From the NCBI GenBank assembly GCA_017555905.1, contig JAFZFP010000017.1:1-64000 (forward strand): a DNA stretch of 64,000 bases, read 5' to 3'. The stretch's first letter is position 1. Every line of letters begins with the position of its first letter. A program made the position numbers and the translations under genes. Origin of the DNA: Alistipes sp. GTDB lineage: Bacteria > Bacteroidota > Bacteroidia > Bacteroidales > Rikenellaceae. The notes under the pieces were generated by a model. It was not told the origin of the DNA. It saw nothing but the letters and a program-made list of their open reading frames with translations, and did not search any database. This document shows, piece after piece, positions 1-64,000 of this stretch.

Positions 1-195
1 ATGGGCATCAAGGTTGAGGGCGAGTGCCGCTCAATCGTACAGCTCAATATTAAGCGATTGATGGATATCGGTTGCTACCGTGGTATCCGTCACCGTTTGG
101 GTCTCCCTGTTCGTGGTCAGAGCACCAAGAACAACGCTCGTACTCGTAAGGGTAAGAAGAAGACTGTAGCAAACAAGAAAAAGGCAACTAAGTAA
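1..195 (+). CDS. rpsM: 30S ribosomal protein S13, 3' fragment cut by the window edge
   Basis: This is the C-terminal half of small-subunit protein S13, which sits in the head of the 30S subunit and touches the P-site tRNA. The visible 64 residues include the family hallmarks [15 protein letters not shown] and the basic tail [10 protein letters not shown]. Full S13 is about 125 residues, so roughly half lies upstream of the window. The ATG at position 1 is an internal Met and not the start. It is followed after 12 bases by rpsK, the usual order rpsM-rpsK-rpsD-rpoA-rplQ of the end of the large ribosomal operon. Confidence 0.97.
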
Positions 196-207
196 TATTA
201 GAGAGTT

Positions 208-597
208 ATGGCAAAGAAAACTGGAACAGTTAAGAAGAAGGTTGTTAAGGTTTCTGCACAGGGTATGGCTTTTGTGCACTCTACCTTTAACAACGTGATC
301 GTAACCATCACCAATGAGGTGGGTGAGGTCATCAGCTGGTCATCAGCCGGTAAGATGGGCTTCCGTGGTTCTAAGAAGAATACTCCCTATGCTGCACAGA
401 CAGCTGCTGCTGACTGCGCAAAGGTTGCTTACGATATGGGTTTGCGTAAGGTTAAGGTTTATGTAAAGGGTCCTGGTCAGGGTCGTGAGTCTGCCGTTCG
501 TACCATCCACGGTGCTGGTATCGAGGTTATGGAGATCATCGATGTTACTCCATTGCCACACAATGGCTGCCGTGCTCCTAACCGTCGTCGTGTATAA
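208..597 (+). CDS. rpsK: 30S ribosomal protein S11
   Basis: S11 lies on the platform of the 30S subunit near the E site and helps shape the mRNA exit path. The 129-residue product has the normal family length and the family motifs: the early HSTFNN segment, [11 protein letters not shown] near residues 91-101, and the C-terminal THIP-like region here read as [15 protein letters not shown]. Start is the ATG 12 bases after the rpsM stop. It is co-transcribed with rpsM, while an 86-base gap separates it from rpsD. Confidence 0.98.
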
Positions 598-653
598 TTC
601 TCGGATGAGAAGTATTACACACTGATTGTTTACTTAAGCACAATAGTAAAACT

Positions 654-661
654 TAACTTTG
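654..661 (+). promoter_or_regulatory. Possible internal promoter (-7 box) before rpsD
   Basis: TAACTTTG matches the Bacteroidota -7 consensus TAnnTTTG and lies 23 bases before the rpsD ATG, in the only sizeable gap (86 bases) of the operon. A -33 element is weak: the best is TTTA at 629-632 with 21 bases of spacer. An internal promoter giving extra rpsD-rpoA-rplQ transcript is inference. Confidence 0.45.
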
Positions 662-683
662 CATTAAAAAACTAAAAACAATT

Positions 684-1292
684 ATGGCAAGATATATAGG
701 ACCTAAGTCGAAGATTGCCCGTCGTTTTGGCGAGGCTATTTACGGTGCTGACAAAGTTCTTGAGAAGCGTAACTTCCCTCCTGGACAGCACGGTCTTGCT
801 CGCAAGCGTAAGAAGAACTCTGAGTACGGCGAGCAGCTTTCTGAGAAGCAGAAGGCAAAGTACACTTACGGTATTTTGGAGAAGCAGTTCGCACGTACAT
901 ACGAGGCAGCAGCACGTATGGGTGGTATCACTGGTGAGAACTTGTTGAAGCTTTTGGAGTGCCGTTTGGATAATGTTGTTTACCGTTTGGGTATTGCTCC
1001 TACACGCGCAGCAGCACGTCAGCTTGTATCACACCGTCACATCTGCGTAAATGGTAATGTAGTAAACATTCCATCATACGCTTTGAAGGCAGGTGATGTA
1101 GTATCTGTTCGTGAGAAGTCAAAGACTTTGGAGGTTATCACCGATGCGTTGTCAGGCTCATCACGTAGCCGTTACGCTTGGTTGGAGTGGGATGGTGCTA
1201 CTATGAGTGGCAAGTTCCTCCAGTCTCCAGAGCGCGAGGAGATTCCAGAGAACATCAAGGAGCAGCTTATCGTCGAGTTGTACTCTAAGTAG
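684..1292 (+). CDS. rpsD: 30S ribosomal protein S4
   Basis: S4 is the primary 16S rRNA-binding protein that nucleates assembly of the 30S body. The 202-residue product has the standard length, starts with MARYIGPK, carries the NFPPGQHG segment near residue 35, and has an S4 RNA-binding domain around residues 93-155 ([12 protein letters not shown], then [13 protein letters not shown]). There is no four-Cys zinc motif in the N-terminus, so it is of the zinc-free type. It precedes rpoA by 24 bases and may have its own upstream promoter. Confidence 0.98.
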
Positions 1293-1316
1293 TAATTCAC
1301 AAACAAATTCAATATT

Positions 1317-2309
1317 ATGGCAATATTAGCATTCCAAAAACCTGAAAAGGTCATCATGCTGGAGTCTACTCCATCGTTCGGCAAATTTGAGTTTCGTCCG
1401 TTGGAGCCAGGTTACGGTATGACTGTCGGAAACGCTTTGCGCCGTGTGTTGCTCTCGTCGTTGGAGGGCTATGCTATCACTACCGTGAAGGTTGCCGGCG
1501 TGAACAATGAGTTCGCAGCAGTTCCCGGTGTGATGGAGGGTATGATTGAGATTATTCTTAATCTTAAGCAGGTACGTTTCTTGCGCACAGTTGATAATGA
1601 GGATTATGAGAAGGTCTCTATCAATGTTGCCGGTGTCACAGAGCTTACTGCAGGATATGTCTCAAACTACCTGTCGTTCTTCAAGGTTTTGAATCCTGAG
1701 TTGGTTATTTGCCACCTCGCTCCTGGTACAAAGATGCAGATGACTATTACCATTGGTAAGGGTCGCGGTTATGTACCATCAGAGGAGAATGCGGGCATTG
1801 AGAAGGATGTTGATACTCTTCCTATCGACTCTATCTTCACCCCTATTAAGAACGTCAAGTACTCTATCGAGGACTACCGTGTCGAGCAGAAGACCGACTA
1901 CGAGAAGTTGAATTTGGAGATTACTACCGACGGCTCGATCCAGCCGAAGGAGGCCTTGAAGGAGGCTGCTAAGATTCTCATTCAGCACTTTATGTTGTTC
2001 TCTGACGAGAAGATTACTATCGACGAGGATGAGCAGCAGGGTGTTGAGGAGTTCGATGAGAGCATCTTACATATGCGTCAATTGCTCAAGATGAAGCTTG
2101 CTGATCAGGATTTGAGTGTTCGCGCACTCAACTGCTTGAAGGCTGCTGAGATTGAGACTATTGGCGACCTTGTGAAACTTCACCGCAACGAGTTGTTGAA
2201 GTTCCGCAACTTTGGTAAGAAGTCACTCACAGAGCTCGATGAGTTGTTGGCAACTCACGGTCTAAAGTTCGGTACGGACGTATCTATCTACAAACTTGAT
2301 AAAGATTAA
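1317..2309 (+). CDS. rpoA: DNA-directed RNA polymerase subunit alpha
   Basis: The alpha subunit dimerises to start RNA polymerase assembly, and its C-terminal domain contacts activators and upstream DNA. The 330-residue product has the N-terminal assembly domain ([22 protein letters not shown] near residues 30-50) and the C-terminal domain from about residue 255, with the helix-hairpin-helix region [15 protein letters not shown] and the segment [12 protein letters not shown]. The length is normal for the family. It lies 24 bases after rpsD and 2 bases before rplQ, so translation with rplQ is probably coupled. Confidence 0.99.
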
Positions 2310-2311
2310 TT

Positions 2312-2872
2312 ATGAGACACAATAAGAGTTTTAATCACCTTGGCAGACAGGCTGGTCACCGTAAGGCAATGCTTTCAAACATGGCATCGTCTCTTATTCT
2401 GCACAAGCGTATTCAGACAACCGTTGCTAAGGCAAAGGCTGTTCAGAAGTTCATTGAGCCATTGGTAACAAAGGCTAAGGAGGACACAACACACCAGCGT
2501 CGTACAGTCTTCTCATACTTGAAGCAGAAGGAGGCTGTTACCGAGTTGTTCCGCGTAATTGCACCAAAGATCATCAACCGTCCAGGTGGTTACACACGTA
2601 TCCTTAAGACTGGTTTCCGTCTTGGTGATGGTGCTGATATGTGTATCATCGAGTTCGTTGACTTCAACGCAACATACACTGAGGGTGCTGAGGCTCCTGT
2701 AGTTACTGCAGAGGCTAAGCCAAAGACTCGTCGTTCACGCAAGAAGGCAACTGACTCTGCAGAGGATGCAACTATCGTAGCAGAGAAGAAGACTGCAAAG
2801 ACATCTACAAAGACTACTAAGACTTCTGCTCCTAAGGTAGCAAAGAAGACTAACGTAGGTAAGAAGATGTAA
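2312..2872 (+). CDS. rplQ: 50S ribosomal protein L17 with basic C-terminal tail
   Basis: L17 binds 23S rRNA near the peptide exit. Residues 1-125 form the conserved core ([12 protein letters not shown] at the start, then [14 protein letters not shown] and the [12 protein letters not shown] helix). The last 60 or so residues are a low-complexity Lys/Ala/Thr tail that has no counterpart in the roughly 127-residue E. coli protein; similar tails occur in Bacteroidota L17. It is the last gene of the operon and is followed by a clear terminator. Confidence 0.98.
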
Positions 2873-2909
2873 TTTTGCATCGGGAGTAGTCGTTAGACTA
2901 TTCTAATAT

Positions 2910-2958
2910 ATACCCCGAATAGGCAATATGCAAATGTTCCTATTTGGGGTATTTTTTT
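2910..2958 (+). terminator. Rho-independent terminator of the rpsM-rplQ operon
   Basis: ATACCCCGAATAGG at 2910-2923 pairs with CCTATTTGGGGTAT at 2939-2952 (one G-T pair) and runs into a stretch of T. It closes the ribosomal operon. Confidence 0.9.
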
Positions 2959-3010
2959 GTATATTTTTCTACTCTTCGGACCATTGTGGATGTAATCCAA
3001 GGTTATAGAT

Positions 3011-3041
3011 TTTGAAATTACGAAAAAAGTGCTTAATTTTG
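3011..3041 (+). promoter_or_regulatory. Bacteroidota-type promoter for the lipoprotein gene at 3097
   Basis: TTTG at 3011-3014, a 19-base spacer, and TAATTTTG at 3034-3041 match the -33/-7 consensus of the Bacteroidota primary sigma factor. The expected 5' leader is about 50 bases. Confidence 0.8.
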
Positions 3042-3096
3042 TGTGGTGTACTATAATGTCACGAGATAATTTAACAACTTTAAAATACTAAGCATT

Positions 3097-5559
3097 ATGA
3101 AACTAAAGAATCTATTCTTCGCATTGCTTGCATTGCCACTCGTATTTGTGGCTTGTGAGAAGGGTGGTGACGAGCAGTTGGATCCTACCGTAAAGATTAC
3201 AGTAGGTACTGCTACTGAGACTACTCTTAGTTTTACCGTTGAGTCTACTGGCGCTGATAAGGTTGCCTACCTCGTTGTTGAGGGTGAGGATGCTCCTACA
3301 GCATCTGAGGTTTTGGCTAACGGTACCACTATCGATGGTAATAAGAGCGTTGCTGTGACTGCTGAGGATCTTAAGGGTGAGACCCTCTATACTATTGTTG
3401 CTGCTGCACAGAACCCAAAGGCTACTGTGAAGGCTACTCAGAAGATGACAACCCTTTCAGCAATCGTTACTCCTAATACCCCTGCCCTTAACCTTAAGTC
3501 TGCAGGCGAGATGTCATTCGCTGCTGAGGGTGGCAAGGGTGAGATTAAGTACGAGATCGTAAACCCTGTTGAGGGTGCTAAGATTTATGCTGAGGCAGGT
3601 GAGAACTGGGTTGCTAACATCGCTGACGATGGCAATGGTACTATCTCGTTCGATGTTTTGGCTAACGAGGCTGAGGCTCGCCAGACTAAGTTGTTCGTAA
3701 ACTATGGCACTGAGGATGGCTCTGTGGATCTTGAGTTCTCTGTAGATATCAAGCAGGTAGCTTCTGGTGAGACTCCTCCTGAGCATGAGTTTCAGTTTGT
3801 GGCTACACAGATTGCTACATCTTACGAGAATTATGAGGGCTTGCATATCTACTACTTCGAGGTAGGTGATAAGGGCTGGAATAGTAATGGCTGGGGCGTT
3901 GATGGCGGTACATACTACGCTTTCGAGATCGTAGCAGCTACAGGTGCTAATGGCGTTCTTCCTGCTGGTACATACGTTTTGGCTGATGATTACTCAGTAA
4001 ATACTATCAGTAGCAACTCTTACCGCTACCAGATAGTTAATGGTGAAATGGCTAATGGCTTTGAGATGTATGTGGAGGCTAACTTGATTATCTCTGATGG
4101 CAAGATCGAGGCTGACTTGTTGATGGCCGATGGCTCTATCCACTACGTTGTATTCGAGGGCGACCTCTCTGTTGAGGATGGTGGCACTCAGGGCCCTACT
4201 GAGTTCGAGGCTACCCACGTTGCTGAAAAGTGGTTGTGGGGTGGTTCTACCACTTGGGGTAACAAGTACCAGGTTGTTGGTGAGGGCTTCTCTGTAGACG
4301 TACACTTCCTCCCAAGCATCGCTTCTGAGGAGACTCTTGCTGAGGGCGAGTACAACTGGGTGAATACTACAATATTTGGCTCTTATGAGGATGAGTTCAC
4401 AACTCGTACACTTACAGTTGAGGGTCAGTCAGTTGCTGTAGATGGTGGTGCGCTCTCTGTATCTAAGGAGGGTGATGAGTACCATATCGAGATGACTTTG
4501 GAGGGCCGTGATGGCTTCGTATATATGATTGAGTACAATGGTAAGCTCAACGATAAGGGTGAGGAGCCAGGTGGCAATAGCGACTATGTTGTAAATACTC
4601 TTGGCGAGGGTGTTGAGAACACATCATACGCCTTCTTCACTTATAAGGCTGAGGGTGACAACTTCACTTTCGATCTTCTTGTGAACAACACTGATGCTAA
4701 GGCTACATCTATCAATCCAGGCTCTTATATGTACTCACCTATGGGTAAGCAGCTTGTAGGTAACCCAGGTTACTTCTACTTGGATGCCTTCAAGGTAGAT
4801 GGCGTTAAGTACACTATGCAGGTCAACTCTTCAATGGTTGTTGAGGGTGATGGCAATAACGTAAATATCACAATCAACGCTTATGCAAATACTGGCGAGA
4901 CCTTCGTTGTGAAGTATAACGGCACTGTTGGTGGCTCATCAACAGGTGGTGGCACTACTGAGGTTGTTAAGCTTACTACTCCTACTCTCTTTGGTGAGGT
5001 TTATGGCAATGCTATTACTGTTAGCTGGAACGAGATCGTTGGTGCTAAGGACTATACCGTTACTTTGAATGGCACAGATGTTCAGACCGTCTCTACAGCA
5101 TATATTCAGTATCAGAACTTGGCTTGGGAGACTACCTATACAGTGTCTGTTGTAGCAAATCCTGCTGATGCTACTGTAAACTCTGCTTCTGACGCTGGCA
5201 CAGCAACCTTCACTACCGAGGCTGCTCCTGCTGATGGTGGCGACGAGGGTGGTAACACTGGCGAGGACTATACCAACTGGAACTACTCAGCGTTCTACGA
5301 TACAAATACCGCAGTTGTAACACTCACTGGTAAGGATGATAGCCGTGTAATTACCGTGAAGACGAATGAGTTAGCATTTGCTAAGTTCTATGCTGATGCT
5401 ACCCACTCAAGTTACTTCACTGACGTTACCGTTGATGGCGTGCCTACAACCGATGTAACTGCTGAGTCTTATGTTCACGTTCAGCAGACTAAGGTTACTA
5501 TCGACCTTGTAATCAATGGTGTAAAGTACACTGGCGACTCTAACGGTTTCTCTTACTAA
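3097..5559 (+). CDS. Large multidomain lipoprotein (Fn3-like, BACON, three beta units, Fn3)
   Basis: Not assignable to a named function. The N-terminus is a lipoprotein signal with lipid-accepting Cys20 (VFVAC), followed by acidic residues that suggest surface export. Domains in order, by eye: an Fn3-like domain at about 30-120; a BACON domain at about 128-222; three diverged beta-rich units of about 110-130 residues at roughly 232-355, 365-500 and 510-615, the kind that recurs in the gene cluster at 17-27 kb; an Fn3 domain at about 625-720; and a short beta-rich C-terminus. BACON and Fn3 domains act as spacers or glycan/mucin-contact modules in gut Bacteroidales. It has its own promoter and terminator, so it is probably monocistronic. 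No catalytic motif was seen. Confidence 0.85.
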   Translation: MKLKNLFFALLALPLVFVACEKGGDEQLDPTVKITVGTATETTLSFTVESTGADKVAYLVVEGEDAPTASEVLANGTTIDGNKSVAVTAEDLKGETLYTIVAAAQNPKATVKATQKMTTLSAIVTPNTPALNLKSAGEMSFAAEGGKGEIKYEIVNPVEGAKIYAEAGENWVANIADDGNGTISFDVLANEAEARQTKLFVNYGTEDGSVDLEFSVDIKQVASGETPPEHEFQFVATQIATSYENYEGLHIYYFEVGDKGWNSNGWGVDGGTYYAFEIVAATGANGVLPAGTYVLADDYSVNTISSNSYRYQIVNGEMANGFEMYVEANLIISDGKIEADLLMADGSIHYVVFEGDLSVEDGGTQGPTEFEATHVAEKWLWGGSTTWGNKYQVVGEGFSVDVHFLPSIASEETLAEGEYNWVNTTIFGSYEDEFTTRTLTVEGQSVAVDGGALSVSKEGDEYHIEMTLEGRDGFVYMIEYNGKLNDKGEEPGGNSDYVVNTLGEGVENTSYAFFTYKAEGDNFTFDLLVNNTDAKATSINPGSYMYSPMGKQLVGNPGYFYLDAFKVDGVKYTMQVNSSMVVEGDGNNVNITINAYANTGETFVVKYNGTVGGSSTGGGTTEVVKLTTPTLFGEVYGNAITVSWNEIVGAKDYTVTLNGTDVQTVSTAYIQYQNLAWETTYTVSVVANPADATVNSASDAGTATFTTEAAPADGGDEGGNTGEDYTNWNYSAFYDTNTAVVTLTGKDDSRVITVKTNELAFAKFYADATHSSYFTDVTVDGVPTTDVTAESYVHVQQTKVTIDLVINGVKYTGDSNGFSY

Positions 5560-5645
5560 GAGATAGCCTCTGCGCTTGCGCAGAACTATTTATCGGGGCT
5601 ATGCCCAAACAATGGGTTACTCCTCGTTAAGTAGTTGATGATATT

Positions 5646-5685
5646 GAGCCTATCCAATTTGGCGTTGGATAGGCTCTTTTCTTTT
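5646..5685 (+). terminator. Rho-independent terminator after the lipoprotein at 3097
   Basis: GAGCCTATCCAA at 5646-5657 pairs perfectly with TTGGATAGGCTC at 5665-5676, followed by TTTTCTTTTT. Confidence 0.93.
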
Positions 5686-5752
5686 TAATTACGAAATTAG
5701 AACAATTGTTTGACTCTATTTCCACTAACAGAACAAATATAAACCCAAATAG

Positions 5753-5783
5753 TTGTTTTGTGTTTTTATATTTGCTAACTTTG
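5753..5783 (+). promoter_or_regulatory. Promoter for the BID_2 lipoprotein gene
   Basis: TAACTTTG at 5776-5783 is a strong -7 box. TTG at 5753-5755 lies 20 bases upstream as the -33 element. The leader to the ATG at 5821 is about 30 bases. Confidence 0.75.
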
Positions 5784-5820
5784 TAAGAGTGAATAGAATA
5801 AATATTTAAACATAAATACT

Positions 5821-7164
5821 ATGAAAAGATTTTTATCATTTTTTAGCCTTTGTGCTATGATTGCATTTGCCGTTGTGGCTTGCAAGGATGTTGATTCTGA
5901 TACGTTTCCAGAGCCACAGCCTCCCGTTGAGACGATTACTGTGGAGAGCGTTGTGGTCACCCCATCAAGCACAGAGTTGGCTATTGGCGAGGAGGAGCAG
6001 TTATCCGTTGAGGTGTTGCCAGCAAATGCTGAATATACCTTGGAATGGATCTCTACTAACGACGATGTTGTTACCGTTGTTGATGGCGTAGTTAAGGGTA
6101 TTGCCCCAGGTACTGCTATCGTTATGGCTAAGGCTGGTGACAAGACTGGTAGTTGCACAGTATCTGTTGTTGGCGTTCCGGTGGAGTCTGTAACCCTCGA
6201 CTACCACACCCTCGAACTCGAGGAGCGTGCGGCCTTCACCCTCTCGGCTACCGTATTGCCTGAGGATGCTGATAATAAGTCAATTATGTGGAGTTCATCT
6301 AATCCAGAGATCGTCTCTGTTAATGGCGCTGGTTCTGTTACAGCACTTCGTCCAGGCGAGGCTGTCATCACTGCTAAGGCTGGTAAGAAGACCGACGAGT
6401 GCGTTGTTACCGTTACTGCAGCACCATTGAGCGTAGGTGACTACTACTACTCTGATGGCTCTTGGTCACAGTCGTTGGATCCTACACGTACTCCTATCGG
6501 CGTAGTATTCTACTTAGGTGATCCTACCGAGTCTGACCCTGCACTTAAGGCTGACCATCCATATTGTACTCACGGCCTTGTCGTTGCCCTCACAGAGCAG
6601 AGCTCTACTCCTTGGCAGCGCAACCATACTATTTTCAACGATACTGTAGGTCGCTGGGTTGAGTTGAATACCGACTACGAGACCATTACTTCTGGCTATG
6701 AGAAGGATGATAATCTCAACCGTATCATTGGTTACAACAACACTAAGGCTATCGAGGCCTTCAATGCCGACGAGGTTAATGTTGATTGGAAGGTTAGTGC
6801 TGTGGAGTATGTAGTGAACTACCGTAGCGAAGTTGTTGCTCCAGAGTCAAGTAGCGATTGGTACTTGGGTTCTTCTAAGGAGTATTCTCTTCTTGTGTCG
6901 GGTGAGTACGACAAGAATCTATGGGAGATTGGCGATTCAGGCATCTCTGTACAGAATAAGAAGGATATCAACGAGAAGATTGCAATGATTGAGGGTGCTG
7001 TTCAGATTGGTGTTGCTGTACCAGTGATTATGTTCTACTGGACAAGTACCGAGTTCTCTTGGGAGTTGGCTGGAGGTATGCTACCTGGAAATGGTCGCTC
7101 TCTTCAGATGTTCAAGGGTGATGACCAGGCTTTCTATACCGTTCGTCCAATATTGGCCTTCTAA
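5821..7164 (+). CDS. Lipoprotein with two bacterial Ig-like (BID_2) domains
   Basis: A 447-residue predicted surface lipoprotein. The signal peptide ends at the lipobox VVAC, Cys21. Two Ig-like BID_2 domains follow at about 42-117 and 120-198; each has the family pattern of an opening VESV(V/T)L strand, an LPxxA(D/E) turn, an (S/T)xNxxVxxV core and a closing PGxAxIxAKAGxKTxxCxV strand. The remaining 250 residues (from GDYYYSDGSWSQSLDP) form an aromatic-rich C-terminal domain of a type common in gut Bacteroidales surface proteins; I cannot name its ligand. It has its own promoter and terminator, with no operon partners. A binding or adhesive role is inference from the architecture. Confidence 0.85.
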   Translation: MKRFLSFFSLCAMIAFAVVACKDVDSDTFPEPQPPVETITVESVVVTPSSTELAIGEEEQLSVEVLPANAEYTLEWISTNDDVVTVVDGVVKGIAPGTAIVMAKAGDKTGSCTVSVVGVPVESVTLDYHTLELEERAAFTLSATVLPEDADNKSIMWSSSNPEIVSVNGAGSVTALRPGEAVITAKAGKKTDECVVTVTAAPLSVGDYYYSDGSWSQSLDPTRTPIGVVFYLGDPTESDPALKADHPYCTHGLVVALTEQSSTPWQRNHTIFNDTVGRWVELNTDYETITSGYEKDDNLNRIIGYNNTKAIEAFNADEVNVDWKVSAVEYVVNYRSEVVAPESSSDWYLGSSKEYSLLVSGEYDKNLWEIGDSGISVQNKKDINEKIAMIEGAVQIGVAVPVIMFYWTSTEFSWELAGGMLPGNGRSLQMFKGDDQAFYTVRPILAF

Positions 7165-7186
7165 TATTTGCTGAGCCAGAGCAATA

Positions 7187-7220
7187 GGGGCGTATCCTTC
7201 GGGGATGCGCCCTCTTTTTT
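7187..7220 (+). terminator. Rho-independent terminator after the BID_2 lipoprotein
   Basis: GGGCGTATCC at 7188-7197 pairs with GGATGCGCCC at 7203-7212, followed by CTTTTTT after one T. The stem core is shared with terminators at 8865, 23770 and 26977. Confidence 0.92.
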
Positions 7221-7282
7221 GTCAATATGTCGCATAAATATGTTATAATCTACCCTTATATTCATCAATATATTGCATAAAG

Positions 7283-7312
7283 TTGCGAGTCTTAAATTTT
7301 TTCGTACCTTTG
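7283..7312 (+). promoter_or_regulatory. Promoter for the lipoprotein gene at 7403
   Basis: TTG at 7283-7285, a 19-base spacer and TACCTTTG at 7305-7312. Its position shows that the in-frame TTG at 7283 cannot be the start codon and supports the ATG at 7403, with a leader of about 85 bases. Confidence 0.8.
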
Positions 7313-7402
7313 TCGGCAAACTTTTTTGAGACAAAGGATTTGTCTATGTCTCAAAGGGTTGAGCGTGATAAAAAATTAAACACATATACACACTCAAATT
7401 TT

Positions 7403-8842
7403 ATGAAAAACACTATTAAATTTTTGATGGGTGCAATCCTCGCATTGGTATTTGTGGGTTGTACCGAGACACCTTCTGAGGAGGTAAACCGCCTCAGCGC
7501 ACCAGAGTTCAGTTGCCGTGTAGATGGTAACTCTGTTTTGGTTAGCTGGAGTGCAGTTTCTGGCGCTGCTTACTACGAGATTAAACTCAACGAGAACGAG
7601 GCTGAGAAGACCGACAAACTCGTTTACAAGTTCGAGGGCTTGGACTATGACACAACCTACACTGTCGCTTTGCGTGCAGTATCTGCTAACGAGCAGACTA
7701 TCGCAAGTTCTGTGTTCGCCTCTAAGCAGGTGACTATCGAGCCACGTAAGACCCCTGCTTACCGCGAGTGGTATCCTTACAACCAGGCTGCAGCAAGTGC
7801 TATCTCTGACAACGGTCTTTGGGTTGCTGGTGGCCGTGATGGTATGGGTATGATTATCAACCTTGTAACAGATGAGATTACTGAGGTTGAGGCATTCGAG
7901 TTCGCAGATATTACCGACAACGGTGTTGCTGTAGGTAGTTACAAGGGCGAGTCTATGGATGGCGAGGCTGCTTTGTATGTTGATGGCGAGGTTGTAAAGG
8001 TAGACCTTTCTAACCTCACTTCTACAAATATGAGCGCACTCACAGGTATCACTCCTGATGGCACTTACGCAGTGGGTTGGTACTGGGAGTATGAAGATAC
8101 CTACTACTCAAAGACTCACGGTATGATTGTGCCTTTCTGCTATGATGTAGTGAAGAAGAAGGTCACTATTCCTGCTCACCGCACTGAGGGCTCACTTGGC
8201 TCTGACGCTATGTCGCTCCACGGAGTTACCCCAGACCGCAAGATCTTTGGCTGCTTGCAGACTCAGCAATTGATGATTAGCGTCTTGTGGCAAGATGAGT
8301 ACACTCCTTATGATTTCTGCGCTTTGGAGGTAGATGAGGAGGGTTATCCACAATTCATCTTGGGCGATAACAACAACCATATAACCCAGTTGGGTAACTA
8401 TGTATATGGCTACGGTAAGACCTTTATGCCTGGCGGTTATGGTGAGACAAGCCATCCAGCAGTTCTCGATACAAAGACTAAAGAGTTGTTTGTTCTCGAT
8501 GGTATCGTAGGTTCTACAACCGCTGTAACTGACGATGGTATCGCCTTCATCAACGACACTCCATACTATATGGGTACAACTACCTTCGTAGTAGATGTAA
8601 AGAATGGCTCTGCTGAGACTATGGTAGCCTTGGAGAAGTGGTTGCTTGATGAGCACCAGATCGACATTAAGGAGTTCGAGCCATCTTGTAACGAGAATAT
8701 TGATGACCCATACGCTTTGGAGGGTCTTATCACTATTGGTGCTTCTGCTGATGGTCGTAAGTTGTTGGGTATCACCCAGACAAACTCAGGTTGGATGACC
8801 TGTGTAATCGATCTCGACGGCGCAAAGACTTTGGAGGAGTAA
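7403..8842 (+). CDS. Lipoprotein with Fn3 domain and HAF-repeat/propeller-like C-terminus
   Basis: A 479-residue predicted lipoprotein. The ATG at 7403 is chosen because it begins the lipoprotein signal (MKNTIKFLMG, lipobox VFVGC, Cys20) and because the promoter overlaps any earlier start. Residues 31-113 form an Fn3-type domain with a VSWS strand and a YDTTYTVALRA strand. From about 118 to the end, repeated segments such as DNGLWVAGG, DNGVAVGSY and PDGTYAVGW resemble HAF-type beta-propeller blades. Ligand and function are unknown. It is monocistronic, with its own promoter and a terminator shared with the convergent operon on the other strand. Confidence 0.85.
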   Translation: MKNTIKFLMGAILALVFVGCTETPSEEVNRLSAPEFSCRVDGNSVLVSWSAVSGAAYYEIKLNENEAEKTDKLVYKFEGLDYDTTYTVALRAVSANEQTIASSVFASKQVTIEPRKTPAYREWYPYNQAAASAISDNGLWVAGGRDGMGMIINLVTDEITEVEAFEFADITDNGVAVGSYKGESMDGEAALYVDGEVVKVDLSNLTSTNMSALTGITPDGTYAVGWYWEYEDTYYSKTHGMIVPFCYDVVKKKVTIPAHRTEGSLGSDAMSLHGVTPDRKIFGCLQTQQLMISVLWQDEYTPYDFCALEVDEEGYPQFILGDNNNHITQLGNYVYGYGKTFMPGGYGETSHPAVLDTKTKELFVLDGIVGSTTAVTDDGIAFINDTPYYMGTTTFVVDVKNGSAETMVALEKWLLDEHQIDIKEFEPSCNENIDDPYALEGLITIGASADGRKLLGITQTNSGWMTCVIDLDGAKTLEE

Positions 8843-8856
8843 TCCAACAGATAGAT

Positions 8857-8896
8857 CTTAAAAAAATAGGGCGTGTCCAATCGGACACGCCCTATT
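8857..8896. terminator. Bidirectional terminator between convergent lipoprotein genes
   Basis: AATAGGGCGTGTCC at 8865-8878 pairs perfectly with GGACACGCCCTATT at 8883-8896 around an AATC loop. The A-run at 8860-8866 supplies the U-tract for minus-strand transcripts coming from 8918. Confidence 0.93.
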
Positions 8897-8917
8897 CGCT
8901 AATAGCATTATGATATT

Positions 8918-10834
8918 TTACTCTGCGCTAAGCATTGCACTCTTAGCCTTTTTTGGGGTTGCTACAACCAACGACTTCTGAAGAGATGTTGCTGATGCCT
9001 CATTTGCGAAGAACTCCTCGGCAGGAGCGCATCCCTCCCTGGTGAAGGTTGTATCCTTCGATGACCATACCTCGGTGAAGTTGCCGTCCTTATCCTCGGC
9101 AACGCCAAAGAAGATGTATGATGTGTCGAATTCGAAGGCATAGGTAGAGGTAACCTCTGCGCCACCCTCGGCAACGAGACCCTCGATGATCTGCTCATAC
9201 TGGTAGTATGGGAAGTCCAAAGAGTCCATAGCGTTGAAGTAGAACTCCACAGCCTCCTCATCTACGTTTGCCGTAATAGTAACGATAGCGGTGTCGGCAA
9301 AGGCCTCGTAGTCAGGATTCAACGCTGCTATCTCCGAGCCATCGTAGTATTTGTCGATGGTGAGCGAGAAGTCGAGGTTGGCATAGACTACCTCAGGGGT
9401 GGTGAATGTCAATCGATGCAACTCCGTTGTAGCCGCATTTGCCTGGCAACCAAATACCAAAAGGTCGTAAGAGGTAGATGGTACGAGGCCTGTAGCGGTG
9501 TCGCTCGAGGTGCCTGAAGCGTACTGAATATTGAAGTTGTCAAGGATGTACTGGATGATATCCTCGTCGGTGTTATCCTCGAAGCGTGAGGATGGAACAA
9601 GCGTAGCGACGTATGTGTCGTCGTTTGTTGTTGCGACCTTCACGGTAGCCTTACGAGGGTGCAACTCCTCAACTGAGAGGGTGAATGTGTTGTCCGAACC
9701 GGTCACGTTACCTGTGGTAAAGGTATAGGTCTCAGGTTTGGTGTTTAGCAATGCCTCATCGTCCATACCGAACGCCCAGAGTACGAACTCGGTGTTTGCA
9801 TCAAGTTCTACCTCTATATGCTCAGGGCCACGGAACGCCAACTCGTTGAATATGAAGTGGAGACCCTGCTCTGTGGTGTCGAAGAACGAAGAGTAGTATG
9901 CCTTAGTACTCTCCCAATCCGACTCGCAGAGTTCGCGGAACTCAGCCTCGCTCTTGCCCTTGACATCCTTTGCCCAGAACACGCCATAGTAGTAGTAACC
10001 GTCGTAGCCTACAGGGGCGATGTCGATAGATACGTTAGGACCATTTACCTCTACGTTGAAGTCGAAGTGGAGGGTGTAGTCATTAACGCTGGTGGTTGTT
10101 ATTGGAAGGCGAGTGATCTCTGTGAGTGGGGTGAGGGTCTCCTTGTCGAAACCGTAGGCGTAGGCTACGTAGGTAGAGCCTGGGGTAACACCAGTAATCT
10201 GGTGAGACATAAGGTCGCCAGTGTAGAGGAAGGCCGCTGCACCTGTAGAGGCGTCACCGCCAAAGGCAGCACCGAAACTCTCGAAGATCTCCAAATCGCT
10301 CTCCCACAACGCCTCATCGTCGTACATAAGGTTTGTACCATCGAAGTATTTGCCCGTGCCGAGGATGAAGATATATGGCATCTCTTTGTCTTGAGGTACT
10401 ACGTTCAAAGTGATGGTTGTAGCCGCAGCATTCACCAACTCAATCTTGATAGAGTGTTCCTTGCCCTTCTCCTGCTTTATGGTAATCATAGGGTTAGGAT
10501 ATAGGCCAGGATAGATAAGTTCCAGACGGCAGGTACGTGCCTCGGTATCAAAACTCTCGGCAACGTCGAACGAGATAACACCATCTACGGATGTATCTAC
10601 GTTGTAGACCCAACTCTTCTCGACGTTATACTTAAGTTCTGCACCCTCAGTAGCGCCAGTGAGGGTGTAGTCTACCTTGAAGTGTCCACCATCGGCTGTA
10701 ACATCGACAACACTGCTGAGGAGTTCGAACTTAACATCCTCGCTTGGTGTCTCGATGGCAGGCTCGTCACCCTTACACCCCGCCAGGAGTGTAAGGGTTA
10801 GAGTTGCACTAATTATTAACCAAATATTTTTCAT
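8918..10834 (-). CDS. BACON lipoprotein with four Fn3-like repeats
   Basis: A 638-residue predicted lipoprotein, signal ending at the lipobox LLAGC, Cys20. A BACON domain spans about 33-126 (GGHFKVDYTL at the start and ITIKQEKG at the end, the typical closing strand). Four Fn3-like beta modules follow at roughly 128-235, 250-375, 380-485 and 488-605, each ending with a Y-x-(L/V/F)-x-x-(F/A)-(G/A) strand and short TFTT-type linkers. It is the last gene of a three-lipoprotein operon (14535 to 8918). No enzyme motif was seen. A surface-exposed binding role is inference. Confidence 0.85.
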   Translation of the reverse strand: MKNIWLIISATLTLTLLAGCKGDEPAIETPSEDVKFELLSSVVDVTADGGHFKVDYTLTGATEGAELKYNVEKSWVYNVDTSVDGVISFDVAESFDTEARTCRLELIYPGLYPNPMITIKQEKGKEHSIKIELVNAAATTITLNVVPQDKEMPYIFILGTGKYFDGTNLMYDDEALWESDLEIFESFGAAFGGDASTGAAAFLYTGDLMSHQITGVTPGSTYVAYAYGFDKETLTPLTEITRLPITTTSVNDYTLHFDFNVEVNGPNVSIDIAPVGYDGYYYYGVFWAKDVKGKSEAEFRELCESDWESTKAYYSSFFDTTEQGLHFIFNELAFRGPEHIEVELDANTEFVLWAFGMDDEALLNTKPETYTFTTGNVTGSDNTFTLSVEELHPRKATVKVATTNDDTYVATLVPSSRFEDNTDEDIIQYILDNFNIQYASGTSSDTATGLVPSTSYDLLVFGCQANAATTELHRLTFTTPEVVYANLDFSLTIDKYYDGSEIAALNPDYEAFADTAIVTITANVDEEAVEFYFNAMDSLDFPYYQYEQIIEGLVAEGGAEVTSTYAFEFDTSYIFFGVAEDKDGNFTEVWSSKDTTFTREGCAPAEEFFANEASATSLQKSLVVATPKKAKSAMLSAE

Positions 10835-10875
10835 AGAAAGTTTCTGTAGGGTTTAATACTGTGGAGGATAGTGGG

Positions 10876-13131
10876 TTACAATTTAGGACTACCTTCGATA
10901 GCACCGGTGTAGTTGCCACTAAACTCGCGACCATCAACAAGTTTTACCTCGAATGAAAGGTTGTAAGTCTGAGAAGCCTCGAGGTACTCGATGTTCAATG
11001 TTACAGACTCAAACGCTCTTTTATTGCCGTTGAACTCGCTGTAGTTGTTGTCGATGTAGATAGTATCAACGTATGACTCGCCAAGAGTGTAGGTATTGCT
11101 TGGGATATAGTTGATATCGCTGTTACCAGTGCGCATATCGAATGACATAGTGTACTCACCTGTTGAGTCTGTGATGGTGAGAGCCCAGTTGTCAGAGTAC
11201 CATCTCTTAGCGGTAAATGAGTTCCAAGTCAAGTCGGTTGGGGTATCCTCAGCCTCGACAATCTCCATACCATCTACCACACCAACGTATGACATAAGGA
11301 ATGTACGGCCGTCCTGAACCTTACCAGATACTACCAAAGTGTAGGTCTTCTCTGCAAGGTTAGTCTCAACGGTGAGGCGTGCCTCAGTGAAGTTGTACTG
11401 CGACTGACCAGCAACAGTAAGAGTAGTAGCATCTACGCCGAGGTAACCCTCGCCAGTGCCTACGCCAAGTTCATAGACGCCAGAAGCGAGATACTGTGAA
11501 GGCTTGCTATAGACGTCGAGTTTAAGCATATAGTTAGTGAGTTCGCCGTCGATCTGTGCAAGGGTGATGTACCAGTTAGAGCCTGACTCGTAAGAACTTG
11601 CGTATGCGCGGTTCATAACTACGTCGATAACCTCCTCTGACTGCTCCAAAGAGCAACCCTCGATAGTGCCCTCATACTCTGACTCGATAATGTAACCATT
11701 CTCGAGAGTACCGTAGAATGATACGAGGTACTTAGAGTTCTCCCAGTCGATATCTACGGTAAGAGTACCTGTTGCGAACTTGAACTCGCCACCATTCTGG
11801 CCAGCAACGACGAAGGTAGAGGTTGTGCTATCGAACTGACCTGGCTCAACAGCCAAAGGCTTAGCGCTGAACTCCTCAGCAGAGGTGCTGATGGTGTAGG
11901 TGTTGTTCACGATATATGGAGCCTTGAACGCATTAGCCACGTATAGGTGTGCAGAGTTACCAGCCTCGTCAGCGAGGTTCAATGTCCAGTTCTCGCCATT
12001 GTCGGTAGTAGTAGCAGAAGCAGTAGTAAATTCGGTAGTTACGAATACCTTGTCCACAACTGGCATACCATCAACATCACCAGTGTAGTGAGCAACCAAG
12101 TGGCGATCATCCTTAAGGTTGATGTCGATCTCGAAGGTATAAGCCTTAGTCTCCTCGTCGATAGATACAACTACCTGGCCGTTGTTGAGCAATACGCCAT
12201 TGTCGTAGCCGTAGGTAGAGTAGCGCATAGAATTAACACAAGGCCACTCGGTAGACTCCTTAACCTCGTAGGTGCCTGCTGGGAGGTAATCCTTGTCAGG
12301 ATCGCCGTAGAAATCCAAGCAAAGGGTCTTGTCGTTGTAAGCGAAGTTGTCAGCCTCGTTAGCATCCTCGTAAGAGAACATCAAGTAGTAGTTTGAACTA
12401 TACTTTGAGCCACGAACACGTGTGTAGTTATGCTCCAAAACATTTGCTGGGTCATCCTTAGTGGTGAACTCGATAGGCTCAGCCATAACGCTCTTGCCAT
12501 TGCCCTCAGCAACAACTACCAAGCGGTAAGCCTTAGCACACTCCAAGTCTGCAACCTCGATAGACTCCTTGCTTGCAGGGTCAATCTCGTTGCCGTTTAC
12601 CCAAACGTACTGCGCTGTAGGAACATCCTTTGATGCGTACTGTACCAAGTATACAATGCGCTCAGCATTAGCCTGCTCGAAGCGGAAGTGCATAGACTCG
12701 TGAGTAATCTGTACGATCTCTGCCTCAACGAAGAGTTCGCCCTCGGCCTTAGTTGTGAAGTATAGAGTGTTAGAACCTGCCATCTTGGTCACGTTCTTAG
12801 CAGCAGCAACGACCTTATACTCAGTCTCTGCCTCAAGACCCTCAGCAGTAACGGTAGCAACACCGTTCTCATCAAGTTCTACAGCGGTACCACTCTCCAA
12901 GATGGTCTCAAGAGTAGGAGCGGTAGCCTCGTCGCCCAAGACCATATAGCGAGCCTCAGTAGCATCGGTTGTTGTAAGGGTGAACGATACAGAATTAATA
13001 CCCTCAGTACCCTTCTCCAACGCAATTGTAGGCTGTGCCTCGTTTGCTGGGACAGTAGGTTCTGGTTCTGGGTTGCAACCAAAAAGACCGAATGTCAAGG
13101 TCGCAAGTGCAAGTAGAGTAAACTTTTTCAT
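10876..13131 (-). CDS. Lipoprotein with two Fn3-like domains and four beta units
   Basis: A 751-residue predicted lipoprotein with lipobox GLFGC, Cys19, then an acidic/Pro-rich spacer. Two Fn3-like domains at about 33-130 and 132-228 resemble the N-terminus of the protein at 3097 (both have an AxYLV or ARYMV strand and a closing YxxVAAAKN or YTIVAAAQN strand). Four tandem units of 120-135 residues follow (about 232-360, 362-500, 503-630, 633-751). Each ends in a strand pair of the form DGR-x-(F/L)-x-x-x-Y-x-G-x-(V/I)-(D/E)-G and contains a P-x-(G/N)-TY or SGVYELG turn. The middle gene of the operon, 45 bases after its upstream neighbour and 41 bases before the next. Function unknown. Confidence 0.85.
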   Translation of the reverse strand: MKKFTLLALATLTFGLFGCNPEPEPTVPANEAQPTIALEKGTEGINSVSFTLTTTDATEARYMVLGDEATAPTLETILESGTAVELDENGVATVTAEGLEAETEYKVVAAAKNVTKMAGSNTLYFTTKAEGELFVEAEIVQITHESMHFRFEQANAERIVYLVQYASKDVPTAQYVWVNGNEIDPASKESIEVADLECAKAYRLVVVAEGNGKSVMAEPIEFTTKDDPANVLEHNYTRVRGSKYSSNYYLMFSYEDANEADNFAYNDKTLCLDFYGDPDKDYLPAGTYEVKESTEWPCVNSMRYSTYGYDNGVLLNNGQVVVSIDEETKAYTFEIDINLKDDRHLVAHYTGDVDGMPVVDKVFVTTEFTTASATTTDNGENWTLNLADEAGNSAHLYVANAFKAPYIVNNTYTISTSAEEFSAKPLAVEPGQFDSTTSTFVVAGQNGGEFKFATGTLTVDIDWENSKYLVSFYGTLENGYIIESEYEGTIEGCSLEQSEEVIDVVMNRAYASSYESGSNWYITLAQIDGELTNYMLKLDVYSKPSQYLASGVYELGVGTGEGYLGVDATTLTVAGQSQYNFTEARLTVETNLAEKTYTLVVSGKVQDGRTFLMSYVGVVDGMEIVEAEDTPTDLTWNSFTAKRWYSDNWALTITDSTGEYTMSFDMRTGNSDINYIPSNTYTLGESYVDTIYIDNNYSEFNGNKRAFESVTLNIEYLEASQTYNLSFEVKLVDGREFSGNYTGAIEGSPKL

Positions 13132-13176
13132 AATGGTATTAGTTTTAGAGTAATATTTTTTCGATTCTATACTATA

Positions 13177-14535
13177 TTATTTGCGTGTGAGAACGATGTT
13201 GCTACAACCACTATAGTAGCCCATCCAACCAAAGCCCTCGAAGTAGTATGCCAAGCCTGGATAGAGGCCACTCACTGGCGACTTGATGGTGATAGTGTTG
13301 TAGTCCTCGGAGATCTCAACTACGAGGTCCTGGTCGGTAACGATCTGTGTGCCATCAACAGACATATTGAGCATATAGCAGTTGCCGAAGAACAACCAAC
13401 CGATAACCGAGTTGCGTACCTTGCCATCCATTGTCACAACGTCGCCCTCACCGATGTTGAAGATCCATCTTGGACCCCACTTATCCTCTGGATCCTCGAT
13501 CTCCTGCTCGATGAGCGATGTGAGGCCGTAGTATGGGATGTTGCACCATCCATCAACGGTAGCAACGAGTTGGTTCAAAGCGCGGTAGTCGCAATCTACA
13601 TCTTCGATAGATGAGAGGATGTTTACAACGAATACGTTGTCCTGAGGCGATGCGTAGTAGTCGTAGATGGTCTGCTTACCCTCCCACTCGCCGAGCAACT
13701 TCTCGAAGAGTTCTGACTCTACACGCTGAGAGGTGTTCTCCTTGGTGGTTGTGAATACCTCGCTAACAGCGAAGCGGTTAAGTTTGTTGTCAATACACAT
13801 AAGCAACACCATATACTCAGTCTGGGGCTTAAGGCCAAGTTGCTCGAAGGTTGCAGCGCCCTCCTTGCGAGTACCTACGTTCATAGCCTGGTATGAGAGG
13901 TATGCGTTCTCGTCCTCGAGACCAGCCAACATAGCCTCAACCTTAGTGCGCTCGTTGAAGTAGTAGTAATACTCCACAACACCAGCACTTGGGGTTACCT
14001 CGATATTCATACTATATGCGTCGATTGTAGCCTCAACCTCAGCGCTCTCTGAAGATGCAACTACGGCAGGAGTTCTGAACTCGCGGAGACACAAGTTCTC
14101 CTCGTCCTCCTCATCCCAGTAGAATGCGTAGATTACGAAGTCGGTCTCTGGGCGGTAGCCAGCATTGCTGCAAATGTCGAGTTTATCGCCCGAGGTAAGC
14201 ATTGTTGCCAATACCTCGTCGAAAGATGAGCCTGTCAATTCGGCCATCTTCTCAGCGCCAGCGATGATTTCGGCCTTGAGGCTACTGATGCTAACCTCTG
14301 AAAGACGACCCTTAGAGATGATGTCGTAGTAGTAGAGATCCTCCTTATGCTCAGGAAGTATGTCAAAGGTTACGGAGAATGCAGAGAGTTGATCCTCCTT
14401 AATATTAATATAGAAATTTTCAATCTCACCAATACCAGGGTTGTCTTGTGGCTGGTTTGGGGCCGTAGGAGTCTCATTGCTTTCGCAAGCAATTGTTGCA
14501 AATGCGATGAAGAGGATAGTAAAGAATCGTTTCAT
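13177..14535 (-). CDS. Lipoprotein with Fn3-like modules, first gene of minus-strand operon
   Basis: A 452-residue predicted lipoprotein, lipobox TIAC with Cys17, followed by an N/P/Q-rich spacer. Two diverged Fn3-like modules occupy about 38-155 and 163-268, related to those of the protein at 8918. The C-terminal 170 residues start with LLGEWEGKQTIYDYY and form a lipocalin-like beta domain often seen at the end of gut Bacteroidales lipoproteins of this kind. It lies 162 bases from the divergent TPR-HTH regulator gene, which makes it a plausible target of that regulator (inference). Ligand unknown. Confidence 0.83.
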   Translation of the reverse strand: MKRFFTILFIAFATIACESNETPTAPNQPQDNPGIGEIENFYINIKEDQLSAFSVTFDILPEHKEDLYYYDIISKGRLSEVSISSLKAEIIAGAEKMAELTGSSFDEVLATMLTSGDKLDICSNAGYRPETDFVIYAFYWDEEDEENLCLREFRTPAVVASSESAEVEATIDAYSMNIEVTPSAGVVEYYYYFNERTKVEAMLAGLEDENAYLSYQAMNVGTRKEGAATFEQLGLKPQTEYMVLLMCIDNKLNRFAVSEVFTTTKENTSQRVESELFEKLLGEWEGKQTIYDYYASPQDNVFVVNILSSIEDVDCDYRALNQLVATVDGWCNIPYYGLTSLIEQEIEDPEDKWGPRWIFNIGEGDVVTMDGKVRNSVIGWLFFGNCYMLNMSVDGTQIVTDQDLVVEISEDYNTITIKSPVSGLYPGLAYYFEGFGWMGYYSGCSNIVLTRK

Positions 14536-14584
14536 TGTCTATAGGTTTTTAGGTTTAAAATCGTGTTTTCTGGCTTTCGCTATA

Positions 14585-14592
14585 CAAAATTA
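14585..14592 (-). promoter_or_regulatory. -7 box of the minus-strand lipoprotein operon
   Basis: Read on the minus strand this is TAATTTTG, a match to TAnnTTTG, 50 bases before the start codon at 14535. No good -33 element is visible, so activation by a regulator is possible. Confidence 0.55.
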
Positions 14593-14659
14593 GTGAATGG
14601 AAATATTTTTTTTGATAAAAAACCTCTAATAATAGTATAACAATATCAAAAAAATATAT

Positions 14660-14667
14660 TACATTTG
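14660..14667 (+). promoter_or_regulatory. -7 box before the TPR-HTH regulator gene
   Basis: TACATTTG fits the -7 consensus, 31 bases before the ATG at 14698. The -33 region is A/T-rich without a clear TTTG. The two divergent -7 boxes lie about 70 bases apart and may share regulatory sites. Confidence 0.55.
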
Positions 14668-14697
14668 TATAACAATTTTAGTTAAATAGTTCATTCT

Positions 14698-16437
14698 ATG
14701 CGAATTAGATATTATAACATTTTTAGATATGCCGCAATAGTCCGACTAACCCTTTTTGTCGTTCTATTCGTGACGATTCAACCCCTCTATGCTCAGCCAC
14801 TTGCCTCGAAGACACTTAGTCGCAATGTCGAGAAGTTCAAACAGTATCGCACGTCCGACAGAGCGAAGGCATTTGACTATGCCAACCTCGTTGTTGCCGA
14901 CCTCGACTCTTTGGCCGTGAGCGAAGATGTGGCTATGGTCTACGACTTTTTGGCAGAGTATAACGAGGCTACGTTGCACCGCTACGGCGATGCGTTGAAT
15001 TATAGAAAGAGGGCTTACGATATGTACGAGGCGCTCGATAATAGGCCTTGTGTGGCTCGCACAAATGCGCTACTCGCGCGTATCTATCTGAGAAACAGCG
15101 ACTACCATAGTGCCTTTAGTAGTAGCATCAAGGCCCTGGAAGAGGGCCGTGCGCTTGGCGATTCTACGACGGTGAGGGAGGCCTACTTGGCTCTTGAGCA
15201 GGTGGACTACTTCTATCACCACGACCAGGAGCGAGCAATGCAATATAATAAGATGGTGTCGGAGGACTATGACGATAGGGCCCAGGCGCATCAGATGGTG
15301 CGTGCGCTGAACAATCGCTTCAACTACGACCTCTCGCCCGACGATGTGAGAAGTATCATCGAGCAGAGTGAGGTGATTTGTGGAGAGTATGGTTTTACGG
15401 ACTTGCTCCTAAATGTATATTTGAATGCTGCGCTTCAGGAGTTTATGTTCGAGGATATTGATGCTTCGGCACGATATTTCGAGTTGGCAGAGCCGTTGGT
15501 CACCAACTACAAGGAGAAGGGTTACTACTACTCGGCTTTGGGCTTCTATCACCTGAACACGGGGGATACAGCCTCGGCGATTAAGGAGTTGAAACTCTCG
15601 ATAGAGTTGCTTGGCAATGGCGATTTCGACACGAAGAACGTACACTCCTACTTCCTGCTTCAAGATATATACTATCAGCAGGGACGCTATCGTGAGGCCT
15701 ATGATGCTTTGATGGCCTTTGCCGAAACATATACACGCCAGCATAATACGCAGAATGTCGTGGAACTCTCGTCGCTGATTAACGAACTGGAGTTGCAACA
15801 GGCGGAGCAACAGCACAAACAAAAGGAGGAGGCGCACCTGCATGAGCAGCAGCATAATAGGATGCTTACACGTATCTATGCCCTGTCGGTGGTGGTGATT
15901 CTTATTCTCGGTATCTTGCTCTACTCGCGCTATCGTCTCGAACGAAAGAATAGGGAACTTCAGCGTGCTAAGTCGGAGCAGGAGTTGAATTATAAGAACG
16001 AAATTATTAAGATACAGAAGATTCAGCAATTCCAGGAGCAGAACAATATTGATAGGCTCACGCAGGAACTCAGTAGCGTCGTGGGCTTGAACGATAGCAA
16101 GGAGATGCGCGTGGAGTTGCGACGCATAATCCGCCAGTTGCAGAGCGACAACGACGGCTCGAATGACTGGGCAGAGGTGGAGAAGACTCTGGCTGGAGGT
16201 AACGATATCTTCTACGAGAATCTGTTGCGTGAGCATCCAACCCTCACTAAGAACGAGCGCAAGTTATGCCTCTTTATACATATGAATATGTCCACCAAGG
16301 AGATTTCGGGCATCACACGCCAGAGTCTTGGTAGTATCAACGTGGCACGTTCGCGCCTACGCCAGAAGTTCGGATTGACGGGAGACGACAAATCGCTAAT
16401 CGCCTATCTCGATAAGTTTGGCTCGGTAGAGAAATAA
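14698..16437 (+). CDS. Membrane-anchored TPR protein with C-terminal helix-turn-helix domain
   Basis: A one-protein sensor/regulator type frequent in Bacteroidota. By eye: signal sequence at residues 1-32; TPR-like helices at about 40-350 that would lie in the periplasm; a Gln/Glu-rich helix at 360-390; one transmembrane segment at about 393-409 (IYALSVVVILILGILLY); a cytoplasmic coiled coil at about 412-460; and a C-terminal winged or LuxR-like helix-turn-helix at about 513-570 (PTLTKNERKLC, STKEISGIT, SINVARSRLRQKF). The architecture suggests that periplasmic or surface events are passed to DNA binding. It is divergent from a lipoprotein operon, precedes a second one, and is probably co-transcribed with the glycosyltransferase 17 bases downstream. 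Target genes are not known. Confidence 0.85.
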   Translation: MRIRYYNIFRYAAIVRLTLFVVLFVTIQPLYAQPLASKTLSRNVEKFKQYRTSDRAKAFDYANLVVADLDSLAVSEDVAMVYDFLAEYNEATLHRYGDALNYRKRAYDMYEALDNRPCVARTNALLARIYLRNSDYHSAFSSSIKALEEGRALGDSTTVREAYLALEQVDYFYHHDQERAMQYNKMVSEDYDDRAQAHQMVRALNNRFNYDLSPDDVRSIIEQSEVICGEYGFTDLLLNVYLNAALQEFMFEDIDASARYFELAEPLVTNYKEKGYYYSALGFYHLNTGDTASAIKELKLSIELLGNGDFDTKNVHSYFLLQDIYYQQGRYREAYDALMAFAETYTRQHNTQNVVELSSLINELELQQAEQQHKQKEEAHLHEQQHNRMLTRIYALSVVVILILGILLYSRYRLERKNRELQRAKSEQELNYKNEIIKIQKIQQFQEQNNIDRLTQELSSVVGLNDSKEMRVELRRIIRQLQSDNDGSNDWAEVEKTLAGGNDIFYENLLREHPTLTKNERKLCLFIHMNMSTKEISGITRQSLGSINVARSRLRQKFGLTGDDKSLIAYLDKFGSVEK

Positions 16438-16454
16438 TTTACTATCTTTGTACT

Positions 16455-17345
16455 ATGATTCGTCTTTCGCTTGTAATAGCAACATATAATCGTGCTGAGC
16501 AACTGATGGTTACACTCGACTCTGTGGCTCGGCAGACCCTTTCGGCCGATAGATGGGAGTGTATCGTCGTGGATAACAACTCCAAGGATGATACTCGTCA
16601 GCGTGTTGAGGCCTTTTCGGTGGAGCATCCCCAACTAAATATTGTCTATCATTTGGAACGAAATCAGGGTCTTTCGCACGCCCGTAATGCAGGTATCGCT
16701 AAGGCTCAGGGAGATATCATAGCCTTTGTGGATGACGACGAACGTATTGTTCCGGAATTTGTTGAGGCCTACGTCGAACTCTTTGATAGTAAGGCTGATG
16801 CGATGTCTGCTGGCGGTAAGATTGTGGCGGAATACCCCACGGGTTGCCCCGAATGGATGTCACGCTATACGGAGCAACCCATAGCCAACCCTATGGACTT
16901 CGGCTCGGAGGTGAAGCTCTTTCCTAAGCGTAGAATCCCTGGCGGAGGAAATATGGCTATGAGACGCTCGGTCTTCGAGGGGGTGGGGGTGTTCAATCCC
17001 AATCTTGGTAGAACGGGAGGCCGTCTTATTGGTGGCGAGGAGAGCGAACTCTTCGAGCGTATGGCCGAGCGAGGTATGGCTTGCTACTATGTGCCTCGTG
17101 CGGTGATGTACCACATAATCCCAGAGTCGAAACTACAGCCCGACTACTTCGAGAGGCTCAGTTATAATACGGGCATTAGCCAGCGTCTGCGCGCCGAGAT
17201 GCGAGGCCGTAAGGTGCGACTCTACGTTATGGAGGTGGCTAAGTGGTGTGCTACGCTGTTGTTGTGTCTAATCCATAGGCCTCAGCAGTCGCGTTATCTG
17301 CTAAAAATGCGAAAAAATATATCGAAGGGCATCTTCCAACGATAA
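16455..17345 (+). CDS. GT2-family glycosyltransferase
   Basis: A GT-A fold inverting glycosyltransferase of family 2 that would move a sugar from a nucleotide-sugar to an envelope glycan or protein-linked glycan; the donor and acceptor cannot be told. Seen: the N-terminal SLVIATYNRA strand; the VVDNNSKDDT nucleotide-binding loop at 38-47; the metal-binding FVDDDE at 91-96; and the GGEESEL acceptor-site motif near residue 198. The basic C-terminus has a hydrophobic helix at about 258-273 that may sit on the membrane. The start at 16455 gives the canonical N-terminus. It stands alone, next to a regulator and lipoproteins rather than in a polysaccharide locus. Confidence 0.9.
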   Translation: MIRLSLVIATYNRAEQLMVTLDSVARQTLSADRWECIVVDNNSKDDTRQRVEAFSVEHPQLNIVYHLERNQGLSHARNAGIAKAQGDIIAFVDDDERIVPEFVEAYVELFDSKADAMSAGGKIVAEYPTGCPEWMSRYTEQPIANPMDFGSEVKLFPKRRIPGGGNMAMRRSVFEGVGVFNPNLGRTGGRLIGGEESELFERMAERGMACYYVPRAVMYHIIPESKLQPDYFERLSYNTGISQRLRAEMRGRKVRLYVMEVAKWCATLLLCLIHRPQQSRYLLKMRKNISKGIFQR

Positions 17346-17352
17346 AATATAT

Positions 17353-17360
17353 TACCTTTG
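17353..17360 (+). promoter_or_regulatory. -7 box before the BACON lipoprotein cluster
   Basis: TACCTTTG, 34 bases before the ATG at 17395. The expected -33 position has no clear TTTG. Confidence 0.55.
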
Positions 17361-17394
17361 TGTTTAAATCAGAAAAACTAAAAACTTTATAAAT

Positions 17395-18210
17395 ATGAGA
17401 CTTAGAAATTTATTCTACTTGTTTGCATTGCCTTTGGCATTTGTGGCGTGTTCTGAGAACACTGATACCCCTGATACCCCTGAGAATCCAGGCAACGACC
17501 CAGCACCAGTATTGACCATCACCTCTGAGATGGCTATGCAGTTCAGTTCTGAGGGTGGCGAGGGTGTTATCACCTACACCTTGGAGAATGAGAAGGAGGG
17601 TGTGGAATTGAACGCTACTTGCTCAGCAGAGTGGGTAACGGATATCGCTGTGGGCGAGACCATCACCTTTAATGTTGCTAAGAATGAGGGAGAAAAGCGT
17701 AACGCTATTATCACGGTTGCTTACGGCGAGTTGGCACAGAATGTTGTTATTCAGCAGTTGTCAATAACCGAGGTGGTACTTAAGGCTAATTACTTCACTG
17801 GCGAGTACTATGGCTCAATCTTTAGCCCAGGTGTTGGTAACTACTATATGCACCTCTCGGAGAATGGTTTTAATGAGAAGGGAATGGATCTTCCAAATTC
17901 TAAGTATTATGCGTTGGACTTGTATGGTCCAGTGTATGACGGAGATAAGAGTGATAACGTACCATTGCCAATCGGTACCTATACACTTAAAGTGGATGCC
18001 GACAAGGAGGAGTGGACCATCGGTTACGATCCTGAGTATAGCGCCTATAGAGAGTCTGACGAGTATGGCTCATCGTTGGATCCATACCCATACGACAGCG
18101 CTACGTTGGTAGTCACCGAGGAGGGTGCTACACTTACCGCAACAATCGAGGGTATCACCCACCACGTGACCTTCGAGGGTGAGCCACAGGTTACCGATAT
18201 GCGATACTAA
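17395..18210 (+). CDS. Small BACON lipoprotein with one beta unit
   Basis: A 271-residue lipoprotein, lipobox AFVAC with Cys19, then a Thr/Pro/Asp-rich spacer. The BACON domain is at about 38-122 (SSEGGEGVITYTL, then SAEWVTDI and a closing NVVIQQ strand). One beta unit at about 127-268 opens with the YFTGEYYGSIFSPGVGNYY segment and closes with HHVTFEGEPQ. It is the simplest member of a six-gene paralogous cluster and shows the minimal architecture of BACON plus one unit. It precedes its closest relative by 18 bases. Function unknown; a surface location is inferred from the acidic residues after Cys. Confidence 0.87.
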   Translation: MRLRNLFYLFALPLAFVACSENTDTPDTPENPGNDPAPVLTITSEMAMQFSSEGGEGVITYTLENEKEGVELNATCSAEWVTDIAVGETITFNVAKNEGEKRNAIITVAYGELAQNVVIQQLSITEVVLKANYFTGEYYGSIFSPGVGNYYMHLSENGFNEKGMDLPNSKYYALDLYGPVYDGDKSDNVPLPIGTYTLKVDADKEEWTIGYDPEYSAYRESDEYGSSLDPYPYDSATLVVTEEGATLTATIEGITHHVTFEGEPQVTDMRY

Positions 18211-18228
18211 GATTAAAAGATAGACAAG

Positions 18229-18621
18229 ATGAAAAAGTTATTCTATTTGTTGCTTGCATTGCCAATGATGCTTGCAGCGTGTGAGGAGGCTCCAGTAAAT
18301 GAGCCAACAGGCCCAAACACCCCCGATGGTCCAGACGGACCAGACGCACCAGTGGTTGAGGAGCCTAAATTGACCCTTACCTCTGAGGCTACCTTGGAGT
18401 TCTCTGAAGAGGGTGGCGAGGGTGTTATCACCTACACCTTGGAGAACAAGAAGGAGGGTGTGGAGTTGAGTGCCACCTGTGAGGCTGACTGGGTTAGCGC
18501 ACCTGTAGTGGGCGAGACCATCACCTTTACCGTTAGTGCTAACGAGGGCGAGGCTCGCCAGACAAAGGTGGTTGTTTCGTACGAGACACAGTCGTTCGAG
18601 GTGGCTATCGCTCAGGATGCA
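18229..18621 (+). repeat. Direct repeat, copy 1: signal peptide plus BACON coding region
   Basis: The first 131 codons of this gene and the first 128 codons of the gene at 20242 encode nearly the same protein: 76 of 83 BACON residues match, and one GPD triplet is extra here. Copy 2 lies about 2 kb downstream in the same orientation. Confidence 0.9.
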
Positions 18622-20052
18622 AAAGTTGAGACTCCTGCACCTACCCCAGACGTGGTTGAGTTCGAGGCTCAGTACTTCGTTGGCCAGTACTATGGCGACT
18701 ACTACACACCAACTGCGGGTAACTACTACGTTCACCTCTCGGATGTAGGTTTTGACGATTCTGGCGACTACAAGGCTAATGGCCAGTATATCACGTTGGA
18801 TATCTATGCTCCATTATACGAGGGCGAGAAGGGTAGTTATGTGCCACTCCCAGTGGGTACTTACAACCTCGACAAAGAGAGCACTATGGCTCAGTGGACT
18901 ATCGACTATAAGTACTCGGCATATACCAAGACCGATGACAAGGCTGATGGTGATGGTTTGAAGTTTGATGAGGCACAACTCGTTGTAACAGAGTCTGATG
19001 CTGTGTTTACTGCAAAGATTGGAGAGATGACTTTTAAGGTTACCTTTGTGGGTCAGGCCGTAGTTGCTAATGTGGAGGTTGAGAAGGCAGAGGAGGTTAA
19101 TTTCACTGCTTCGAAGGCTTGGGGCTACTACTATGGCGACTACTACAACCCAGGTGTGGCTGACAACTTCTACTTCTTCCTTTCGGATTTGGGTGTGGAT
19201 GCTGATGGCTTGGAGGTGGCAAATGGTGTCTACTACCGTTTCGATATCTATACCTCGATGATTGATAAGGCTAACGGCATTGCTATCCCTTACGGCACAT
19301 ACCTAATCGACCCAACCGAGTCGATGGAGCCTGGTACAATCTCTTATAGTGCATCGTTGTACTACATTATGGATGAGTTTGGAGAAGAGGCTATCGATGG
19401 TGGTTATCTCAACTCAGGTTACCTTACAATAGATGAGACTGGCATCCACGGTGAGTTCTCTATCGCAGGTGTTAAGCACGTTGTCTCTTATGAGGGTGCA
19501 GTTGAGTATATCGATGTGACAGCGGAACTTGGTGGCGGTGACGAGCCAGGCGGCGGTGATGAGCCAGGTGGCGACTACTACTCTACACTAACATCGGACT
19601 ATACTTGTAATTTAGACGACCACACGCTCTACTACGAGTACTATGGCGACTACTATGAGATTGGCTTCCGCAACTGGACATTTGCCCTTATCCCTAACGA
19701 CTTTGAGGGAGATACTGTGCAGTTCGACGTTCTTGCATCGCCTACAAGTTATCAGGAGTTCTTTGGCGACTATACCATTAACGACACTATGGGAGGTTTC
19801 ACGGCTCTACCTGGCGAGATTGAGGATGGCTATATGTCATACTGCTGGTACTACACCAATGATGGTGTGACTATGGCACCATTCGTTGAGGGTACCGTGA
19901 GTGTCGCTCCTGCTACTGGTGCTGATGCGAGTGTGACATTTGAGGTTAAGGACGATAGAGGCAACACCATTACAGGCTCTTGGAGTGGTTCGATGCTTCC
20001 TGCTTCGGCACTACAGTCTACACGCTCAAGTGTTGTGTTCCGTAGTAAGTAG
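18229..20052 (+). CDS. BACON lipoprotein with three YYGDYY units
   Basis: A 607-residue lipoprotein with Cys18 (MLAAC) and an acidic/Pro spacer carrying a short GPD repeat. The BACON domain is at 47-129. Three tandem beta units lie at about 143-280, 284-425 and 445-595, each opening with the same YYGDYY motif, which makes the unit boundaries easy to see. A Gly/Glu/Pro linker (GGGDEPGG twice) separates the second and third units. The third unit belongs to a subtype ending in D-x-GN-x-ITG that also closes the next four genes. The first 390 bases are nearly the same as the start of the gene at 20242. Co-transcribed with the gene at 17395; a terminator follows. Confidence 0.87.
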   Translation: MKKLFYLLLALPMMLAACEEAPVNEPTGPNTPDGPDGPDAPVVEEPKLTLTSEATLEFSEEGGEGVITYTLENKKEGVELSATCEADWVSAPVVGETITFTVSANEGEARQTKVVVSYETQSFEVAIAQDAKVETPAPTPDVVEFEAQYFVGQYYGDYYTPTAGNYYVHLSDVGFDDSGDYKANGQYITLDIYAPLYEGEKGSYVPLPVGTYNLDKESTMAQWTIDYKYSAYTKTDDKADGDGLKFDEAQLVVTESDAVFTAKIGEMTFKVTFVGQAVVANVEVEKAEEVNFTASKAWGYYYGDYYNPGVADNFYFFLSDLGVDADGLEVANGVYYRFDIYTSMIDKANGIAIPYGTYLIDPTESMEPGTISYSASLYYIMDEFGEEAIDGGYLNSGYLTIDETGIHGEFSIAGVKHVVSYEGAVEYIDVTAELGGGDEPGGGDEPGGDYYSTLTSDYTCNLDDHTLYYEYYGDYYEIGFRNWTFALIPNDFEGDTVQFDVLASPTSYQEFFGDYTINDTMGGFTALPGEIEDGYMSYCWYYTNDGVTMAPFVEGTVSVAPATGADASVTFEVKDDRGNTITGSWSGSMLPASALQSTRSSVVFRSK

Positions 20053-20085
20053 AGCGATAGAGTCTAACTAAAAAGTGTATACAAG

Positions 20086-20118
20086 GTTTGCGAGTCGAAG
20101 AGGCTCGCAAACTTTTTT
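20086..20118 (+). terminator. Rho-independent terminator after the gene at 18229
   Basis: GTTTGCGAG at 20086-20094 pairs with CTCGCAAAC at 20104-20112, followed by six T. Confidence 0.92.
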
Positions 20119-20128
20119 CATTATTTAG

Positions 20129-20160
20129 TTGGAGCGAAGCGAAAATATTATATATATTTG
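20129..20160 (+). promoter_or_regulatory. Promoter for the lipoprotein operon at 20242
   Basis: TTGG at 20129-20132, a 20-base spacer and TATATTTG at 20153-20160. It follows the preceding terminator directly, so the six paralogues form more than one transcription unit. Confidence 0.75.
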
Positions 20161-20241
20161 TACGAAATATGGGTAATCTATTTGTGATTGCCGAATTGGT
20201 GTGTGACAAAATCAAAAATATTAATAAAATTGGTAAAATTT

Positions 20242-20625
20242 ATGAAAAAATTGTTCTATTTGTTGCTCGCTTTGCCAATGATTATGGTAGCGTGCGAGAA
20301 GGCTCCAGTAGATGAGCCTACAGGCCCTAATACGCCAGATGGTCCAGATGCACCAGTGGTTGAGGAGCCTAAATTGACCCTTACTTCTGAGGCTACCTTA
20401 GAGTTCTCTGCAGAGGGTGGCGAGGGTATTATCACCTATACCTTGGAGAATAAGAAGGAGGGCGTGGAGTTGAGCGCCACTTGTGAGGCTGACTGGGTTA
20501 GCACACCTGTAGTGGGCGAGACTATCACCTTCACCGTTAGTGCTAACGAGGGCGAGGCACGTCAGACAACTATCGTTGTGGCGTATGACACTCAGTCGTT
20601 CGAGGTGGCTATTGCTCAGGCGGCC
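20242..20625 (+). repeat. Direct repeat, copy 2: signal peptide plus BACON coding region
   Basis: Near-identical partner of 18229-18621. The similarity drops at the end of the BACON domain, as expected for domain shuffling or gene conversion between paralogues. Confidence 0.9.
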
Positions 20626-22401
20626 GTGGCTGAAACTCCTGTTGTGGACTATGAGATGTCGTGGGCTCGTCGTGCTGATAGTGCATACTACGGAATGCCA
20701 AACAACTACTTCTACTTGACCTTTGGCGATGCTAACGAGACGATGTATTTTACTTTGGCTCTCGTAGGTGCTGAGTCTCAGTATATCCTACAGCCAGGCA
20801 CTTATAGCACTATTGCTGAGGATCTTCTCCTTCAGGGTACTGAACTCTTCATCTATAGCGGAGAGAGAATTATCTCGTTCACCACTGGTCGTGCTACCGT
20901 GGCTCTCGATGGCGAGATCTATACGTTGGATATCTTCCTCACTGGCGACGACAACGTGACATACCACATCACCTACGAGGGTATTATCGAGAAGATGGCG
21001 GCAAACATCCCTACTGGTCCACAGAACTTTGAGCCAGTGGCTGTTGAGGCCGTTGTCTTCACCCCAGGTAACTTCGTGTTGAAGTTGTTTGTGGACAACT
21101 ACTATGCTCACGAGTTGGATATGTACGACTTGGCAGGTAAGAGCAGCGACTACTTGTCAGAGGGACGTTATGTGCTTGGTGCTGATGACGAGTTGCAGTA
21201 TATCAGCGAGTGGGCGCAGTATAGCCTTGGTAATGGCCAGTACACCGTAATCACCGCTGCCGAGATTGAGATTACCCACCACTCAAACAACACCTCTCGT
21301 ATTCAGGGTTTCATAGAGTCGGAGTTGGGACACCACATCGATTTCGACTGGAATGGTCCAGTCTTGGGCTTCGACCTCTATGGCTATGAGACTCCAGAGG
21401 CCCTTAAGAATCTCGACTTCAAGGCTACCTACTTGGCTGGCGAGATCTATACATCGAGCCAGTTGGGTGGCTTGGCACCTAACAACTACTACTTCACCCT
21501 CTCTGACGCTGTGATCGATAGAAATAACCCTGTGCCAAACTCAACCTATTTCTATTTCGACCTCTACTCAGATACCTTGACCGAGGATAATACTATCCCA
21601 TACGGAACATATCCTGTAGACGTAACCTCTTCTTGGCAGGCTGGCACCGTTAGCCTTGGTAAGACATACGGCTTTAAGATTAATGCTTCGGGTACGGACT
21701 ATGCTGCACGCTACCTCTATACCGATGGTGTTGTGGTAGTTAGCGAGAATAAGATCGAGGCTGAGTTCACTACCGAGCAGGGTACTACCGTTACCGTTAC
21801 CTACGAGGGAGACTTGGCTATTACCCCTTACGACTCTGGTGACGATGACGATGATCAGGGCTCAGACTCAAATATCACCACCGACACAAGTTTCTCTTGC
21901 ACCAACGTAACTATGTCGGCAAATTATTACGGTGATTACTACACCCCTGATACCGACAACTATACCGTGCGCCTCTACGAGGATCCTAATATGCTAAGCG
22001 GTGTATTTATCCAGTTGGAACTCCTTGCAGACCCTACTGCTGATGACTGGGCATTGACCTACCACGCTTTGCAGGATAACTCATTCTCTAATCCCGAGGA
22101 CTATGTAAACTCGTTCATCCGTGGCTATATACAGAACGGCTATACCTATGCCTCTTGGTATGGTGTGCTTAACGGAAGCGGTGGCTACAGTTATGAGTTC
22201 GCTCCAATCTATGGTGGTACTGTAGATATCGTTAAGAATGATGATGGCTCACGCACATTCATCTTCGATTGTACCGATGATGCAGGCGTGAAGATTACTG
22301 GTACTATGACAACCAAGGCTGAGACTTCAGCGTCGGCGATGTCTGCTCAGAGCAACAAGAAGGCTCTCTATCGTCTTCCACAGAGCCTCGTTGTTCGCTA
22401 A
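20242..22401 (+). CDS. BACON lipoprotein with four beta units
   Basis: A 719-residue lipoprotein. The ATG at 20242 is chosen over an in-frame ATG 54 bases upstream because it starts the lipoprotein signal shared with the paralogues (MKKLFYLLLALP, lipobox MVAC, Cys18). The BACON domain at 44-126 is nearly the same as that of the upstream gene, while the rest has diverged. Four beta units lie at about 135-255, 262-380, 390-540 and 548-695; an Asp-rich linker (DSGDDDDDQGSDS) precedes the last, which has the YYGDYYTP opening and the DDAGVKITGT ending. The gene at 22444 follows after 42 bases, probably in one transcript. Function unknown. Confidence 0.87.
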   Translation: MKKLFYLLLALPMIMVACEKAPVDEPTGPNTPDGPDAPVVEEPKLTLTSEATLEFSAEGGEGIITYTLENKKEGVELSATCEADWVSTPVVGETITFTVSANEGEARQTTIVVAYDTQSFEVAIAQAAVAETPVVDYEMSWARRADSAYYGMPNNYFYLTFGDANETMYFTLALVGAESQYILQPGTYSTIAEDLLLQGTELFIYSGERIISFTTGRATVALDGEIYTLDIFLTGDDNVTYHITYEGIIEKMAANIPTGPQNFEPVAVEAVVFTPGNFVLKLFVDNYYAHELDMYDLAGKSSDYLSEGRYVLGADDELQYISEWAQYSLGNGQYTVITAAEIEITHHSNNTSRIQGFIESELGHHIDFDWNGPVLGFDLYGYETPEALKNLDFKATYLAGEIYTSSQLGGLAPNNYYFTLSDAVIDRNNPVPNSTYFYFDLYSDTLTEDNTIPYGTYPVDVTSSWQAGTVSLGKTYGFKINASGTDYAARYLYTDGVVVVSENKIEAEFTTEQGTTVTVTYEGDLAITPYDSGDDDDDQGSDSNITTDTSFSCTNVTMSANYYGDYYTPDTDNYTVRLYEDPNMLSGVFIQLELLADPTADDWALTYHALQDNSFSNPEDYVNSFIRGYIQNGYTYASWYGVLNGSGGYSYEFAPIYGGTVDIVKNDDGSRTFIFDCTDDAGVKITGTMTTKAETSASAMSAQSNKKALYRLPQSLVVR

Positions 22402-22443
22402 TATCATTCGTGAATAAGTTACTGATATAAAAACAGTTAAATA

Positions 22444-23706
22444 ATGAAAAAGTTCTTTTATCTGTTGATGCTCCCATTGCTCTTCGTGGCGTGTGAGCCA
22501 GGAAATACTCCAGAGCCATCAGTACCAGTAAGCCTTACTCTTACCTCTGATGCCTCTATGATGTTCGAGGCAGAGGGAGGTCAGGGTGTTATCACCTACA
22601 CTTTGACTGCAGCCGAGGAGTGTGCATTGCCAGGTGTAACCTGCGAGGCAGAGTGGATTACAAATATCGAGGTGGGCCAGACTATCACCTTCGACGTTGT
22701 GGTTAATGAGGGCGATGATCGTCAGACAAAGATCGTGGTGGCCTATTCTACCGAGTCTTTTGAGGTGACCGTGCGTCAGTCTAAGGGCGAGGAGGGTGTC
22801 CCAACCGAGGAACTCGTTGCAAATAACTTCCTTGGCTCATACTACTCACCAGAGGCGTTGGGTACAAAGACACACCTCTACTCACTCCTTTTGTCGAATG
22901 CCGACTTGTCTGTTGAGACTGTTACACCAAAGGCGTTCTACTTCTACTTCGACCTCTACTCAGATGAGGTAAACGAAGACTTCGTAGTCCCTGAGGGAAC
23001 CTACCATTTCGACCGCCTCTCTACAAAGCAGGCAGGAACCATCGACTCCGAGGGTTCGTTGGGCTTTACCGTAAATAGTTCAGGTACCGACTTCGAGACT
23101 ACCTATATCTACCACGATGCTACCGTTGTTGTAACCAAGGATAAACTTGTTGCAGAGGTTGTCTTGGCAGATGGTAGTAAGGTTGTTATCACTTATGAAG
23201 GTAGCCTTCTTACAGAGCCAGGAGAGTTCGAGTCGGAATCAACTCTTACAGACGATCTTAGCATCAACCTTGAGAATGCGATGATATCTGCTTATAACTA
23301 CGAGGATTACTACTATACTGACGAAGCAGACAACTGGTACGTTCAGGTTGCATCTACCGACAACAATTCTGTCATCAAGTGCTTCTATCTTGACTTCTTG
23401 GCAGACATCAACTATGGCAGTTGGGATGTGTCGTACCACGCACTCGAGGGTTACGACTTCTCTGACCCAGAGGCTTATGTCGATTCATTTATCCCTGGAT
23501 ATGTTGATTCTGAGGGATTTATCGCAGGTTGCTGGTATGCCGAGATGAATGGTGATGGCTATATCGTAGGTGATGTTGCACCGCTCTATCACGGTAATAT
23601 CGACGTGGAGTTCGGTAGCAACAACTCTGTCCTCATCACCCTCAACTGTAGGGATGATGCTGGCAATGATATCACTGGTACTATCTCAGGTTTTATCTAC
23701 GAGTAA
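22444..23706 (+). CDS. BACON lipoprotein with two beta units
   Basis: A 420-residue lipoprotein, lipobox LFVAC with Cys17. The BACON domain is at about 30-115, with the shared GGQGVITYTL and closing FEVTVRQ strands. Beta unit one is at about 122-260 and resembles unit three of the upstream neighbour (both contain FYFDLYSD and the SSGTD(F/Y)(E/A) segment). Beta unit two at about 265-418 carries an EDYYYTDEADNWY variant of the YYGDYY motif and ends with DDAGNDITGT. It is closed by a terminator. Function unknown; the same surface lipoprotein family as its neighbours. Confidence 0.87.
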   Translation: MKKFFYLLMLPLLFVACEPGNTPEPSVPVSLTLTSDASMMFEAEGGQGVITYTLTAAEECALPGVTCEAEWITNIEVGQTITFDVVVNEGDDRQTKIVVAYSTESFEVTVRQSKGEEGVPTEELVANNFLGSYYSPEALGTKTHLYSLLLSNADLSVETVTPKAFYFYFDLYSDEVNEDFVVPEGTYHFDRLSTKQAGTIDSEGSLGFTVNSSGTDFETTYIYHDATVVVTKDKLVAEVVLADGSKVVITYEGSLLTEPGEFESESTLTDDLSINLENAMISAYNYEDYYYTDEADNWYVQVASTDNNSVIKCFYLDFLADINYGSWDVSYHALEGYDFSDPEAYVDSFIPGYVDSEGFIAGCWYAEMNGDGYIVGDVAPLYHGNIDVEFGSNNSVLITLNCRDDAGNDITGTISGFIYE

Positions 23707-23769
23707 TCCCGAGCAGATAGTGGAGTGGCTAACATCGTTTTAAGAGAGTCGCTCGTTGTAACTAAGTTT

Positions 23770-23804
23770 GGGGCGTGTCCATAAATTGTGGGCGCGCCCT
23801 TTTT
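23770..23804 (+). terminator. Rho-independent terminator after the gene at 22444
   Basis: GGGCGTGTCC at 23771-23780 pairs with GGGCGCGCCC at 23790-23799 (two G-T pairs), followed by five T. It shares its stem core with the terminators at 7187, 8865 and 26977. Confidence 0.9.
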
Positions 23805-23860
23805 GGTTCCTATAATGCTAAAAATATGTAATATTTTCTTCCCAATTACATAAATTGTTG

Positions 23861-23868
23861 TATATTTG
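23861..23868 (+). promoter_or_regulatory. -7 box before the lipoprotein gene at 23907
   Basis: TATATTTG, 38 bases before the ATG. No clear -33 TTTG is seen at the expected distance. It follows a terminator, so a promoter is needed here. Confidence 0.6.
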
Positions 23869-23906
23869 TGTCATCTTAGATAACTAATTTCAAAAATATA
23901 GGAGTA

Positions 23907-25136
23907 ATGAAAAAACTATTCATTCTTTTTGCGTTTATTGCAACACTCTCAGTTGCTTGCGAGAAGACCCCAGAGCCAGCGGCTACACCAGCCATTGAGT
24001 TTACATCGGATTCAACCTTGGAGTTCCCTGCAGCGGGTGGTACTCAGGAGGTTAGTTTCCGTATTGAGTATGGTGATGGTAGCATCGCTGCTGTAAGAAA
24101 GAGCGTAGATTGGCTATCAGCAACTATCGAGGACGACAAGGTCGTTATTACCGTTTCGGCTAACCCAACCGAGAAGGCTCGTAAGACTACCGTTAAGTTG
24201 GTTTACTCTAATGCTTCGGAGTTGATTACCATTAGCCAGGAGGGTGCTATCTGCGACGTTAATTTCGAGGCATCTCGTTTCGAGGGTATCTATCTCGGAA
24301 CTCAGGAGTCTGCCGTACCAAACTACTTCGTTATCCTCTCGGATATCGGTGTCGCAAAAGATGGTTCTGCTAAGGCCTCTGGTACATACTACTACTTCGA
24401 CTTCTATATCGATCAGGAGTGTGAGGACGAGGTTGTGATTCTCCCTAATGGCGTTTACACCTTCGATAAGGAGGATACCTTCGCGGATGGTACTTTCAGC
24501 GATGCTGGTAGCTGGTTCTGCAAGGTGAAAGCAGATGGTAGCGACTACCTCAAGGCTGCAAGTTACCAGAGTGCTACCGTAACGGTTACTGACGATAGCT
24601 TCTACGCAGAGATCGTCTTCCCTGATGGTGCAAAACACATCGTAACCTATTCAGGCGAGCTTATCGTTGATGTAGGCTATATCAACTCAACCTTCTTCGA
24701 GGACTATACCTTCGATGTGAAGAACGCAGAGATTACTGCTAAGTATTTCGGTTTTAACGCCGAGGCAGGTAAGCATCAGTGGTTTATCGAGGCCGTTAAG
24801 GGTAATGACTACTTCTGCATCGAGTTGTTCAACAACGATGGCACTACTTGCTCAGGTCTCTACTCAGAGTATGACCCCACCTATGCTGAGGACTATAACG
24901 ACAAGTTTATCCCAGGTATGTTGGGCGAGGATGGCTTGATTGGTACTTGGTATGCTTCGCTCACAAATGGCGTTATCAAGGGCGAGAAGTTGGCTCCTAT
25001 GATGAGCGGTATCCTTCGTATTACAGAGACTGAGGGTGTTACTACCATCGAGTACAACTGTGTGGATGACGCTGGTAACGAGATGCTTGGTACTGTAGCG
25101 GGCGAGATGACCATTATGAATGTAAACCAGCAGTAA
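23907..25136 (+). CDS. Diverged BACON lipoprotein with two beta units
   Basis: A 409-residue lipoprotein, lipobox LSVAC with Cys18. The BACON domain at about 28-112 is more diverged than in its neighbours (GGTQEVSFRIEYGDG in place of GGEGVITYTLEN), but it keeps the VDWLSATI core and the ITISQEG ending. Two beta units follow, at about 115-250 (YLGTQESAVPNYFVILSD at the start) and 255-403, the second ending in DDAGNEMLGT. The gene at 25184 follows after 47 bases without an obvious promoter, suggesting a two-gene transcript. Function unknown. Confidence 0.86.
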   Translation: MKKLFILFAFIATLSVACEKTPEPAATPAIEFTSDSTLEFPAAGGTQEVSFRIEYGDGSIAAVRKSVDWLSATIEDDKVVITVSANPTEKARKTTVKLVYSNASELITISQEGAICDVNFEASRFEGIYLGTQESAVPNYFVILSDIGVAKDGSAKASGTYYYFDFYIDQECEDEVVILPNGVYTFDKEDTFADGTFSDAGSWFCKVKADGSDYLKAASYQSATVTVTDDSFYAEIVFPDGAKHIVTYSGELIVDVGYINSTFFEDYTFDVKNAEITAKYFGFNAEAGKHQWFIEAVKGNDYFCIELFNNDGTTCSGLYSEYDPTYAEDYNDKFIPGMLGEDGLIGTWYASLTNGVIKGEKLAPMMSGILRITETEGVTTIEYNCVDDAGNEMLGTVAGEMTIMNVNQQ

Positions 25137-25183
25137 ACGTCGGATTATAATTACCAAAACAAATAAACTAAACACTAAAAATT

Positions 25184-26947
25184 ATGAAACTTAGAAATCT
25201 TTTCTACGCATTGCTTGCACTTCCTATGGTGCTTGTAGCGTGTGACGAGGCTCCAGTTGAAGAGCCTAATGGCCCTAACAACCCTGGTGGCGGCGATCAG
25301 ACTGAGGCCGTTTTGACACTTACCTCTGAGGCAACTATGGAGTTTGCTGCAGCGGGTGGCGAGGGTGAGATCACCTTCACTTTGGAGAACGCTAAGGAGG
25401 GTGTAAACCTCGGTGTAGCGTGCGACTCAATCTGGGTATTGGTTAATGACCCAGCAGAGACTATCACCTTTACTGTAGAGGCTAACGATGGTGAGGCTCG
25501 TGAGGCTAAGATTACCGTATCTTACGAGACTAAGTCTTTCGAGGTTACTATTAAGCAGGCTGCTAAGGGCGAGGATCCAAAGCCAGCAGTTCCAGCACTT
25601 ACACTTACCTCTGAGGCTACTATGAACCTCGACTGCACTTTGCAGGAGGCTGTTATCACCTACACTTTGGAGAATCCTATCCAGGGTCAGGAGGTAAAGG
25701 CTAAGGCTAATGTTGATTGGATCTCAAGTTTTATCGTTCGTGACGCTGAGATCTCATTCGTTGTTGCTGCCAACGCAGGTGAGGCTCGTGAGGGTAAGAT
25801 CACTGTTGAGTACGGTATCTTGAACTTCGAGGTTACTGTAAAGCAGTCAGAGTATGTTGCTCCAGCTCCAGTAATCGTGCTTTCTGAAAACTCTATGGAG
25901 TTCGGTCCAGAGGGTGGCGATTGCTCGATCACCTACACTATCGAGAACGCTGTTGAGGGTGTTGAGATCGCAGTATCTGAGAATGTTGATTGGATTTCAG
26001 AGGCTGTTGCTTTGGATGGTCAGTTCTACTGCTATGTTGCTGCTAATGAGACTTCTGCTATGCGTGAGGCTACTATCACCTTCACTTATGGTGATGTTAC
26101 TAAGGAGTTCACCGTGAAGCAGCTCTTCGAGGGCTACGATCCAAATATGGAGTATGTAGTATTCGGTGGCGAGAAAGGTGTTATCGATGCTTGGGCAGAA
26201 CTTGGCGATGCTGGTAAGAAGTGGTCACTCGTATTCGTTGAGCACGATGAATCACTTGGTGATATGCAGACTGTTATTGCATTCAGCCTTACTGAGGCAA
26301 ACGTCCGTCGTATCGAGTCAGGTACTTACTCTGTAGCAAATGGTGGTATCCTTGTTAATTCTGCTCGCGATAACAGCAACTCTACATATCGTAAGAATGC
26401 CTCTGTTGCAGCAGATATTACCGACGCTACTTTCGAGGTAACTGTAGATACACGCCGTGAGGGCATCGTTGTTGAGGGTACTTTCCAGGCTGGTAACACT
26501 ATCGTATCACTAAAGTATGCTGGTGCTATAAGAGGTATGGACCTCGCTGAGGACACAGGTTCTTCACACTACACAGAGTGGAAGCAGTTCAACAAGAACT
26601 ATCAGAAAGAAGAGGAGTGTATCGCTACTGCAAAGTCTCAGGATGGTAAGTTGGAGATTATGTTCGACATCTGGCACACTGGCGGTACTACGATTATCCC
26701 AGAGGGTACTTACAACGTAACTGCTGCTCCTTATGGTGATAATGTAGATTTGTTGTCAGAGACATCAAAGATTACCTATAATGGAGTTCCTGCATACCTT
26801 TATGTAGCGAAAGGTGGCTCTGGTTATGTTACAGTAGAGCACATCTCTGGTGGTTACAAGTTCACATTTGAGCTTACTGACGAGTTGGGCCGTACATTCA
26901 CTGGCGTAATCGAGCGTGAGCTTAAGTATGGTGATAATCCAGCATAA
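25184..26947 (+). CDS. Lipoprotein with three tandem BACON domains and two beta units
   Basis: A 587-residue lipoprotein, lipobox LVAC with Cys20, and a Gly/Pro/Asn spacer. Three BACON domains follow each other at about 42-126, 133-216 and 224-310, each closing with an FEVTIKQ/FEVTVKQ/FTVKQ strand, so the stalk is three times longer than in the paralogues. Two beta units occupy about 318-445 and 455-583; the last ends in DELGRTFTGVI, a variant of the cluster's terminal motif. It is the last of the six paralogues and ends at a strong terminator facing leuS. A role as a longer spacer displaying the same kind of unit is inference. Confidence 0.87.
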   Translation: MKLRNLFYALLALPMVLVACDEAPVEEPNGPNNPGGGDQTEAVLTLTSEATMEFAAAGGEGEITFTLENAKEGVNLGVACDSIWVLVNDPAETITFTVEANDGEAREAKITVSYETKSFEVTIKQAAKGEDPKPAVPALTLTSEATMNLDCTLQEAVITYTLENPIQGQEVKAKANVDWISSFIVRDAEISFVVAANAGEAREGKITVEYGILNFEVTVKQSEYVAPAPVIVLSENSMEFGPEGGDCSITYTIENAVEGVEIAVSENVDWISEAVALDGQFYCYVAANETSAMREATITFTYGDVTKEFTVKQLFEGYDPNMEYVVFGGEKGVIDAWAELGDAGKKWSLVFVEHDESLGDMQTVIAFSLTEANVRRIESGTYSVANGGILVNSARDNSNSTYRKNASVAADITDATFEVTVDTRREGIVVEGTFQAGNTIVSLKYAGAIRGMDLAEDTGSSHYTEWKQFNKNYQKEEECIATAKSQDGKLEIMFDIWHTGGTTIIPEGTYNVTAAPYGDNVDLLSETSKITYNGVPAYLYVAKGGSGYVTVEHISGGYKFTFELTDELGRTFTGVIERELKYGDNPA

Positions 26948-26973
26948 TTAGGATTATAACACAACCCTATATG

Positions 26974-27014
26974 AAAGAAGGGCGTGTTCAAACTGAACAC
27001 GCCCTTCTTCTTTG
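26974..27014. terminator. Bidirectional terminator between the lipoprotein cluster and leuS
   Basis: GAAGGGCGTGTTCA at 26977-26990 pairs perfectly with TGAACACGCCCTTC at 26994-27007. T-rich flanks on the right serve the + strand and the A-rich left flank serves leuS transcripts. Confidence 0.93.
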
Positions 27015-27029
27015 TATCAAGCGAAAGGA

Positions 27030-29786
27030 TTACATCACGATATTGATAATCTTACCCTTGACAACGATAATCTTCTTAGGCTGTTTGCCCTCGAGCCACT
27101 TCTGCGCACCCTCGGTAGTGACGATATCCTTAGCGATATCATCCTGCGACATATCCAAGGCGTACTCCTGCTTGAAGCGCAACTTACCGTTGATCATCAC
27201 AGGGTACTCGAATGAGTTCTCCACCAAGTAGTCGGCATTGTACTTAGGGAATGCTGCATCACAAACGGTGGTCTCGTGACCTAAGGCGTGCCATAGCTCC
27301 TCGGCAATATGAGGTGCGAATGGTGCGATAAGGGCTGTCAAAGGCTCCAAAATCTCACGCTTAGAGCAGTCGCCAAGTTCGTTCAAGCAGATCATAAAGG
27401 CTGCTACAGAGGTGTTGAACGAGAAGTTCTCGATATCCTCGCCAATCTTCTTGATGGTCTTGTGCAAGGTCTTCAACTCGGCAGGTGTAGCCTTCTCGTC
27501 GTTTACGAGGAACTTGCCATCGCGGTTGTAGAACTTAGCCCAGAGACGACGCAGGAACTTGTGAACACCGTCGATACCGTTGGTATCCCAAGGCTTTGAC
27601 TGCTCCAAAGGACCGAGGAACATCTCGTACATACGCAATGTATCGGCACCGTATGCATCGACGATATAGTCGGGATTTACCACGTTGAACATCGACTTCG
27701 ACATCTTCTCGATAGCCCAGCCACAGATATATTTGCCATCCTCCAAGATAAACTCTGCATCCTTGAACTCTGGACGCCACTGGCGGAATGCCTCAAGGTC
27801 GAGGATGTCGTTCTTCACGATGTTTACGTCTACGTGAATCTCCTGCGTATCGTACTCCTTCTTAAGGCCGAGTGACACGAACTTGTTGGTGCCAACCACG
27901 CGGTACACGAAGTTCGAGCGACCCTGAATCATACCTTGGTTTACCAACTTCTTGAATGGCTCCGACTCGCAGATGTAACCCAAGTCGTAGAGGAACATAT
28001 TCCAGAAGCGTGAGTACATCAAGTGACCTGTAGCATGCTCGATACCACCAACGTAGAGGTCTACGTTGCGCCAGTAGTCGTTAGCCTCCTTGCTCACCAA
28101 GCCCTTGTTGTTGCGTGGGTCCATATAGCGGAGGAAGTATGCTGAAGAGCCCGCGAAACCAGGCATTGTAGAGAGTTCGTATGGGTAGCCCTCGGCGGTG
28201 TGCCAAGCCTCAACACGTGCCAATGGTGGCTCACCCTCCTCGGTAGGACCGAAGTTCTCGATAGGTGGCAATGCTAATGGCAACTCCTCATCCTTAACGC
28301 GGTAAGCCACGTCGCCCTTATAGTAGATAGGGAATGGCTCGCCCCAATAGCGCTGACGTGAGAAGATAGCGTCACGCAAGCGGTAGTTCACAAGGCGCTT
28401 ACCTAAACCTCGATTCTCTACCTCCTTGAACATAAAGTCGATAGCCTCCTTAACGTCCATACCGTTGATGATGTCCGAGTTGATGAGTTTGCCCTCCTTA
28501 GCGTCGTACGACTCCTTCTCGATGTCGCCACCCTCAACTACTGGGATGATTTCCAAGCCGAAGTGGCGAGCGAAGGCGTAGTCACGAGAGTCGTGTGCTG
28601 GAACAGCCATAATAGCACCAGTACCGTAGCCCGAGAGTACGTAGTCTGAAATATAGATTGGAATAGCGTTGCCGGTGAATGGGTTGATGGCGTAAGAGCC
28701 AGTCTTTACACCACTTACGCGCTTAGTGTCGGCGATGCGCTCACGCTCCGAACGACGCTTAGTCTCAGCGATATAGGCCTCCACAGCCTCGCGGTTATCC
28801 TCGGTTGTAAGTTCCGCAACCCACTCGTGCTCAGGCGCAATAACCATAAAGGTAACACCATAGATGGTGTCGGGACGTGTGGTGAAGATCTCCAACTTGC
28901 GGTCAGAACCTGCAACATCGAAGAATACCTGAGCGCCTACCGAACGACCAATCCAGTTGCGCTGAATCTCTTTCAAAGACTCGCTCCACTCCAACTTCTC
29001 AAGACCGTCGAGCATACGCTGTGCATAGGCCGTAACGCGCAACAACCACTGCTTCATACGCTTCTGCTCCACAGGGTGACCACCACGAACTGAGAGACCC
29101 TCCTTAACCTCGTCGTTAGCCAATACAGTGCCCAACGCTGGACACCAGTTTACCATAGTGTCGGCACGGAAGGCGAGGCGGTAGTTCTGAAGTACCTGCT
29201 CACGCTCCTCCTCGGTCATTGCGCACCACTCGGCAGCGGTGAAGTCGAGGTCGTTAGTCTGTGCAGCATCCAAACCCTCAGTACCATTCTCCTCGAAGTA
29301 TGCGACCAAGGCGGTGATAGGCTCTGCCTTCTGGCTCTTGTTGTTATACCAGTGGTCGAACATCTGGAGGAATGCCCACTGAGTCCAGTGGTAGTACTCA
29401 GCATCGCAGGTGCGTACCTCGCGTGACCAGTCGAACGAGAAACCAATCTTGTCCAACTGTGAGCGGTAGCGTGAGATATTCTGCTCGGTGGTGATGGCTG
29501 GGTGCTGACCAGTCTGGATAGCGTACTGCTCGGCAGGCAAGCCGAAAGCGTCGTAACCCATAGGGTGCAACACGTTGAAGCCCGACTGACGCTTATAGCG
29601 TGAGTATATGTCGGATGCAATATATCCGAGTGGGTGGCCTACGTGGAGTCCCGCTCCCGATGGGTAGGGGAACATATCCAAAACGTAGAACTTTGGGCGT
29701 GAAGGGTCTACCTCGACACGGTAGGTACCCTCCTCCTGCCATCTCTTCTGCCATTTTTGCTCAATGGCTCTGAAATCGTATTCCAT
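27030..29786 (-). CDS. leuS: Leucine--tRNA ligase
   Basis: Class Ia synthetase that charges tRNA-Leu in the cytoplasm. The 918-residue product has the HIGH-type motif as HVGH (in [16 protein letters not shown], near residue 48) and the KMSKS motif near residue 695. The CP1 editing domain lies in the middle ([13 protein letters not shown], with the threonine-rich editing site). It is somewhat longer than the 860-residue E. coli enzyme. The C-terminal domain ends in [14 protein letters not shown]. It is the last gene of the division-cluster transcript, 39 bases after hslR; no separate promoter is evident in that gap. Placing leuS behind a dcw cluster is unusual. Confidence 0.98.
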
Positions 29787-29825
29787 AGTTTTTAAGTTAA
29801 TTTATTATCGTTTATATGTTTGTTT

Positions 29826-30239
29826 CTATTCGTCGTCGTCATCAAAGGCCTCGTCACCGAAGTAGAACCCATCCATAAGGGCATCAATATCTCGGCGCTC
29901 CTTCTTCGTGGGGCGTCCCGTACCACGGTCGCGGAAGACGAAGATGGTCTCGTGAGGCACGTTGAGTTTGTCTAACTCCTCCTGAGGTGTGCAGTTGAGG
30001 CAGTAGAGAGGCACGTTCTTGGCGGGCTGGCGACTCGACACAAGGTCCAGCACCTTATAACTATACGTCACTCGCTCCCTGCGCACCGAAATCATATCCC
30101 CGACCTTGACCTCTCGCGAGGGCTTGGCGTAGGCGTCGTTCACCATAACGCGGTTTTGGCGTATGGCATCAGCAGCATCGCTTCGGGTCTTGAAGATGCG
30201 TACTGCCCAGAGGTATTTATCTAATCGTATGTCGCTCAT
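29826..30239 (-). CDS. hslR: S4-domain RNA-binding protein, Hsp15/HslR family
   Basis: Small basic RNA-binding protein of the Hsp15 type, which in E. coli binds free 50S subunits still carrying nascent peptidyl-tRNA and helps recycle them. Seen: the S4 domain at residues 4-62 (IRLDKYLWAVRIFKTRSDA, then NRVMVN), a basic middle segment, and the C-terminal GRPTKKERRDID motif typical of this family. An acidic tail (DDDDE) ends the 137-residue chain. It begins 2 bases after the ftsW stop and precedes leuS by 39 bases, so it is part of the same transcript. Role in Bacteroidota is inferred from family membership. Confidence 0.88.
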   Translation of the reverse strand: MSDIRLDKYLWAVRIFKTRSDAADAIRQNRVMVNDAYAKPSREVKVGDMISVRRERVTYSYKVLDLVSSRQPAKNVPLYCLNCTPQEELDKLNVPHETIFVFRDRGTGRPTKKERRDIDALMDGFYFGDEAFDDDDE

Positions 30240-30241
30240 AG

Positions 30242-31495
30242 TTATTCCTTTGAAATGGGGGTTGCCGTGCGGCTAATGCTTATAATCATACCTATAGCCA
30301 GGGACATAGAGAGTAGCGAAGAGCCTCCGCGCGATATCAGCGGAAGGGTCTGTCCCGTCTCAGGGAATAGGTTTACTTGCACAAGAATATGGAGCAGTGC
30401 CTGGCACGTTATCAATATGCCGAGGCCCGCGGCCAAGAGCGTAGGGAATGGGGTAGTACATCGCCTACAAATCTCTATCGAGCGGAATGTTATCCACAGG
30501 TAGAGCAACATAAGCACGATGGCTGCCACAACGCCATACTCCGACGAGAAGAAGGCGAAGGCGTAGTCGCTCTCGGGGTGGATAACTATGGCGCGCGAAG
30601 CACTATGTCCTGCACCATCGCCTATGATACCTCCGTCGTGGATAGCAATCATCGCACGGTCGGTATCCGAGAGTTCGTAGACGCGATCCTTCTTGCCATC
30701 AGTAAGGAAGAGTTCCGTAATCCAGGTCTCAAGACGTGTTGAGGCGGTGCTACCACGACCTACGCCTATCAACGAGAGGGTGGTGAAGAGGAGTGCTGCA
30801 GCGGCAACGCCGACGAAGCATACCTTCAAGAGCTCTCTCCAATTCACTCGTCCTATGTATAGCATAAGCATCGACACGATACCGATGATGAGGGCCGACG
30901 ACACGTGGGCAAAGGCAATTACGCCACACGATATCACCACAGGACCAAGCAGTGGCCAACTATTCTCCTTTAGGATGCGCATCTGCTCCGCAGAGCGTAG
31001 TTTGAACGATGTGGGAAGTAACTTAATCTTGTCGATATTTCGCTGGCGTGCCTCCATATTGCGAGCAAGCATAAGGATAGTGCTTATCTTGAGCAACTCC
31101 GAGGGCTGTATCTTTATAGGGCCAATGGCTATCCAGCGTGCTGCACCATTGGTGGACTCTCCGAAGAAGTAGGTCGCAAGGGTGAGACCGACACATATCC
31201 AAAAGACCCAAGGGGTAACCTTGTTGTAGAAGGTGTGGTTAATCTTATGGGTGATGAAGACTACGGGCAACGAGGCCACCATAATCAACATTATCTGCAT
31301 ACGGAGCGACTCGGTGGAGGTCATCGACGAGGTTATGTCGTAGACCATCTTCGCAGTCGAGGAGTAGACGACAAGGATGCTCACGACGATAAGCACGGCG
31401 TAGATAATCCACAACGTGCGGTCGCCCTCCAGTATGGGGGTGCGGCTCAGAGTCTCCGGTGTCTCCTCTCGTAACGAGTTGTTATGCTTTGTCAT
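30242..31495 (-). CDS. ftsW: Peptidoglycan glycosyltransferase FtsW
   Basis: SEDS-family polytopic membrane protein that polymerises lipid II at the division site together with its partner transpeptidase FtsI. The 417-residue product has about ten hydrophobic segments. It shows the SEDS signatures GAARWIAIGPIKIQPSELLK in the middle and PETGQTLPLISRGGSS near the C-terminus. Assignment as FtsW rather than RodA rests on its place in the division cluster, 6 bases after murD. The N-terminal 28 residues before the first membrane segment are polar. Confidence 0.95.
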   Translation of the reverse strand: MTKHNNSLREETPETLSRTPILEGDRTLWIIYAVLIVVSILVVYSSTAKMVYDITSSMTSTESLRMQIMLIMVASLPVVFITHKINHTFYNKVTPWVFWICVGLTLATYFFGESTNGAARWIAIGPIKIQPSELLKISTILMLARNMEARQRNIDKIKLLPTSFKLRSAEQMRILKENSWPLLGPVVISCGVIAFAHVSSALIIGIVSMLMLYIGRVNWRELLKVCFVGVAAAALLFTTLSLIGVGRGSTASTRLETWITELFLTDGKKDRVYELSDTDRAMIAIHDGGIIGDGAGHSASRAIVIHPESDYAFAFFSSEYGVVAAIVLMLLYLWITFRSIEICRRCTTPFPTLLAAGLGILITCQALLHILVQVNLFPETGQTLPLISRGGSSLLSMSLAIGMIISISRTATPISKE

Positions 31496-31501
31496 AGGTT
31501 A

Positions 31502-32866
31502 TTATTCCAATATGTTGGTTGCTACCCACTCCTTGAATTTGCGACCTCTATCCTCGTAGTTCTTGAAGAGGTCGAAACTTGCGCAAGCAGGCGATAGAAG
31601 CACCGTATCTCCTGGTGTCGCCTCCTTTGCTGCTGCTGCCATAGCCTCCTCGAAGGTGTTGCAGTCGTGGATAACAGGAACGATGCCCGCAAACTCTCGC
31701 TTTAGTTTGGCATTATCCACGCCCATACAAATCAAGGCTTTAACCTTGCGACGAGCGAACTCCTTGAGAGGGGTATAGTCGTTACCCTTGTCTGTGCCAC
31801 CAGCAATCCACACAGTTGGACGCTTCATACTCTCCAAGGCGTACCATACGGAGTCTACGTTGGTAGCCTTCGAGTCATTCACCCACTCGATGTCGTTCTG
31901 CTTACCCGCAGGCTCAAGACGATGCTCTACGGGTGAGAAGTCGTAGATAGAGCGCTTGATAGACTTTGGAGGTATGCCCGTAGCCAAGGTCGCCAAGGCT
32001 GCAGCCATAGCGTTATAGATGTTGTGCATACCCTCAATCTTCATCTTGCGTGTATCGATTGTGACACTCTTTTCGCCTACCGTAGCGGTGAAGGTGTGAC
32101 CCTCAAGGATGGCATCACCATCGCCACTCGCAATGGCGGTGTTGATGGCGAAGGGCAACTGACGTGCGCGTAGGTCGTCGTCCATCTCCGAGAGCATCTG
32201 CTGTGTGGTGTCGTCGTCGGCAGAGTAGATGAAGCAGTCTGCTGTAGTCTGATTCTGCGTGATACGCATCTTCGAGCGAGCATAGTTCTCCAATTTATAG
32301 TCGTAGCGGTCGAGGTGGTCGGGGGTGATGTTCATCAATACGCCGATGTCGGCGCGGAACTTGAAACAGCCGTCCAACTGGAAGGAACTCAACTCCAAGA
32401 CGTGCCAGAAGTACTTCTCTGTGGCGATGGAGTAGGCGAAACTCTCGCCGATGTTGCCACCGAGTGATACCTTGCGACCAGCGTCGCTCATAATCTTGTA
32501 GATGAGCGATGTGGTGGTAGTCTTACCATTCGAGCCTGTGATGCAGATGGTCTTTGCCACACCCTTGTAGCGGGCTGCAAACTCTATCTCCGAGATTACG
32601 GGGATGCCACGCTCAAGAATCTTCTGTACGATAGGGGCTTTGTCGGGGATGCCTGGCGACTTAATCACCTCGTTGGCATCCAAGATGCGCTCCTCGGTAT
32701 GCTGCCCCTCCTCATACTCCACGTTCCACTCGTCGAGACGCTCACGGAACTTAGGGGCTATCTTACCCATATCAGAGAGGAAGACATCGAAGCCCTTCTT
32801 CTTGGCAAGGATTGCAGAGCCATAGCCCGAGATGCCACCACCTAAAACTGCTATCTTTCGTTTCAT
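31502..32866 (-). CDS. murD: UDP-N-acetylmuramoyl-L-alanine--D-glutamate ligase
   Basis: Cytoplasmic ATP-dependent ligase that adds D-Glu to UDP-MurNAc-L-Ala, the second step of the peptide stem. Seen: the N-terminal nucleotide-sugar domain (VLGGGISGYGSA near residue 7), the P-loop GSNGKTTTT near residue 113, the central domain with MNITPDHLDRY, and the C-terminal domain with NDSKATN and GGTDKGNDY. The 454-residue length is normal. It sits between mraY (22 bases) and ftsW (6 bases), the usual order. Confidence 0.97.
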   Translation of the reverse strand: MKRKIAVLGGGISGYGSAILAKKKGFDVFLSDMGKIAPKFRERLDEWNVEYEEGQHTEERILDANEVIKSPGIPDKAPIVQKILERGIPVISEIEFAARYKGVAKTICITGSNGKTTTTSLIYKIMSDAGRKVSLGGNIGESFAYSIATEKYFWHVLELSSFQLDGCFKFRADIGVLMNITPDHLDRYDYKLENYARSKMRITQNQTTADCFIYSADDDTTQQMLSEMDDDLRARQLPFAINTAIASGDGDAILEGHTFTATVGEKSVTIDTRKMKIEGMHNIYNAMAAALATLATGIPPKSIKRSIYDFSPVEHRLEPAGKQNDIEWVNDSKATNVDSVWYALESMKRPTVWIAGGTDKGNDYTPLKEFARRKVKALICMGVDNAKLKREFAGIVPVIHDCNTFEEAMAAAAKEATPGDTVLLSPACASFDLFKNYEDRGRKFKEWVATNILE

Positions 32867-32888
32867 ATATACTCTTCTGTTAATGTTG

Positions 32889-34187
32889 TTACTGAATCTT
32901 AAGTGTTACGAGTGTGAGTGCTGCCAAGAGCAACGAGATGATGATGAAGCGGATGGTAATCTTATTCTCGTACTTCGAGATCTCACACTCCACAATCTTA
33001 TCCTTCGAGGTGTCAATACCCAATGTCGCACGCTTCTGGTAGTGGTGGTGCAGAGGCGACATAAGCAGGATGCGCCTACCCTCGCCATACTTTCTCTTCG
33101 TATATTTGAAGTAGCCGACTTGAACCATTACCGAGAGTGCCTCGACTAAGAAGATACCGCAGAGCAGTGGAAGGAGCAACTCCTTACGGATGCAGAGGGC
33201 AAAGACGGCGATGATTCCTCCGATGGTCAATGAGCCAGTGTCACCCATAAATATCTGGGCTGGAAAGGCGTTGTACCATAAAAATCCGATGAGAGCACCT
33301 GCGAAGGCTGCGGCAAAGATTATCAACTCACCACTATTCGGGATATACATAATGTTGAGGTAGTCCGAGTAGATGATGTGGCCTGAGAGGTATGCCAAGA
33401 TACCAAGCACCAGGACTATAGGCACCGAGACTCCTGTGAGCAATCCGTCGAGGCCATCCGTGAGGTTTGCACCATTTGAGACGGCGGTAATTACGAAGAT
33501 GGCGACAATCATATAGAGAATCCACGCAGCGATGTCATTACCGCCGGTGAGTACCTTATAGTCGAGCATCGTATCCTTGAGGAATGGGATAGATGTCTTT
33601 GTGGTCTTCTCGGGTGTGGTGCTGATAATCTGTCGATCGACATAACTACTTACCACGTCGCCCGTCTGAACGTCGGTGATGTGATACTGCTTAGTCTCGA
33701 AGTTCTTTTCGTGGATGACGATATCTTCAGATGCCCACATAGTTGTACCTACGATGATGCCCAAGCCTACCTGGCCGACAATCTTGAAACGACCCTTGAG
33801 ACCCTCCTTGTTGTGGCGGAAGACCTTGATGTAGTCGTCTAAGCCACCGATGAATCCGAGCCATATTGTCGAGATGAGCATCAGTTGGATGTAGACGTTA
33901 TTGAGGTCACCGAAAAGGAGTACAGGGACCAATACTGCTAAGATAATGATGATACCACCCATCGTTGGGGTACCCCTCTTGCTAAGTTGGCCCACGAGGC
34001 CGAGGTCACGAATCTCCTCGCCAATCTGCTTGTTCTTGAGGAAGGTAATTATGCGCTTGCCGAAGAAGATAGATATGAGCAACGAGAGAATTATCGCTGC
34101 TGCCGAGCGAAACGAGATATACTCGACGATGCGCATACCTGGCCAATCGGTGGTGTTGTTGAGATGCTCAAAAAGTTTGTAAATCAT
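32889..34187 (-). CDS. mraY: Phospho-N-acetylmuramoyl-pentapeptide-transferase
   Basis: Integral membrane enzyme that transfers phospho-MurNAc-pentapeptide to undecaprenyl phosphate to make lipid I. Seen: about ten membrane segments, the catalytic Asp-rich loops ([11 protein letters not shown] and NLTDGLDGL) and the SPLHHHYQK histidine loop near the C-terminus. At 432 residues it is longer than the 360-residue E. coli enzyme, owing to a polar insert at about 165-235 between membrane segments, a feature of Bacteroidota MraY. It lies between murE (24 bases) and murD. Confidence 0.97.
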
Positions 34188-34211
34188 AGTAGTCTATTGT
34201 TCTATGGTGGG

Positions 34212-35675
34212 TTATCTGTTGTTGTGTGTCTGGTTGAAGGCGTTGCGTACCTCCTCGCGGTCGTCGAAGTGGTGCTTCTCGGTGCCGATAATCTGATAAT
34301 CCTCGTGGCCCTTGCCTGCGATAAGGATTATATCCTTAGGTTGTGCCAACATCGTAGCTGTGCGTATCGCCTCACGACGGTCGGTTATGCGTAGCCAGTT
34401 TTTGGCTCCATCCACGCCCTGTACCATATCGTCAAGGATGGCCTCGGCAGACTCCGTGCGTGGGTTGTCGGATGTGAAGATTGCCGTTGTGGCATACTTC
34501 GTTGCTATGGCTGCCATCTCTGGGCGCTTCGTCTTGTCGCGGTCACCTCCGCAACCACATACGACGATGAGGCGTTGCTGATCTTGGCGCACCTCCTCGA
34601 TTGTCTGAAGCACATTCTCCAAGGCATCAGGCGTGTGAGCATAATCCACAATGGCCATCGTGTGGTCATCGGCAACGATTGTCTCGAAACGACCTGCTAC
34701 GGGGGTTAGTTGCGAGAGGGTAGTTAGTACCTCGAGTTTGTCGATACCCAAGAGTGTCGCTGCGGCATATACGGTGGTTAGGTTGTAGGCATTGAAACGG
34801 CCCGTGAACTTCACCCATAACTCCTGACCGTCGATATGGAGTAGCATACCGTCGGGGTGCATCTCCACAATCTTCGTGCGGTAGTCGGCCATTGAGCGAA
34901 GAGAGAGGCGGTAGCCCTTGGCCTTGCAGTTCTGGAGCATCACCTCGCCATTGCGGTCGTCGCCATTTACCACTGCCCAAGCCCCCTTGTCGAGGCGGTC
35001 GAAAAATGACTTCTTGGCGTTTATATACTCCTTGTATGTGCCGTGGTAGTCGAGGTGGTCGTGGGTGAGGTTTGTGAAGAGTGCGCCCACGAAGTGCAGA
35101 CCCTCGATGCGGTGCTGTGCTGCGGCGTGTGACGACACCTCCATAAAGCAGTAGTCGCAACCCTCGTTCACCATTTCGCGCATCATCTGGTTGAGGCGAA
35201 GCACGTCGGGGGTGGTGTGGGTTGAGGCGATGCTACGCTGGCCAATGCGGTAGATGACCGTCGAGATAAGTCCCGCCTTGTAGCCCATCGCCATAAACAT
35301 ATCGTAGAGGAGTGTCGCCGTGGTGGTCTTGCCATTGGTGCCTGTGACGCCCACTAAACGCAACTCCTTCGAAGGGTTGTCGTAGAATGCCGAGGCTATG
35401 TGTGCCATTGCGATATTACTATCCTCGACAACCACGTAGCATACCTCGTCGTTGAGTTGTTCGGGTAGTTGCTCACATACTACAGCGGTAGCACCTCGCT
35501 CGATGGCCGAAGCGATATAGTTGTGGCCATCGCTCTGTGTGCCACGCACAGCGAAGAAGAGGGCTCCCTCCTCCACACTACGAGAGTCGTAGGTGAGTGA
35601 CACAACCTCAGGATTGTGGTTGTTGTGTATCTCTATCGCTCGAACATCGGCGAGCAGTAAGTTCAGTTGTTTCAT
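34212..35675 (-). CDS. murE: UDP-MurNAc-tripeptide synthetase, meso-diaminopimelate adding
   Basis: ATP-dependent ligase adding the third residue of the peptide stem. Seen: the P-loop GTNGKTTT near residue 112, the central THDHLDYHGT segment, and DNPR in the C-terminal domain, the signature of enzymes that add meso-DAP; L-Lys enzymes have a different motif there. The 487-residue length is standard. It follows the FtsI gene by 21 bases and precedes mraY, matching the dcw order. The peptidoglycan of this organism is therefore expected to be of the meso-DAP type. Confidence 0.97.
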   Translation of the reverse strand: MKQLNLLLADVRAIEIHNNHNPEVVSLTYDSRSVEEGALFFAVRGTQSDGHNYIASAIERGATAVVCEQLPEQLNDEVCYVVVEDSNIAMAHIASAFYDNPSKELRLVGVTGTNGKTTTATLLYDMFMAMGYKAGLISTVIYRIGQRSIASTHTTPDVLRLNQMMREMVNEGCDYCFMEVSSHAAAQHRIEGLHFVGALFTNLTHDHLDYHGTYKEYINAKKSFFDRLDKGAWAVVNGDDRNGEVMLQNCKAKGYRLSLRSMADYRTKIVEMHPDGMLLHIDGQELWVKFTGRFNAYNLTTVYAAATLLGIDKLEVLTTLSQLTPVAGRFETIVADDHTMAIVDYAHTPDALENVLQTIEEVRQDQQRLIVVCGCGGDRDKTKRPEMAAIATKYATTAIFTSDNPRTESAEAILDDMVQGVDGAKNWLRITDRREAIRTATMLAQPKDIILIAGKGHEDYQIIGTEKHHFDDREEVRNAFNQTHNNR

Positions 35676-35696
35676 ACCTGTTTGTGCTATATATTC

Positions 35697-38015
35697 CTAT
35701 CTCTCTAAGATGAGATGAATCTTCATATTTGGTGTTACTTTGCGTCCTGCGGGGATATCTTGGCTCTTGACCCTGCCACTTCCTGTGTGTGTCACGGTCA
35801 GTCCGGCGCGCTCGAGGAGGTAGAGGGCATCGGTAAGACCCATCCCCTTGACATTTGGCACTACGCCACTCTCAATATCTATACTACTGAGTGTCGCCTT
35901 GCCACTCTCGTCGATAGCGACGTTGCTCCACTTGTCGCCAGCCTCCTTGCTATCGCACTCGGGTGCAAGTTCTGTAATGCGCTCCACCGAGGCGGTCTCT
36001 CCAGGCTTGATGCTTACGGGTGAGTACTTTACCTCGGGCTCCTCGACCAATGAGTGTAGAGAGTGGTCGGTGGCATAGAGGTACTCCATAATGGCTGATG
36101 CTACAGGGCCAGCAAGGTCGATACCATAGTATCCTCTGTTCGATGGGGTCACCTGCTTACATACCGCTACGAGGATGGTGTATTGTGGATTCTCCTGAGG
36201 GAGTGTACAGATGATTGAGCCATAGTAGTAGTTGTCCTCCTTGAAGTTCATACCGTTGCTCATCTGCGCCTTGTCCTTGTCGCTCTCCGATATGAAGGTG
36301 GACCAAACCTGTGCTGTACCCGTCTTGCAACCGAATGGCGTAGCGAGGCCCCTAAATGTACTCTTGGTTTGGAGGGATGCTGCGGCAAGGCAACTATCAA
36401 GTTGTGCCAAGGTACTCTTCGAACACATACGATCTACGAGGGTTACTACAGGCATACGCTCCAAGACCTCGCCGTCGCGCTCTATGCGGTCCACAAGGCG
36501 TGGGGCAACCATACGGCCCTCATTGGCAACACCATTGTAGAGGGCGAGCATATGGATTGGTGGCACCTCCACCTCATAGCCGTATGCCATACGGGGTAGG
36601 CGTACACCTGCACCACCGCCAGGCTTCCAATCGGGACTATCGGCCATAGGGAGCAATCCTACACGCTCGCCATAGGCTTCAAGGCCTACGAAGTCGTTGA
36701 AACGTAGATGTGCCAAGAAGTCGGTATATCGCTTGGGGTCATCCTTGAAGGCGTTATAGATACCCTTGGCGAAGTAGACATTAGAGGAGTGGGCAAAGGC
36801 ATTTTTCAATGATACATAGCCATCGCTTTCAGCGCCCGCCACATCGTGGGTATCCTCTACATTGACAGCACCAATCTTCACGGACTTACGAGGCTTCGAG
36901 TGTTCGGTGTTAATCATAGAGTTGAGGTCGAAGTCGGCCATCTCCAAGAGTGCCATTGCTGAGGTTAGTTTCATCGTCGAGCCGGGGCAGATACGGGTCT
37001 TGAGAGCGTGGTTGAAGACCCTCTCGCTATATGTTGTGCCTCGCTCCTTGGTAGCGCCAAGGCTCACCATACACAGCACATTTCCCGTCTTTACCTCCAT
37101 CGCTATAGCCACACCGAACGATGCGTCGTAGCGTCGCAAGGCCGAGTCGAGACGCTCGTGTGCCACACGCTGAAGACCTGCATCGAGGGTGGTGATGACA
37201 TTTGCGCCATTTACTACATCCACATTCTCGCTATCCTCCACTCTCGACCAGAAGCCGTGAGCAATCCACTGCTCCTTGTATTTGCCGTTGCTACCCGCCA
37301 GCCAGTCGTTATACATAAGTTCGATACCCGTTCCTGCCACCTCCTTGTCGTTTACGACGATAGTGCCGTAGCGACCAATGGTCTGTCGGGCGATATCTCC
37401 TGAAGGGTAGAGGCGCTTATCTTGTGCTTGCGAACTAAAGACATAGCCCATATTGCCATTGAAGATGGGGTATGTGCGCTTCATCATATTCCACTCGTCG
37501 ATGGTGATGGTGCGTGGCATAATCTGGAATGAGCGCTTCTTCGTACCCTCACGTGTTCGCTCAGAAAGTAGTATGCGACGATACTCTGAGGCAGGGATAT
37601 ATTTGTAGTTGTTCTGCTCGGCATCGGCCTGGTTGAAGTGCGCAGCGAGGAGTTTAGAGAGTGAATCCACATTCTTTTGGTATGCCTTCTCCTCGGCATC
37701 CACCATGCCCTCCGAGCCGAAGTCGAGGAATACGTTGTAGCGAAGACTCGATATGGCCAGAGGCTCTCCGTCGCGCGAGAAGATGGTACCACGGTGTGCC
37801 TCAACATCCGTGAAGTGGTAGATGCCATCGTTCATAACCTCGGCATTGTGTCGCACCGAGGGGCTGATGAAGATAATCCACGCCAGTCGTGCGATGATGC
37901 ATAGTGCGCTTATGATGAAGATTACGTACAACGACTTGATGCGCGAGACGATGTCGTGGCGCAGGGTACGTGGTCGTGTCGGACTGCTCTTTATGTCGTG
38001 TTTGCTGTTTGCCAT
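35697..38015 (-). CDS. ftsI: Penicillin-binding protein FtsI/PBP3 type, with PASTA domain
   Basis: Division-specific transpeptidase working with FtsW. The 772-residue product has a single N-terminal membrane anchor at about 28-50, a PBP dimerisation domain (RGTIFSRDGEPLA near residue 75) and the three active-site motifs: STMK with nucleophile Ser346, SSN at 410-412 and KTGT at 564-567. A PASTA domain closes the protein (VPNVKGMGLTDALYLLERAG onward), as in SpoVD-type enzymes and most Bacteroidota FtsI. The start ATG lies 1 base after the stop of the FtsL-like gene, so the two are likely translated together. Confidence 0.96.
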   Translation of the reverse strand: MANSKHDIKSSPTRPRTLRHDIVSRIKSLYVIFIISALCIIARLAWIIFISPSVRHNAEVMNDGIYHFTDVEAHRGTIFSRDGEPLAISSLRYNVFLDFGSEGMVDAEEKAYQKNVDSLSKLLAAHFNQADAEQNNYKYIPASEYRRILLSERTREGTKKRSFQIMPRTITIDEWNMMKRTYPIFNGNMGYVFSSQAQDKRLYPSGDIARQTIGRYGTIVVNDKEVAGTGIELMYNDWLAGSNGKYKEQWIAHGFWSRVEDSENVDVVNGANVITTLDAGLQRVAHERLDSALRRYDASFGVAIAMEVKTGNVLCMVSLGATKERGTTYSERVFNHALKTRICPGSTMKLTSAMALLEMADFDLNSMINTEHSKPRKSVKIGAVNVEDTHDVAGAESDGYVSLKNAFAHSSNVYFAKGIYNAFKDDPKRYTDFLAHLRFNDFVGLEAYGERVGLLPMADSPDWKPGGGAGVRLPRMAYGYEVEVPPIHMLALYNGVANEGRMVAPRLVDRIERDGEVLERMPVVTLVDRMCSKSTLAQLDSCLAAASLQTKSTFRGLATPFGCKTGTAQVWSTFISESDKDKAQMSNGMNFKEDNYYYGSIICTLPQENPQYTILVAVCKQVTPSNRGYYGIDLAGPVASAIMEYLYATDHSLHSLVEEPEVKYSPVSIKPGETASVERITELAPECDSKEAGDKWSNVAIDESGKATLSSIDIESGVVPNVKGMGLTDALYLLERAGLTVTHTGSGRVKSQDIPAGRKVTPNMKIHLILER

Positions 38016-38016
38016 C

Positions 38017-38484
38017 CTACTTATCCAATAATCGACTCTCTTTGGTGAGGTCTATTAATTTTATGCCGTGCTGTTCTAAGCGTTTTGTCACTACGCTCTT
38101 CGACGAGAGGCTGTAGCGCTCCTCCTCCTTAAGTACCGAGCGCTCGTGGAGTACCGAGGCATACTGCTCTCGTTGGCGGTACTCGCGGTTGGCGTTGAGC
38201 GACATAAATGTCAAGAAGATGCTCAAGAAGCACATTGTCGCTATGGTTACAAAGTAACGGAACGAGAGGGTGCTATCGGTAAGCATTCGTCCCGAGGTGA
38301 ACATCATCCACGCCGTATTGGTGTCGGTTTTGTGTGTCTCGTTCTCATCGGCAAAGGGGATTTCATCTTCGTCCTCCTCAGTTGGGGCAGGCTCTTGGGT
38401 ATCCTCCTCGTCGATGATTATGACTTCGCGCTTGATGCGCTCATCGTCGTATGGGGTGTAGTTGTCGTCGTATTGCGATGTCAT
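38017..38484 (-). CDS. FtsL-like division protein
   Basis: A small bitopic membrane protein in the ftsL position between rsmH and ftsI. The 155-residue chain has a long acidic cytoplasmic N-terminus (many Asp/Glu, about residues 1-70), one membrane segment at about 80-100 (FVTIATMCFLSIFLTFMSL) and a short periplasmic helical part with a heptad pattern ending in the HGIKLIDLT segment. FtsL proteins are poorly conserved, so the call rests on size, topology and position. In other bacteria FtsL joins FtsB and FtsQ to activate FtsWI. It starts 15 bases after rsmH. Confidence 0.8.
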   Translation of the reverse strand: MTSQYDDNYTPYDDERIKREVIIIDEEDTQEPAPTEEDEDEIPFADENETHKTDTNTAWMMFTSGRMLTDSTLSFRYFVTIATMCFLSIFLTFMSLNANREYRQREQYASVLHERSVLKEEERYSLSSKSVVTKRLEQHGIKLIDLTKESRLLDK

Positions 38485-38499
38485 AGTCGTAAGGGTTGT

Positions 38500-39411
38500 T
38501 TATTCCATCCTCTCGGCTACTCGCAACTTGGCACTGCGAGAGCGAGGGTTGAGGTTAATCTCCTCGTCCGAAGGTATTATGGCCTTGCGGGTGATTAGTT
38601 TGAATGGCGTTGTGGTACGGCCAAAGAAGTCCTTCTCGATGACTCCCTCGCTATTGCCACTACGCATAAAGTTCTTCACTATGCGATCCTCGAGCGAGTG
38701 GTACGACATCACCACCAAGCGACCCTCGGGGTTGAGTAGTTTGAGGCTCTGCTCCATCGCCATCTTGAGGGCCTCGATCTCGCCATTGAGTTCTATGCGG
38801 AGTGCCTGAAAGAGTTTTGTGAGGAACTTCGACTCATCTTTGGGGGGCGTGCAAAGTTTTACTGCCTCCACGAGGTCTGCCGTGGTGGTTATGGCACGCT
38901 CATTGCGAAAGCGCTCGATGCAGTTCGCTATCTTCCACGTTGTGTCCAACTCGCCATACTCGGCAAAGATCTTGGATAGTGCCTCGTTCGAGTAGGTGTT
39001 TACGATGTCGGCAGCGGTACGGCCTGCACGGGTGTTCATTCTCATATCCAAGAGTGCTTCTCCACGGAACGAGAAGCCTCGGTGCTTGGCGTCGAAGTGG
39101 TGCGACGAAACGCCCAGGTCGGCAAGGATGCCATCAACACGCTCCACACCACGCAAGCGGAGCGCTCCACGCACGAAGCGGAAGTTCGAGGCGACGAAGG
39201 TGTGTCGCTCATCCTTGGGTGCGTTGGCCTCGGCATCGGGGTCTTGGTCGAGGGAGTAGAGATGTCCCTTAGGGCCGAGATGCTTTAGTATTTCGCGAGT
39301 GTGTCCTCCGCCACCCATAGTGAGGTCTACATAGACGCCATCGGGCTTGATATTGAGGGCTGTGATACACTCCTCAAGCATTACGGGGATATGGTATGTT
39401 TCGATGCTCAT
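38500..39411 (-). CDS. rsmH: 16S rRNA (cytosine1402-N4)-methyltransferase
   Basis: SAM-dependent methyltransferase that modifies C1402 in the decoding centre of 16S rRNA. Seen: the early HIPVMLEE motif, the SAM-binding loop DLTMGGGGHT near residues 30-39, ILADLGVSSHHFD near residue 94, RGFSFR, and the C-terminal SYHSLEDRIVK. The 303-residue length is standard. It is the first gene of the division cluster. The usual upstream partner mraZ is absent: the next gene is a divergent acyltransferase. Confidence 0.97.
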   Translation of the reverse strand: MSIETYHIPVMLEECITALNIKPDGVYVDLTMGGGGHTREILKHLGPKGHLYSLDQDPDAEANAPKDERHTFVASNFRFVRGALRLRGVERVDGILADLGVSSHHFDAKHRGFSFRGEALLDMRMNTRAGRTAADIVNTYSNEALSKIFAEYGELDTTWKIANCIERFRNERAITTTADLVEAVKLCTPPKDESKFLTKLFQALRIELNGEIEALKMAMEQSLKLLNPEGRLVVMSYHSLEDRIVKNFMRSGNSEGVIEKDFFGRTTTPFKLITRKAIIPSDEEINLNPRSRSAKLRVAERME

Positions 39412-39446
39412 TCTGTCGGTTTTTACATAGTAAAAAAATAACGCGA

Positions 39447-39454
39447 CAAAGTTA
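39447..39454 (-). promoter_or_regulatory. -7 box of the rsmH-ftsI-murE-leuS cluster
   Basis: On the minus strand TAACTTTG, 36 bases before the rsmH start. At the -33 distance only GTTCAC is present, so this may be a moderate promoter. It is the only promoter candidate found for the nine-gene run. Confidence 0.6.
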
Positions 39455-39570
39455 CTAATTTTTTCGCTAAAGTGAACCCTTTATTTTTGAAAAAATAAAA
39501 GATTCTTCTTTTGCTGTGTCGAACTCCTTGAATAGGAGCAAGGTGTGGCGATGAAAAACGTAGTGTGATT

Positions 39571-40437
39571 ATGGGATCAGGTCTTTATGAAGAGTTGCAA
39601 CGTGCGACGCTGTTGTGCTGTTCAACTCGTTGGGATGCAGAGGTTTACTGTTTTGACGGGGCGACGTCACCACGCCTTATGGATGAGGTTCGCCGACTGC
39701 GTGACTTGTCGTTTCTGCGTGTGGGTGTGGTGTTAAATGATAGTTGCGGGATAGATGCCTCGGATGTCGATGGTGGGTGCCGCCAAGTGATTGTCTGGGA
39801 TTGCCAGCGTAGGGCCATTGCTGGAGGTTATCGCTACTCGTTAGGTAGGGATGTAGAGCCTTCACGACTGACGATATCTCGCTATTTTAGGCTCTCGCAG
39901 AGGTTTGTCGAGGAGTGTTTGCCTTGTGGTATGGAACTCGGGCGAACCTTTATTTCGCCAGAGTATCAGAGAGGGACTAATGCTTTGACACTATATACGT
40001 TAGATACTTTGTGGGAGGGGCTCTCTGCGGTGGTTAAGGCTAATGCCGTAAACTGTCTCTTTGGGCGTGTTACACTCTATCCAAACCTCGGTGTTAGGGC
40101 TCGCAACCTGCTTATGGGTTTTATGCGTTTTGCCTATCCTTCGGATGAATCGCTGATGCAGGCACACACCCCTGAACGAGTGGAGATGGCACGCGAAGAT
40201 TTCGATGAGATTTTTGTGGGAACGACACCCAAGGACAACTACAGAATTTTGCTTTCGAGGATGCGAGAGTTGGATGCGTTGCCTCCGCCAATCATCTCTT
40301 CCTATATGCGTCTTTCGCCCTCGATGCAGGTCTTTGATAGTTATGTGAATTGGGATTTAGGAGGGGTCGTGGAGACTGCAATTATGGTGAAAGTTGAGGA
40401 TTTTTACGATGATATAAAAAGACGATATTTGGCTTAA
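39571..40437 (+). CDS. OlsB/GlsB-like N-acyltransferase (GNAT fold)
   Basis: Resembles the GNAT-type N-acyltransferases that put a 3-hydroxy fatty acid on an amino acid: OlsB in ornithine lipid synthesis and GlsB in Bacteroides glycine lipid synthesis. Seen: an acyl-CoA/ACP-binding style core with the family pattern (IAGGYRYSLG near residue 77, then MELGRTFISPEYQRG near residue 123, where E-x-G-R-x-(F/Y)-(V/I)-x-P-x-(Y/W)-(R/Q) is typical). Length is 288 residues from the ATG at 39571; a GTG two codons upstream is an alternative. A PlsC-like O-acyltransferase, which normally partners these enzymes, is not adjacent. It is divergent from rsmH and convergent with the ROK gene. The amino acid substrate cannot be read from the sequence. 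Confidence 0.75.
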   Translation: MGSGLYEELQRATLLCCSTRWDAEVYCFDGATSPRLMDEVRRLRDLSFLRVGVVLNDSCGIDASDVDGGCRQVIVWDCQRRAIAGGYRYSLGRDVEPSRLTISRYFRLSQRFVEECLPCGMELGRTFISPEYQRGTNALTLYTLDTLWEGLSAVVKANAVNCLFGRVTLYPNLGVRARNLLMGFMRFAYPSDESLMQAHTPERVEMAREDFDEIFVGTTPKDNYRILLSRMRELDALPPPIISSYMRLSPSMQVFDSYVNWDLGGVVETAIMVKVEDFYDDIKRRYLA

Positions 40438-40449
40438 TAGTGTAATAGA

Positions 40450-40487
40450 AATAGAGGACTATCCTTTTGGGAGAGTCCTCTATTTTA
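40450..40487. terminator. Bidirectional terminator between the acyltransferase and ROK genes
   Basis: ATAGAGGACT at 40451-40460 pairs with AGTCCTCTAT at 40474-40483, followed by TTTT. The gene ends on both sides converge here. Confidence 0.88.
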
Positions 40488-40505
40488 TAGTTGAATACTA
40501 GTTGT

Positions 40506-41534
40506 TTAGTAGTTCTCGATAACTGCCTCAAGGTGCTGTTTCCAGATAAGTGCTGCACCGCCCAAAATAGCGACATTCTTATCCTGAATACCACTCATCA
40601 ACAACTTAACCTTGCCCTTGAAGATAGAGAGTTGATTCTCCTCCATATACTTGTGTGTTGGGCGAAGGATGTAGTCGCCAGCATTAGCCAAGCCACCGAA
40701 GAGAATGATAGCCTCAGGAGATGTAATTGCGGTGAGGTCTGCCAAAGCCAAACCGAGAACTTTACCTGTGCGCTCGAAGGCCTCCAAAGCGATAGGGTCG
40801 TTCTTTGCCACAGCATCAGAAAGCATCTTTGCCTCGAACTTGTCGTAAGGGATAGAGCGGAGTTCGCTATCGCAGGTCATTGTAGCCATAAGGTCGAAGG
40901 CTGTACGCTTGATGCCAGTAGCCGAAACGTATGCCTCAAGACAACCCTTGCGACCGCAACCACACGCACGACCAGTCTCGCGTGAGGCTACAGCGATGTG
41001 GCCATACTCGCCAGCGAAACCGTCGTGGCCATATACCATCTCGCCATTGCAAACGATGCCTGAGCCAAGGCCTGTGCCGAGGGTAATCATAGCGAAGTCC
41101 TTCATACCGCGTGCATTACCGAATACCATCTCGCCAATAGCCGCAGCGTTAGCATCGTTGGTAATCATAATCTTGACACCGCCAAAATATTTGCCAAGAT
41201 CCTCAACAAAGTTGAATGTGCGGATAGAGTTAGGGCGTGGGTCGTTAGGGTCTTCGAATTTCCAGAGGTTTGCAGGGGTCTCGATACGACCAGTATGGAT
41301 GTTTGCGTTTGGTGCGCCGATACCGATACCGATAAGGTCGCACTCAGGCTGTGAAAGCACGAGCTCCTTAATCGCGGTTGCCAATGCCTCGATATATGGT
41401 TTATAATCGTCGAAATGTCTGTACTTGTCGGTCGAGATTTTGCTCTCGGCAACGACATTGCCATCTTCATCTACGAGGCCGAATGCTGTGTTTGTGCCGC
41501 CGATATCGATACCTAATGCGAGTTTTTTCATCAT
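40506..41534 (-). CDS. ROK-family sugar kinase
   Basis: A cytoplasmic ASKHA-fold kinase, most likely acting on glucose or another hexose. Seen: the phosphate-binding loop GIDIGGTNTAFG at 8-19, the catalytic Asp127 in NDANAAAIGE, GTGLGSGIV at 153-161, the GEYGH motif at 175-179 and the ROK zinc-binding CGCGRKGC at 191-198. There is no N-terminal DNA-binding domain, so it is an enzyme and not a NagC/XylR-type repressor. The 342-residue length is typical. Two adjacent Met codons could start it (41534 or 41531). It is a single gene with its own promoter, divergent from the polyprenyl synthase gene. Sugar specificity is not determined. Confidence 0.93.
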   Translation of the reverse strand: MMKKLALGIDIGGTNTAFGLVDEDGNVVAESKISTDKYRHFDDYKPYIEALATAIKELVLSQPECDLIGIGIGAPNANIHTGRIETPANLWKFEDPNDPRPNSIRTFNFVEDLGKYFGGVKIMITNDANAAAIGEMVFGNARGMKDFAMITLGTGLGSGIVCNGEMVYGHDGFAGEYGHIAVASRETGRACGCGRKGCLEAYVSATGIKRTAFDLMATMTCDSELRSIPYDKFEAKMLSDAVAKNDPIALEAFERTGKVLGLALADLTAITSPEAIILFGGLANAGDYILRPTHKYMEENQLSIFKGKVKLLMSGIQDKNVAILGGAALIWKQHLEAVIENY

Positions 41535-41564
41535 AGCTATAAAGATTTTATGAAATTAATTGGT

Positions 41565-41597
41565 CAAAGTTATCAAAATTATTTTAAACTCTGCAAA
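41565..41597 (-). promoter_or_regulatory. Promoter of the ROK kinase gene
   Basis: Minus-strand TAACTTTG at 41565-41572 with TTTG at 41594-41597, 21 bases of spacer. A second -7-like box, TAATTTTG, overlaps just upstream at 41574-41581. The leader is about 25 bases. Confidence 0.7.
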
Positions 41598-41605
41598 AAA
41601 AAACT

Positions 41606-41613
41606 TAATTTTG
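41606..41613 (+). promoter_or_regulatory. -7 box before the polyprenyl synthase gene
   Basis: TAATTTTG, 28 bases before the ATG at 41642. The -33 position lacks TTTG. It faces the ROK promoter and the two overlap. Confidence 0.55.
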
Positions 41614-41641
41614 AGCCATAATTTTAGATATATAATAAGTT

Positions 41642-42616
41642 ATGGCACATAGCAACCACGAAATATTGCAACTCTTCGAGAGTGCTTTGGCGCAGATGAA
41701 TACGCCTGAGGAGCCTGAACTCCTCTATTCGCCAATCATCTATTCGATGTCGGGAGGAGGTAAGCGTCTCCGACCTGTACTCCTGCTTATCACGTTGGAG
41801 GCCTTTGGCGGTAGTATCGACGAGGCTATGCCTGCGGCTATGGCGGTGGAGATATTCCATAACTTCACCCTGCTTCACGACGACATTATGGATAATGCCG
41901 ATGTGCGTCGAGGAAAACCTTCGGTTTTTGCTAAGTGGGGTGGCAATGTAGCACTTCTTTCGGGTGATGCTATGCTCATTACAGCATATAAACACCTTGC
42001 CCGCATCCCTGCTTCGGTACTGCCTCGTGTCATGAACATCTTTAGCGATATGGCTTTGGAGGTGTGCGAGGGTCAGCAGTACGATATGGACTTCGAGTCT
42101 ATGGAGAAGGTCTCTACGGTGGACTATATGCAGATGATTGAGCGCAAAACATCTGCCCTGCTCTCAGGCTCTGCGATGATTGGTGCTACGATGGCTGGGG
42201 CCAGCGATGATGATGTCAAGAAGATATACCGCTTTGCTACGGAGTTGGGTTTGGCGTTCCAACTTCAGGATGACGTGTTGGATAGTTATGGTGATGAGAA
42301 CCTCGGCAAGAAGATTGGTGGCGACATCTTGGAGGGTAAGCAGACCTTCTTGATGGTGCAGGCTATGAGTCGTGCCGATGTGGCACAGCGCGAGGTGTTG
42401 CGCACTACGCATCTTGCGGAAAATCTTACCAACGAGGAGAAGATTGCAAAGGTCAAGTCCCTTTACGATGCTCTGGATGTGAAGCATATTGCCGAGCAAC
42501 AGATTGAGTTGCGTTTCGAGCGAGCGTTGAATATCCTTGATACGCTCTCTATCGACTCGGAGCGTGTAGCCCCTCTTGTGGAGTTTGCTCGCAACCTTAC
42601 GGGACGTAAAAAGTAA
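41642..42616 (+). CDS. Polyprenyl diphosphate synthase
   Basis: Head-to-tail prenyltransferase that condenses isopentenyl diphosphate with allylic diphosphates. Seen: the SGGGKRLRP segment at 37-45, the first Asp-rich motif DDIMD at 80-84 and the second, DDVLD, at 210-214, plus GxKIGGDI(L) after it. Product length depends on the residue five places before the first motif: here it is Phe75, an aromatic typical of short-chain enzymes (C15-C20), where long-chain quinone-tail enzymes have Ala. That points to a farnesyl or geranylgeranyl product, although some Bacteroidota enzymes of this class make longer chains. It is the first gene of a likely three-gene unit with the U32 and aminopeptidase genes (gaps of 11 and 38 bases). 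Confidence 0.92.
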   Translation: MAHSNHEILQLFESALAQMNTPEEPELLYSPIIYSMSGGGKRLRPVLLLITLEAFGGSIDEAMPAAMAVEIFHNFTLLHDDIMDNADVRRGKPSVFAKWGGNVALLSGDAMLITAYKHLARIPASVLPRVMNIFSDMALEVCEGQQYDMDFESMEKVSTVDYMQMIERKTSALLSGSAMIGATMAGASDDDVKKIYRFATELGLAFQLQDDVLDSYGDENLGKKIGGDILEGKQTFLMVQAMSRADVAQREVLRTTHLAENLTNEEKIAKVKSLYDALDVKHIAEQQIELRFERALNILDTLSIDSERVAPLVEFARNLTGRKK

Positions 42617-42627
42617 ACAAAGAAGTT

Positions 42628-43869
42628 ATGATACGAAGAAAAGATATAGAAATTATGGCACCCGTAGGCTCTTATGAGTCTTTGAATGCGGCTATCGCTG
42701 CTGGTGCCGATTCGGTATATTTTGGTGTTGAGCAGCTCAATATGCGAGCGGCCTCGTCGGTGAACTTCACCCTCGATGATCTCGCAGAGATTGTGCGAGT
42801 TGCTCACGCTGCGGGTGTGAAGACCTATCTGACGGTAAATATTGTCATCTACGACGATGAGATGGAGGTTATGCGTCGCATCATCGACAGGGCTAAGGCC
42901 GAGGGTATTGATGCTATCATCGCTACCGACTTGGCCGCAATTCTCTATGCTCGTGAGGTCGGTATCGAGGTACATATCTCTACGCAGAGCAATATCTCGA
43001 ATATCACAGCCGTTAAGTTCTTTGCTCAGTGGGCCGATGTTGTGGTATTGGCCCGAGAGTTGTCGTTAGAGCAGATTGCCAATATCTCGAAGCAGATTGA
43101 GGAGCAGAAGATATGTGGCCCTGCGGGCGAGTTGGTCAAGATTGAGATGTTTGCACACGGTGCTATGTGTATGTCAATGTCGGGAAAGTGTTACCTCTCG
43201 GAGCACGAGTCTCACAACTCGGCTAATAGGGGTGCTTGCCGACAGATTTGTCGCCGAAAGTACACTATCACCGATAAGGATTCTGGCCACCAACTCGATA
43301 TTGACGGACAGTATGTCCTCTCGCCAAAGGATTTGTGTACTATCGACTTCCTCGACACCTTCATCAACGCAGGCGTTAGAGTCCTCAAAATCGAGGGTCG
43401 TGCGCGTGGCGGAGAGTATGTGAAGCGTGTGGTGGAGAGTTATAACGAGGCCCTTATGTTGTTGGAGCGAGGCGAGTTCTGTGCCGAGAGTGTTGCTCCT
43501 CTCAAGGAGAAGCTGCGTACGGTCTTCAACCGCGACTTCTGGGGTGGCTACTATGCCGCAAAGACTATGGTTGAGCATAGCCAGCACTATGGCTCTTCGG
43601 CAACGCTCAAGAAGGTCTATATGGGTAAGGTTACCAACTACTTCAAGCGCATTGGTGTTGCCGAGGTCTTGGTCGAGGCGTGCGAGGTAACGGAGGGTGA
43701 TGCACTACTCTTTATGGGCGAGAAGACCGGTGTTGTCGAGCAGAATGCTGATGGCATTATGGTCAAGGAGGCTCCCGTTACCATGGCTAAGCAAGGCGAC
43801 TATATGTCGCTTAAGACCGTGAGTGAGGTGCGCCGAGGAGATAAGGTCTACAAGGAGGTGCCAAGATAA
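42628..43869 (+). CDS. U32-family protein, TrhP/YegQ-like
   Basis: Peptidase family U32 member. Despite the name, the better-studied bacterial members (TrhP/YegQ and RlhA) make hydroxylated pyrimidines in tRNA or rRNA, using prephenate. Seen: the N-terminal MAPVGSYESLNAAIAAGADSV barrel start, a TIM-barrel-like repeat of strands, and the U32 signature near residues 174-210 (EMFAHGAMCMSMSGKC, then NRGACRQICRR) with Cys181, Cys188, Cys204 and Cys208 suited to an iron-sulfur cluster. The 413-residue length is close to that of TrhP (about 450) and shorter than RlhA. tRNA U34 hydroxylation is therefore the likeliest role, by family inference only. Confidence 0.9.
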   Translation: MIRRKDIEIMAPVGSYESLNAAIAAGADSVYFGVEQLNMRAASSVNFTLDDLAEIVRVAHAAGVKTYLTVNIVIYDDEMEVMRRIIDRAKAEGIDAIIATDLAAILYAREVGIEVHISTQSNISNITAVKFFAQWADVVVLARELSLEQIANISKQIEEQKICGPAGELVKIEMFAHGAMCMSMSGKCYLSEHESHNSANRGACRQICRRKYTITDKDSGHQLDIDGQYVLSPKDLCTIDFLDTFINAGVRVLKIEGRARGGEYVKRVVESYNEALMLLERGEFCAESVAPLKEKLRTVFNRDFWGGYYAAKTMVEHSQHYGSSATLKKVYMGKVTNYFKRIGVAEVLVEACEVTEGDALLFMGEKTGVVEQNADGIMVKEAPVTMAKQGDYMSLKTVSEVRRGDKVYKEVPR

Positions 43870-43907
43870 TAAAACGATGAATAACAATAACTTAAAACTA
43901 TATAACT

Positions 43908-45305
43908 ATGTTCAGTAAAGAGACTTATATTGGTCGTCGTGCCGAGTTGGCACGTCGCGTAGGTAAGGGTTTGATTCTCCTTCCAGGTAACCCTGAGGTG
44001 CCAAACAACTACCCTAATAACACATACTACTTCCGTCAGGACTCTACATTCCGCTACTACTTCGGTTTGGATGTTCCATCGCTCATCGGTCTTATTGATG
44101 CTGAGTCGGGCGAGGCTATGCTCTTTGGTGATGACTTCACCGTAGAGGATATCATCTGGACAGGCCCTATGCCAACCATCGCAGAACAGGGTGCAGAGGT
44201 AGGTGTCGAGAAGGCCTTTCCTATGACTGAAATTCGTAACGTGTTGCGTAAGGCTATCGAGCAGAATCGTCCTGTTCACTACTTGCCTCCATACCGAGCA
44301 GAACTTAAGATCTCTATGGCCGAGATGTTGGGTATCCGTCTCGATATGTTGCACGAGCGCAAGTCGTTGGATCTTATGTTTGCCGTAGCGGAGATGCGTG
44401 AGAAGAAGTCTGCCGAGGAGATCGAGGCTTTGGAGCGTGCATTCAAGATTGGCTACCAGATGCACATTACGGCTATGGGTATGTGTCGTCCAGGTGTTGT
44501 TGAGCGTGAGATCGCTGGTCGCTTGGAGGGTATTGCTAAGTCGTATGGTCAGGGTGTATCGTTCCCAACTATCGTTACTCAGCACGGCGAGATTTTGCAC
44601 AACCACAACCACGATGGCGTATTGGAGTCTGGTCGCTTGTTGTTGGTTGATGGTGGTGGTGAGTCTGTTGAGGGTTACTGCTCAGACCACACACGTACAT
44701 ACCCTGTAAATGGTAAGTTTACAGATGTTCAGCGCGATATCTACAACATCGTTCTTCGCGCTCACAGCGAAGTTAAGGATATGATTAAGCCAGGCACGAT
44801 GTATCCAGATATCCACCGTGCTGCTTACCTCTCTTTGGCTGACGGTTTGAAGGGTGTAGGTCTCATCAAGTCTACCGCTGAGGATGCTGTTGCTGCAGGT
44901 GCTATGTATCTCTTTATGCCTCACGGCCTTGGTCATGGTATGGGTCTCGATGTTCACGACTTGGAGAATATCGGTGAGCGCTCGTTCGACTTCTCTACTG
45001 TTGCGGAGCGCGCCGCAAAGTCTGCAATCTGCATCCATCGCTCTACTTGGCGTGTTGAACCAGGTACTGTGATGTCTGATGAGCCAGGTATCTACTTCAT
45101 CCCTGCACTTATCGACAAGTGCCGTGCCGAGGGTAAGTTCGAGGGTATTGTGAATTACGATGCTTTGGATGGCTTCCGCAACTTCGGTGGTATCCGCATC
45201 GAGGACGATGTGCTTGTGACTGAGACAGGTAGCCGTTTCATCGGCGATAAGCTTTTGCCACTCAGCGTCGAGGAACTCGAGGCTGTAGTAGGTACATTGA
45301 AATAA
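43908..45305 (+). CDS. pepP: Xaa-Pro aminopeptidase (aminopeptidase P, M24B)
   Basis: Dimetal aminopeptidase that removes the N-terminal residue of peptides with proline in second place. It has an N-terminal AMP_N domain at about 3-145 (with the TYYFRQDSTFRYYFGLD segment) and a pita-bread catalytic domain. The metal ligands are all present: Asp248 and Asp260, His343 in GLGHGMGLDVHD, Glu392 in SDEPGIYF, and the last Glu in GGIRIEDD. The 465-residue length is typical. No signal peptide was seen, so it is cytoplasmic. It ends the transcript, with a hairpin after it. Confidence 0.95.
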   Translation: MFSKETYIGRRAELARRVGKGLILLPGNPEVPNNYPNNTYYFRQDSTFRYYFGLDVPSLIGLIDAESGEAMLFGDDFTVEDIIWTGPMPTIAEQGAEVGVEKAFPMTEIRNVLRKAIEQNRPVHYLPPYRAELKISMAEMLGIRLDMLHERKSLDLMFAVAEMREKKSAEEIEALERAFKIGYQMHITAMGMCRPGVVEREIAGRLEGIAKSYGQGVSFPTIVTQHGEILHNHNHDGVLESGRLLLVDGGGESVEGYCSDHTRTYPVNGKFTDVQRDIYNIVLRAHSEVKDMIKPGTMYPDIHRAAYLSLADGLKGVGLIKSTAEDAVAAGAMYLFMPHGLGHGMGLDVHDLENIGERSFDFSTVAERAAKSAICIHRSTWRVEPGTVMSDEPGIYFIPALIDKCRAEGKFEGIVNYDALDGFRNFGGIRIEDDVLVTETGSRFIGDKLLPLSVEELEAVVGTLK

Positions 45306-45313
45306 TTCATAAG

Positions 45314-45362
45314 AGCCACTACGCTCCGAAGTCAAAGGCTTTGGGGGTAGTGGCTTTAGTTT
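45314..45362 (+). terminator. Likely terminator after the aminopeptidase P gene
   Basis: AGCCACTAC at 45314-45322 pairs with GTAGTGGCT at 45347-45355 around a 24-base loop; the following T-tract is broken (TTAGTTTAG), so strength is uncertain. Confidence 0.6.
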
Positions 45363-45408
45363 AGTTAGGTGTTAGTGGTAGAGACCACATTATTAAAGGA
45401 ATGAGAAT

Positions 45409-47079
45409 ATGAAAACTGATATCGAGATTGCTCGCGAGACGAAATTAAAGAATATTCGCGAGATTGCATCATCAGTGGGTTTTCCTGATGATGAGGTGTT
45501 TAACTATGGTAAGTATATCGCAAAGGTGCCCTATAAACTGATCGATGAGAAGCGTGTAGAGAAGAGCCACCTTATCTTGGTCACTGCGATTACTGCTACT
45601 AAGGCGGGTGTAGGTAAGACTACCGTGAGCATTGGCTTGGGTATGGGTCTTAACCATATTGGTAAGAAGGCTATCGTGGCTTTGCGTGAGCCATCGTTGG
45701 GTCCCTGCTTTGGAATGAAGGGAGGCGCAACAGGTGGTGGATATGCTCAGGTGTTGCCTTCGGAGGATATAAACCTCCACTTCACAGGAGACTTCCACGC
45801 CATCACATCAGCAAATAACCTCATCGCAGCGTTGTTGGATAACTACCTCTACCACAATCGCTCGCAGCAGGTGGGCCTGAAGAAGATTATGTGGCGCCGA
45901 GTCTTGGATATGAACGACCGCTCGTTGCGTAATATAGTGACGGGTTTGGGAGGCTCGGCAAATGGTATTCCGACGGAGACGGGCTTCGACATCACTCCAG
46001 CATCGGAGATTATGGCTATCTTGTGCTTGGCTCGTAACGTAGAGGACTTGTACGTGCGCATCGGCCGTATTGTGCTGGGTGTCCGCTACGACGATACTCC
46101 ACTTACGGTAAATGACCTCGGTGTTACGGGTGCTGTAGTGGCACTGCTTAAGGATGCTATCAACCCTAACCTCGTGCAAACTACGGAGCATAACCCTGTG
46201 ATTATCCACGGTGGTCCTTTTGCGAATATCGCACACGGCTGTAACTCGGTGATTGCTACACGTATGGCGATGTCGTGGGCTGACTATACCGTCACTGAGG
46301 CGGGCTTTGGTGCAGACCTTGGTGCAGAGAAATTCCTCGACATTAAGTGTCGTCAGTCGGGCCTTAAGCCAGACCTTACGGTCTTGGTTGCTTCGACCCT
46401 TGCACTTAAGATGCACGGAGGTGTTCCCGAGGCAGAGATTAAGTTGCCAAACGAGGAGGGCTTGCAGCGAGGCTTTGCAAACCTCGATCGCCACGTTGCC
46501 AACCTCAAGAAGTTTGGTCAGACGGTCTTGGTCTGCTTCAATCGTTTTGCAAGCGATACCGACGAGGAGATAGAGATGGTTATGAGGCACTGCGAGGAGC
46601 TCGGTGTACGTTGTGTTATCAACAACGCCTATGCTGAGGGTGGTGCAGGTGCTGCAGACTTGGCACGTGCTGCTGTGGAACTCATTGAGAATGAGCCGTC
46701 TGCTCCTATCAACTATGCCTACGACCTTGAGGATAGCATCAAGGAGAAGATTACTAAGGTGGCCAAGAATATATATGGTGCTGGCTCGGTAGTCTTTGGT
46801 CCTAAGGCACAGAAGGAGATTGCCTTGTTGGAGAAGTGGGGTATGGGCAACTTGCCCGTATGTATCGCCAAGACGCAGTTCTCGTTCAGCGCAGATGCTA
46901 AGCGCTACGGAAGTGTTGAGGGCTTTGAGATTAATATCAAGGATATTGAGTTGAACGCTGGTAGTGGCTTTGTCGTTGCTTTGGCTGGCGACATTATGCG
47001 TATGCCAGGTTTGAGCAAGACTCCACAGGCCGGAAATATCCACTTGGCCGAGGATGGAAATGTGGAGGGTATCGTATAG
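45409..47079 (+). CDS. fhs: Formate--tetrahydrofolate ligase
   Basis: ATP-dependent enzyme making 10-formyl-THF from formate and THF, feeding one-carbon units to purine and initiator-tRNA synthesis. The 556-residue length matches the family. Seen: the P-loop region [11 protein letters not shown] at 62-72 (the usual form is TPTPAGEGKTT, so Pro and Glu are replaced here), the segment [22 protein letters not shown] starting near residue 93, and the FTGDFHAI motif near 130. Co-directional with mqnB (31 bases downstream). No clear promoter was found in the 100 bases upstream. Confidence 0.97.
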
Positions 47080-47110
47080 CCCTCCACTCAATTAACTAAC
47101 AATTAAAAGA

Positions 47111-47656
47111 ATGGCTTCGAATGTAATATACCTCTTCCCTACGGCGATGGAGGCCTCATCGTTTCAGGCGTTGATGCCTGATGCTGAGGTCGTTGTGTCG
47201 GGTGTCGGAATGGTCGCTACCTCTGCTACGCTGGTGCGCCTATGGGGCGAGGGACGAATCGATAGAGAGAGCCTTGTGGTGCTGTCGGGCGTCGCTGGTA
47301 GTTATGGCGAAGTTGTGGCTAAGGGAGAGGTCGTCGAAGTTGTCGAGGAGCGCTGTATAGAACTTCCTGAGCGCTTTCGCACTAACTATACGATGCCGAA
47401 GAGGAGCGCGCTAAGGGGTGTAGTGTCGAACTGCGTACACCGTAGCGGGGCAGAGTGTTGTGGTGCCGAGGTGGAGAATATGGAGGGTGCTTCGCTATTT
47501 GCTTTGGCCGAGGCGTTGGGCTTCAGAGCGGTGGAGGTACGCGCTATTTCGAATGTCGTTGGCGAAGACTTTGCCTCGTGGCGAATGGAGGAGGCCGTGG
47601 AGGCTCTCGCAAAGAGATTGATAGATATAAATAAGGAACTGATTTGTTATGAGTAA
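47111..47656 (+). CDS. mqnB: Futalosine hydrolase
   Basis: Nucleoside-phosphorylase-fold hydrolase that splits futalosine (or aminodeoxyfutalosine) to release the base and dehypoxanthine futalosine in the alternative menaquinone route. Seen: the VSGVGMVATSATL strand-loop near residue 30, the VLSGVAGSYG phosphate/ribose loop near 58, the ENMEGASLFALAEALG catalytic segment near 122 and ISNVVGEDF near 146. At 181 residues it is on the short side for this family, where just over 200 is common. Assignment over other MTA/SAH-nucleosidase relatives is supported by mqnD two genes downstream. Its stop overlaps the next gene by 8 bases. Confidence 0.88.
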   Translation: MASNVIYLFPTAMEASSFQALMPDAEVVVSGVGMVATSATLVRLWGEGRIDRESLVVLSGVAGSYGEVVAKGEVVEVVEERCIELPERFRTNYTMPKRSALRGVVSNCVHRSGAECCGAEVENMEGASLFALAEALGFRAVEVRAISNVVGEDFASWRMEEAVEALAKRLIDINKELICYE

Positions 47657-47864
47657 AACCAAAGAGATTATCATCTGGGTAGTTGTCGCTATTGTTATTG
47701 TGGCGTGCTTAATCACTGTATGGCACTACTTCAGCGAGCAGATTCTGAAGTCGTTGGGATGGGTTGCTATCCTTGTTTTGGCCTATGGCGTAGGTATGAT
47801 TACGGGTAGTATTATGACTCGTAGACGTATTGCAAGACGTAATGATAAGCAGAATGCTGCTTAG
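47649..47864 (+). CDS. Small two-transmembrane protein of unknown function
   Basis: A 71-residue protein with two hydrophobic segments at about 7-26 and 35-55 and a short Arg/Lys-rich tail (TRRRIARRNDK), which predicts both ends in the cytoplasm by the positive-inside rule. The ATG overlaps the mqnB stop (ATGAGTAA), so it is likely translated by coupling. It is wedged between mqnB and mqnD (10 bases), which hints at a role tied to the membrane step or simply at a conserved operon. I do not recognise the family. Confidence 0.75.
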   Translation: MSKTKEIIIWVVVAIVIVACLITVWHYFSEQILKSLGWVAILVLAYGVGMITGSIMTRRRIARRNDKQNAA

Positions 47865-47874
47865 TTAAGGAGCT

Positions 47875-48675
47875 ATGAGTAGTTGTAATAAGTGTGGCGA
47901 GGTTTTGCGCCTCGCGATATCGCCTTGCCCGAACGATACCTTTATGTTCGATGCGATAGTTAATCGACGTATCGACTTGGAGGGATTGGAGTTCGAGGTC
48001 ACTTATCTCGATATCGAGCAGTTGAATAGTTCGGCTATGGAGCATCGCTACGATGTTACGAAATGTAGCACGGCACTACTCTCGACGATCTATTCGCACT
48101 ATGCCCTGCTCGATAGTGGCTCGGCTTTGGGCCGTGGAAATGGCCCTCTGTTGGTGCGTCGCAAGGGTGAGGTATCGCCCTTGAAGCGTATCGTTGTACC
48201 AGGCCTACATACTACGGCTAACTTATTGGTTGAGAGATTGTTTCCGGAGATTGAGGCGCGAGAGCCTATGCTCTTCTCTGAGATTGTAGATGTCGTTGCC
48301 GGGGGCGAGTACGATGGCGGTGTGTTGATTCACGAGGGTAGGTTTGTCTACCAGCGCTACGACTTAGAACTTGTTGCCGACTTGGGCCTTGAGTGGGAGC
48401 GTCGTACGGGCTTGCCACTGCCTCTTGGGGCGATTGTTGCTTCGCGAGAGTTGGGCGAAGAGGTTGTTGCTAAAGTAGATAGGGTGCTTCGCCGAAGCAT
48501 TGAGTTTGCCTTTGCTCATCCCGACCTATCGCGCGACTTCATCAAGAGTCACGCTCAGGAACTCGACGACAAGGTTATCGATAGCCACATATCGTTGTTT
48601 GTCAATGAATTCTCCCTGTCGCTTGGCGACGAGGGACGTCGAGCGGTGAGCCATCTGACGGGAATTACTCTATAA
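47875..48675 (+). CDS. mqnD: 1,4-dihydroxy-6-naphthoate synthase
   Basis: Periplasmic-binding-protein-like fold enzyme that converts cyclic dehypoxanthinyl futalosine into 1,4-dihydroxy-6-naphthoate in the futalosine menaquinone pathway. The hallmark ISPCPNDTFMFD is at residues 15-26, followed by a STALL segment near 62, GRGNGPLLV near 83, and GGVLIHEGR near 143, all typical of MqnD. The 266-residue length is normal. A short Cys-containing N-terminal extension (MSSCNKCGE) precedes the core. MqnA and MqnC are not in the window. A terminator follows. Confidence 0.95.
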   Translation: MSSCNKCGEVLRLAISPCPNDTFMFDAIVNRRIDLEGLEFEVTYLDIEQLNSSAMEHRYDVTKCSTALLSTIYSHYALLDSGSALGRGNGPLLVRRKGEVSPLKRIVVPGLHTTANLLVERLFPEIEAREPMLFSEIVDVVAGGEYDGGVLIHEGRFVYQRYDLELVADLGLEWERRTGLPLPLGAIVASRELGEEVVAKVDRVLRRSIEFAFAHPDLSRDFIKSHAQELDDKVIDSHISLFVNEFSLSLGDEGRRAVSHLTGITL

Positions 48676-48693
48676 CGAGTCACAATAAGAGGT

Positions 48694-48731
48694 GAGGAGC
48701 GAAAGGTTTTGTCTTTCGCTCTTCATTTTTT
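48694..48731 (+). terminator. Rho-independent terminator after mqnD
   Basis: GAGCGAAAG at 48697-48705 pairs with CTTTCGCTC at 48713-48721, followed by TTCATTTTTT. Confidence 0.9.
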
Positions 48732-48744
48732 CATATCTTTTACA

Positions 48745-48752
48745 TATCTTTG
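48745..48752 (+). promoter_or_regulatory. -7 box before the exchanger-protease-MBOAT unit
   Basis: TATCTTTG, 31 bases before the ATG at 48784, just after the mqnD terminator. The -33 region overlaps the terminator T-run and has no clear TTTG. Confidence 0.6.
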
Positions 48753-48783
48753 CGCAATTATATCTATAAATAGAAGGTAACGT

Positions 48784-49728
48784 ATGGATTTCTTACTTCT
48801 TGTTGTTGCACTTGCCGTCATCATCATCGCGGCAATGATGCTTACCGATGGCTCTGTAGCCCTTGCAGCACGCTTGCACGTGCCTGAGTTTATTGTGGGT
48901 CTTACCGTTGTGGCGGTGGGTACCTCTATGCCCGAATTTACTGTGAGTATGCTCTCGGCACTTAATGGCCACGGCGATATGGCCATAGGTAATATCGTGG
49001 GTTCGAACATATTTAACGTGTTTGCTATCTTGGGTGTTTGTGCGATATTCTCGCCCGTGGTCTTTACCAAGACAAATATCCGTCGCGACATCCCTATCTG
49101 TATCGCTGCGACATTGGCTTTGTTGCTAACAACACTCCTCGGAAGAGATATAACACGCATCGAGGGTATCGTACTTCTTTTGGGCTATTGTGTGATGCTC
49201 TACTTTACCATTCGTGCCGAGAAGAGGGCTATGCTTGAGAGTGGTGAGGGTGCTATGGAGTGCGGAGAGGCGTGTGTAACTATGCAGTTGTGGCGCATAC
49301 CTATCTGGATTATCGTAGGTCTTGCAGGTTTGGTCTTTGGTGGCGACCTCTTTGTGACGAGTGCTACGAATATCGCCAAGGCTTTGGGTGTGTCGGAGGC
49401 GGTGATTGCTATCACGCTATTGGCAGGTGGTACGTCGTTGCCAGAGCTTGCATCAAGCCTTGTCTCTATCTTCAAGGGTCGTACATCGTTGGCTTTGGGT
49501 AATGTGCTTGGCTCGAATATCGCCAATATCTTGCTTATCTTGGGTGCTTGTTCTACCGTTACCCCTCTCTCGATGGGTGGTGTTACGATGTTCGACATAT
49601 ACGTCGCTGTAGCTGCTGCGTTGCTCATTATGCTTTCGGCATTGGTTATTGGTCGTGATAAGATCACTCGTTTTGAGGGAGTCTTGTTCCTTTGTTGCTA
49701 CATTGCATATATCTATACACTGATATAA
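48784..49728 (+). CDS. Na+/Ca2+ exchanger family protein (YrbG-like)
   Basis: CaCA-superfamily antiporter, inner membrane, expected to extrude Ca2+ (or another divalent ion) against Na+ or H+. The 314-residue chain has about ten hydrophobic helices. Its two inverted halves each carry an alpha-repeat: GTSMPEFTVSM with GNIVGSNIFNV in the first, and GGTSLPELASS with GNVLGSNIANI in the second. The ion-coordinating acidic residues (E in PEF and PEL) are present. First gene of the unit; the next gene starts 1 base after its stop. Confidence 0.95.
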   Translation: MDFLLLVVALAVIIIAAMMLTDGSVALAARLHVPEFIVGLTVVAVGTSMPEFTVSMLSALNGHGDMAIGNIVGSNIFNVFAILGVCAIFSPVVFTKTNIRRDIPICIAATLALLLTTLLGRDITRIEGIVLLLGYCVMLYFTIRAEKRAMLESGEGAMECGEACVTMQLWRIPIWIIVGLAGLVFGGDLFVTSATNIAKALGVSEAVIAITLLAGGTSLPELASSLVSIFKGRTSLALGNVLGSNIANILLILGACSTVTPLSMGGVTMFDIYVAVAAALLIMLSALVIGRDKITRFEGVLFLCCYIAYIYTLI

Positions 49729-49729
49729 G

Positions 49730-50479
49730 ATGATACACATTCTACAAGCGGGGTTTAACTACTCGGCGGAGGAGGGTTTTAGCTATGGTGGAGGCTATAG
49801 CCTCGCCATAATACTTATGATTGTTGTGGCTCTTGTTGGTGTCTTCGTTCAGATGCGCCTCAAGAGTGTTACACGTCGCTACTCGGAGCAGATGTCGCCT
49901 CGAGGAATGACGGGCCGAGAGGTGGCGGAGAAGATGCTCCACGACCACGGCATATATAACGTGAAGGTTACCCACGTAGCGGGTCACCTCACCGACCACT
50001 TCAATCCGCAAACCTTGACGGTAAACCTTAGTGACGATGTATATAACGCACGTACCATCACCGCTGCGGCTGTTGCTGCCCACGAGTGCGGTCACGCCGT
50101 GCAACACGCCACGGGCTACGAGCCTGTGCGCCTACGAACACAGATGGTGCCTGCCGTGAACTTCTCCTCGAAGGTGGCGGGATGGCTTATGTTGTTGGGC
50201 GTAGTTACTATGGCAGTGACCAATAGCGCAACCTTGTGTTGGGTGGCTATCGCTGTTATGGGCATATCTACGATCTTTGCCCTTGTCACCCTCCCTGTGG
50301 AGTATAACGCTTCGGAGCGTGCTGTGGCGTGGTTGGAGAGTAGCGATATGCTAAGCGATGCCGATTTGGATGGGGCGCACGAGGCTCTCCGTTGGGCTGC
50401 CCGCACATATTTGGTCACAGCTCTAAGTTCTATCGCGACCCTGCTATACTATATAGCCTTAATTAATAGAAGAAGATAA
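49730..50479 (+). CDS. Zinc metallopeptidase, YugP family
   Basis: Membrane-anchored zinc metalloprotease of the YugP family (Zn_peptidase_2). Seen: an N-terminal membrane segment at about 24-41, the zinc-binding HECGH at 118-122 preceded by the ITAAAVAA helix, two more hydrophobic segments at about 147-185, and a C-terminal one at about 228-246. The 249-residue length is near the family norm (about 225-235). Substrates are unknown for this family. It starts 1 base after the exchanger stop and is followed by the SGNH gene after 12 bases, so it is in the same transcript. Confidence 0.93.
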   Translation: MIHILQAGFNYSAEEGFSYGGGYSLAIILMIVVALVGVFVQMRLKSVTRRYSEQMSPRGMTGREVAEKMLHDHGIYNVKVTHVAGHLTDHFNPQTLTVNLSDDVYNARTITAAAVAAHECGHAVQHATGYEPVRLRTQMVPAVNFSSKVAGWLMLLGVVTMAVTNSATLCWVAIAVMGISTIFALVTLPVEYNASERAVAWLESSDMLSDADLDGAHEALRWAARTYLVTALSSIATLLYYIALINRRR

Positions 50480-50491
50480 CCTAAATTATAG

Positions 50492-52129
50492 ATGAAACAG
50501 AGGGAGTGTAGCCACCGCATTGGGTGGTTTACTATGTTGGTGATATTGGGAGTTGCAGCCCTTTGGTTTGTGCCAGAGGTAGAACTCTTCGGTATGCAGT
50601 TGGCTCGTGTCGATATCTTTTCGGAGTTGCGACAAAATGCTGATGATGAGGTCGTTGAATACGAGGCCGATATCGAGCGTTTGGAGCAGGAGTTGGCCTC
50701 GATGGTCGAGGTCGATAGCGTCGTTATGGTCGATACGCTCCCCGTGTTGCCTCCAGCACGATATGAGTGGCTTGTGGAGCGTGAGACTGTGGCACCTCGC
50801 AGAGTGCTTCATAGTTCCGATTTGGAGGCTGTTGCTAATCGCCTGAGTGTTGCTATCGAGGATTTCGACACCTTGGAGCATAGCCGTCTTGATAACCTTG
50901 TTGAGCGTCTGGCTTTGGGTCAGGGCCTCCGCATCGCCTTTATGGGAGACTCCTTTGTCGAGGGCGATATCCTCACTTCGGACCTCAGAGCGGAACTCCA
51001 AGAACTCTTTGGTGGCCGAGGAGTGGGTTTTGTCGCTTGCGACATACCCTTTGCTACGGTGCGAAAGAGTGTTAAGCGTAACTCGTCTGGCTGGTCGGCA
51101 TATAGTGTTATGAAGCCTAAGAGCGCCCCACAGGATGTTGCCGATAAGTTCTTTGTTTCGGGTTACTTGGCTAAGGGTGGTGTAGGTGCTACGACACGTT
51201 GGAACTCTACGACGGCCTTCGAGACGTTGGATTCTTGCACTCGCGCGCGCGTACTACTTTATAGTAAGGATACCTCGCTTGTTCGTGTGGCTATCAACGA
51301 CTCCGTCGTTAATGAGGTGGAGGTTGCGGGAGACGATAGAGTACGCGAAATATATGTAGAAGCACCTCTTATTGAGGCGCTCACCATTACCGTACTCGAT
51401 GGTGAGGTGTTGTGCTACGGAGCCTCTATGGAGGGAGACTGCGGTGTTACGGTGGATAACTTCTCGGTGCGTAGCAATAATGGACACGCAATCTTTGGTA
51501 CGGGTGCTACGGTAAATAGACAGATTGATGAGTTCTTGGGCTATGATTTGGTAGTGTTACAGTATGGTCTTAATATTATGCAGCAGGGCCAGCGTAAGTA
51601 CACGAACTACCGCCAGCAGTTGTGCAATATGATTGCCTATGCCGAGCGATGCTTCCCCAATGCCGTTATCTTGGTCTTGGGCGTTAGTGACCGCTGGGTT
51701 AAGGGTGAGTCGGGTGGCTATGTGCCTATCGGATCGGTTGATGCCCTTACGGCACATCAGCGAGCCGCTGCCGATAGCACGAATGTAGCCTTCTGGAATA
51801 CGTCGTTGGCTATGGAGGCCTTGGGAGGTATGCCACAATTTGTCTCAAATGGCTGGGCAGCAAACGATTATACACATATCAACTTCGCCGGTGGCAAGCG
51901 TATTGCTCGTGCCTTGGCTTCGGCCATTGTTACCCCAGTGTATGAGACGCTCAAGGCTAAGGAGGATGAAGAACAGCGTCGTAAGGAGGCAGAGGAGCGT
52001 CTTCGTGCCGAGGTGCAACAGCGTTTCGAACTTCAGTCGCAGAGGGGCATTGAGATAGCCGTTGAGCAGGAGATTATCCATGCCGAGGTCGAAGAGACGG
52101 TCTCGGATGTTGTAGCAGAGGAGGAGTAG
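50492..52129 (+). CDS. Membrane-anchored SGNH/GDSL hydrolase-like acyl-transfer partner
   Basis: A 545-residue protein with an N-terminal membrane anchor (about 10-28), a helical stretch at 45-75, and an SGNH-type domain: block I GDSFVEG with Ser154, block III YGLNIM with Asn361, and block V NDYTHINFAGG with Asp459 and His462. A beta-rich insert of about 80 residues (250-330) separates blocks I and III and looks like a ligand-binding sandwich. The C-terminus is a charged Glu/Arg/Gln coiled coil (about 485-530). It lies 4 bases before an MBOAT gene. Such SGNH/MBOAT pairs move acetyl groups across the membrane onto glycans (AlgI/AlgJ/AlgX, PatA/PatB). An acetyltransferase or esterase role on a surface polymer is inferred. 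Confidence 0.85.
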   Translation: MKQRECSHRIGWFTMLVILGVAALWFVPEVELFGMQLARVDIFSELRQNADDEVVEYEADIERLEQELASMVEVDSVVMVDTLPVLPPARYEWLVERETVAPRRVLHSSDLEAVANRLSVAIEDFDTLEHSRLDNLVERLALGQGLRIAFMGDSFVEGDILTSDLRAELQELFGGRGVGFVACDIPFATVRKSVKRNSSGWSAYSVMKPKSAPQDVADKFFVSGYLAKGGVGATTRWNSTTAFETLDSCTRARVLLYSKDTSLVRVAINDSVVNEVEVAGDDRVREIYVEAPLIEALTITVLDGEVLCYGASMEGDCGVTVDNFSVRSNNGHAIFGTGATVNRQIDEFLGYDLVVLQYGLNIMQQGQRKYTNYRQQLCNMIAYAERCFPNAVILVLGVSDRWVKGESGGYVPIGSVDALTAHQRAAADSTNVAFWNTSLAMEALGGMPQFVSNGWAANDYTHINFAGGKRIARALASAIVTPVYETLKAKEDEEQRRKEAEERLRAEVQQRFELQSQRGIEIAVEQEIIHAEVEETVSDVVAEEE

Positions 52130-52133
52130 GGTT

Positions 52134-53669
52134 ATGCAGGAGTTCTTGATGTTTGAAACCCCACTCTGGCCACGCATACTCCAACTTTTGGAGTATAATC
52201 CTGCTGAGCCATTGACCCTAACCACGGGCTTCTTCCTTGTAGCCTTTATGCTCTTTGGCTTAGTCTATACCTTGGTCAAGGGTAGGGCTCGCCTCAGGAC
52301 ACTCTATGTTGTCCTTGTCTCGCTCTATTTCTACTATAAACTTTCGGGCGTATATATCCTCTTATTGCTCTTTGTTGCTATAAGTGACTATCTTATAGGC
52401 AGATGCGTTGGCGGAAGGCGAGAGAAAGGGAGTGGTACTGCGTGGTTTGTAGCGCTTAGCGTGGTGATTAATGTCGCCATTTTGGTCTATTTCAAGGCTA
52501 CGAACTTCTTTGTAGATGTGGTGAATAACCTCTATGGCTCAGGAACGCTCGATATCGAGAGTGTTGTTGTGCCTGCTGGAGTCTCATTCTTCGTATTCCA
52601 ATCCATTGCCTATGTCGTTGATATAGCGCGTGGTACGATAGCACCGCTTCGTCGTTTTAGTGACTATCTCTTCTTGTTGTCCTTCTTTCCGAAGATGTTC
52701 CTCGGTCCATTGGTCAAGGCCAAGGATTTTATCCCACAGATTGAGGCCGAGAAGGTTGTTGTTACGCGCGAGGATTTCGGCAGGGCGATATCGCTTATCG
52801 TTGGAGGCCTTGTTAAGTACGCCATCATTGCTAAGGCCGTGGGAACGCTCTTTGTGTCGCCCGCCTTTGCTGGAGAGTTGGGTGATTCGGGACTGGTGGC
52901 CTTGGTGGCTATCTATGGCTTTACGTTGCAGATCTATTGCGACTTTTCGGGTTATTCGGATATCGCTCAGGGTGTAGCCCTTGTTATGGGCTTTAGACTC
53001 CCCGATAACTTCAACGCTCCCTACCATTCGGCTACCATTACTGAGTTTTGGCGTAGATGGCACATCTCGCTCTCTACGTGGCTTAAGGACTACCTCTATA
53101 TATCGCTTGGTGGTAACCGTAAAGGCGCGTTCCGTACCTATTTTAACCTGGTGATTACTATGTTCTTAGGTGGCCTGTGGCACGGTGTGGGTATGACATT
53201 TATCTTGTGGGGTCTGCTCCACGGTGTGGCCCTTGCGTTGCATAAAGTATGGCTCTCGATAGTGCCTAAGGCAAAGGCTGTCGGAGCCGATATGAAGCCT
53301 TTGTGGCGAGTGTTGGGTACACTATTTACATTCCATATCGTCGCCTTTGGCTGGTTGCTCTTTACGGCTGAGGATATGGGTGTGGTCGAGAGTATGCTTA
53401 GCCGTATTGCCTATAACTTCTCGTTCGGCGACTTCGGCGCTATGGTAGAGAGTTCGTGGGTAGCACTTCTGTTGATGGTCGTGGGATACTTGATGCACCT
53501 CACATCGCGTAATTTCGACGAGACATTGCGTCGAGTTGTTGTGCGTGTCGGCGTCGTTGGTCAGTGGCTGTTGGTAGTCGCTGTTATATGGCTTGTTATG
53601 CAGTCCAATCTTATGCTTGAGGCCGCTACGGGCGTGGCTGGTGGATTGCCTATGTATGCCGCCTTTTAG
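52134..53669 (+). CDS. MBOAT-family O-acyltransferase, AlgI-like
   Basis: Polytopic membrane protein that takes an acyl group (usually acetyl) from a cytoplasmic donor and hands it to an extracytoplasmic partner. The 511-residue chain has about ten to twelve hydrophobic segments and the MBOAT core: the SGYSDIAQG motif near 272-280, EFWRRWHISLSTWLKDYLY near 304 (His310), and GGLWHG with the invariant catalytic His350. Start at the ATG 4 bases after the SGNH gene. The adjacent SGNH protein is its natural partner by analogy with AlgI and AlgJ/AlgX; no alginate genes are present, so the acceptor polymer is unknown. Confidence 0.94.
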   Translation: MQEFLMFETPLWPRILQLLEYNPAEPLTLTTGFFLVAFMLFGLVYTLVKGRARLRTLYVVLVSLYFYYKLSGVYILLLLFVAISDYLIGRCVGGRREKGSGTAWFVALSVVINVAILVYFKATNFFVDVVNNLYGSGTLDIESVVVPAGVSFFVFQSIAYVVDIARGTIAPLRRFSDYLFLLSFFPKMFLGPLVKAKDFIPQIEAEKVVVTREDFGRAISLIVGGLVKYAIIAKAVGTLFVSPAFAGELGDSGLVALVAIYGFTLQIYCDFSGYSDIAQGVALVMGFRLPDNFNAPYHSATITEFWRRWHISLSTWLKDYLYISLGGNRKGAFRTYFNLVITMFLGGLWHGVGMTFILWGLLHGVALALHKVWLSIVPKAKAVGADMKPLWRVLGTLFTFHIVAFGWLLFTAEDMGVVESMLSRIAYNFSFGDFGAMVESSWVALLLMVVGYLMHLTSRNFDETLRRVVVRVGVVGQWLLVVAVIWLVMQSNLMLEAATGVAGGLPMYAAF

Positions 53670-53686
53670 TTGTAAATTAGCACGTT

Positions 53687-54271
53687 ATGAATACAATACG
53701 TTGGGATTGGGGCCTTTTTGAGACGTTGAATTTCGATGGCGGAGAACTCTTCGATGCGCTTATGAGTGCCGTGTCGGGAGTGGCTATGTGGATTCCCTTC
53801 TACCTGCTCATTCTATTCCTTGTTTGGCGCAGATATAGCTGGCGAGGCCTGCTGATCTTCCTCCTTTCTATAGGAGTTGCTATGGGTGTTTCTGACCTTG
53901 TTGCAGGCATCTTCAAGCACTCTGGCCCATTGGCTGAGTTGTGGCCCTCGTTCCCCGTAAGGCCTCGCCCGATGTTTACCGAGGGGCTGTCAGATATACA
54001 CGTCGTCTCCTTTGATCACGGCCGCTATGGCACTGTCTCGGCACACGCCGCAACCATTGTGTCGTTAGCCCTGCTGAGTTCGTTGGTTGTTGCTCGTAGG
54101 TGGTTTACTATCCTTGTTTGGCTTGTTGCTGTGGCCGTATGCTACTCCCGTATATATCTTGCTTGCCACTTCCCACAAGATATATTGTTGGGTAGTTTGG
54201 TGGGCGTTTTATCGGCTCTTTTGGGCTATCTAATCTTCCGTTTCTTGGGTAAGTTGTGGGGTAGATTCTAA
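53687..54271 (+). CDS. PAP2-family membrane phosphatase
   Basis: Integral membrane phosphatase of the PAP2/BacA-unrelated class that removes phosphates from lipid carriers such as undecaprenyl diphosphate or from lipid A. The 194-residue chain has about five membrane helices. Seen: Lys77 and RPRP at 92-95 (motif C1, with a longer than usual spacer between Lys and Arg-Pro), SAH at 118-120 (motif C2) and SRIYLACHFPQD at 154-165 (motif C3 with the catalytic His161 and Asp165). It follows the MBOAT gene by 17 bases and ends the unit, in line with a job at the membrane surface. The substrate cannot be told. Confidence 0.92.
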   Translation: MNTIRWDWGLFETLNFDGGELFDALMSAVSGVAMWIPFYLLILFLVWRRYSWRGLLIFLLSIGVAMGVSDLVAGIFKHSGPLAELWPSFPVRPRPMFTEGLSDIHVVSFDHGRYGTVSAHAATIVSLALLSSLVVARRWFTILVWLVAVAVCYSRIYLACHFPQDILLGSLVGVLSALLGYLIFRFLGKLWGRF

Positions 54272-54305
54272 GTAGAATAGGTATTATTTAGTCTTTAAAA
54301 CTCTG

Positions 54306-54352
54306 TAATTTTGGGTTAGTTCCATTGGAGAATTAATCCAAAATTATTCTTT
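54306..54352 (+). terminator. Likely terminator after the PAP2 gene
   Basis: TAATTTTGGGTTA at 54306-54318 pairs with TAATCCAAAATTA at 54334-54346 (one G-T pair), followed by TTCTTT. The A/T-rich stem and short T-tract make it weaker than others. Confidence 0.65.
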
Positions 54353-54499
54353 ATATGCCAATCGGTATGTCCCTTGTTCGGTCGGTTTAATTGGTCAATA
54401 TTTCCACGGGTCTTTCGTTGATAAAATTATGAGTTTGATCCAAAACTTTTAATAGGATTTGACTCTGAAAAAATGGGAGAAAAATAAGTGCTATTTTCC

Positions 54500-54530
54500 T
54501 TGGTAGAATGAAAAAAAAATGCTACATTTG
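54500..54530 (+). promoter_or_regulatory. Promoter of the fimbrial operon with an A9 run in its spacer
   Basis: TTGG at 54500-54503, a 19-base spacer and TACATTTG at 54523-54530. The spacer holds nine consecutive A (54511-54519), so slippage would change the -33/-7 distance. The leader to the ATG at 54767 would be about 230 bases. Confidence 0.75.
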
Positions 54531-54541
54531 TATTGATGGAT

Positions 54542-54590
54542 TTGTCTATATACCCCCCCCCCTATTTTGGGGAAGTCCGCTGATAGACAA
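54542..54590 (+). promoter_or_regulatory. Leader hairpin carrying a C10 homopolymer
   Basis: TTGTCTAT at 54542-54549 pairs with ATAGACAA at 54583-54590. Inside, ten consecutive C (54553-54562) face GGGG at 54569-54572, so an inner stem can form and its register depends on C-tract length. It lies just downstream of the predicted transcription start. Confidence 0.7.
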
Positions 54591-54766
54591 GGGTTTAACG
54601 GCGATTGGGGTGTTTACAGATTGTTTTATCTCTGATGTAGAGGTGACGTGTGCAGAAACTTTTAATGAGATTTTTGAAAGAAATTTGATGTAGGAATATC
54701 TACTTTTTGCCGAGAATTTTTGCAGGCATAATGGTAGAAAACCTCGAAAGATATGTTTTTGGAGCA

Positions 54767-56467
54767 ATGAGAAGATTTTTATTTGCATTGTTGGTTTTGG
54801 TCCTTTTTCCACTTTTGCTGAGTGCTCAAGTCGATCGCGAGATTGAGAGGTCGGTGAAAGTGTACTTCCGTCAGGGTGTCGGAACTCTTGACGAGAGTTA
54901 TATGGGTAATGAAACCACGTTGAGAAATTTTGCCGAGGAGGTGAAGATGTACTATGCCGACTCAAATGCGCAGTTCCGACAGATCCGCATTGTGTCGAGT
55001 GTATCTCCTGAGGGATCTATGGCGATCAATGATCGAATTGCGAAGCATCGTGCCGAGGCTATCGCCGATTGGATTAGCCGTGAGATCAACGTGGAGGTTG
55101 GATACGCCGTTGAGTCGATGGGTGTCGATTGGGCGCGATTGACAGAGTTGGTTGAGGGTAACAGTGATGTTCCTTACCGCGATGAGTTGCTCGCACTCCT
55201 TAAGGAGAGTGAGGCCGCTGGCGACTCTACTGAGAAGCGCTTCGGCAAGATGATGCAGTTGCGTAACGGTGTGCCTTACCGTTGGGCTTATACTCATCTC
55301 TTCTCGGAGTTGCGTTATGCGGCTGCACGATGTGAGTTCTGGTGGGAGACAATCCCTACGCTCAATATCTCGAACGAGCCACAGCGTTGTGGTGCAATGG
55401 GTGGTGCTGTAGATGTGCCATACACAACTAATATGAACGACGGGGTTGTGCCTGAGGTGGTAAGTCCAGTTGATTGGATTACTCCAATGCCATCCTCGAT
55501 GAATGAGATTAAGCTCGTTGTCGCTCCAAACAGCGTGGCTACTCCTCGTTCTGCTAAGTTGGCTGTCGAGTACCACGGCGAGACCTACGACCTCGTGGTG
55601 GAGCAGGAACCTGCCGATCCTAAACTCACTATCACTTCTGCCGATAAGGTCAATTATGGCGCAGAGGGTGATAGCGACAAGATTACATACGAAAAGAATA
55701 TCGACGACGGTGTATTGCCTACGGTGAGCTGTTCGGCCGACTGGATTGAGTCATTGACTCCTACCGAGGAGGGTATCACCTATACCGTTGCAAAGAATAG
55801 TGCCGAGGAGCCACGTAGCACAACTATCGTTGTTGATAGTTATGGCGCTCAGCAGGAGGTTGTTATCAACCAGGAGGCGGCTAAGCCAGAGTGTGAGTCA
55901 CCTCTCTACATGGCGATTAAGACTAATATGTTATACGACCTTGCGGCAGTACCAAATATAGGTGCTGAGTTCTACCTTGGTGGCAATTTCTCTATCGCCG
56001 CCAACTACGCACACGCGTGGTGGTCAAAGGAGAAGAAGGGCTTCTATTGGCGCTACTACGGTGCTGATGCCTCAATCCGTTGGTGGTTCGGCAAGCCTAC
56101 ACGTATTAAGCCTTTGCAGGGTCACCACCTCGGCGTGAACTACCAGATTTTGACCTACGACTTCCAGCTCGGTAAGACAGGTATTATGGCGGGTATGCCT
56201 AAGGGTAACCTTGTTGATCGTGCCAACCATATCGTGGCTTTGGAGTATGGCTACTCACTGCCTATTGCTCGTCGTCTCAACCTCGACTTCAACGTAGGTT
56301 TCGGCTACCACTGGGGTTTGTTCGAGGAGTATGATGCAGTCGATGGTCACTCTGTATGGCAGGCTACTAAGCGTCGTCAGTATTTGGGTCCTACCAAGCT
56401 TGAGATATCGCTCGTATGGCTTATTGGCTGTGGTAACTACAATAAGGATAAAGGAGGCAAGAGATGA
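54767..56467 (+). CDS. OmpA-like / BACON x2 / DUF3575 outer-membrane protein of the fimbrial operon
   Basis: A 566-residue envelope protein. The ATG at 54767 (GGAG five bases upstream) starts a clean signal peptide ending at LLSA-Q near residue 20; an in-frame TTG 60 bases earlier would spoil it. Domains: an OmpA-like region at about 27-150 (RIVSSVSPEGS, then NDRIAKHRAEAIADWI); two BACON-like domains at about 205-281 and 285-370 (each closing with a VVEQE or VINQE strand); and a C-terminal DUF3575 domain at about 378-566 that starts MAIKTNMLYD and looks like an 8-stranded outer-membrane barrel. DUF3575 proteins sit next to FimA/Mfa1-type pilus genes in Bacteroidales. Overlaps the next gene by 4 bases. 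A role in anchoring or assembling the pilus is inferred. Confidence 0.87.
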   Translation: MRRFLFALLVLVLFPLLLSAQVDREIERSVKVYFRQGVGTLDESYMGNETTLRNFAEEVKMYYADSNAQFRQIRIVSSVSPEGSMAINDRIAKHRAEAIADWISREINVEVGYAVESMGVDWARLTELVEGNSDVPYRDELLALLKESEAAGDSTEKRFGKMMQLRNGVPYRWAYTHLFSELRYAAARCEFWWETIPTLNISNEPQRCGAMGGAVDVPYTTNMNDGVVPEVVSPVDWITPMPSSMNEIKLVVAPNSVATPRSAKLAVEYHGETYDLVVEQEPADPKLTITSADKVNYGAEGDSDKITYEKNIDDGVLPTVSCSADWIESLTPTEEGITYTVAKNSAEEPRSTTIVVDSYGAQQEVVINQEAAKPECESPLYMAIKTNMLYDLAAVPNIGAEFYLGGNFSIAANYAHAWWSKEKKGFYWRYYGADASIRWWFGKPTRIKPLQGHHLGVNYQILTYDFQLGKTGIMAGMPKGNLVDRANHIVALEYGYSLPIARRLNLDFNVGFGYHWGLFEEYDAVDGHSVWQATKRRQYLGPTKLEISLVWLIGCGNYNKDKGGKR

Positions 56468-57477
56468 AAAGATATTTACTTCTACTAACGGTTATGCTCA
56501 TAGGCGTTACGTCGTGCGAGCATAAGGATTTGTGTTACGATCACCGTGATCACGCACACCGCTACCATATCAACGTGATAGCCGACTACCGCCTTGACTG
56601 GGAGGAGTGCTTGGGTGGTATCGACTGGGAGGAGTCGTGGCCAGAGGACTATCTTGACTACGACGGCTTGCGCCCTTCCTATCCATCGGGTTTGCGTGTA
56701 GTTGCCTATAACGAGAAGGGTGACTATAACATCCACAATATCAAGCCTCAGGGTGGTGTGGTATCGTTGTATGAGGGTATGAACGACTTGCTCTTCTACA
56801 ACAACGATACGGAGTATATCATCTTCTCGCGTACTGGCAACGGTGCTACGACACGTGCTACGACACGTACACGTACGCGTGCTACCTACACACCAAGTGT
56901 CTACGCTAAGGAGGGCGAACCTACCTTGTCACCACCAGATATGCTCTTCGCGAACTACTACAAGAACTACTATGCCGAGAAGGTTGTGGAGCCTACGGAT
57001 GTGGAGGTAGAGCTTCAGCCATTGGTGTTTACCTACAAGATTCGTTATGAGTTCAAGAGTGGTTTGGAGTATGTCGCTATGGCGCGTGGTGCGCTTTCGG
57101 GTATGGCAAGTTCTGTTCTCTTGAATACTGGCGAGACCTCTGACGACTCTGCTACATTGTTGTTCGACTGCGAGGTTACCGACTATGGTGTGAGGGCTAT
57201 TGTGAACTCGTTCGGTGCTCCGGGCTATCCTAACCCTAACTACCCAACCCGTGCCGACAACCAGCACGCCTTGAACCTCGAGGTATTGTTGCGTAACGGT
57301 AGGACTATGAACTTCGACTACGATGTGACCAACCAACTTAAGTCGCAGCCTCACGGAGGTGTTATCGTTATCAAGGATATCGAGATCTCTGAGGAGGATG
57401 GTAAGCAGGGTTCTGGTGCCTTCGATGTAGAGGTTGATGATTGGGGTCCATACGAGGACGTACCATTGCCATTGTAG
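56464..57477 (+). CDS. DUF5119 lipoprotein, likely FimB/Mfa2-type anchor
   Basis: A 337-residue lipoprotein with lipobox GVTSC, Cys18. The following CEHKDLCYDHRDHAHRYHINV segment and the DWEE motif match the DUF5119 family, whose members resemble the Mfa2/FimB anchor fold and precede fimbrillin genes. An unusual Thr-Arg rich stretch lies at residues 129-140 (TTRATTRTRTRA), encoded by repeated ACACGT-like codons. The C-terminal half has a beta-sandwich pattern with LNLEVLLRNGRTMNFDYDV. The ATG overlaps the stop of the upstream gene (ATGA). It would attach the pilus shaft to the outer membrane and fix its length, by analogy with Mfa2. Confidence 0.83.
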   Translation: MKRYLLLLTVMLIGVTSCEHKDLCYDHRDHAHRYHINVIADYRLDWEECLGGIDWEESWPEDYLDYDGLRPSYPSGLRVVAYNEKGDYNIHNIKPQGGVVSLYEGMNDLLFYNNDTEYIIFSRTGNGATTRATTRTRTRATYTPSVYAKEGEPTLSPPDMLFANYYKNYYAEKVVEPTDVEVELQPLVFTYKIRYEFKSGLEYVAMARGALSGMASSVLLNTGETSDDSATLLFDCEVTDYGVRAIVNSFGAPGYPNPNYPTRADNQHALNLEVLLRNGRTMNFDYDVTNQLKSQPHGGVIVIKDIEISEEDGKQGSGAFDVEVDDWGPYEDVPLPL

Positions 57478-57566
57478 TATACCTATTTATAATAAAGACG
57501 CGCGTGTGCGCGGAGCGAACAGAAAACGAACAAACAGACATAAATTATTAACTAAAACTTTAAACT

Positions 57567-59957
57567 ATGAAAAAGATCTTACTAAGCGCATTCGCTATTT
57601 TTGCGATGATGGCTTGTAACAATGAGGAGCCTGTACGTCTACAGGAGCAGTCATTGATTACATTTGAAGATTCATTCGTTGAGGCTAAGACCCGTGCTGC
57701 TGTTGATCCAAGCATCACCACTACATCTATCGATGCATTCGACGTTTGGGGCTTCATCAACCAGCCTTCAGGTGTTGTTTTCGACGCTGAGCGAGTAACC
57801 AAGTCTGAAGATGGTGGTTGGGGTTATACTAACCTCCAGTACTGGATGCCAGATAAGTTTTACTATTTCCACGCTGTTGCTCCAGTTGATGACGCAAACA
57901 TCGTGGTTGATACTAAGGAAATGAATACCGCTGGTTTGGGAACTATCTCGTTCACCAATGACGGTGGTACAACTGACCTTATCTACGCTTCTAAGCACGT
58001 TCCTACTGGTAGCGATGTTATCAACAATGCTCCAGCACCTGTAGAGTTGAAGTTTATGCACCTCTTGTCAAAGATTAAGTTCACCTTCACTAACGGCTTC
58101 CCTAAAAACACATCGTTGAAGGTTACTGATATCAAGATTACCAATGCTCCTGCAAAGGGTAGTGTTGCTGTAAACAAGGAGCGTGAGGATTTCTCGTGGA
58201 ATCTTGTACAGGGCGAGACTACTGAGCTTGCTTTTGGTGACGTTAATGGTGGTGAGGCTTTGGCATCTCTTGCTTCTGACGAGTGTGCTGCAGAGCGCTT
58301 GACTATCCCTGCTGATGCAACTCGCAACTATAAAATCACCTTCACTTTGGAGCTCTTCTATGGCGACCAGTCTGCAGGTGTTAGCAATAAGGAGGTAACC
58401 CTTGAGAATCAGGAGTTTGCTATTGGCAAGAACTATAACATCACTGCCACTATCGACCGCAAGAACTTCTACGACGAGGAACTTAACCCTATCGAGTTCA
58501 CCGTTGTTGAGGTCGAGAAGTGGGATGAGAGTGTTATCAATGGTAACATCCACGATGACGAGTCTACAAATCCTGAGCAGCCTGAGCAGCCAGCTGAGCC
58601 TGAGGTATTGGCTAAGCCAGTTGTTGAGTCAACTGTTGCTGATAACGTAGTTACTTTGACTTGGGAAGCTGTTGAGGGCGCTAACGCTTACAGCGTCCAG
58701 GTTGATGACGATGTAGAGGAGACTGTTGAGGGTACATCATACACCTTCACTGGTGACTATGGTGTTACTTACACCTTCACTATCAAGGCTCTCCCAGCTA
58801 ACGAGGAGACTCACAAGGCTTCTGAGGCTACTGTAGTCACCGTAGAGATTCCTGCACAGACTACTCCAGAGCCAGAGATTCCTGCTGCTGGTTCTGCATT
58901 GTCAGTTGCTGATTTCTTGGCTTTGGCAAACGCTGAGAACGAGTATCAATTGACAGGTGTTATCACACGTGTAGTGAATACAACATACGGCAACTTTGAT
59001 CTTACTGATACTACTGGTACTATTTACATCTATGGCTTGGTTACTCCAGAGGGTGCTGAGAAGACTCAGTGGGCTGCTGCTGGTTTACGTATGGGTGATA
59101 CTATCACTATTAAGGGTAAGTACTCTTTGTACAATGATGAGCCACAGATTTCTAAGGCTGTATATGTAAGTCACGTACCTGCTCCATTTGTAGAGGCTAT
59201 TGCTACTACTGTAGAGGCAGCAGAGACTACTGCATCTATCCCAGTTTCTGCAAATGTTGCTTGGTCAGTAACTTGTGACGCTGCTTGGGTAACATCATTC
59301 ACTCAGAATGGTGAGAACAACGGTGCTATTGAGGTTGCTATGGAGGCTAACGAGAGCGAAGAGAATCGTGTTGCTAACTTCACTTTGACTGCTGATGGCC
59401 TTGAGGCTGTTGTAGTTAAGCTTACTCAGAAGGGCAAGCCTGCTGCTGGTGTGGTCGTAGGTGGCAATTCAGATTTTGCAACTCTGACTAACTCAAGTTC
59501 TTATGGTGATCAGAAGACTACTAATGGTTGGGTTGGTAAGAACTGTGCAGTAATGGCTGGTGGTTCAAATGATAGTAACCCTGTCTTCAAGACAATGATG
59601 GGTGCTGATAGTAGTGTTAAGGGTATGACTATGAATGGTAAGACTTCTGCTGTGGGTACCATTACATCTCCTACTATCTCTACTGGTTGTGGCACCTTGA
59701 AGTTCAAGTATGGCTATCCATTTAGCGAGTCTAATGGTGTCAAGTTCAAGGTTGAGATTAAGCAGAATGGTGCAGTTGTAGAAACTTACACAATCAATGA
59801 ACCATCTGCTACTAAACTCAAGGCCTATGAGTATGAGGCTGAGGTAAATGTTTCTGGTGAGTTCCAGATTGTATTTACTAACTTGTCTCCATCTAACTCT
59901 ACTTCTAACAAGGATCGTTACACTATCTGGGACGTTGAGTGGACTGGTTGCAACTAA
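57567..59957 (+). CDS. Fimbrillin-family protein 1 with large C-terminal adhesin-like extension
   Basis: A 796-residue lipoprotein pilin of the Mfa-like/fimbrillin family. Lipobox MMAC with Cys17, and Arg43 in KTRAAVDPS, where an Arg-specific protease would trim the mature pilin. The fimbrillin domain covers about 1-325 (with HLLSKIKFTFTNGF near 165). An extra half follows: an Fn3 domain at 346-430, an OB-fold-like domain at about 442-537 (QLTGVITRVVNTTYGNF), a BACON domain at 540-624, and a jelly-roll-like C-terminal domain at about 628-796. Ordinary shaft pilins are near 350 residues, so this is a candidate tip adhesin or a specialised subunit. First of four fimbrillins, 89 bases after the anchor gene. 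Confidence 0.88.
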   Translation: MKKILLSAFAIFAMMACNNEEPVRLQEQSLITFEDSFVEAKTRAAVDPSITTTSIDAFDVWGFINQPSGVVFDAERVTKSEDGGWGYTNLQYWMPDKFYYFHAVAPVDDANIVVDTKEMNTAGLGTISFTNDGGTTDLIYASKHVPTGSDVINNAPAPVELKFMHLLSKIKFTFTNGFPKNTSLKVTDIKITNAPAKGSVAVNKEREDFSWNLVQGETTELAFGDVNGGEALASLASDECAAERLTIPADATRNYKITFTLELFYGDQSAGVSNKEVTLENQEFAIGKNYNITATIDRKNFYDEELNPIEFTVVEVEKWDESVINGNIHDDESTNPEQPEQPAEPEVLAKPVVESTVADNVVTLTWEAVEGANAYSVQVDDDVEETVEGTSYTFTGDYGVTYTFTIKALPANEETHKASEATVVTVEIPAQTTPEPEIPAAGSALSVADFLALANAENEYQLTGVITRVVNTTYGNFDLTDTTGTIYIYGLVTPEGAEKTQWAAAGLRMGDTITIKGKYSLYNDEPQISKAVYVSHVPAPFVEAIATTVEAAETTASIPVSANVAWSVTCDAAWVTSFTQNGENNGAIEVAMEANESEENRVANFTLTADGLEAVVVKLTQKGKPAAGVVVGGNSDFATLTNSSSYGDQKTTNGWVGKNCAVMAGGSNDSNPVFKTMMGADSSVKGMTMNGKTSAVGTITSPTISTGCGTLKFKYGYPFSESNGVKFKVEIKQNGAVVETYTINEPSATKLKAYEYEAEVNVSGEFQIVFTNLSPSNSTSNKDRYTIWDVEWTGCN

Positions 59958-59974
59958 CAAAACTCTCTTCCTGC

Positions 59975-60002
59975 TTTTTAGGGTTGGTAACAGCCCTAAA
60001 AG
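59975..60002 (+). promoter_or_regulatory. Intercistronic hairpin between fimbrillins 1 and 2
   Basis: TTTTTAGGG at 59975-59983 can pair with CCCTAAAAG from 59994. No U-tract follows, so it looks like an mRNA-processing or stability element, not a strong terminator. Confidence 0.5.
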
Positions 60003-60103
60003 GCTGTGAGGATGATTTTTGAAGTGCATACTTTTTTTCGGTTATAACTAATACAATATAACTAACAAACAATTTTTTATTAACAAACTAAATTTCTAAC
60101 AGT

Positions 60104-62230
60104 ATGAAAAAACTTTTCGTATCAGTACTCGCTATCGCGTCTATGGTAGCGTGTATGAATGAGGAGACCGTACGTTTGCAGGATCCTGCAGCTATCGGTT
60201 TCGAGGCTAACTGGGTAGAGAATGCAACTCGTGCTAACGCTGCTCTTGACCCATCTACAACTACTGAGTCTTTGACAGGCTTCAAGGTATGGGGCTTTAT
60301 GGACTCAGTTGATGGTAAGGTATTCGAGGGCGAGGAGGTAACTGGCTCAAAGGGTAACTTCACTTACAACAACATCGCTTACTGGTTGCCAGACCACACT
60401 TACTATTTCGCAGCTTTGGCTCCTATCGGTGGTAACTGGACTCTTAACACAGAGGCTGCTAACTACTATGGTGCTGGTATCGTAAACTTCCTTAACGCTA
60501 ACGGTACTGAGGATCTTCTCTACGCTGCAAATGTAGAGTCTGCTCCTGCTTTGGGTGAGGCTAAGACTGTAAACTTTACTTTCAGCCACCTTTTGTCAAA
60601 GGTTAAGTTTACTTTCACTAACGGTTTCACTAACGAGAATATGTACATCGACGTAAAGAATGTACGTATCGTTAACGCTCCTATGGCAGGTTCTATCAAC
60701 CTTGCAGTTGAGAACTGGTGGGACAACGATGATTGGAAACTTACAAATGACACTGTAGAGCTCGCATTCGGTGATGCTTGTGCAAAGACTGCTATGGGCG
60801 AGACTCAGGTAGCTGCTAACGAGCGTCTTACTATCCCTGCTTCTGCAGAGTATAAGTACGAGGTTAAGTTCGACGTTGCTCTTTATATGGGCGATGTACT
60901 TGCATACGAGGGTACAAAGACTTCTTATGTTCAGGGTGTAGCTCTTGAGATGGGTAAGGCTTACAACTTCTCAGCTACTTTGAACGCATCTAACTTCACA
61001 GAGGAGGGTAAGGAGCTTATGCCTATCGTATTCGACGTTGTTGAGGTTAAGGAGTGGGTTGAGGCTGGTGAGCAGACAACTGTTCTTCCATCAAACATCT
61101 CTGGCTTGACATTGGTTGCTGACGCTGTTGCAAAGAACACTTTGAACCTTAAGGGTTCATTCGACGGTGCTGGTCACACTTTGACAGCTGAGGCTGTAGA
61201 GGTTAAGGGTGGCGCTGCTCGTCTTATTGACGCTACTGCTGATTCACAGATTCGCAACTTGAACATTGACGGTGCTAATCTTGTAATTAAGGGTGATAAA
61301 GACTACGGTATTCGAGCTTTGTTCCTTAACGGTGCTGGTGATTTCGTTATTGACAACGTAACTATCAAGAACGTTACCTACACTATTAACGATGACTCAG
61401 CTGCAAAGACTATTAAGGTTATTAACTCTACTTTGGAGGGTTGGACTTCTTACAATCCTGCAACTGTAGCTACTTTCGAGAACGTTGAGTTTAAGTGCGG
61501 TCCTTCACAGAAGACATTCCGTCCACACGGTACTACAACATTGAAGAACTGTAACTTCGAGGAGGGCTTTGTAATCCGTCTTGACAAGCTTGCAGAAGGT
61601 AAAACTATTAAGTTCGAGAACTGTACTTACGCTGGTCGTGCTTTGACTTCTGCTGACTTGACATCTGCTCCTGCTGGTGCTGTAGAGGTTAAGGTTGCTG
61701 TTACAGAGGCTCCAGAGTCAAACGCTATCGTTACTGGCAGCGCTTCTAATATGACTATCGACGGTGGTAACTACACAACTACTGACGGTAAGGGTCTTCG
61801 CGCTATCTACCTCAATGGTGTTGAGGGCGAGTTCACTTTCGACAATATGGTTATCAAGAACGTAGCTTACGCTATCAACGTTAACTCTACAAAGGCTGTT
61901 ACTTTGAAGGTTTCTAACTCTACTTTGGAGGGTTGGACTTCTTACGGTAACTCTACTACAGCTACTTTCGATACTGTTAACTTCACTTGCGGTAACTACT
62001 ACGCTAACAACAAGGTATACTCAAGCAATGACAACGGTTTGTTCCGTCCTTACGGCGCAACTGTATGTAAGAACTGTACTTTCGAGGCTGGTTTCTACAT
62101 TGACCTTGGCTCACTTACAGGCACTCTTACATTGGATAACTGCTCTTACAATGGCGTTGTTCTCACTGAGGAGAATGTTGCTTCTGTAGCTTGCTTCGAT
62201 AACTTCGATGCATCTAAGCTTGTTTTCTAA
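60104..62230 (+). CDS. Fimbrillin-family protein 2 with duplicated beta-helix-like C-terminus
   Basis: A 708-residue lipoprotein pilin: lipobox MVAC with Cys17, putative processing Arg43 in ATRANAAL, fimbrillin domain about 1-325 with HLLSKVKFTFTNGF near 162. From about 330 onward the chain is rich in short N/D/V/T strands typical of a right-handed parallel beta helix, in two copies of about 140-155 residues (roughly 385-525 and 550-708). Both copies contain the exact STLEGWTSY segment, an FRP(H/Y)G(T/A)T turn and a KNC(N/T)FE(E/A)GF strand. Beta helices often bind glycans or act as stiff display modules. The second fimbrillin; a hairpin follows it. Codon use is strongly biased, as in highly expressed genes, by eye. 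Confidence 0.87.
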   Translation: MKKLFVSVLAIASMVACMNEETVRLQDPAAIGFEANWVENATRANAALDPSTTTESLTGFKVWGFMDSVDGKVFEGEEVTGSKGNFTYNNIAYWLPDHTYYFAALAPIGGNWTLNTEAANYYGAGIVNFLNANGTEDLLYAANVESAPALGEAKTVNFTFSHLLSKVKFTFTNGFTNENMYIDVKNVRIVNAPMAGSINLAVENWWDNDDWKLTNDTVELAFGDACAKTAMGETQVAANERLTIPASAEYKYEVKFDVALYMGDVLAYEGTKTSYVQGVALEMGKAYNFSATLNASNFTEEGKELMPIVFDVVEVKEWVEAGEQTTVLPSNISGLTLVADAVAKNTLNLKGSFDGAGHTLTAEAVEVKGGAARLIDATADSQIRNLNIDGANLVIKGDKDYGIRALFLNGAGDFVIDNVTIKNVTYTINDDSAAKTIKVINSTLEGWTSYNPATVATFENVEFKCGPSQKTFRPHGTTTLKNCNFEEGFVIRLDKLAEGKTIKFENCTYAGRALTSADLTSAPAGAVEVKVAVTEAPESNAIVTGSASNMTIDGGNYTTTDGKGLRAIYLNGVEGEFTFDNMVIKNVAYAINVNSTKAVTLKVSNSTLEGWTSYGNSTTATFDTVNFTCGNYYANNKVYSSNDNGLFRPYGATVCKNCTFEAGFYIDLGSLTGTLTLDNCSYNGVVLTEENVASVACFDNFDASKLVF
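61256..61678 (+). repeat. Internal duplication in fimbrillin 2, copy 1
   Basis: Codons 385-525 encode the first beta-helix-like copy, with STLEGWTSY and KNCNFEEGF. The nucleotide sequences of the STLEGWTSY part are the same in both copies over most codons. Confidence 0.7.
61751..62227 (+). repeat. Internal duplication in fimbrillin 2, copy 2
   Basis: Codons 550-708 encode the second copy, slightly longer because of an insertion (NNKVYSSNDNG) before the FRPYG turn. Confidence 0.7.
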
Positions 62231-62243
62231 TCGAGCAAATATT

Positions 62244-62273
62244 GGTTATAGGGGTTTGATCGCCCCTATAACC
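62244..62273 (+). promoter_or_regulatory. Strong intercistronic hairpin between fimbrillins 2 and 3
   Basis: GGTTATAGGGG at 62244-62254 pairs perfectly with CCCCTATAACC at 62263-62273 around an 8-base loop. No U-run follows, so partial attenuation or transcript stabilisation is more likely than full termination. Confidence 0.7.
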
Positions 62274-62337
62274 CCAATGGGCCGAGGGCCACTAAACGAG
62301 AGAAATAAATAACAATAAAAATAAAAATTTAAACACT

Positions 62338-63402
62338 ATGAAAAAGACACTTTTGGCTATCCTTGCAACAGTTGCAATGGTAGCGTGCAGCAACGACGAG
62401 ATCGTACGTGAGGCAGCTCCTGAGGCTATCGGCTTCGACAACGCTTTCGTAAACAACTCAACCCGTAGCGTAAACGACCCAAGTTTGACTATTGGTACAT
62501 TGGAGGACTTCGCTGTTTATGGCTTCGTTGAGAATGCAGTTTTGTTCAATGGAAATGAGGTGGCAAAAAATATTGAGAATGATGATTTGTCACAGGCTTG
62601 GAAGTATGCAGGTACTCAGTACTGGATTGCTGGTGCAAACTACGATTTCTATGCCGTAGCACCATACAATGGCAATTGGGCAATTAAGACTGGTACTACA
62701 CCTGCTTCAACAGGTGCTCAGATCTCATTTACCAATGTAAATGGTACTCAGGATCTTCTCTATTCAGGTATCGTGGAGTGTGAGGGTGAAGTAAGTGGTA
62801 ATGATGCTGTAGCATTTACCTTCAAGCATATCCTTTCAAAGGTTAAGTTCTCTTTCGAGAATGGTTACAATGCAAGCACTGCTACTATCCGTGTACGCGA
62901 TATTAAGATTACCAATGCTTATGCAACTGGTGTTGCAACTCTTGGCGCAGATGCAGCTACTTGGGATGAGCAGGATGGTGTGATTACTGATGGTGTAGCT
63001 TTCGGTAACGCATATGATGATGAGGCCACAGATGCTAAGGAGAGTGCAGAGGTTGCTTATGCTTATGGTGATACTTATGAGTCTCTCAACGAGCGTTTCC
63101 TTATCCCTTCAGTAAGCCGAGACTATACTGTATCATTCGTTGTTGATCTTTACATTAATGATCAGTTGATTGACGTTAATGCTAAAGATAACGAGACTGG
63201 TTACGAGCATACTGCAACAGTAACATTTGCTCCACAGGCTGGTCACTCTTATGACATTAAGGCTACTATCAATGCAACAAACATCGACCCTAATCACGCA
63301 CAGGAGCCTATCGAGTTCACTGTAACTCCTATCACCGACTGGGGTACTACAGAGAGCGTAGAGGGTGGAAATGATGATGAAGATAATGTAGTTATCAACT
63401 AA
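62338..63402 (+). CDS. Fimbrillin-family protein 3, plain shaft-type pilin
   Basis: A 354-residue lipoprotein pilin with only the fimbrillin region and no extra domain, the size expected of a polymerising shaft subunit. Lipobox MVAC with Cys17; Arg43 in STRSVNDPS is the putative maturation site. The core motif appears as HILSKVKFSFENGY near residue 163, and the C-terminus has the PIEFTVTPITDW strand also found at the end of the pilin region of fimbrillins 1 and 2. In Mfa/FimA-type pili the C-terminal strand can swap between subunits. Third of four, 107 bases after fimbrillin 2. Confidence 0.88.
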   Translation: MKKTLLAILATVAMVACSNDEIVREAAPEAIGFDNAFVNNSTRSVNDPSLTIGTLEDFAVYGFVENAVLFNGNEVAKNIENDDLSQAWKYAGTQYWIAGANYDFYAVAPYNGNWAIKTGTTPASTGAQISFTNVNGTQDLLYSGIVECEGEVSGNDAVAFTFKHILSKVKFSFENGYNASTATIRVRDIKITNAYATGVATLGADAATWDEQDGVITDGVAFGNAYDDEATDAKESAEVAYAYGDTYESLNERFLIPSVSRDYTVSFVVDLYINDQLIDVNAKDNETGYEHTATVTFAPQAGHSYDIKATINATNIDPNHAQEPIEFTVTPITDWGTTESVEGGNDDEDNVVIN

Positions 63403-63449
63403 TAATAGGCTATTATTAACTTGAATATAAATAAACAAAACAAACCCCT

Positions 63450-64000
63450 ATGAAAAAGATATTTTTTGCAGTTTTGGCACTCGCAGGTCTTGCTGCTTGC
63501 TCAACTGAGGATGTAGTTTCTCGTCCAGAGGGTGCAGTTATCGGCTTCGATAACGTATTCGTTGAGAACTCAACACGTGCTAACGACCTTACCGCTGGAA
63601 AGTTCGACTTTGGCGTTTACGGCTCAGTAATCAATAGTCAGGATCAGCAGGGTATGATCTTCACTAACCAGAAGATTAATGCTGATGGCACATACTCTCC
63701 ACTTCAGTACTGGATTGCTGGCGCTACCTACAACTTCGTAGCTTTTGCTCCTTTTACTGGTGCTCAGTGGACTTACGCTCCTACTGTGACTACAGCTGCC
63801 GAGAATGGTGTGCTTACATTCAACAACACTGGCGCAAACCAGGATCTCTTGTTTGCAACTGCTACAAAGACTACAGCTGCTACTTTGACAGCATCTCCAG
63901 GCAAGGTAGGTTTCACTTTCGACCACGTCTTGTCACGTGTTAGATTCACCTTCACCAATGGCTTTACCTCTGGTAGCAACATCAAGCTCCTTGTGACTGA
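63450..64000 (+). CDS. Fimbrillin-family protein 4, 3' end outside the window
   Basis: The reading frame opens at the ATG at 63450 and is still open at the window end (about 183 codons). The product starts MKKIFFAVLALAGLAACSTE: lipobox LAAC with Cys17 again, and Arg43 in STRAND, the same spacing as in the other three pilins. It continues with the family's QYWIAGATYNFVAFAPF and HVLSRVRFTFTNGF segments. It lies 47 bases after fimbrillin 3, with only a weak short palindrome in between. Whether it carries an extension cannot be seen. Confidence 0.88.
   Translation, partial: MKKIFFAVLALAGLAACSTEDVVSRPEGAVIGFDNVFVENSTRANDLTAGKFDFGVYGSVINSQDQQGMIFTNQKINADGTYSPLQYWIAGATYNFVAFAPFTGAQWTYAPTVTTAAENGVLTFNNTGANQDLLFATATKTTAATLTASPGKVGFTFDHVLSRVRFTFTNGFTSGSNIKLLVT

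Follow-up and report, generated by a model that had tools for sequence, protein, structure and literature searches.

A conserved poly-C tract in the leader of a fimbrial operon of an Alistipes-like bacterium as a candidate slippage switch

The leader of a fimbrial operon in an Alistipes-like gut bacterium carries a run of ten C's (C10) that belongs to a non-random set of C/G tracts, about 9 nt long, found within or next to surface and regulatory genes of the genus. On balance, I favour the reading that C10 is a contingency (hypermutable) tract in the 5' leader that controls this Bacteroidota fimbrial operon. Replication slippage, which is likely at C10 on general grounds, would add or remove C's and alter the leader by single bases, and the changed leader would raise, lower or switch fimbrial expression in part of the population. 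The preliminary description of this DNA had proposed a phase-variation switch built on two homopolymers, an A tract (A9) in the promoter spacer and the C tract in a leader hairpin. Of this proposal the C tract stands as a candidate, in view of its conservation in fimbrial leaders and of the non-random set to which it belongs in the genus, whereas A9 and the hairpin register do not.

The window, i.e. the whole stretch of DNA analysed (64,000 nt), comes from a 1.77-Mb assembly of 29 contigs and contains the fimbrial promoter, the leader and the first genes of the operon (Table 1). Both tracts and the promoter boxes were confirmed as first described, including the 19-nt spacer between TTGG and the -7 element TACATTTG. 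The -7 consensus, TANNTTTGY, is that of Bacteroides (passages in PMC12632263). The long frame that ends at a TAG just before 54687 has its ATG at 54508, within the promoter region. C10 is the sole C run of at least 6 nt in the 64-kb window, for which the decay of shorter runs, when extrapolated, predicts about 0.0002 runs of at least C10; it is the kind of homopolymer, far longer than chance, that is looked for at a contingency locus. Two A9 runs are present in the window (the second at 41595), where the expected number of runs of at least A9 is about 0.04.

Table 1. Features of the fimbrial promoter, leader and operon in the window, and open frames with G tracts in genome G002
Feature	Position	Strand	Remark
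TTGG, -33-like element	54500..54503	+	19 nt ahead of the -7 box
A9 within the promoter spacer, probably incidental	54511..54519	+	missing in 6 other spacers read
TACATTTG, -7 element (TAnnTTTG)	54523..54530	+	assigned from sequence; Bacteroides consensus TANNTTTGY (passages in PMC12632263)
Short frame MDLSIYPPPYFGEVR crossing C10	54536..54583	+	from frame reading
C10 leader tract	54553..54562	+	22 nt past the -7 box, 204 nt ahead of the start codon; conserved in homologues
GGGG	54569..54572	+	6 nt beyond the tract; paired in the predicted fold to four of the tract's C's
CTGATAGACAAG, degenerate copy of the YTGATnAT element	54580..54591	+	in other leaders, element downstream of the tract
First operon gene: signal peptide, BACON domains, DUF3575	54767..56467	+	
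DUF5119 protein	56464..57477	+	
Lipoprotein with Mfa_like_1 (fimbrillin) match	57567..59957	+	
Mfa_like_1 fimbrillin	60104..62230	+	more fimbrillins follow, up to 67176 on the contig
SusC-like receptor frame with G8-G9 tract (G002)	L142:4928-8473	-	
ECF sigma factor, TetR and PspC frames with G8-G9 tract (G002)	L145:17467-18081, L147:9904-10545, L156:126-620	L145 -, L156 -	

An alignment of the first operon protein was used to search 180 genomes of the genus at a threshold of E 1e-80, which 30 places in 24 genomes passed. Three places in G175 (fused copies with an unclear start) and three second segments belonging to genes counted before (L227, L228 and L240) were dropped, which left 24 loci, 14 of them full-length (window included) and 10 shorter. 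All 14 full-length loci had a C/G run of at least 7 nt in the 450 nt ahead of the first gene, and the tracts were strongly concentrated there, with 15 in 6,071 bp upstream compared to 1 in the remaining 54,230 bp of these loci (a rate ratio of 134, with Fisher p 1.6e-14 when sites are treated as independent). Eight of the 14 (window included) had a sense C tract in the leader, once as C7, five times as C9 and twice as C10, while the remaining six had C8, G8 or G9 elsewhere upstream or on the other strand. Six of the 10 shorter relatives had a tract within 450 nt upstream, amounting to 6 tracts in 4,226 bp versus 4 in 30,330 bp elsewhere (p 0.0005); L231 and L238, 2 of these 10, had no tract in the stretch examined. 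The full-length loci include L219, for which just 221 nt of upstream sequence was available. Two loci (L232 and L235) have uncertain start codons, and the G9 of L235 may fall in the signal-peptide region of its frame.

A tract is thus kept at this gene across relatives, as is looked for at a contingency locus. Its length varies among the fimbrial homologues (C7, C9, C10), which are, however, distant from one another and represented by one genome per species. Conservation of a tract that shifts in place and strand would fit a role in mutability better than one binding sequence. Seven leaders, that of the window among them, reach a visible promoter. In these the C tract starts 20-28 nt past the TAnnTTTG box, and five of them have TTTG or TTGG upstream of this -7 box at a distance of 19-20 nt. 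Two of the 10 shorter loci, L234 (G148) and L236 (G135), encode DUF3575 relatives of the first fimbrial protein and carry G9 inside the start of the coding sequence, which in L234 is within the signal peptide. Divergent genes at L094 have a region in common with two tracts (positions 9405 and 9748), C9 in the fimbrial leader and, on the opposite strand, C11 placed 19 nt past a TAACTTTG box.

Gain or loss of an A in the promoter spacer had been put forward as a second switch, acting through the changed 19-nt spacing. The length and place of A9 are suitable for this, and 5 of 7 leaders share a spacing of 19-20 nt; however, A9 is absent from all 6 of the other comparable homologous spacers that were read (the G065 spacer has a T8 run), and the window holds a second A9. 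A9 is probably incidental, and I consider its action as a spacer switch very unlikely. Neither tract has the arrangement of a promoter-spacer homopolymer switch, C10 lying after the -7 box and A9 lying in the spacer but unconserved. Because C10 follows the -7 box, a change of promoter spacing cannot apply to the leader tract, and its effect would have to come about in another way.

The hairpin-register idea, by which a gained or lost C would shift the pairing with GGGG, was not supported by prediction. Folding the C10 leader with 6 to 14 C's (start site assumed) gave the same predicted MFE, -32.5 kcal/mol, for all lengths between C8 and C14, since GGGG pairs with four C's however long the tract is. 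GGG follows 5-7 nt past the tract in 5 of 8 leaders, while the other three have none closely after it. Nine leaders folded singly had no common fold evident, and a comparison of 54270-54800 with Rfam returned no RNA family above the cut-off and one chance-level match (E 0.59).

Slippage may instead alter the spacing from the promoter to a YTGATnAT element downstream of the tract. This element lies 16-18 nt past the tract in seven leaders (G065 has TTGAATGTCA), and the distance from the -7 box to YTGA, tract included, is 46-53 nt in seven leaders, a figure that does not separate the models. Another conceivable route is that a trans RNA or a protein pairs with the leader or binds it differently, as in the H. 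pylori tlpB G-repeat. Finally, slippage might change the frame of a short leader peptide: a 15-codon frame of the window crosses C10 and would become 32 codons long with one C fewer and 52 codons with one C more, and an ATG frame runs across the tract in 4 of 7 leaders, compared to 2.6 expected after shuffling.

The window's own genome has 19 C runs of at least 7 nt on both strands (three of 7, six of 8, nine of 9 and one of 10 nt), and 10 of the 19 are at least 9 nt long, whereas a chance decay of 0.13 per base predicts 1.7%. In 400 kb of G002, C runs of 5 to 10 nt numbered 77, 5, 0, 0, 5 and 1, respectively, and G runs of 5 to 11 nt numbered 116, 0, 0, 2, 1, 0 and 1. Among 105 distinct contexts with C8 or longer, gathered in several ways, 73 were C9, 21 C8, 8 C10 and 3 C11; a share of 73 tracts at exactly C9 is tighter than free slippage might give and could also mean a fixed element. 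C/G tracts were present in all 61 genus genomes searched. Of 119 genomes sampled from the order, 114 also had tracts of C8 or longer, in some cases many, which counts against a trait unique to the genus. Other Bacteroidales genera rich in such tracts include those of G271 (136 in 1.3 Mb) and G214 (96 in 4.8 Mb). The G8-G9 tracts inside open frames of G002 (Table 1) are candidate frame switches.

A family search found two fimbrillin clusters in the window's own genome, and both have a C/G tract upstream: C10 in the window, and C8 placed 127 nt before the first gene of the cluster on contig C13. A third cluster was left out of this count, having been met through its own tract. In the same genome, a protein matching Pfam Mac-1 (E 1.4e-11) has a C8 tract at 25 bp from its end (L083, G000:C11, near 154267). 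The arrangement of TAnnTTTG followed by 14-29 nt and C8 was not enriched in the genus (40 matches versus 33 in the control), so that the leader position rests on related fimbrial operons, which share ancestry.

Two other arrangements were enriched. G8 or longer followed by TAnnTTTG at 0-13 nt gave 106 matches in 54 of 121 genomes, compared to 20 for the reversed-pattern control, and at 14-27 nt there were 42 matches versus 20. When 30 of the G-tract loci were read (L187-L216), TTTG preceded the -7 box by 15-25 nt in 21, and in 13 of these by exactly 18 nt, while in G002 a TTTG at 15-25 nt was present for 45 of 266 boxes (p 4e-9). These loci, with G8-G11 between TTTG -33 and TAnnTTTG -7 boxes, resemble promoters whose spacer contains a G tract. 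Slippage in a promoter spacer, as had been suggested for A9, is an idea that fails at the fimbrial promoter but is consistent with the G-tract promoters elsewhere in the genus. A G-spacer promoter of the window's own genome (L212, G000:C4:13895-13918) is located upstream of a short secreted-looking protein.

TGATnATCA followed by 2-12 nt and AC8 was matched 35 times in 28 of 180 genomes, and the reversed control gave 0 matches. Twenty-four of 30 such TGATnATCA-tract loci lay beside a lipobox-like ORF, compared to 19 of 86 control gaps (p 3e-8), several of the loci being homologous to one another and the lipobox pattern being rough. The composite motif read at L245-L274 consists of TGATnATCA, about 6-8 nt, TA and C9; it occurs in either orientation, near lipoprotein and fimbrillin-like genes.

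Tract length was then compared in repeated contexts (eight sets, 20 stretches). Lengths differed with near-identical surroundings in 2 of the 8 sets and were equal in 5. Two contig ends of G094 agree without mismatch over 10 nt to the left and 117 nt to the right, yet have G10 and G9; two contigs of G004 have 133 nt to the left and 109 nt to the right in common, yet have G10 and G8. The G004 tract sits in a promoter spacer, which is 20 nt long with G10 or 18 nt with G8. Copies in G170, which are more diverged, have G9, G8 and G9. In the window's own genome, 2 of the 19 tracts lie less than 300 bp from a contig end, versus 0.19 expected (p 0.015). Passages in PMC4235727 describe Illumina sequencing as error-prone at poly-C/G of at least 8 nt, with contigs often ending there (22 of 31 meningococcal tracts), so both length differences and the two contig-end tracts may be technical. 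The differences in G094 and G004 and the contig-end tracts suggest variable tracts and fit them, with population variation, paralogues and error not distinguishable as their source.

The same observations bear on other explanations of C10. It may be a fixed regulatory element of the leader, such as a protein or sRNA site or the initially transcribed region, that is kept for its sequence and not for its mutability. The narrow position in seven leaders, 20-28 nt past the -7 box, is what a fixed element would give, as are the predominance of C9 (5 of 8 leaders and 73 of the 105 tracts in the wider set) and the association with TGATnATCA (35 versus 0). Against this, 6 of 14 homologues have the tract on the other strand or elsewhere, and in some relatives it is within the coding sequence, which one binding site would not explain; I regard a fixed element as unlikely, if plausible. 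Quite improbable is the idea that C/G tracts grow neutrally by a mutational bias of the genus and are near fimbriae incidentally. Their presence in 61 of 61 genus genomes and 114 of 119 order-sample genomes, some with many, agrees with such a bias, but their concentration upstream of fimbrial genes (the 134-fold rate within the same loci), in promoter spacers (106 versus 20) and beside lipobox genes (24 of 30 versus 19 of 86) does not.

An invertible promoter is a further alternative, as surface genes of Bacteroidales usually switch in this way according to passages in PMC12632263, and one imperfect inverted repeat (11 nt with one mismatch) does bracket the promoter. Inverted repeats around the fimbrial promoter are nevertheless at chance level, with this one pair compared to a mean of 1.65 in 20 Markov resamples, and I consider inversion extremely unlikely here. 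The earlier statement that no inverted repeats flank this promoter consequently holds in substance. The reading of C10 as a contingency tract of the leader is the one I retain.

More tentatively, and with somewhat less than even confidence, I propose that Alistipes-like bacteria have a genome-wide slippage phasome of stereotyped C/G tracts of about 9 nt, with the fimbrial leader tract acting via a new route, e.g. the spacing from the promoter to a downstream operator. Such a phasome would act at spacer-G9 promoters (TTTG, about 2 nt, G9, an AATTT-rich stretch and TAnnTTTG), at an upstream or leader module of tract and TGATnATCA, and in reading frames. Its targets would be type V fimbriae, surface lipoproteins, SusC-like receptors and ECF sigma factors. 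All of this would take place in an order in which the switches known are DNA inversions. If so, there is a second switching system in a common gut genus, and it could be tracked in metagenomes by tract length, and the spacer tracts would be a natural experiment on Bacteroidota promoter geometry. The passages on phase variation in two reviews (PMC12632263 and PMC11868660) leave homopolymer switching in Bacteroidales unmentioned, and in a passage of a 2013 survey of frame transitions 20 Bacteroidetes species are counted and Alistipes goes unnamed (PMC3711429). Among the matches listed for the open-access literature, titles and abstracts contained no Alistipes slippage tracts and no such Bacteroidales promoters, subscription papers being mostly outside this search.

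Poly-C/G tracts of Campylobacter and Neisseria are typically about 8-11 nt long, and in the Bordetella fim promoters the C-tract is found within the promoter, upstream of the -10 box. The present case resembles Bordetella fim in having a C tract upstream of fimbrial genes and differs in that the tract comes after the -7 box. In Campylobacter and Neisseria, poly-C/G contingency tracts are attached to surface genes (passages in PMC4235727); here, too, C/G tracts lie by surface genes, in coding, spacer and leader positions, but the host order is Bacteroidales and slippage is predicted. Bacteroidales fimbriae and capsules are described as phase-variable through invertible promoters (passages in PMC12632263 and PMC11868660), which concerns the same order and likewise surface structures including fimbriae, whereas flanking inverted repeats are not above chance here. 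In Bacteroides fragilis, slippage has been offered as a possibility for four consecutive C's in an O-acetyltransferase region (a passage in PMC3090145). Among the papers covered this is the single earlier mention of slippage as a possible cause of variation in Bacteroidales, but that case concerns a coding region and a difference between strains, with no long tract, leader or spacer. A further related case is the H. pylori tlpB-hp0102 leader, in which a G-repeat is read by the sRNA RepG and its length, 6-16, tunes expression (passages in PMC8295292): both cases have a homopolymer in the mRNA leader of surface-related genes, and they differ in that the tract here consists of C and not G, the phylum and promoter type are others, and the effect of length is a candidate one.
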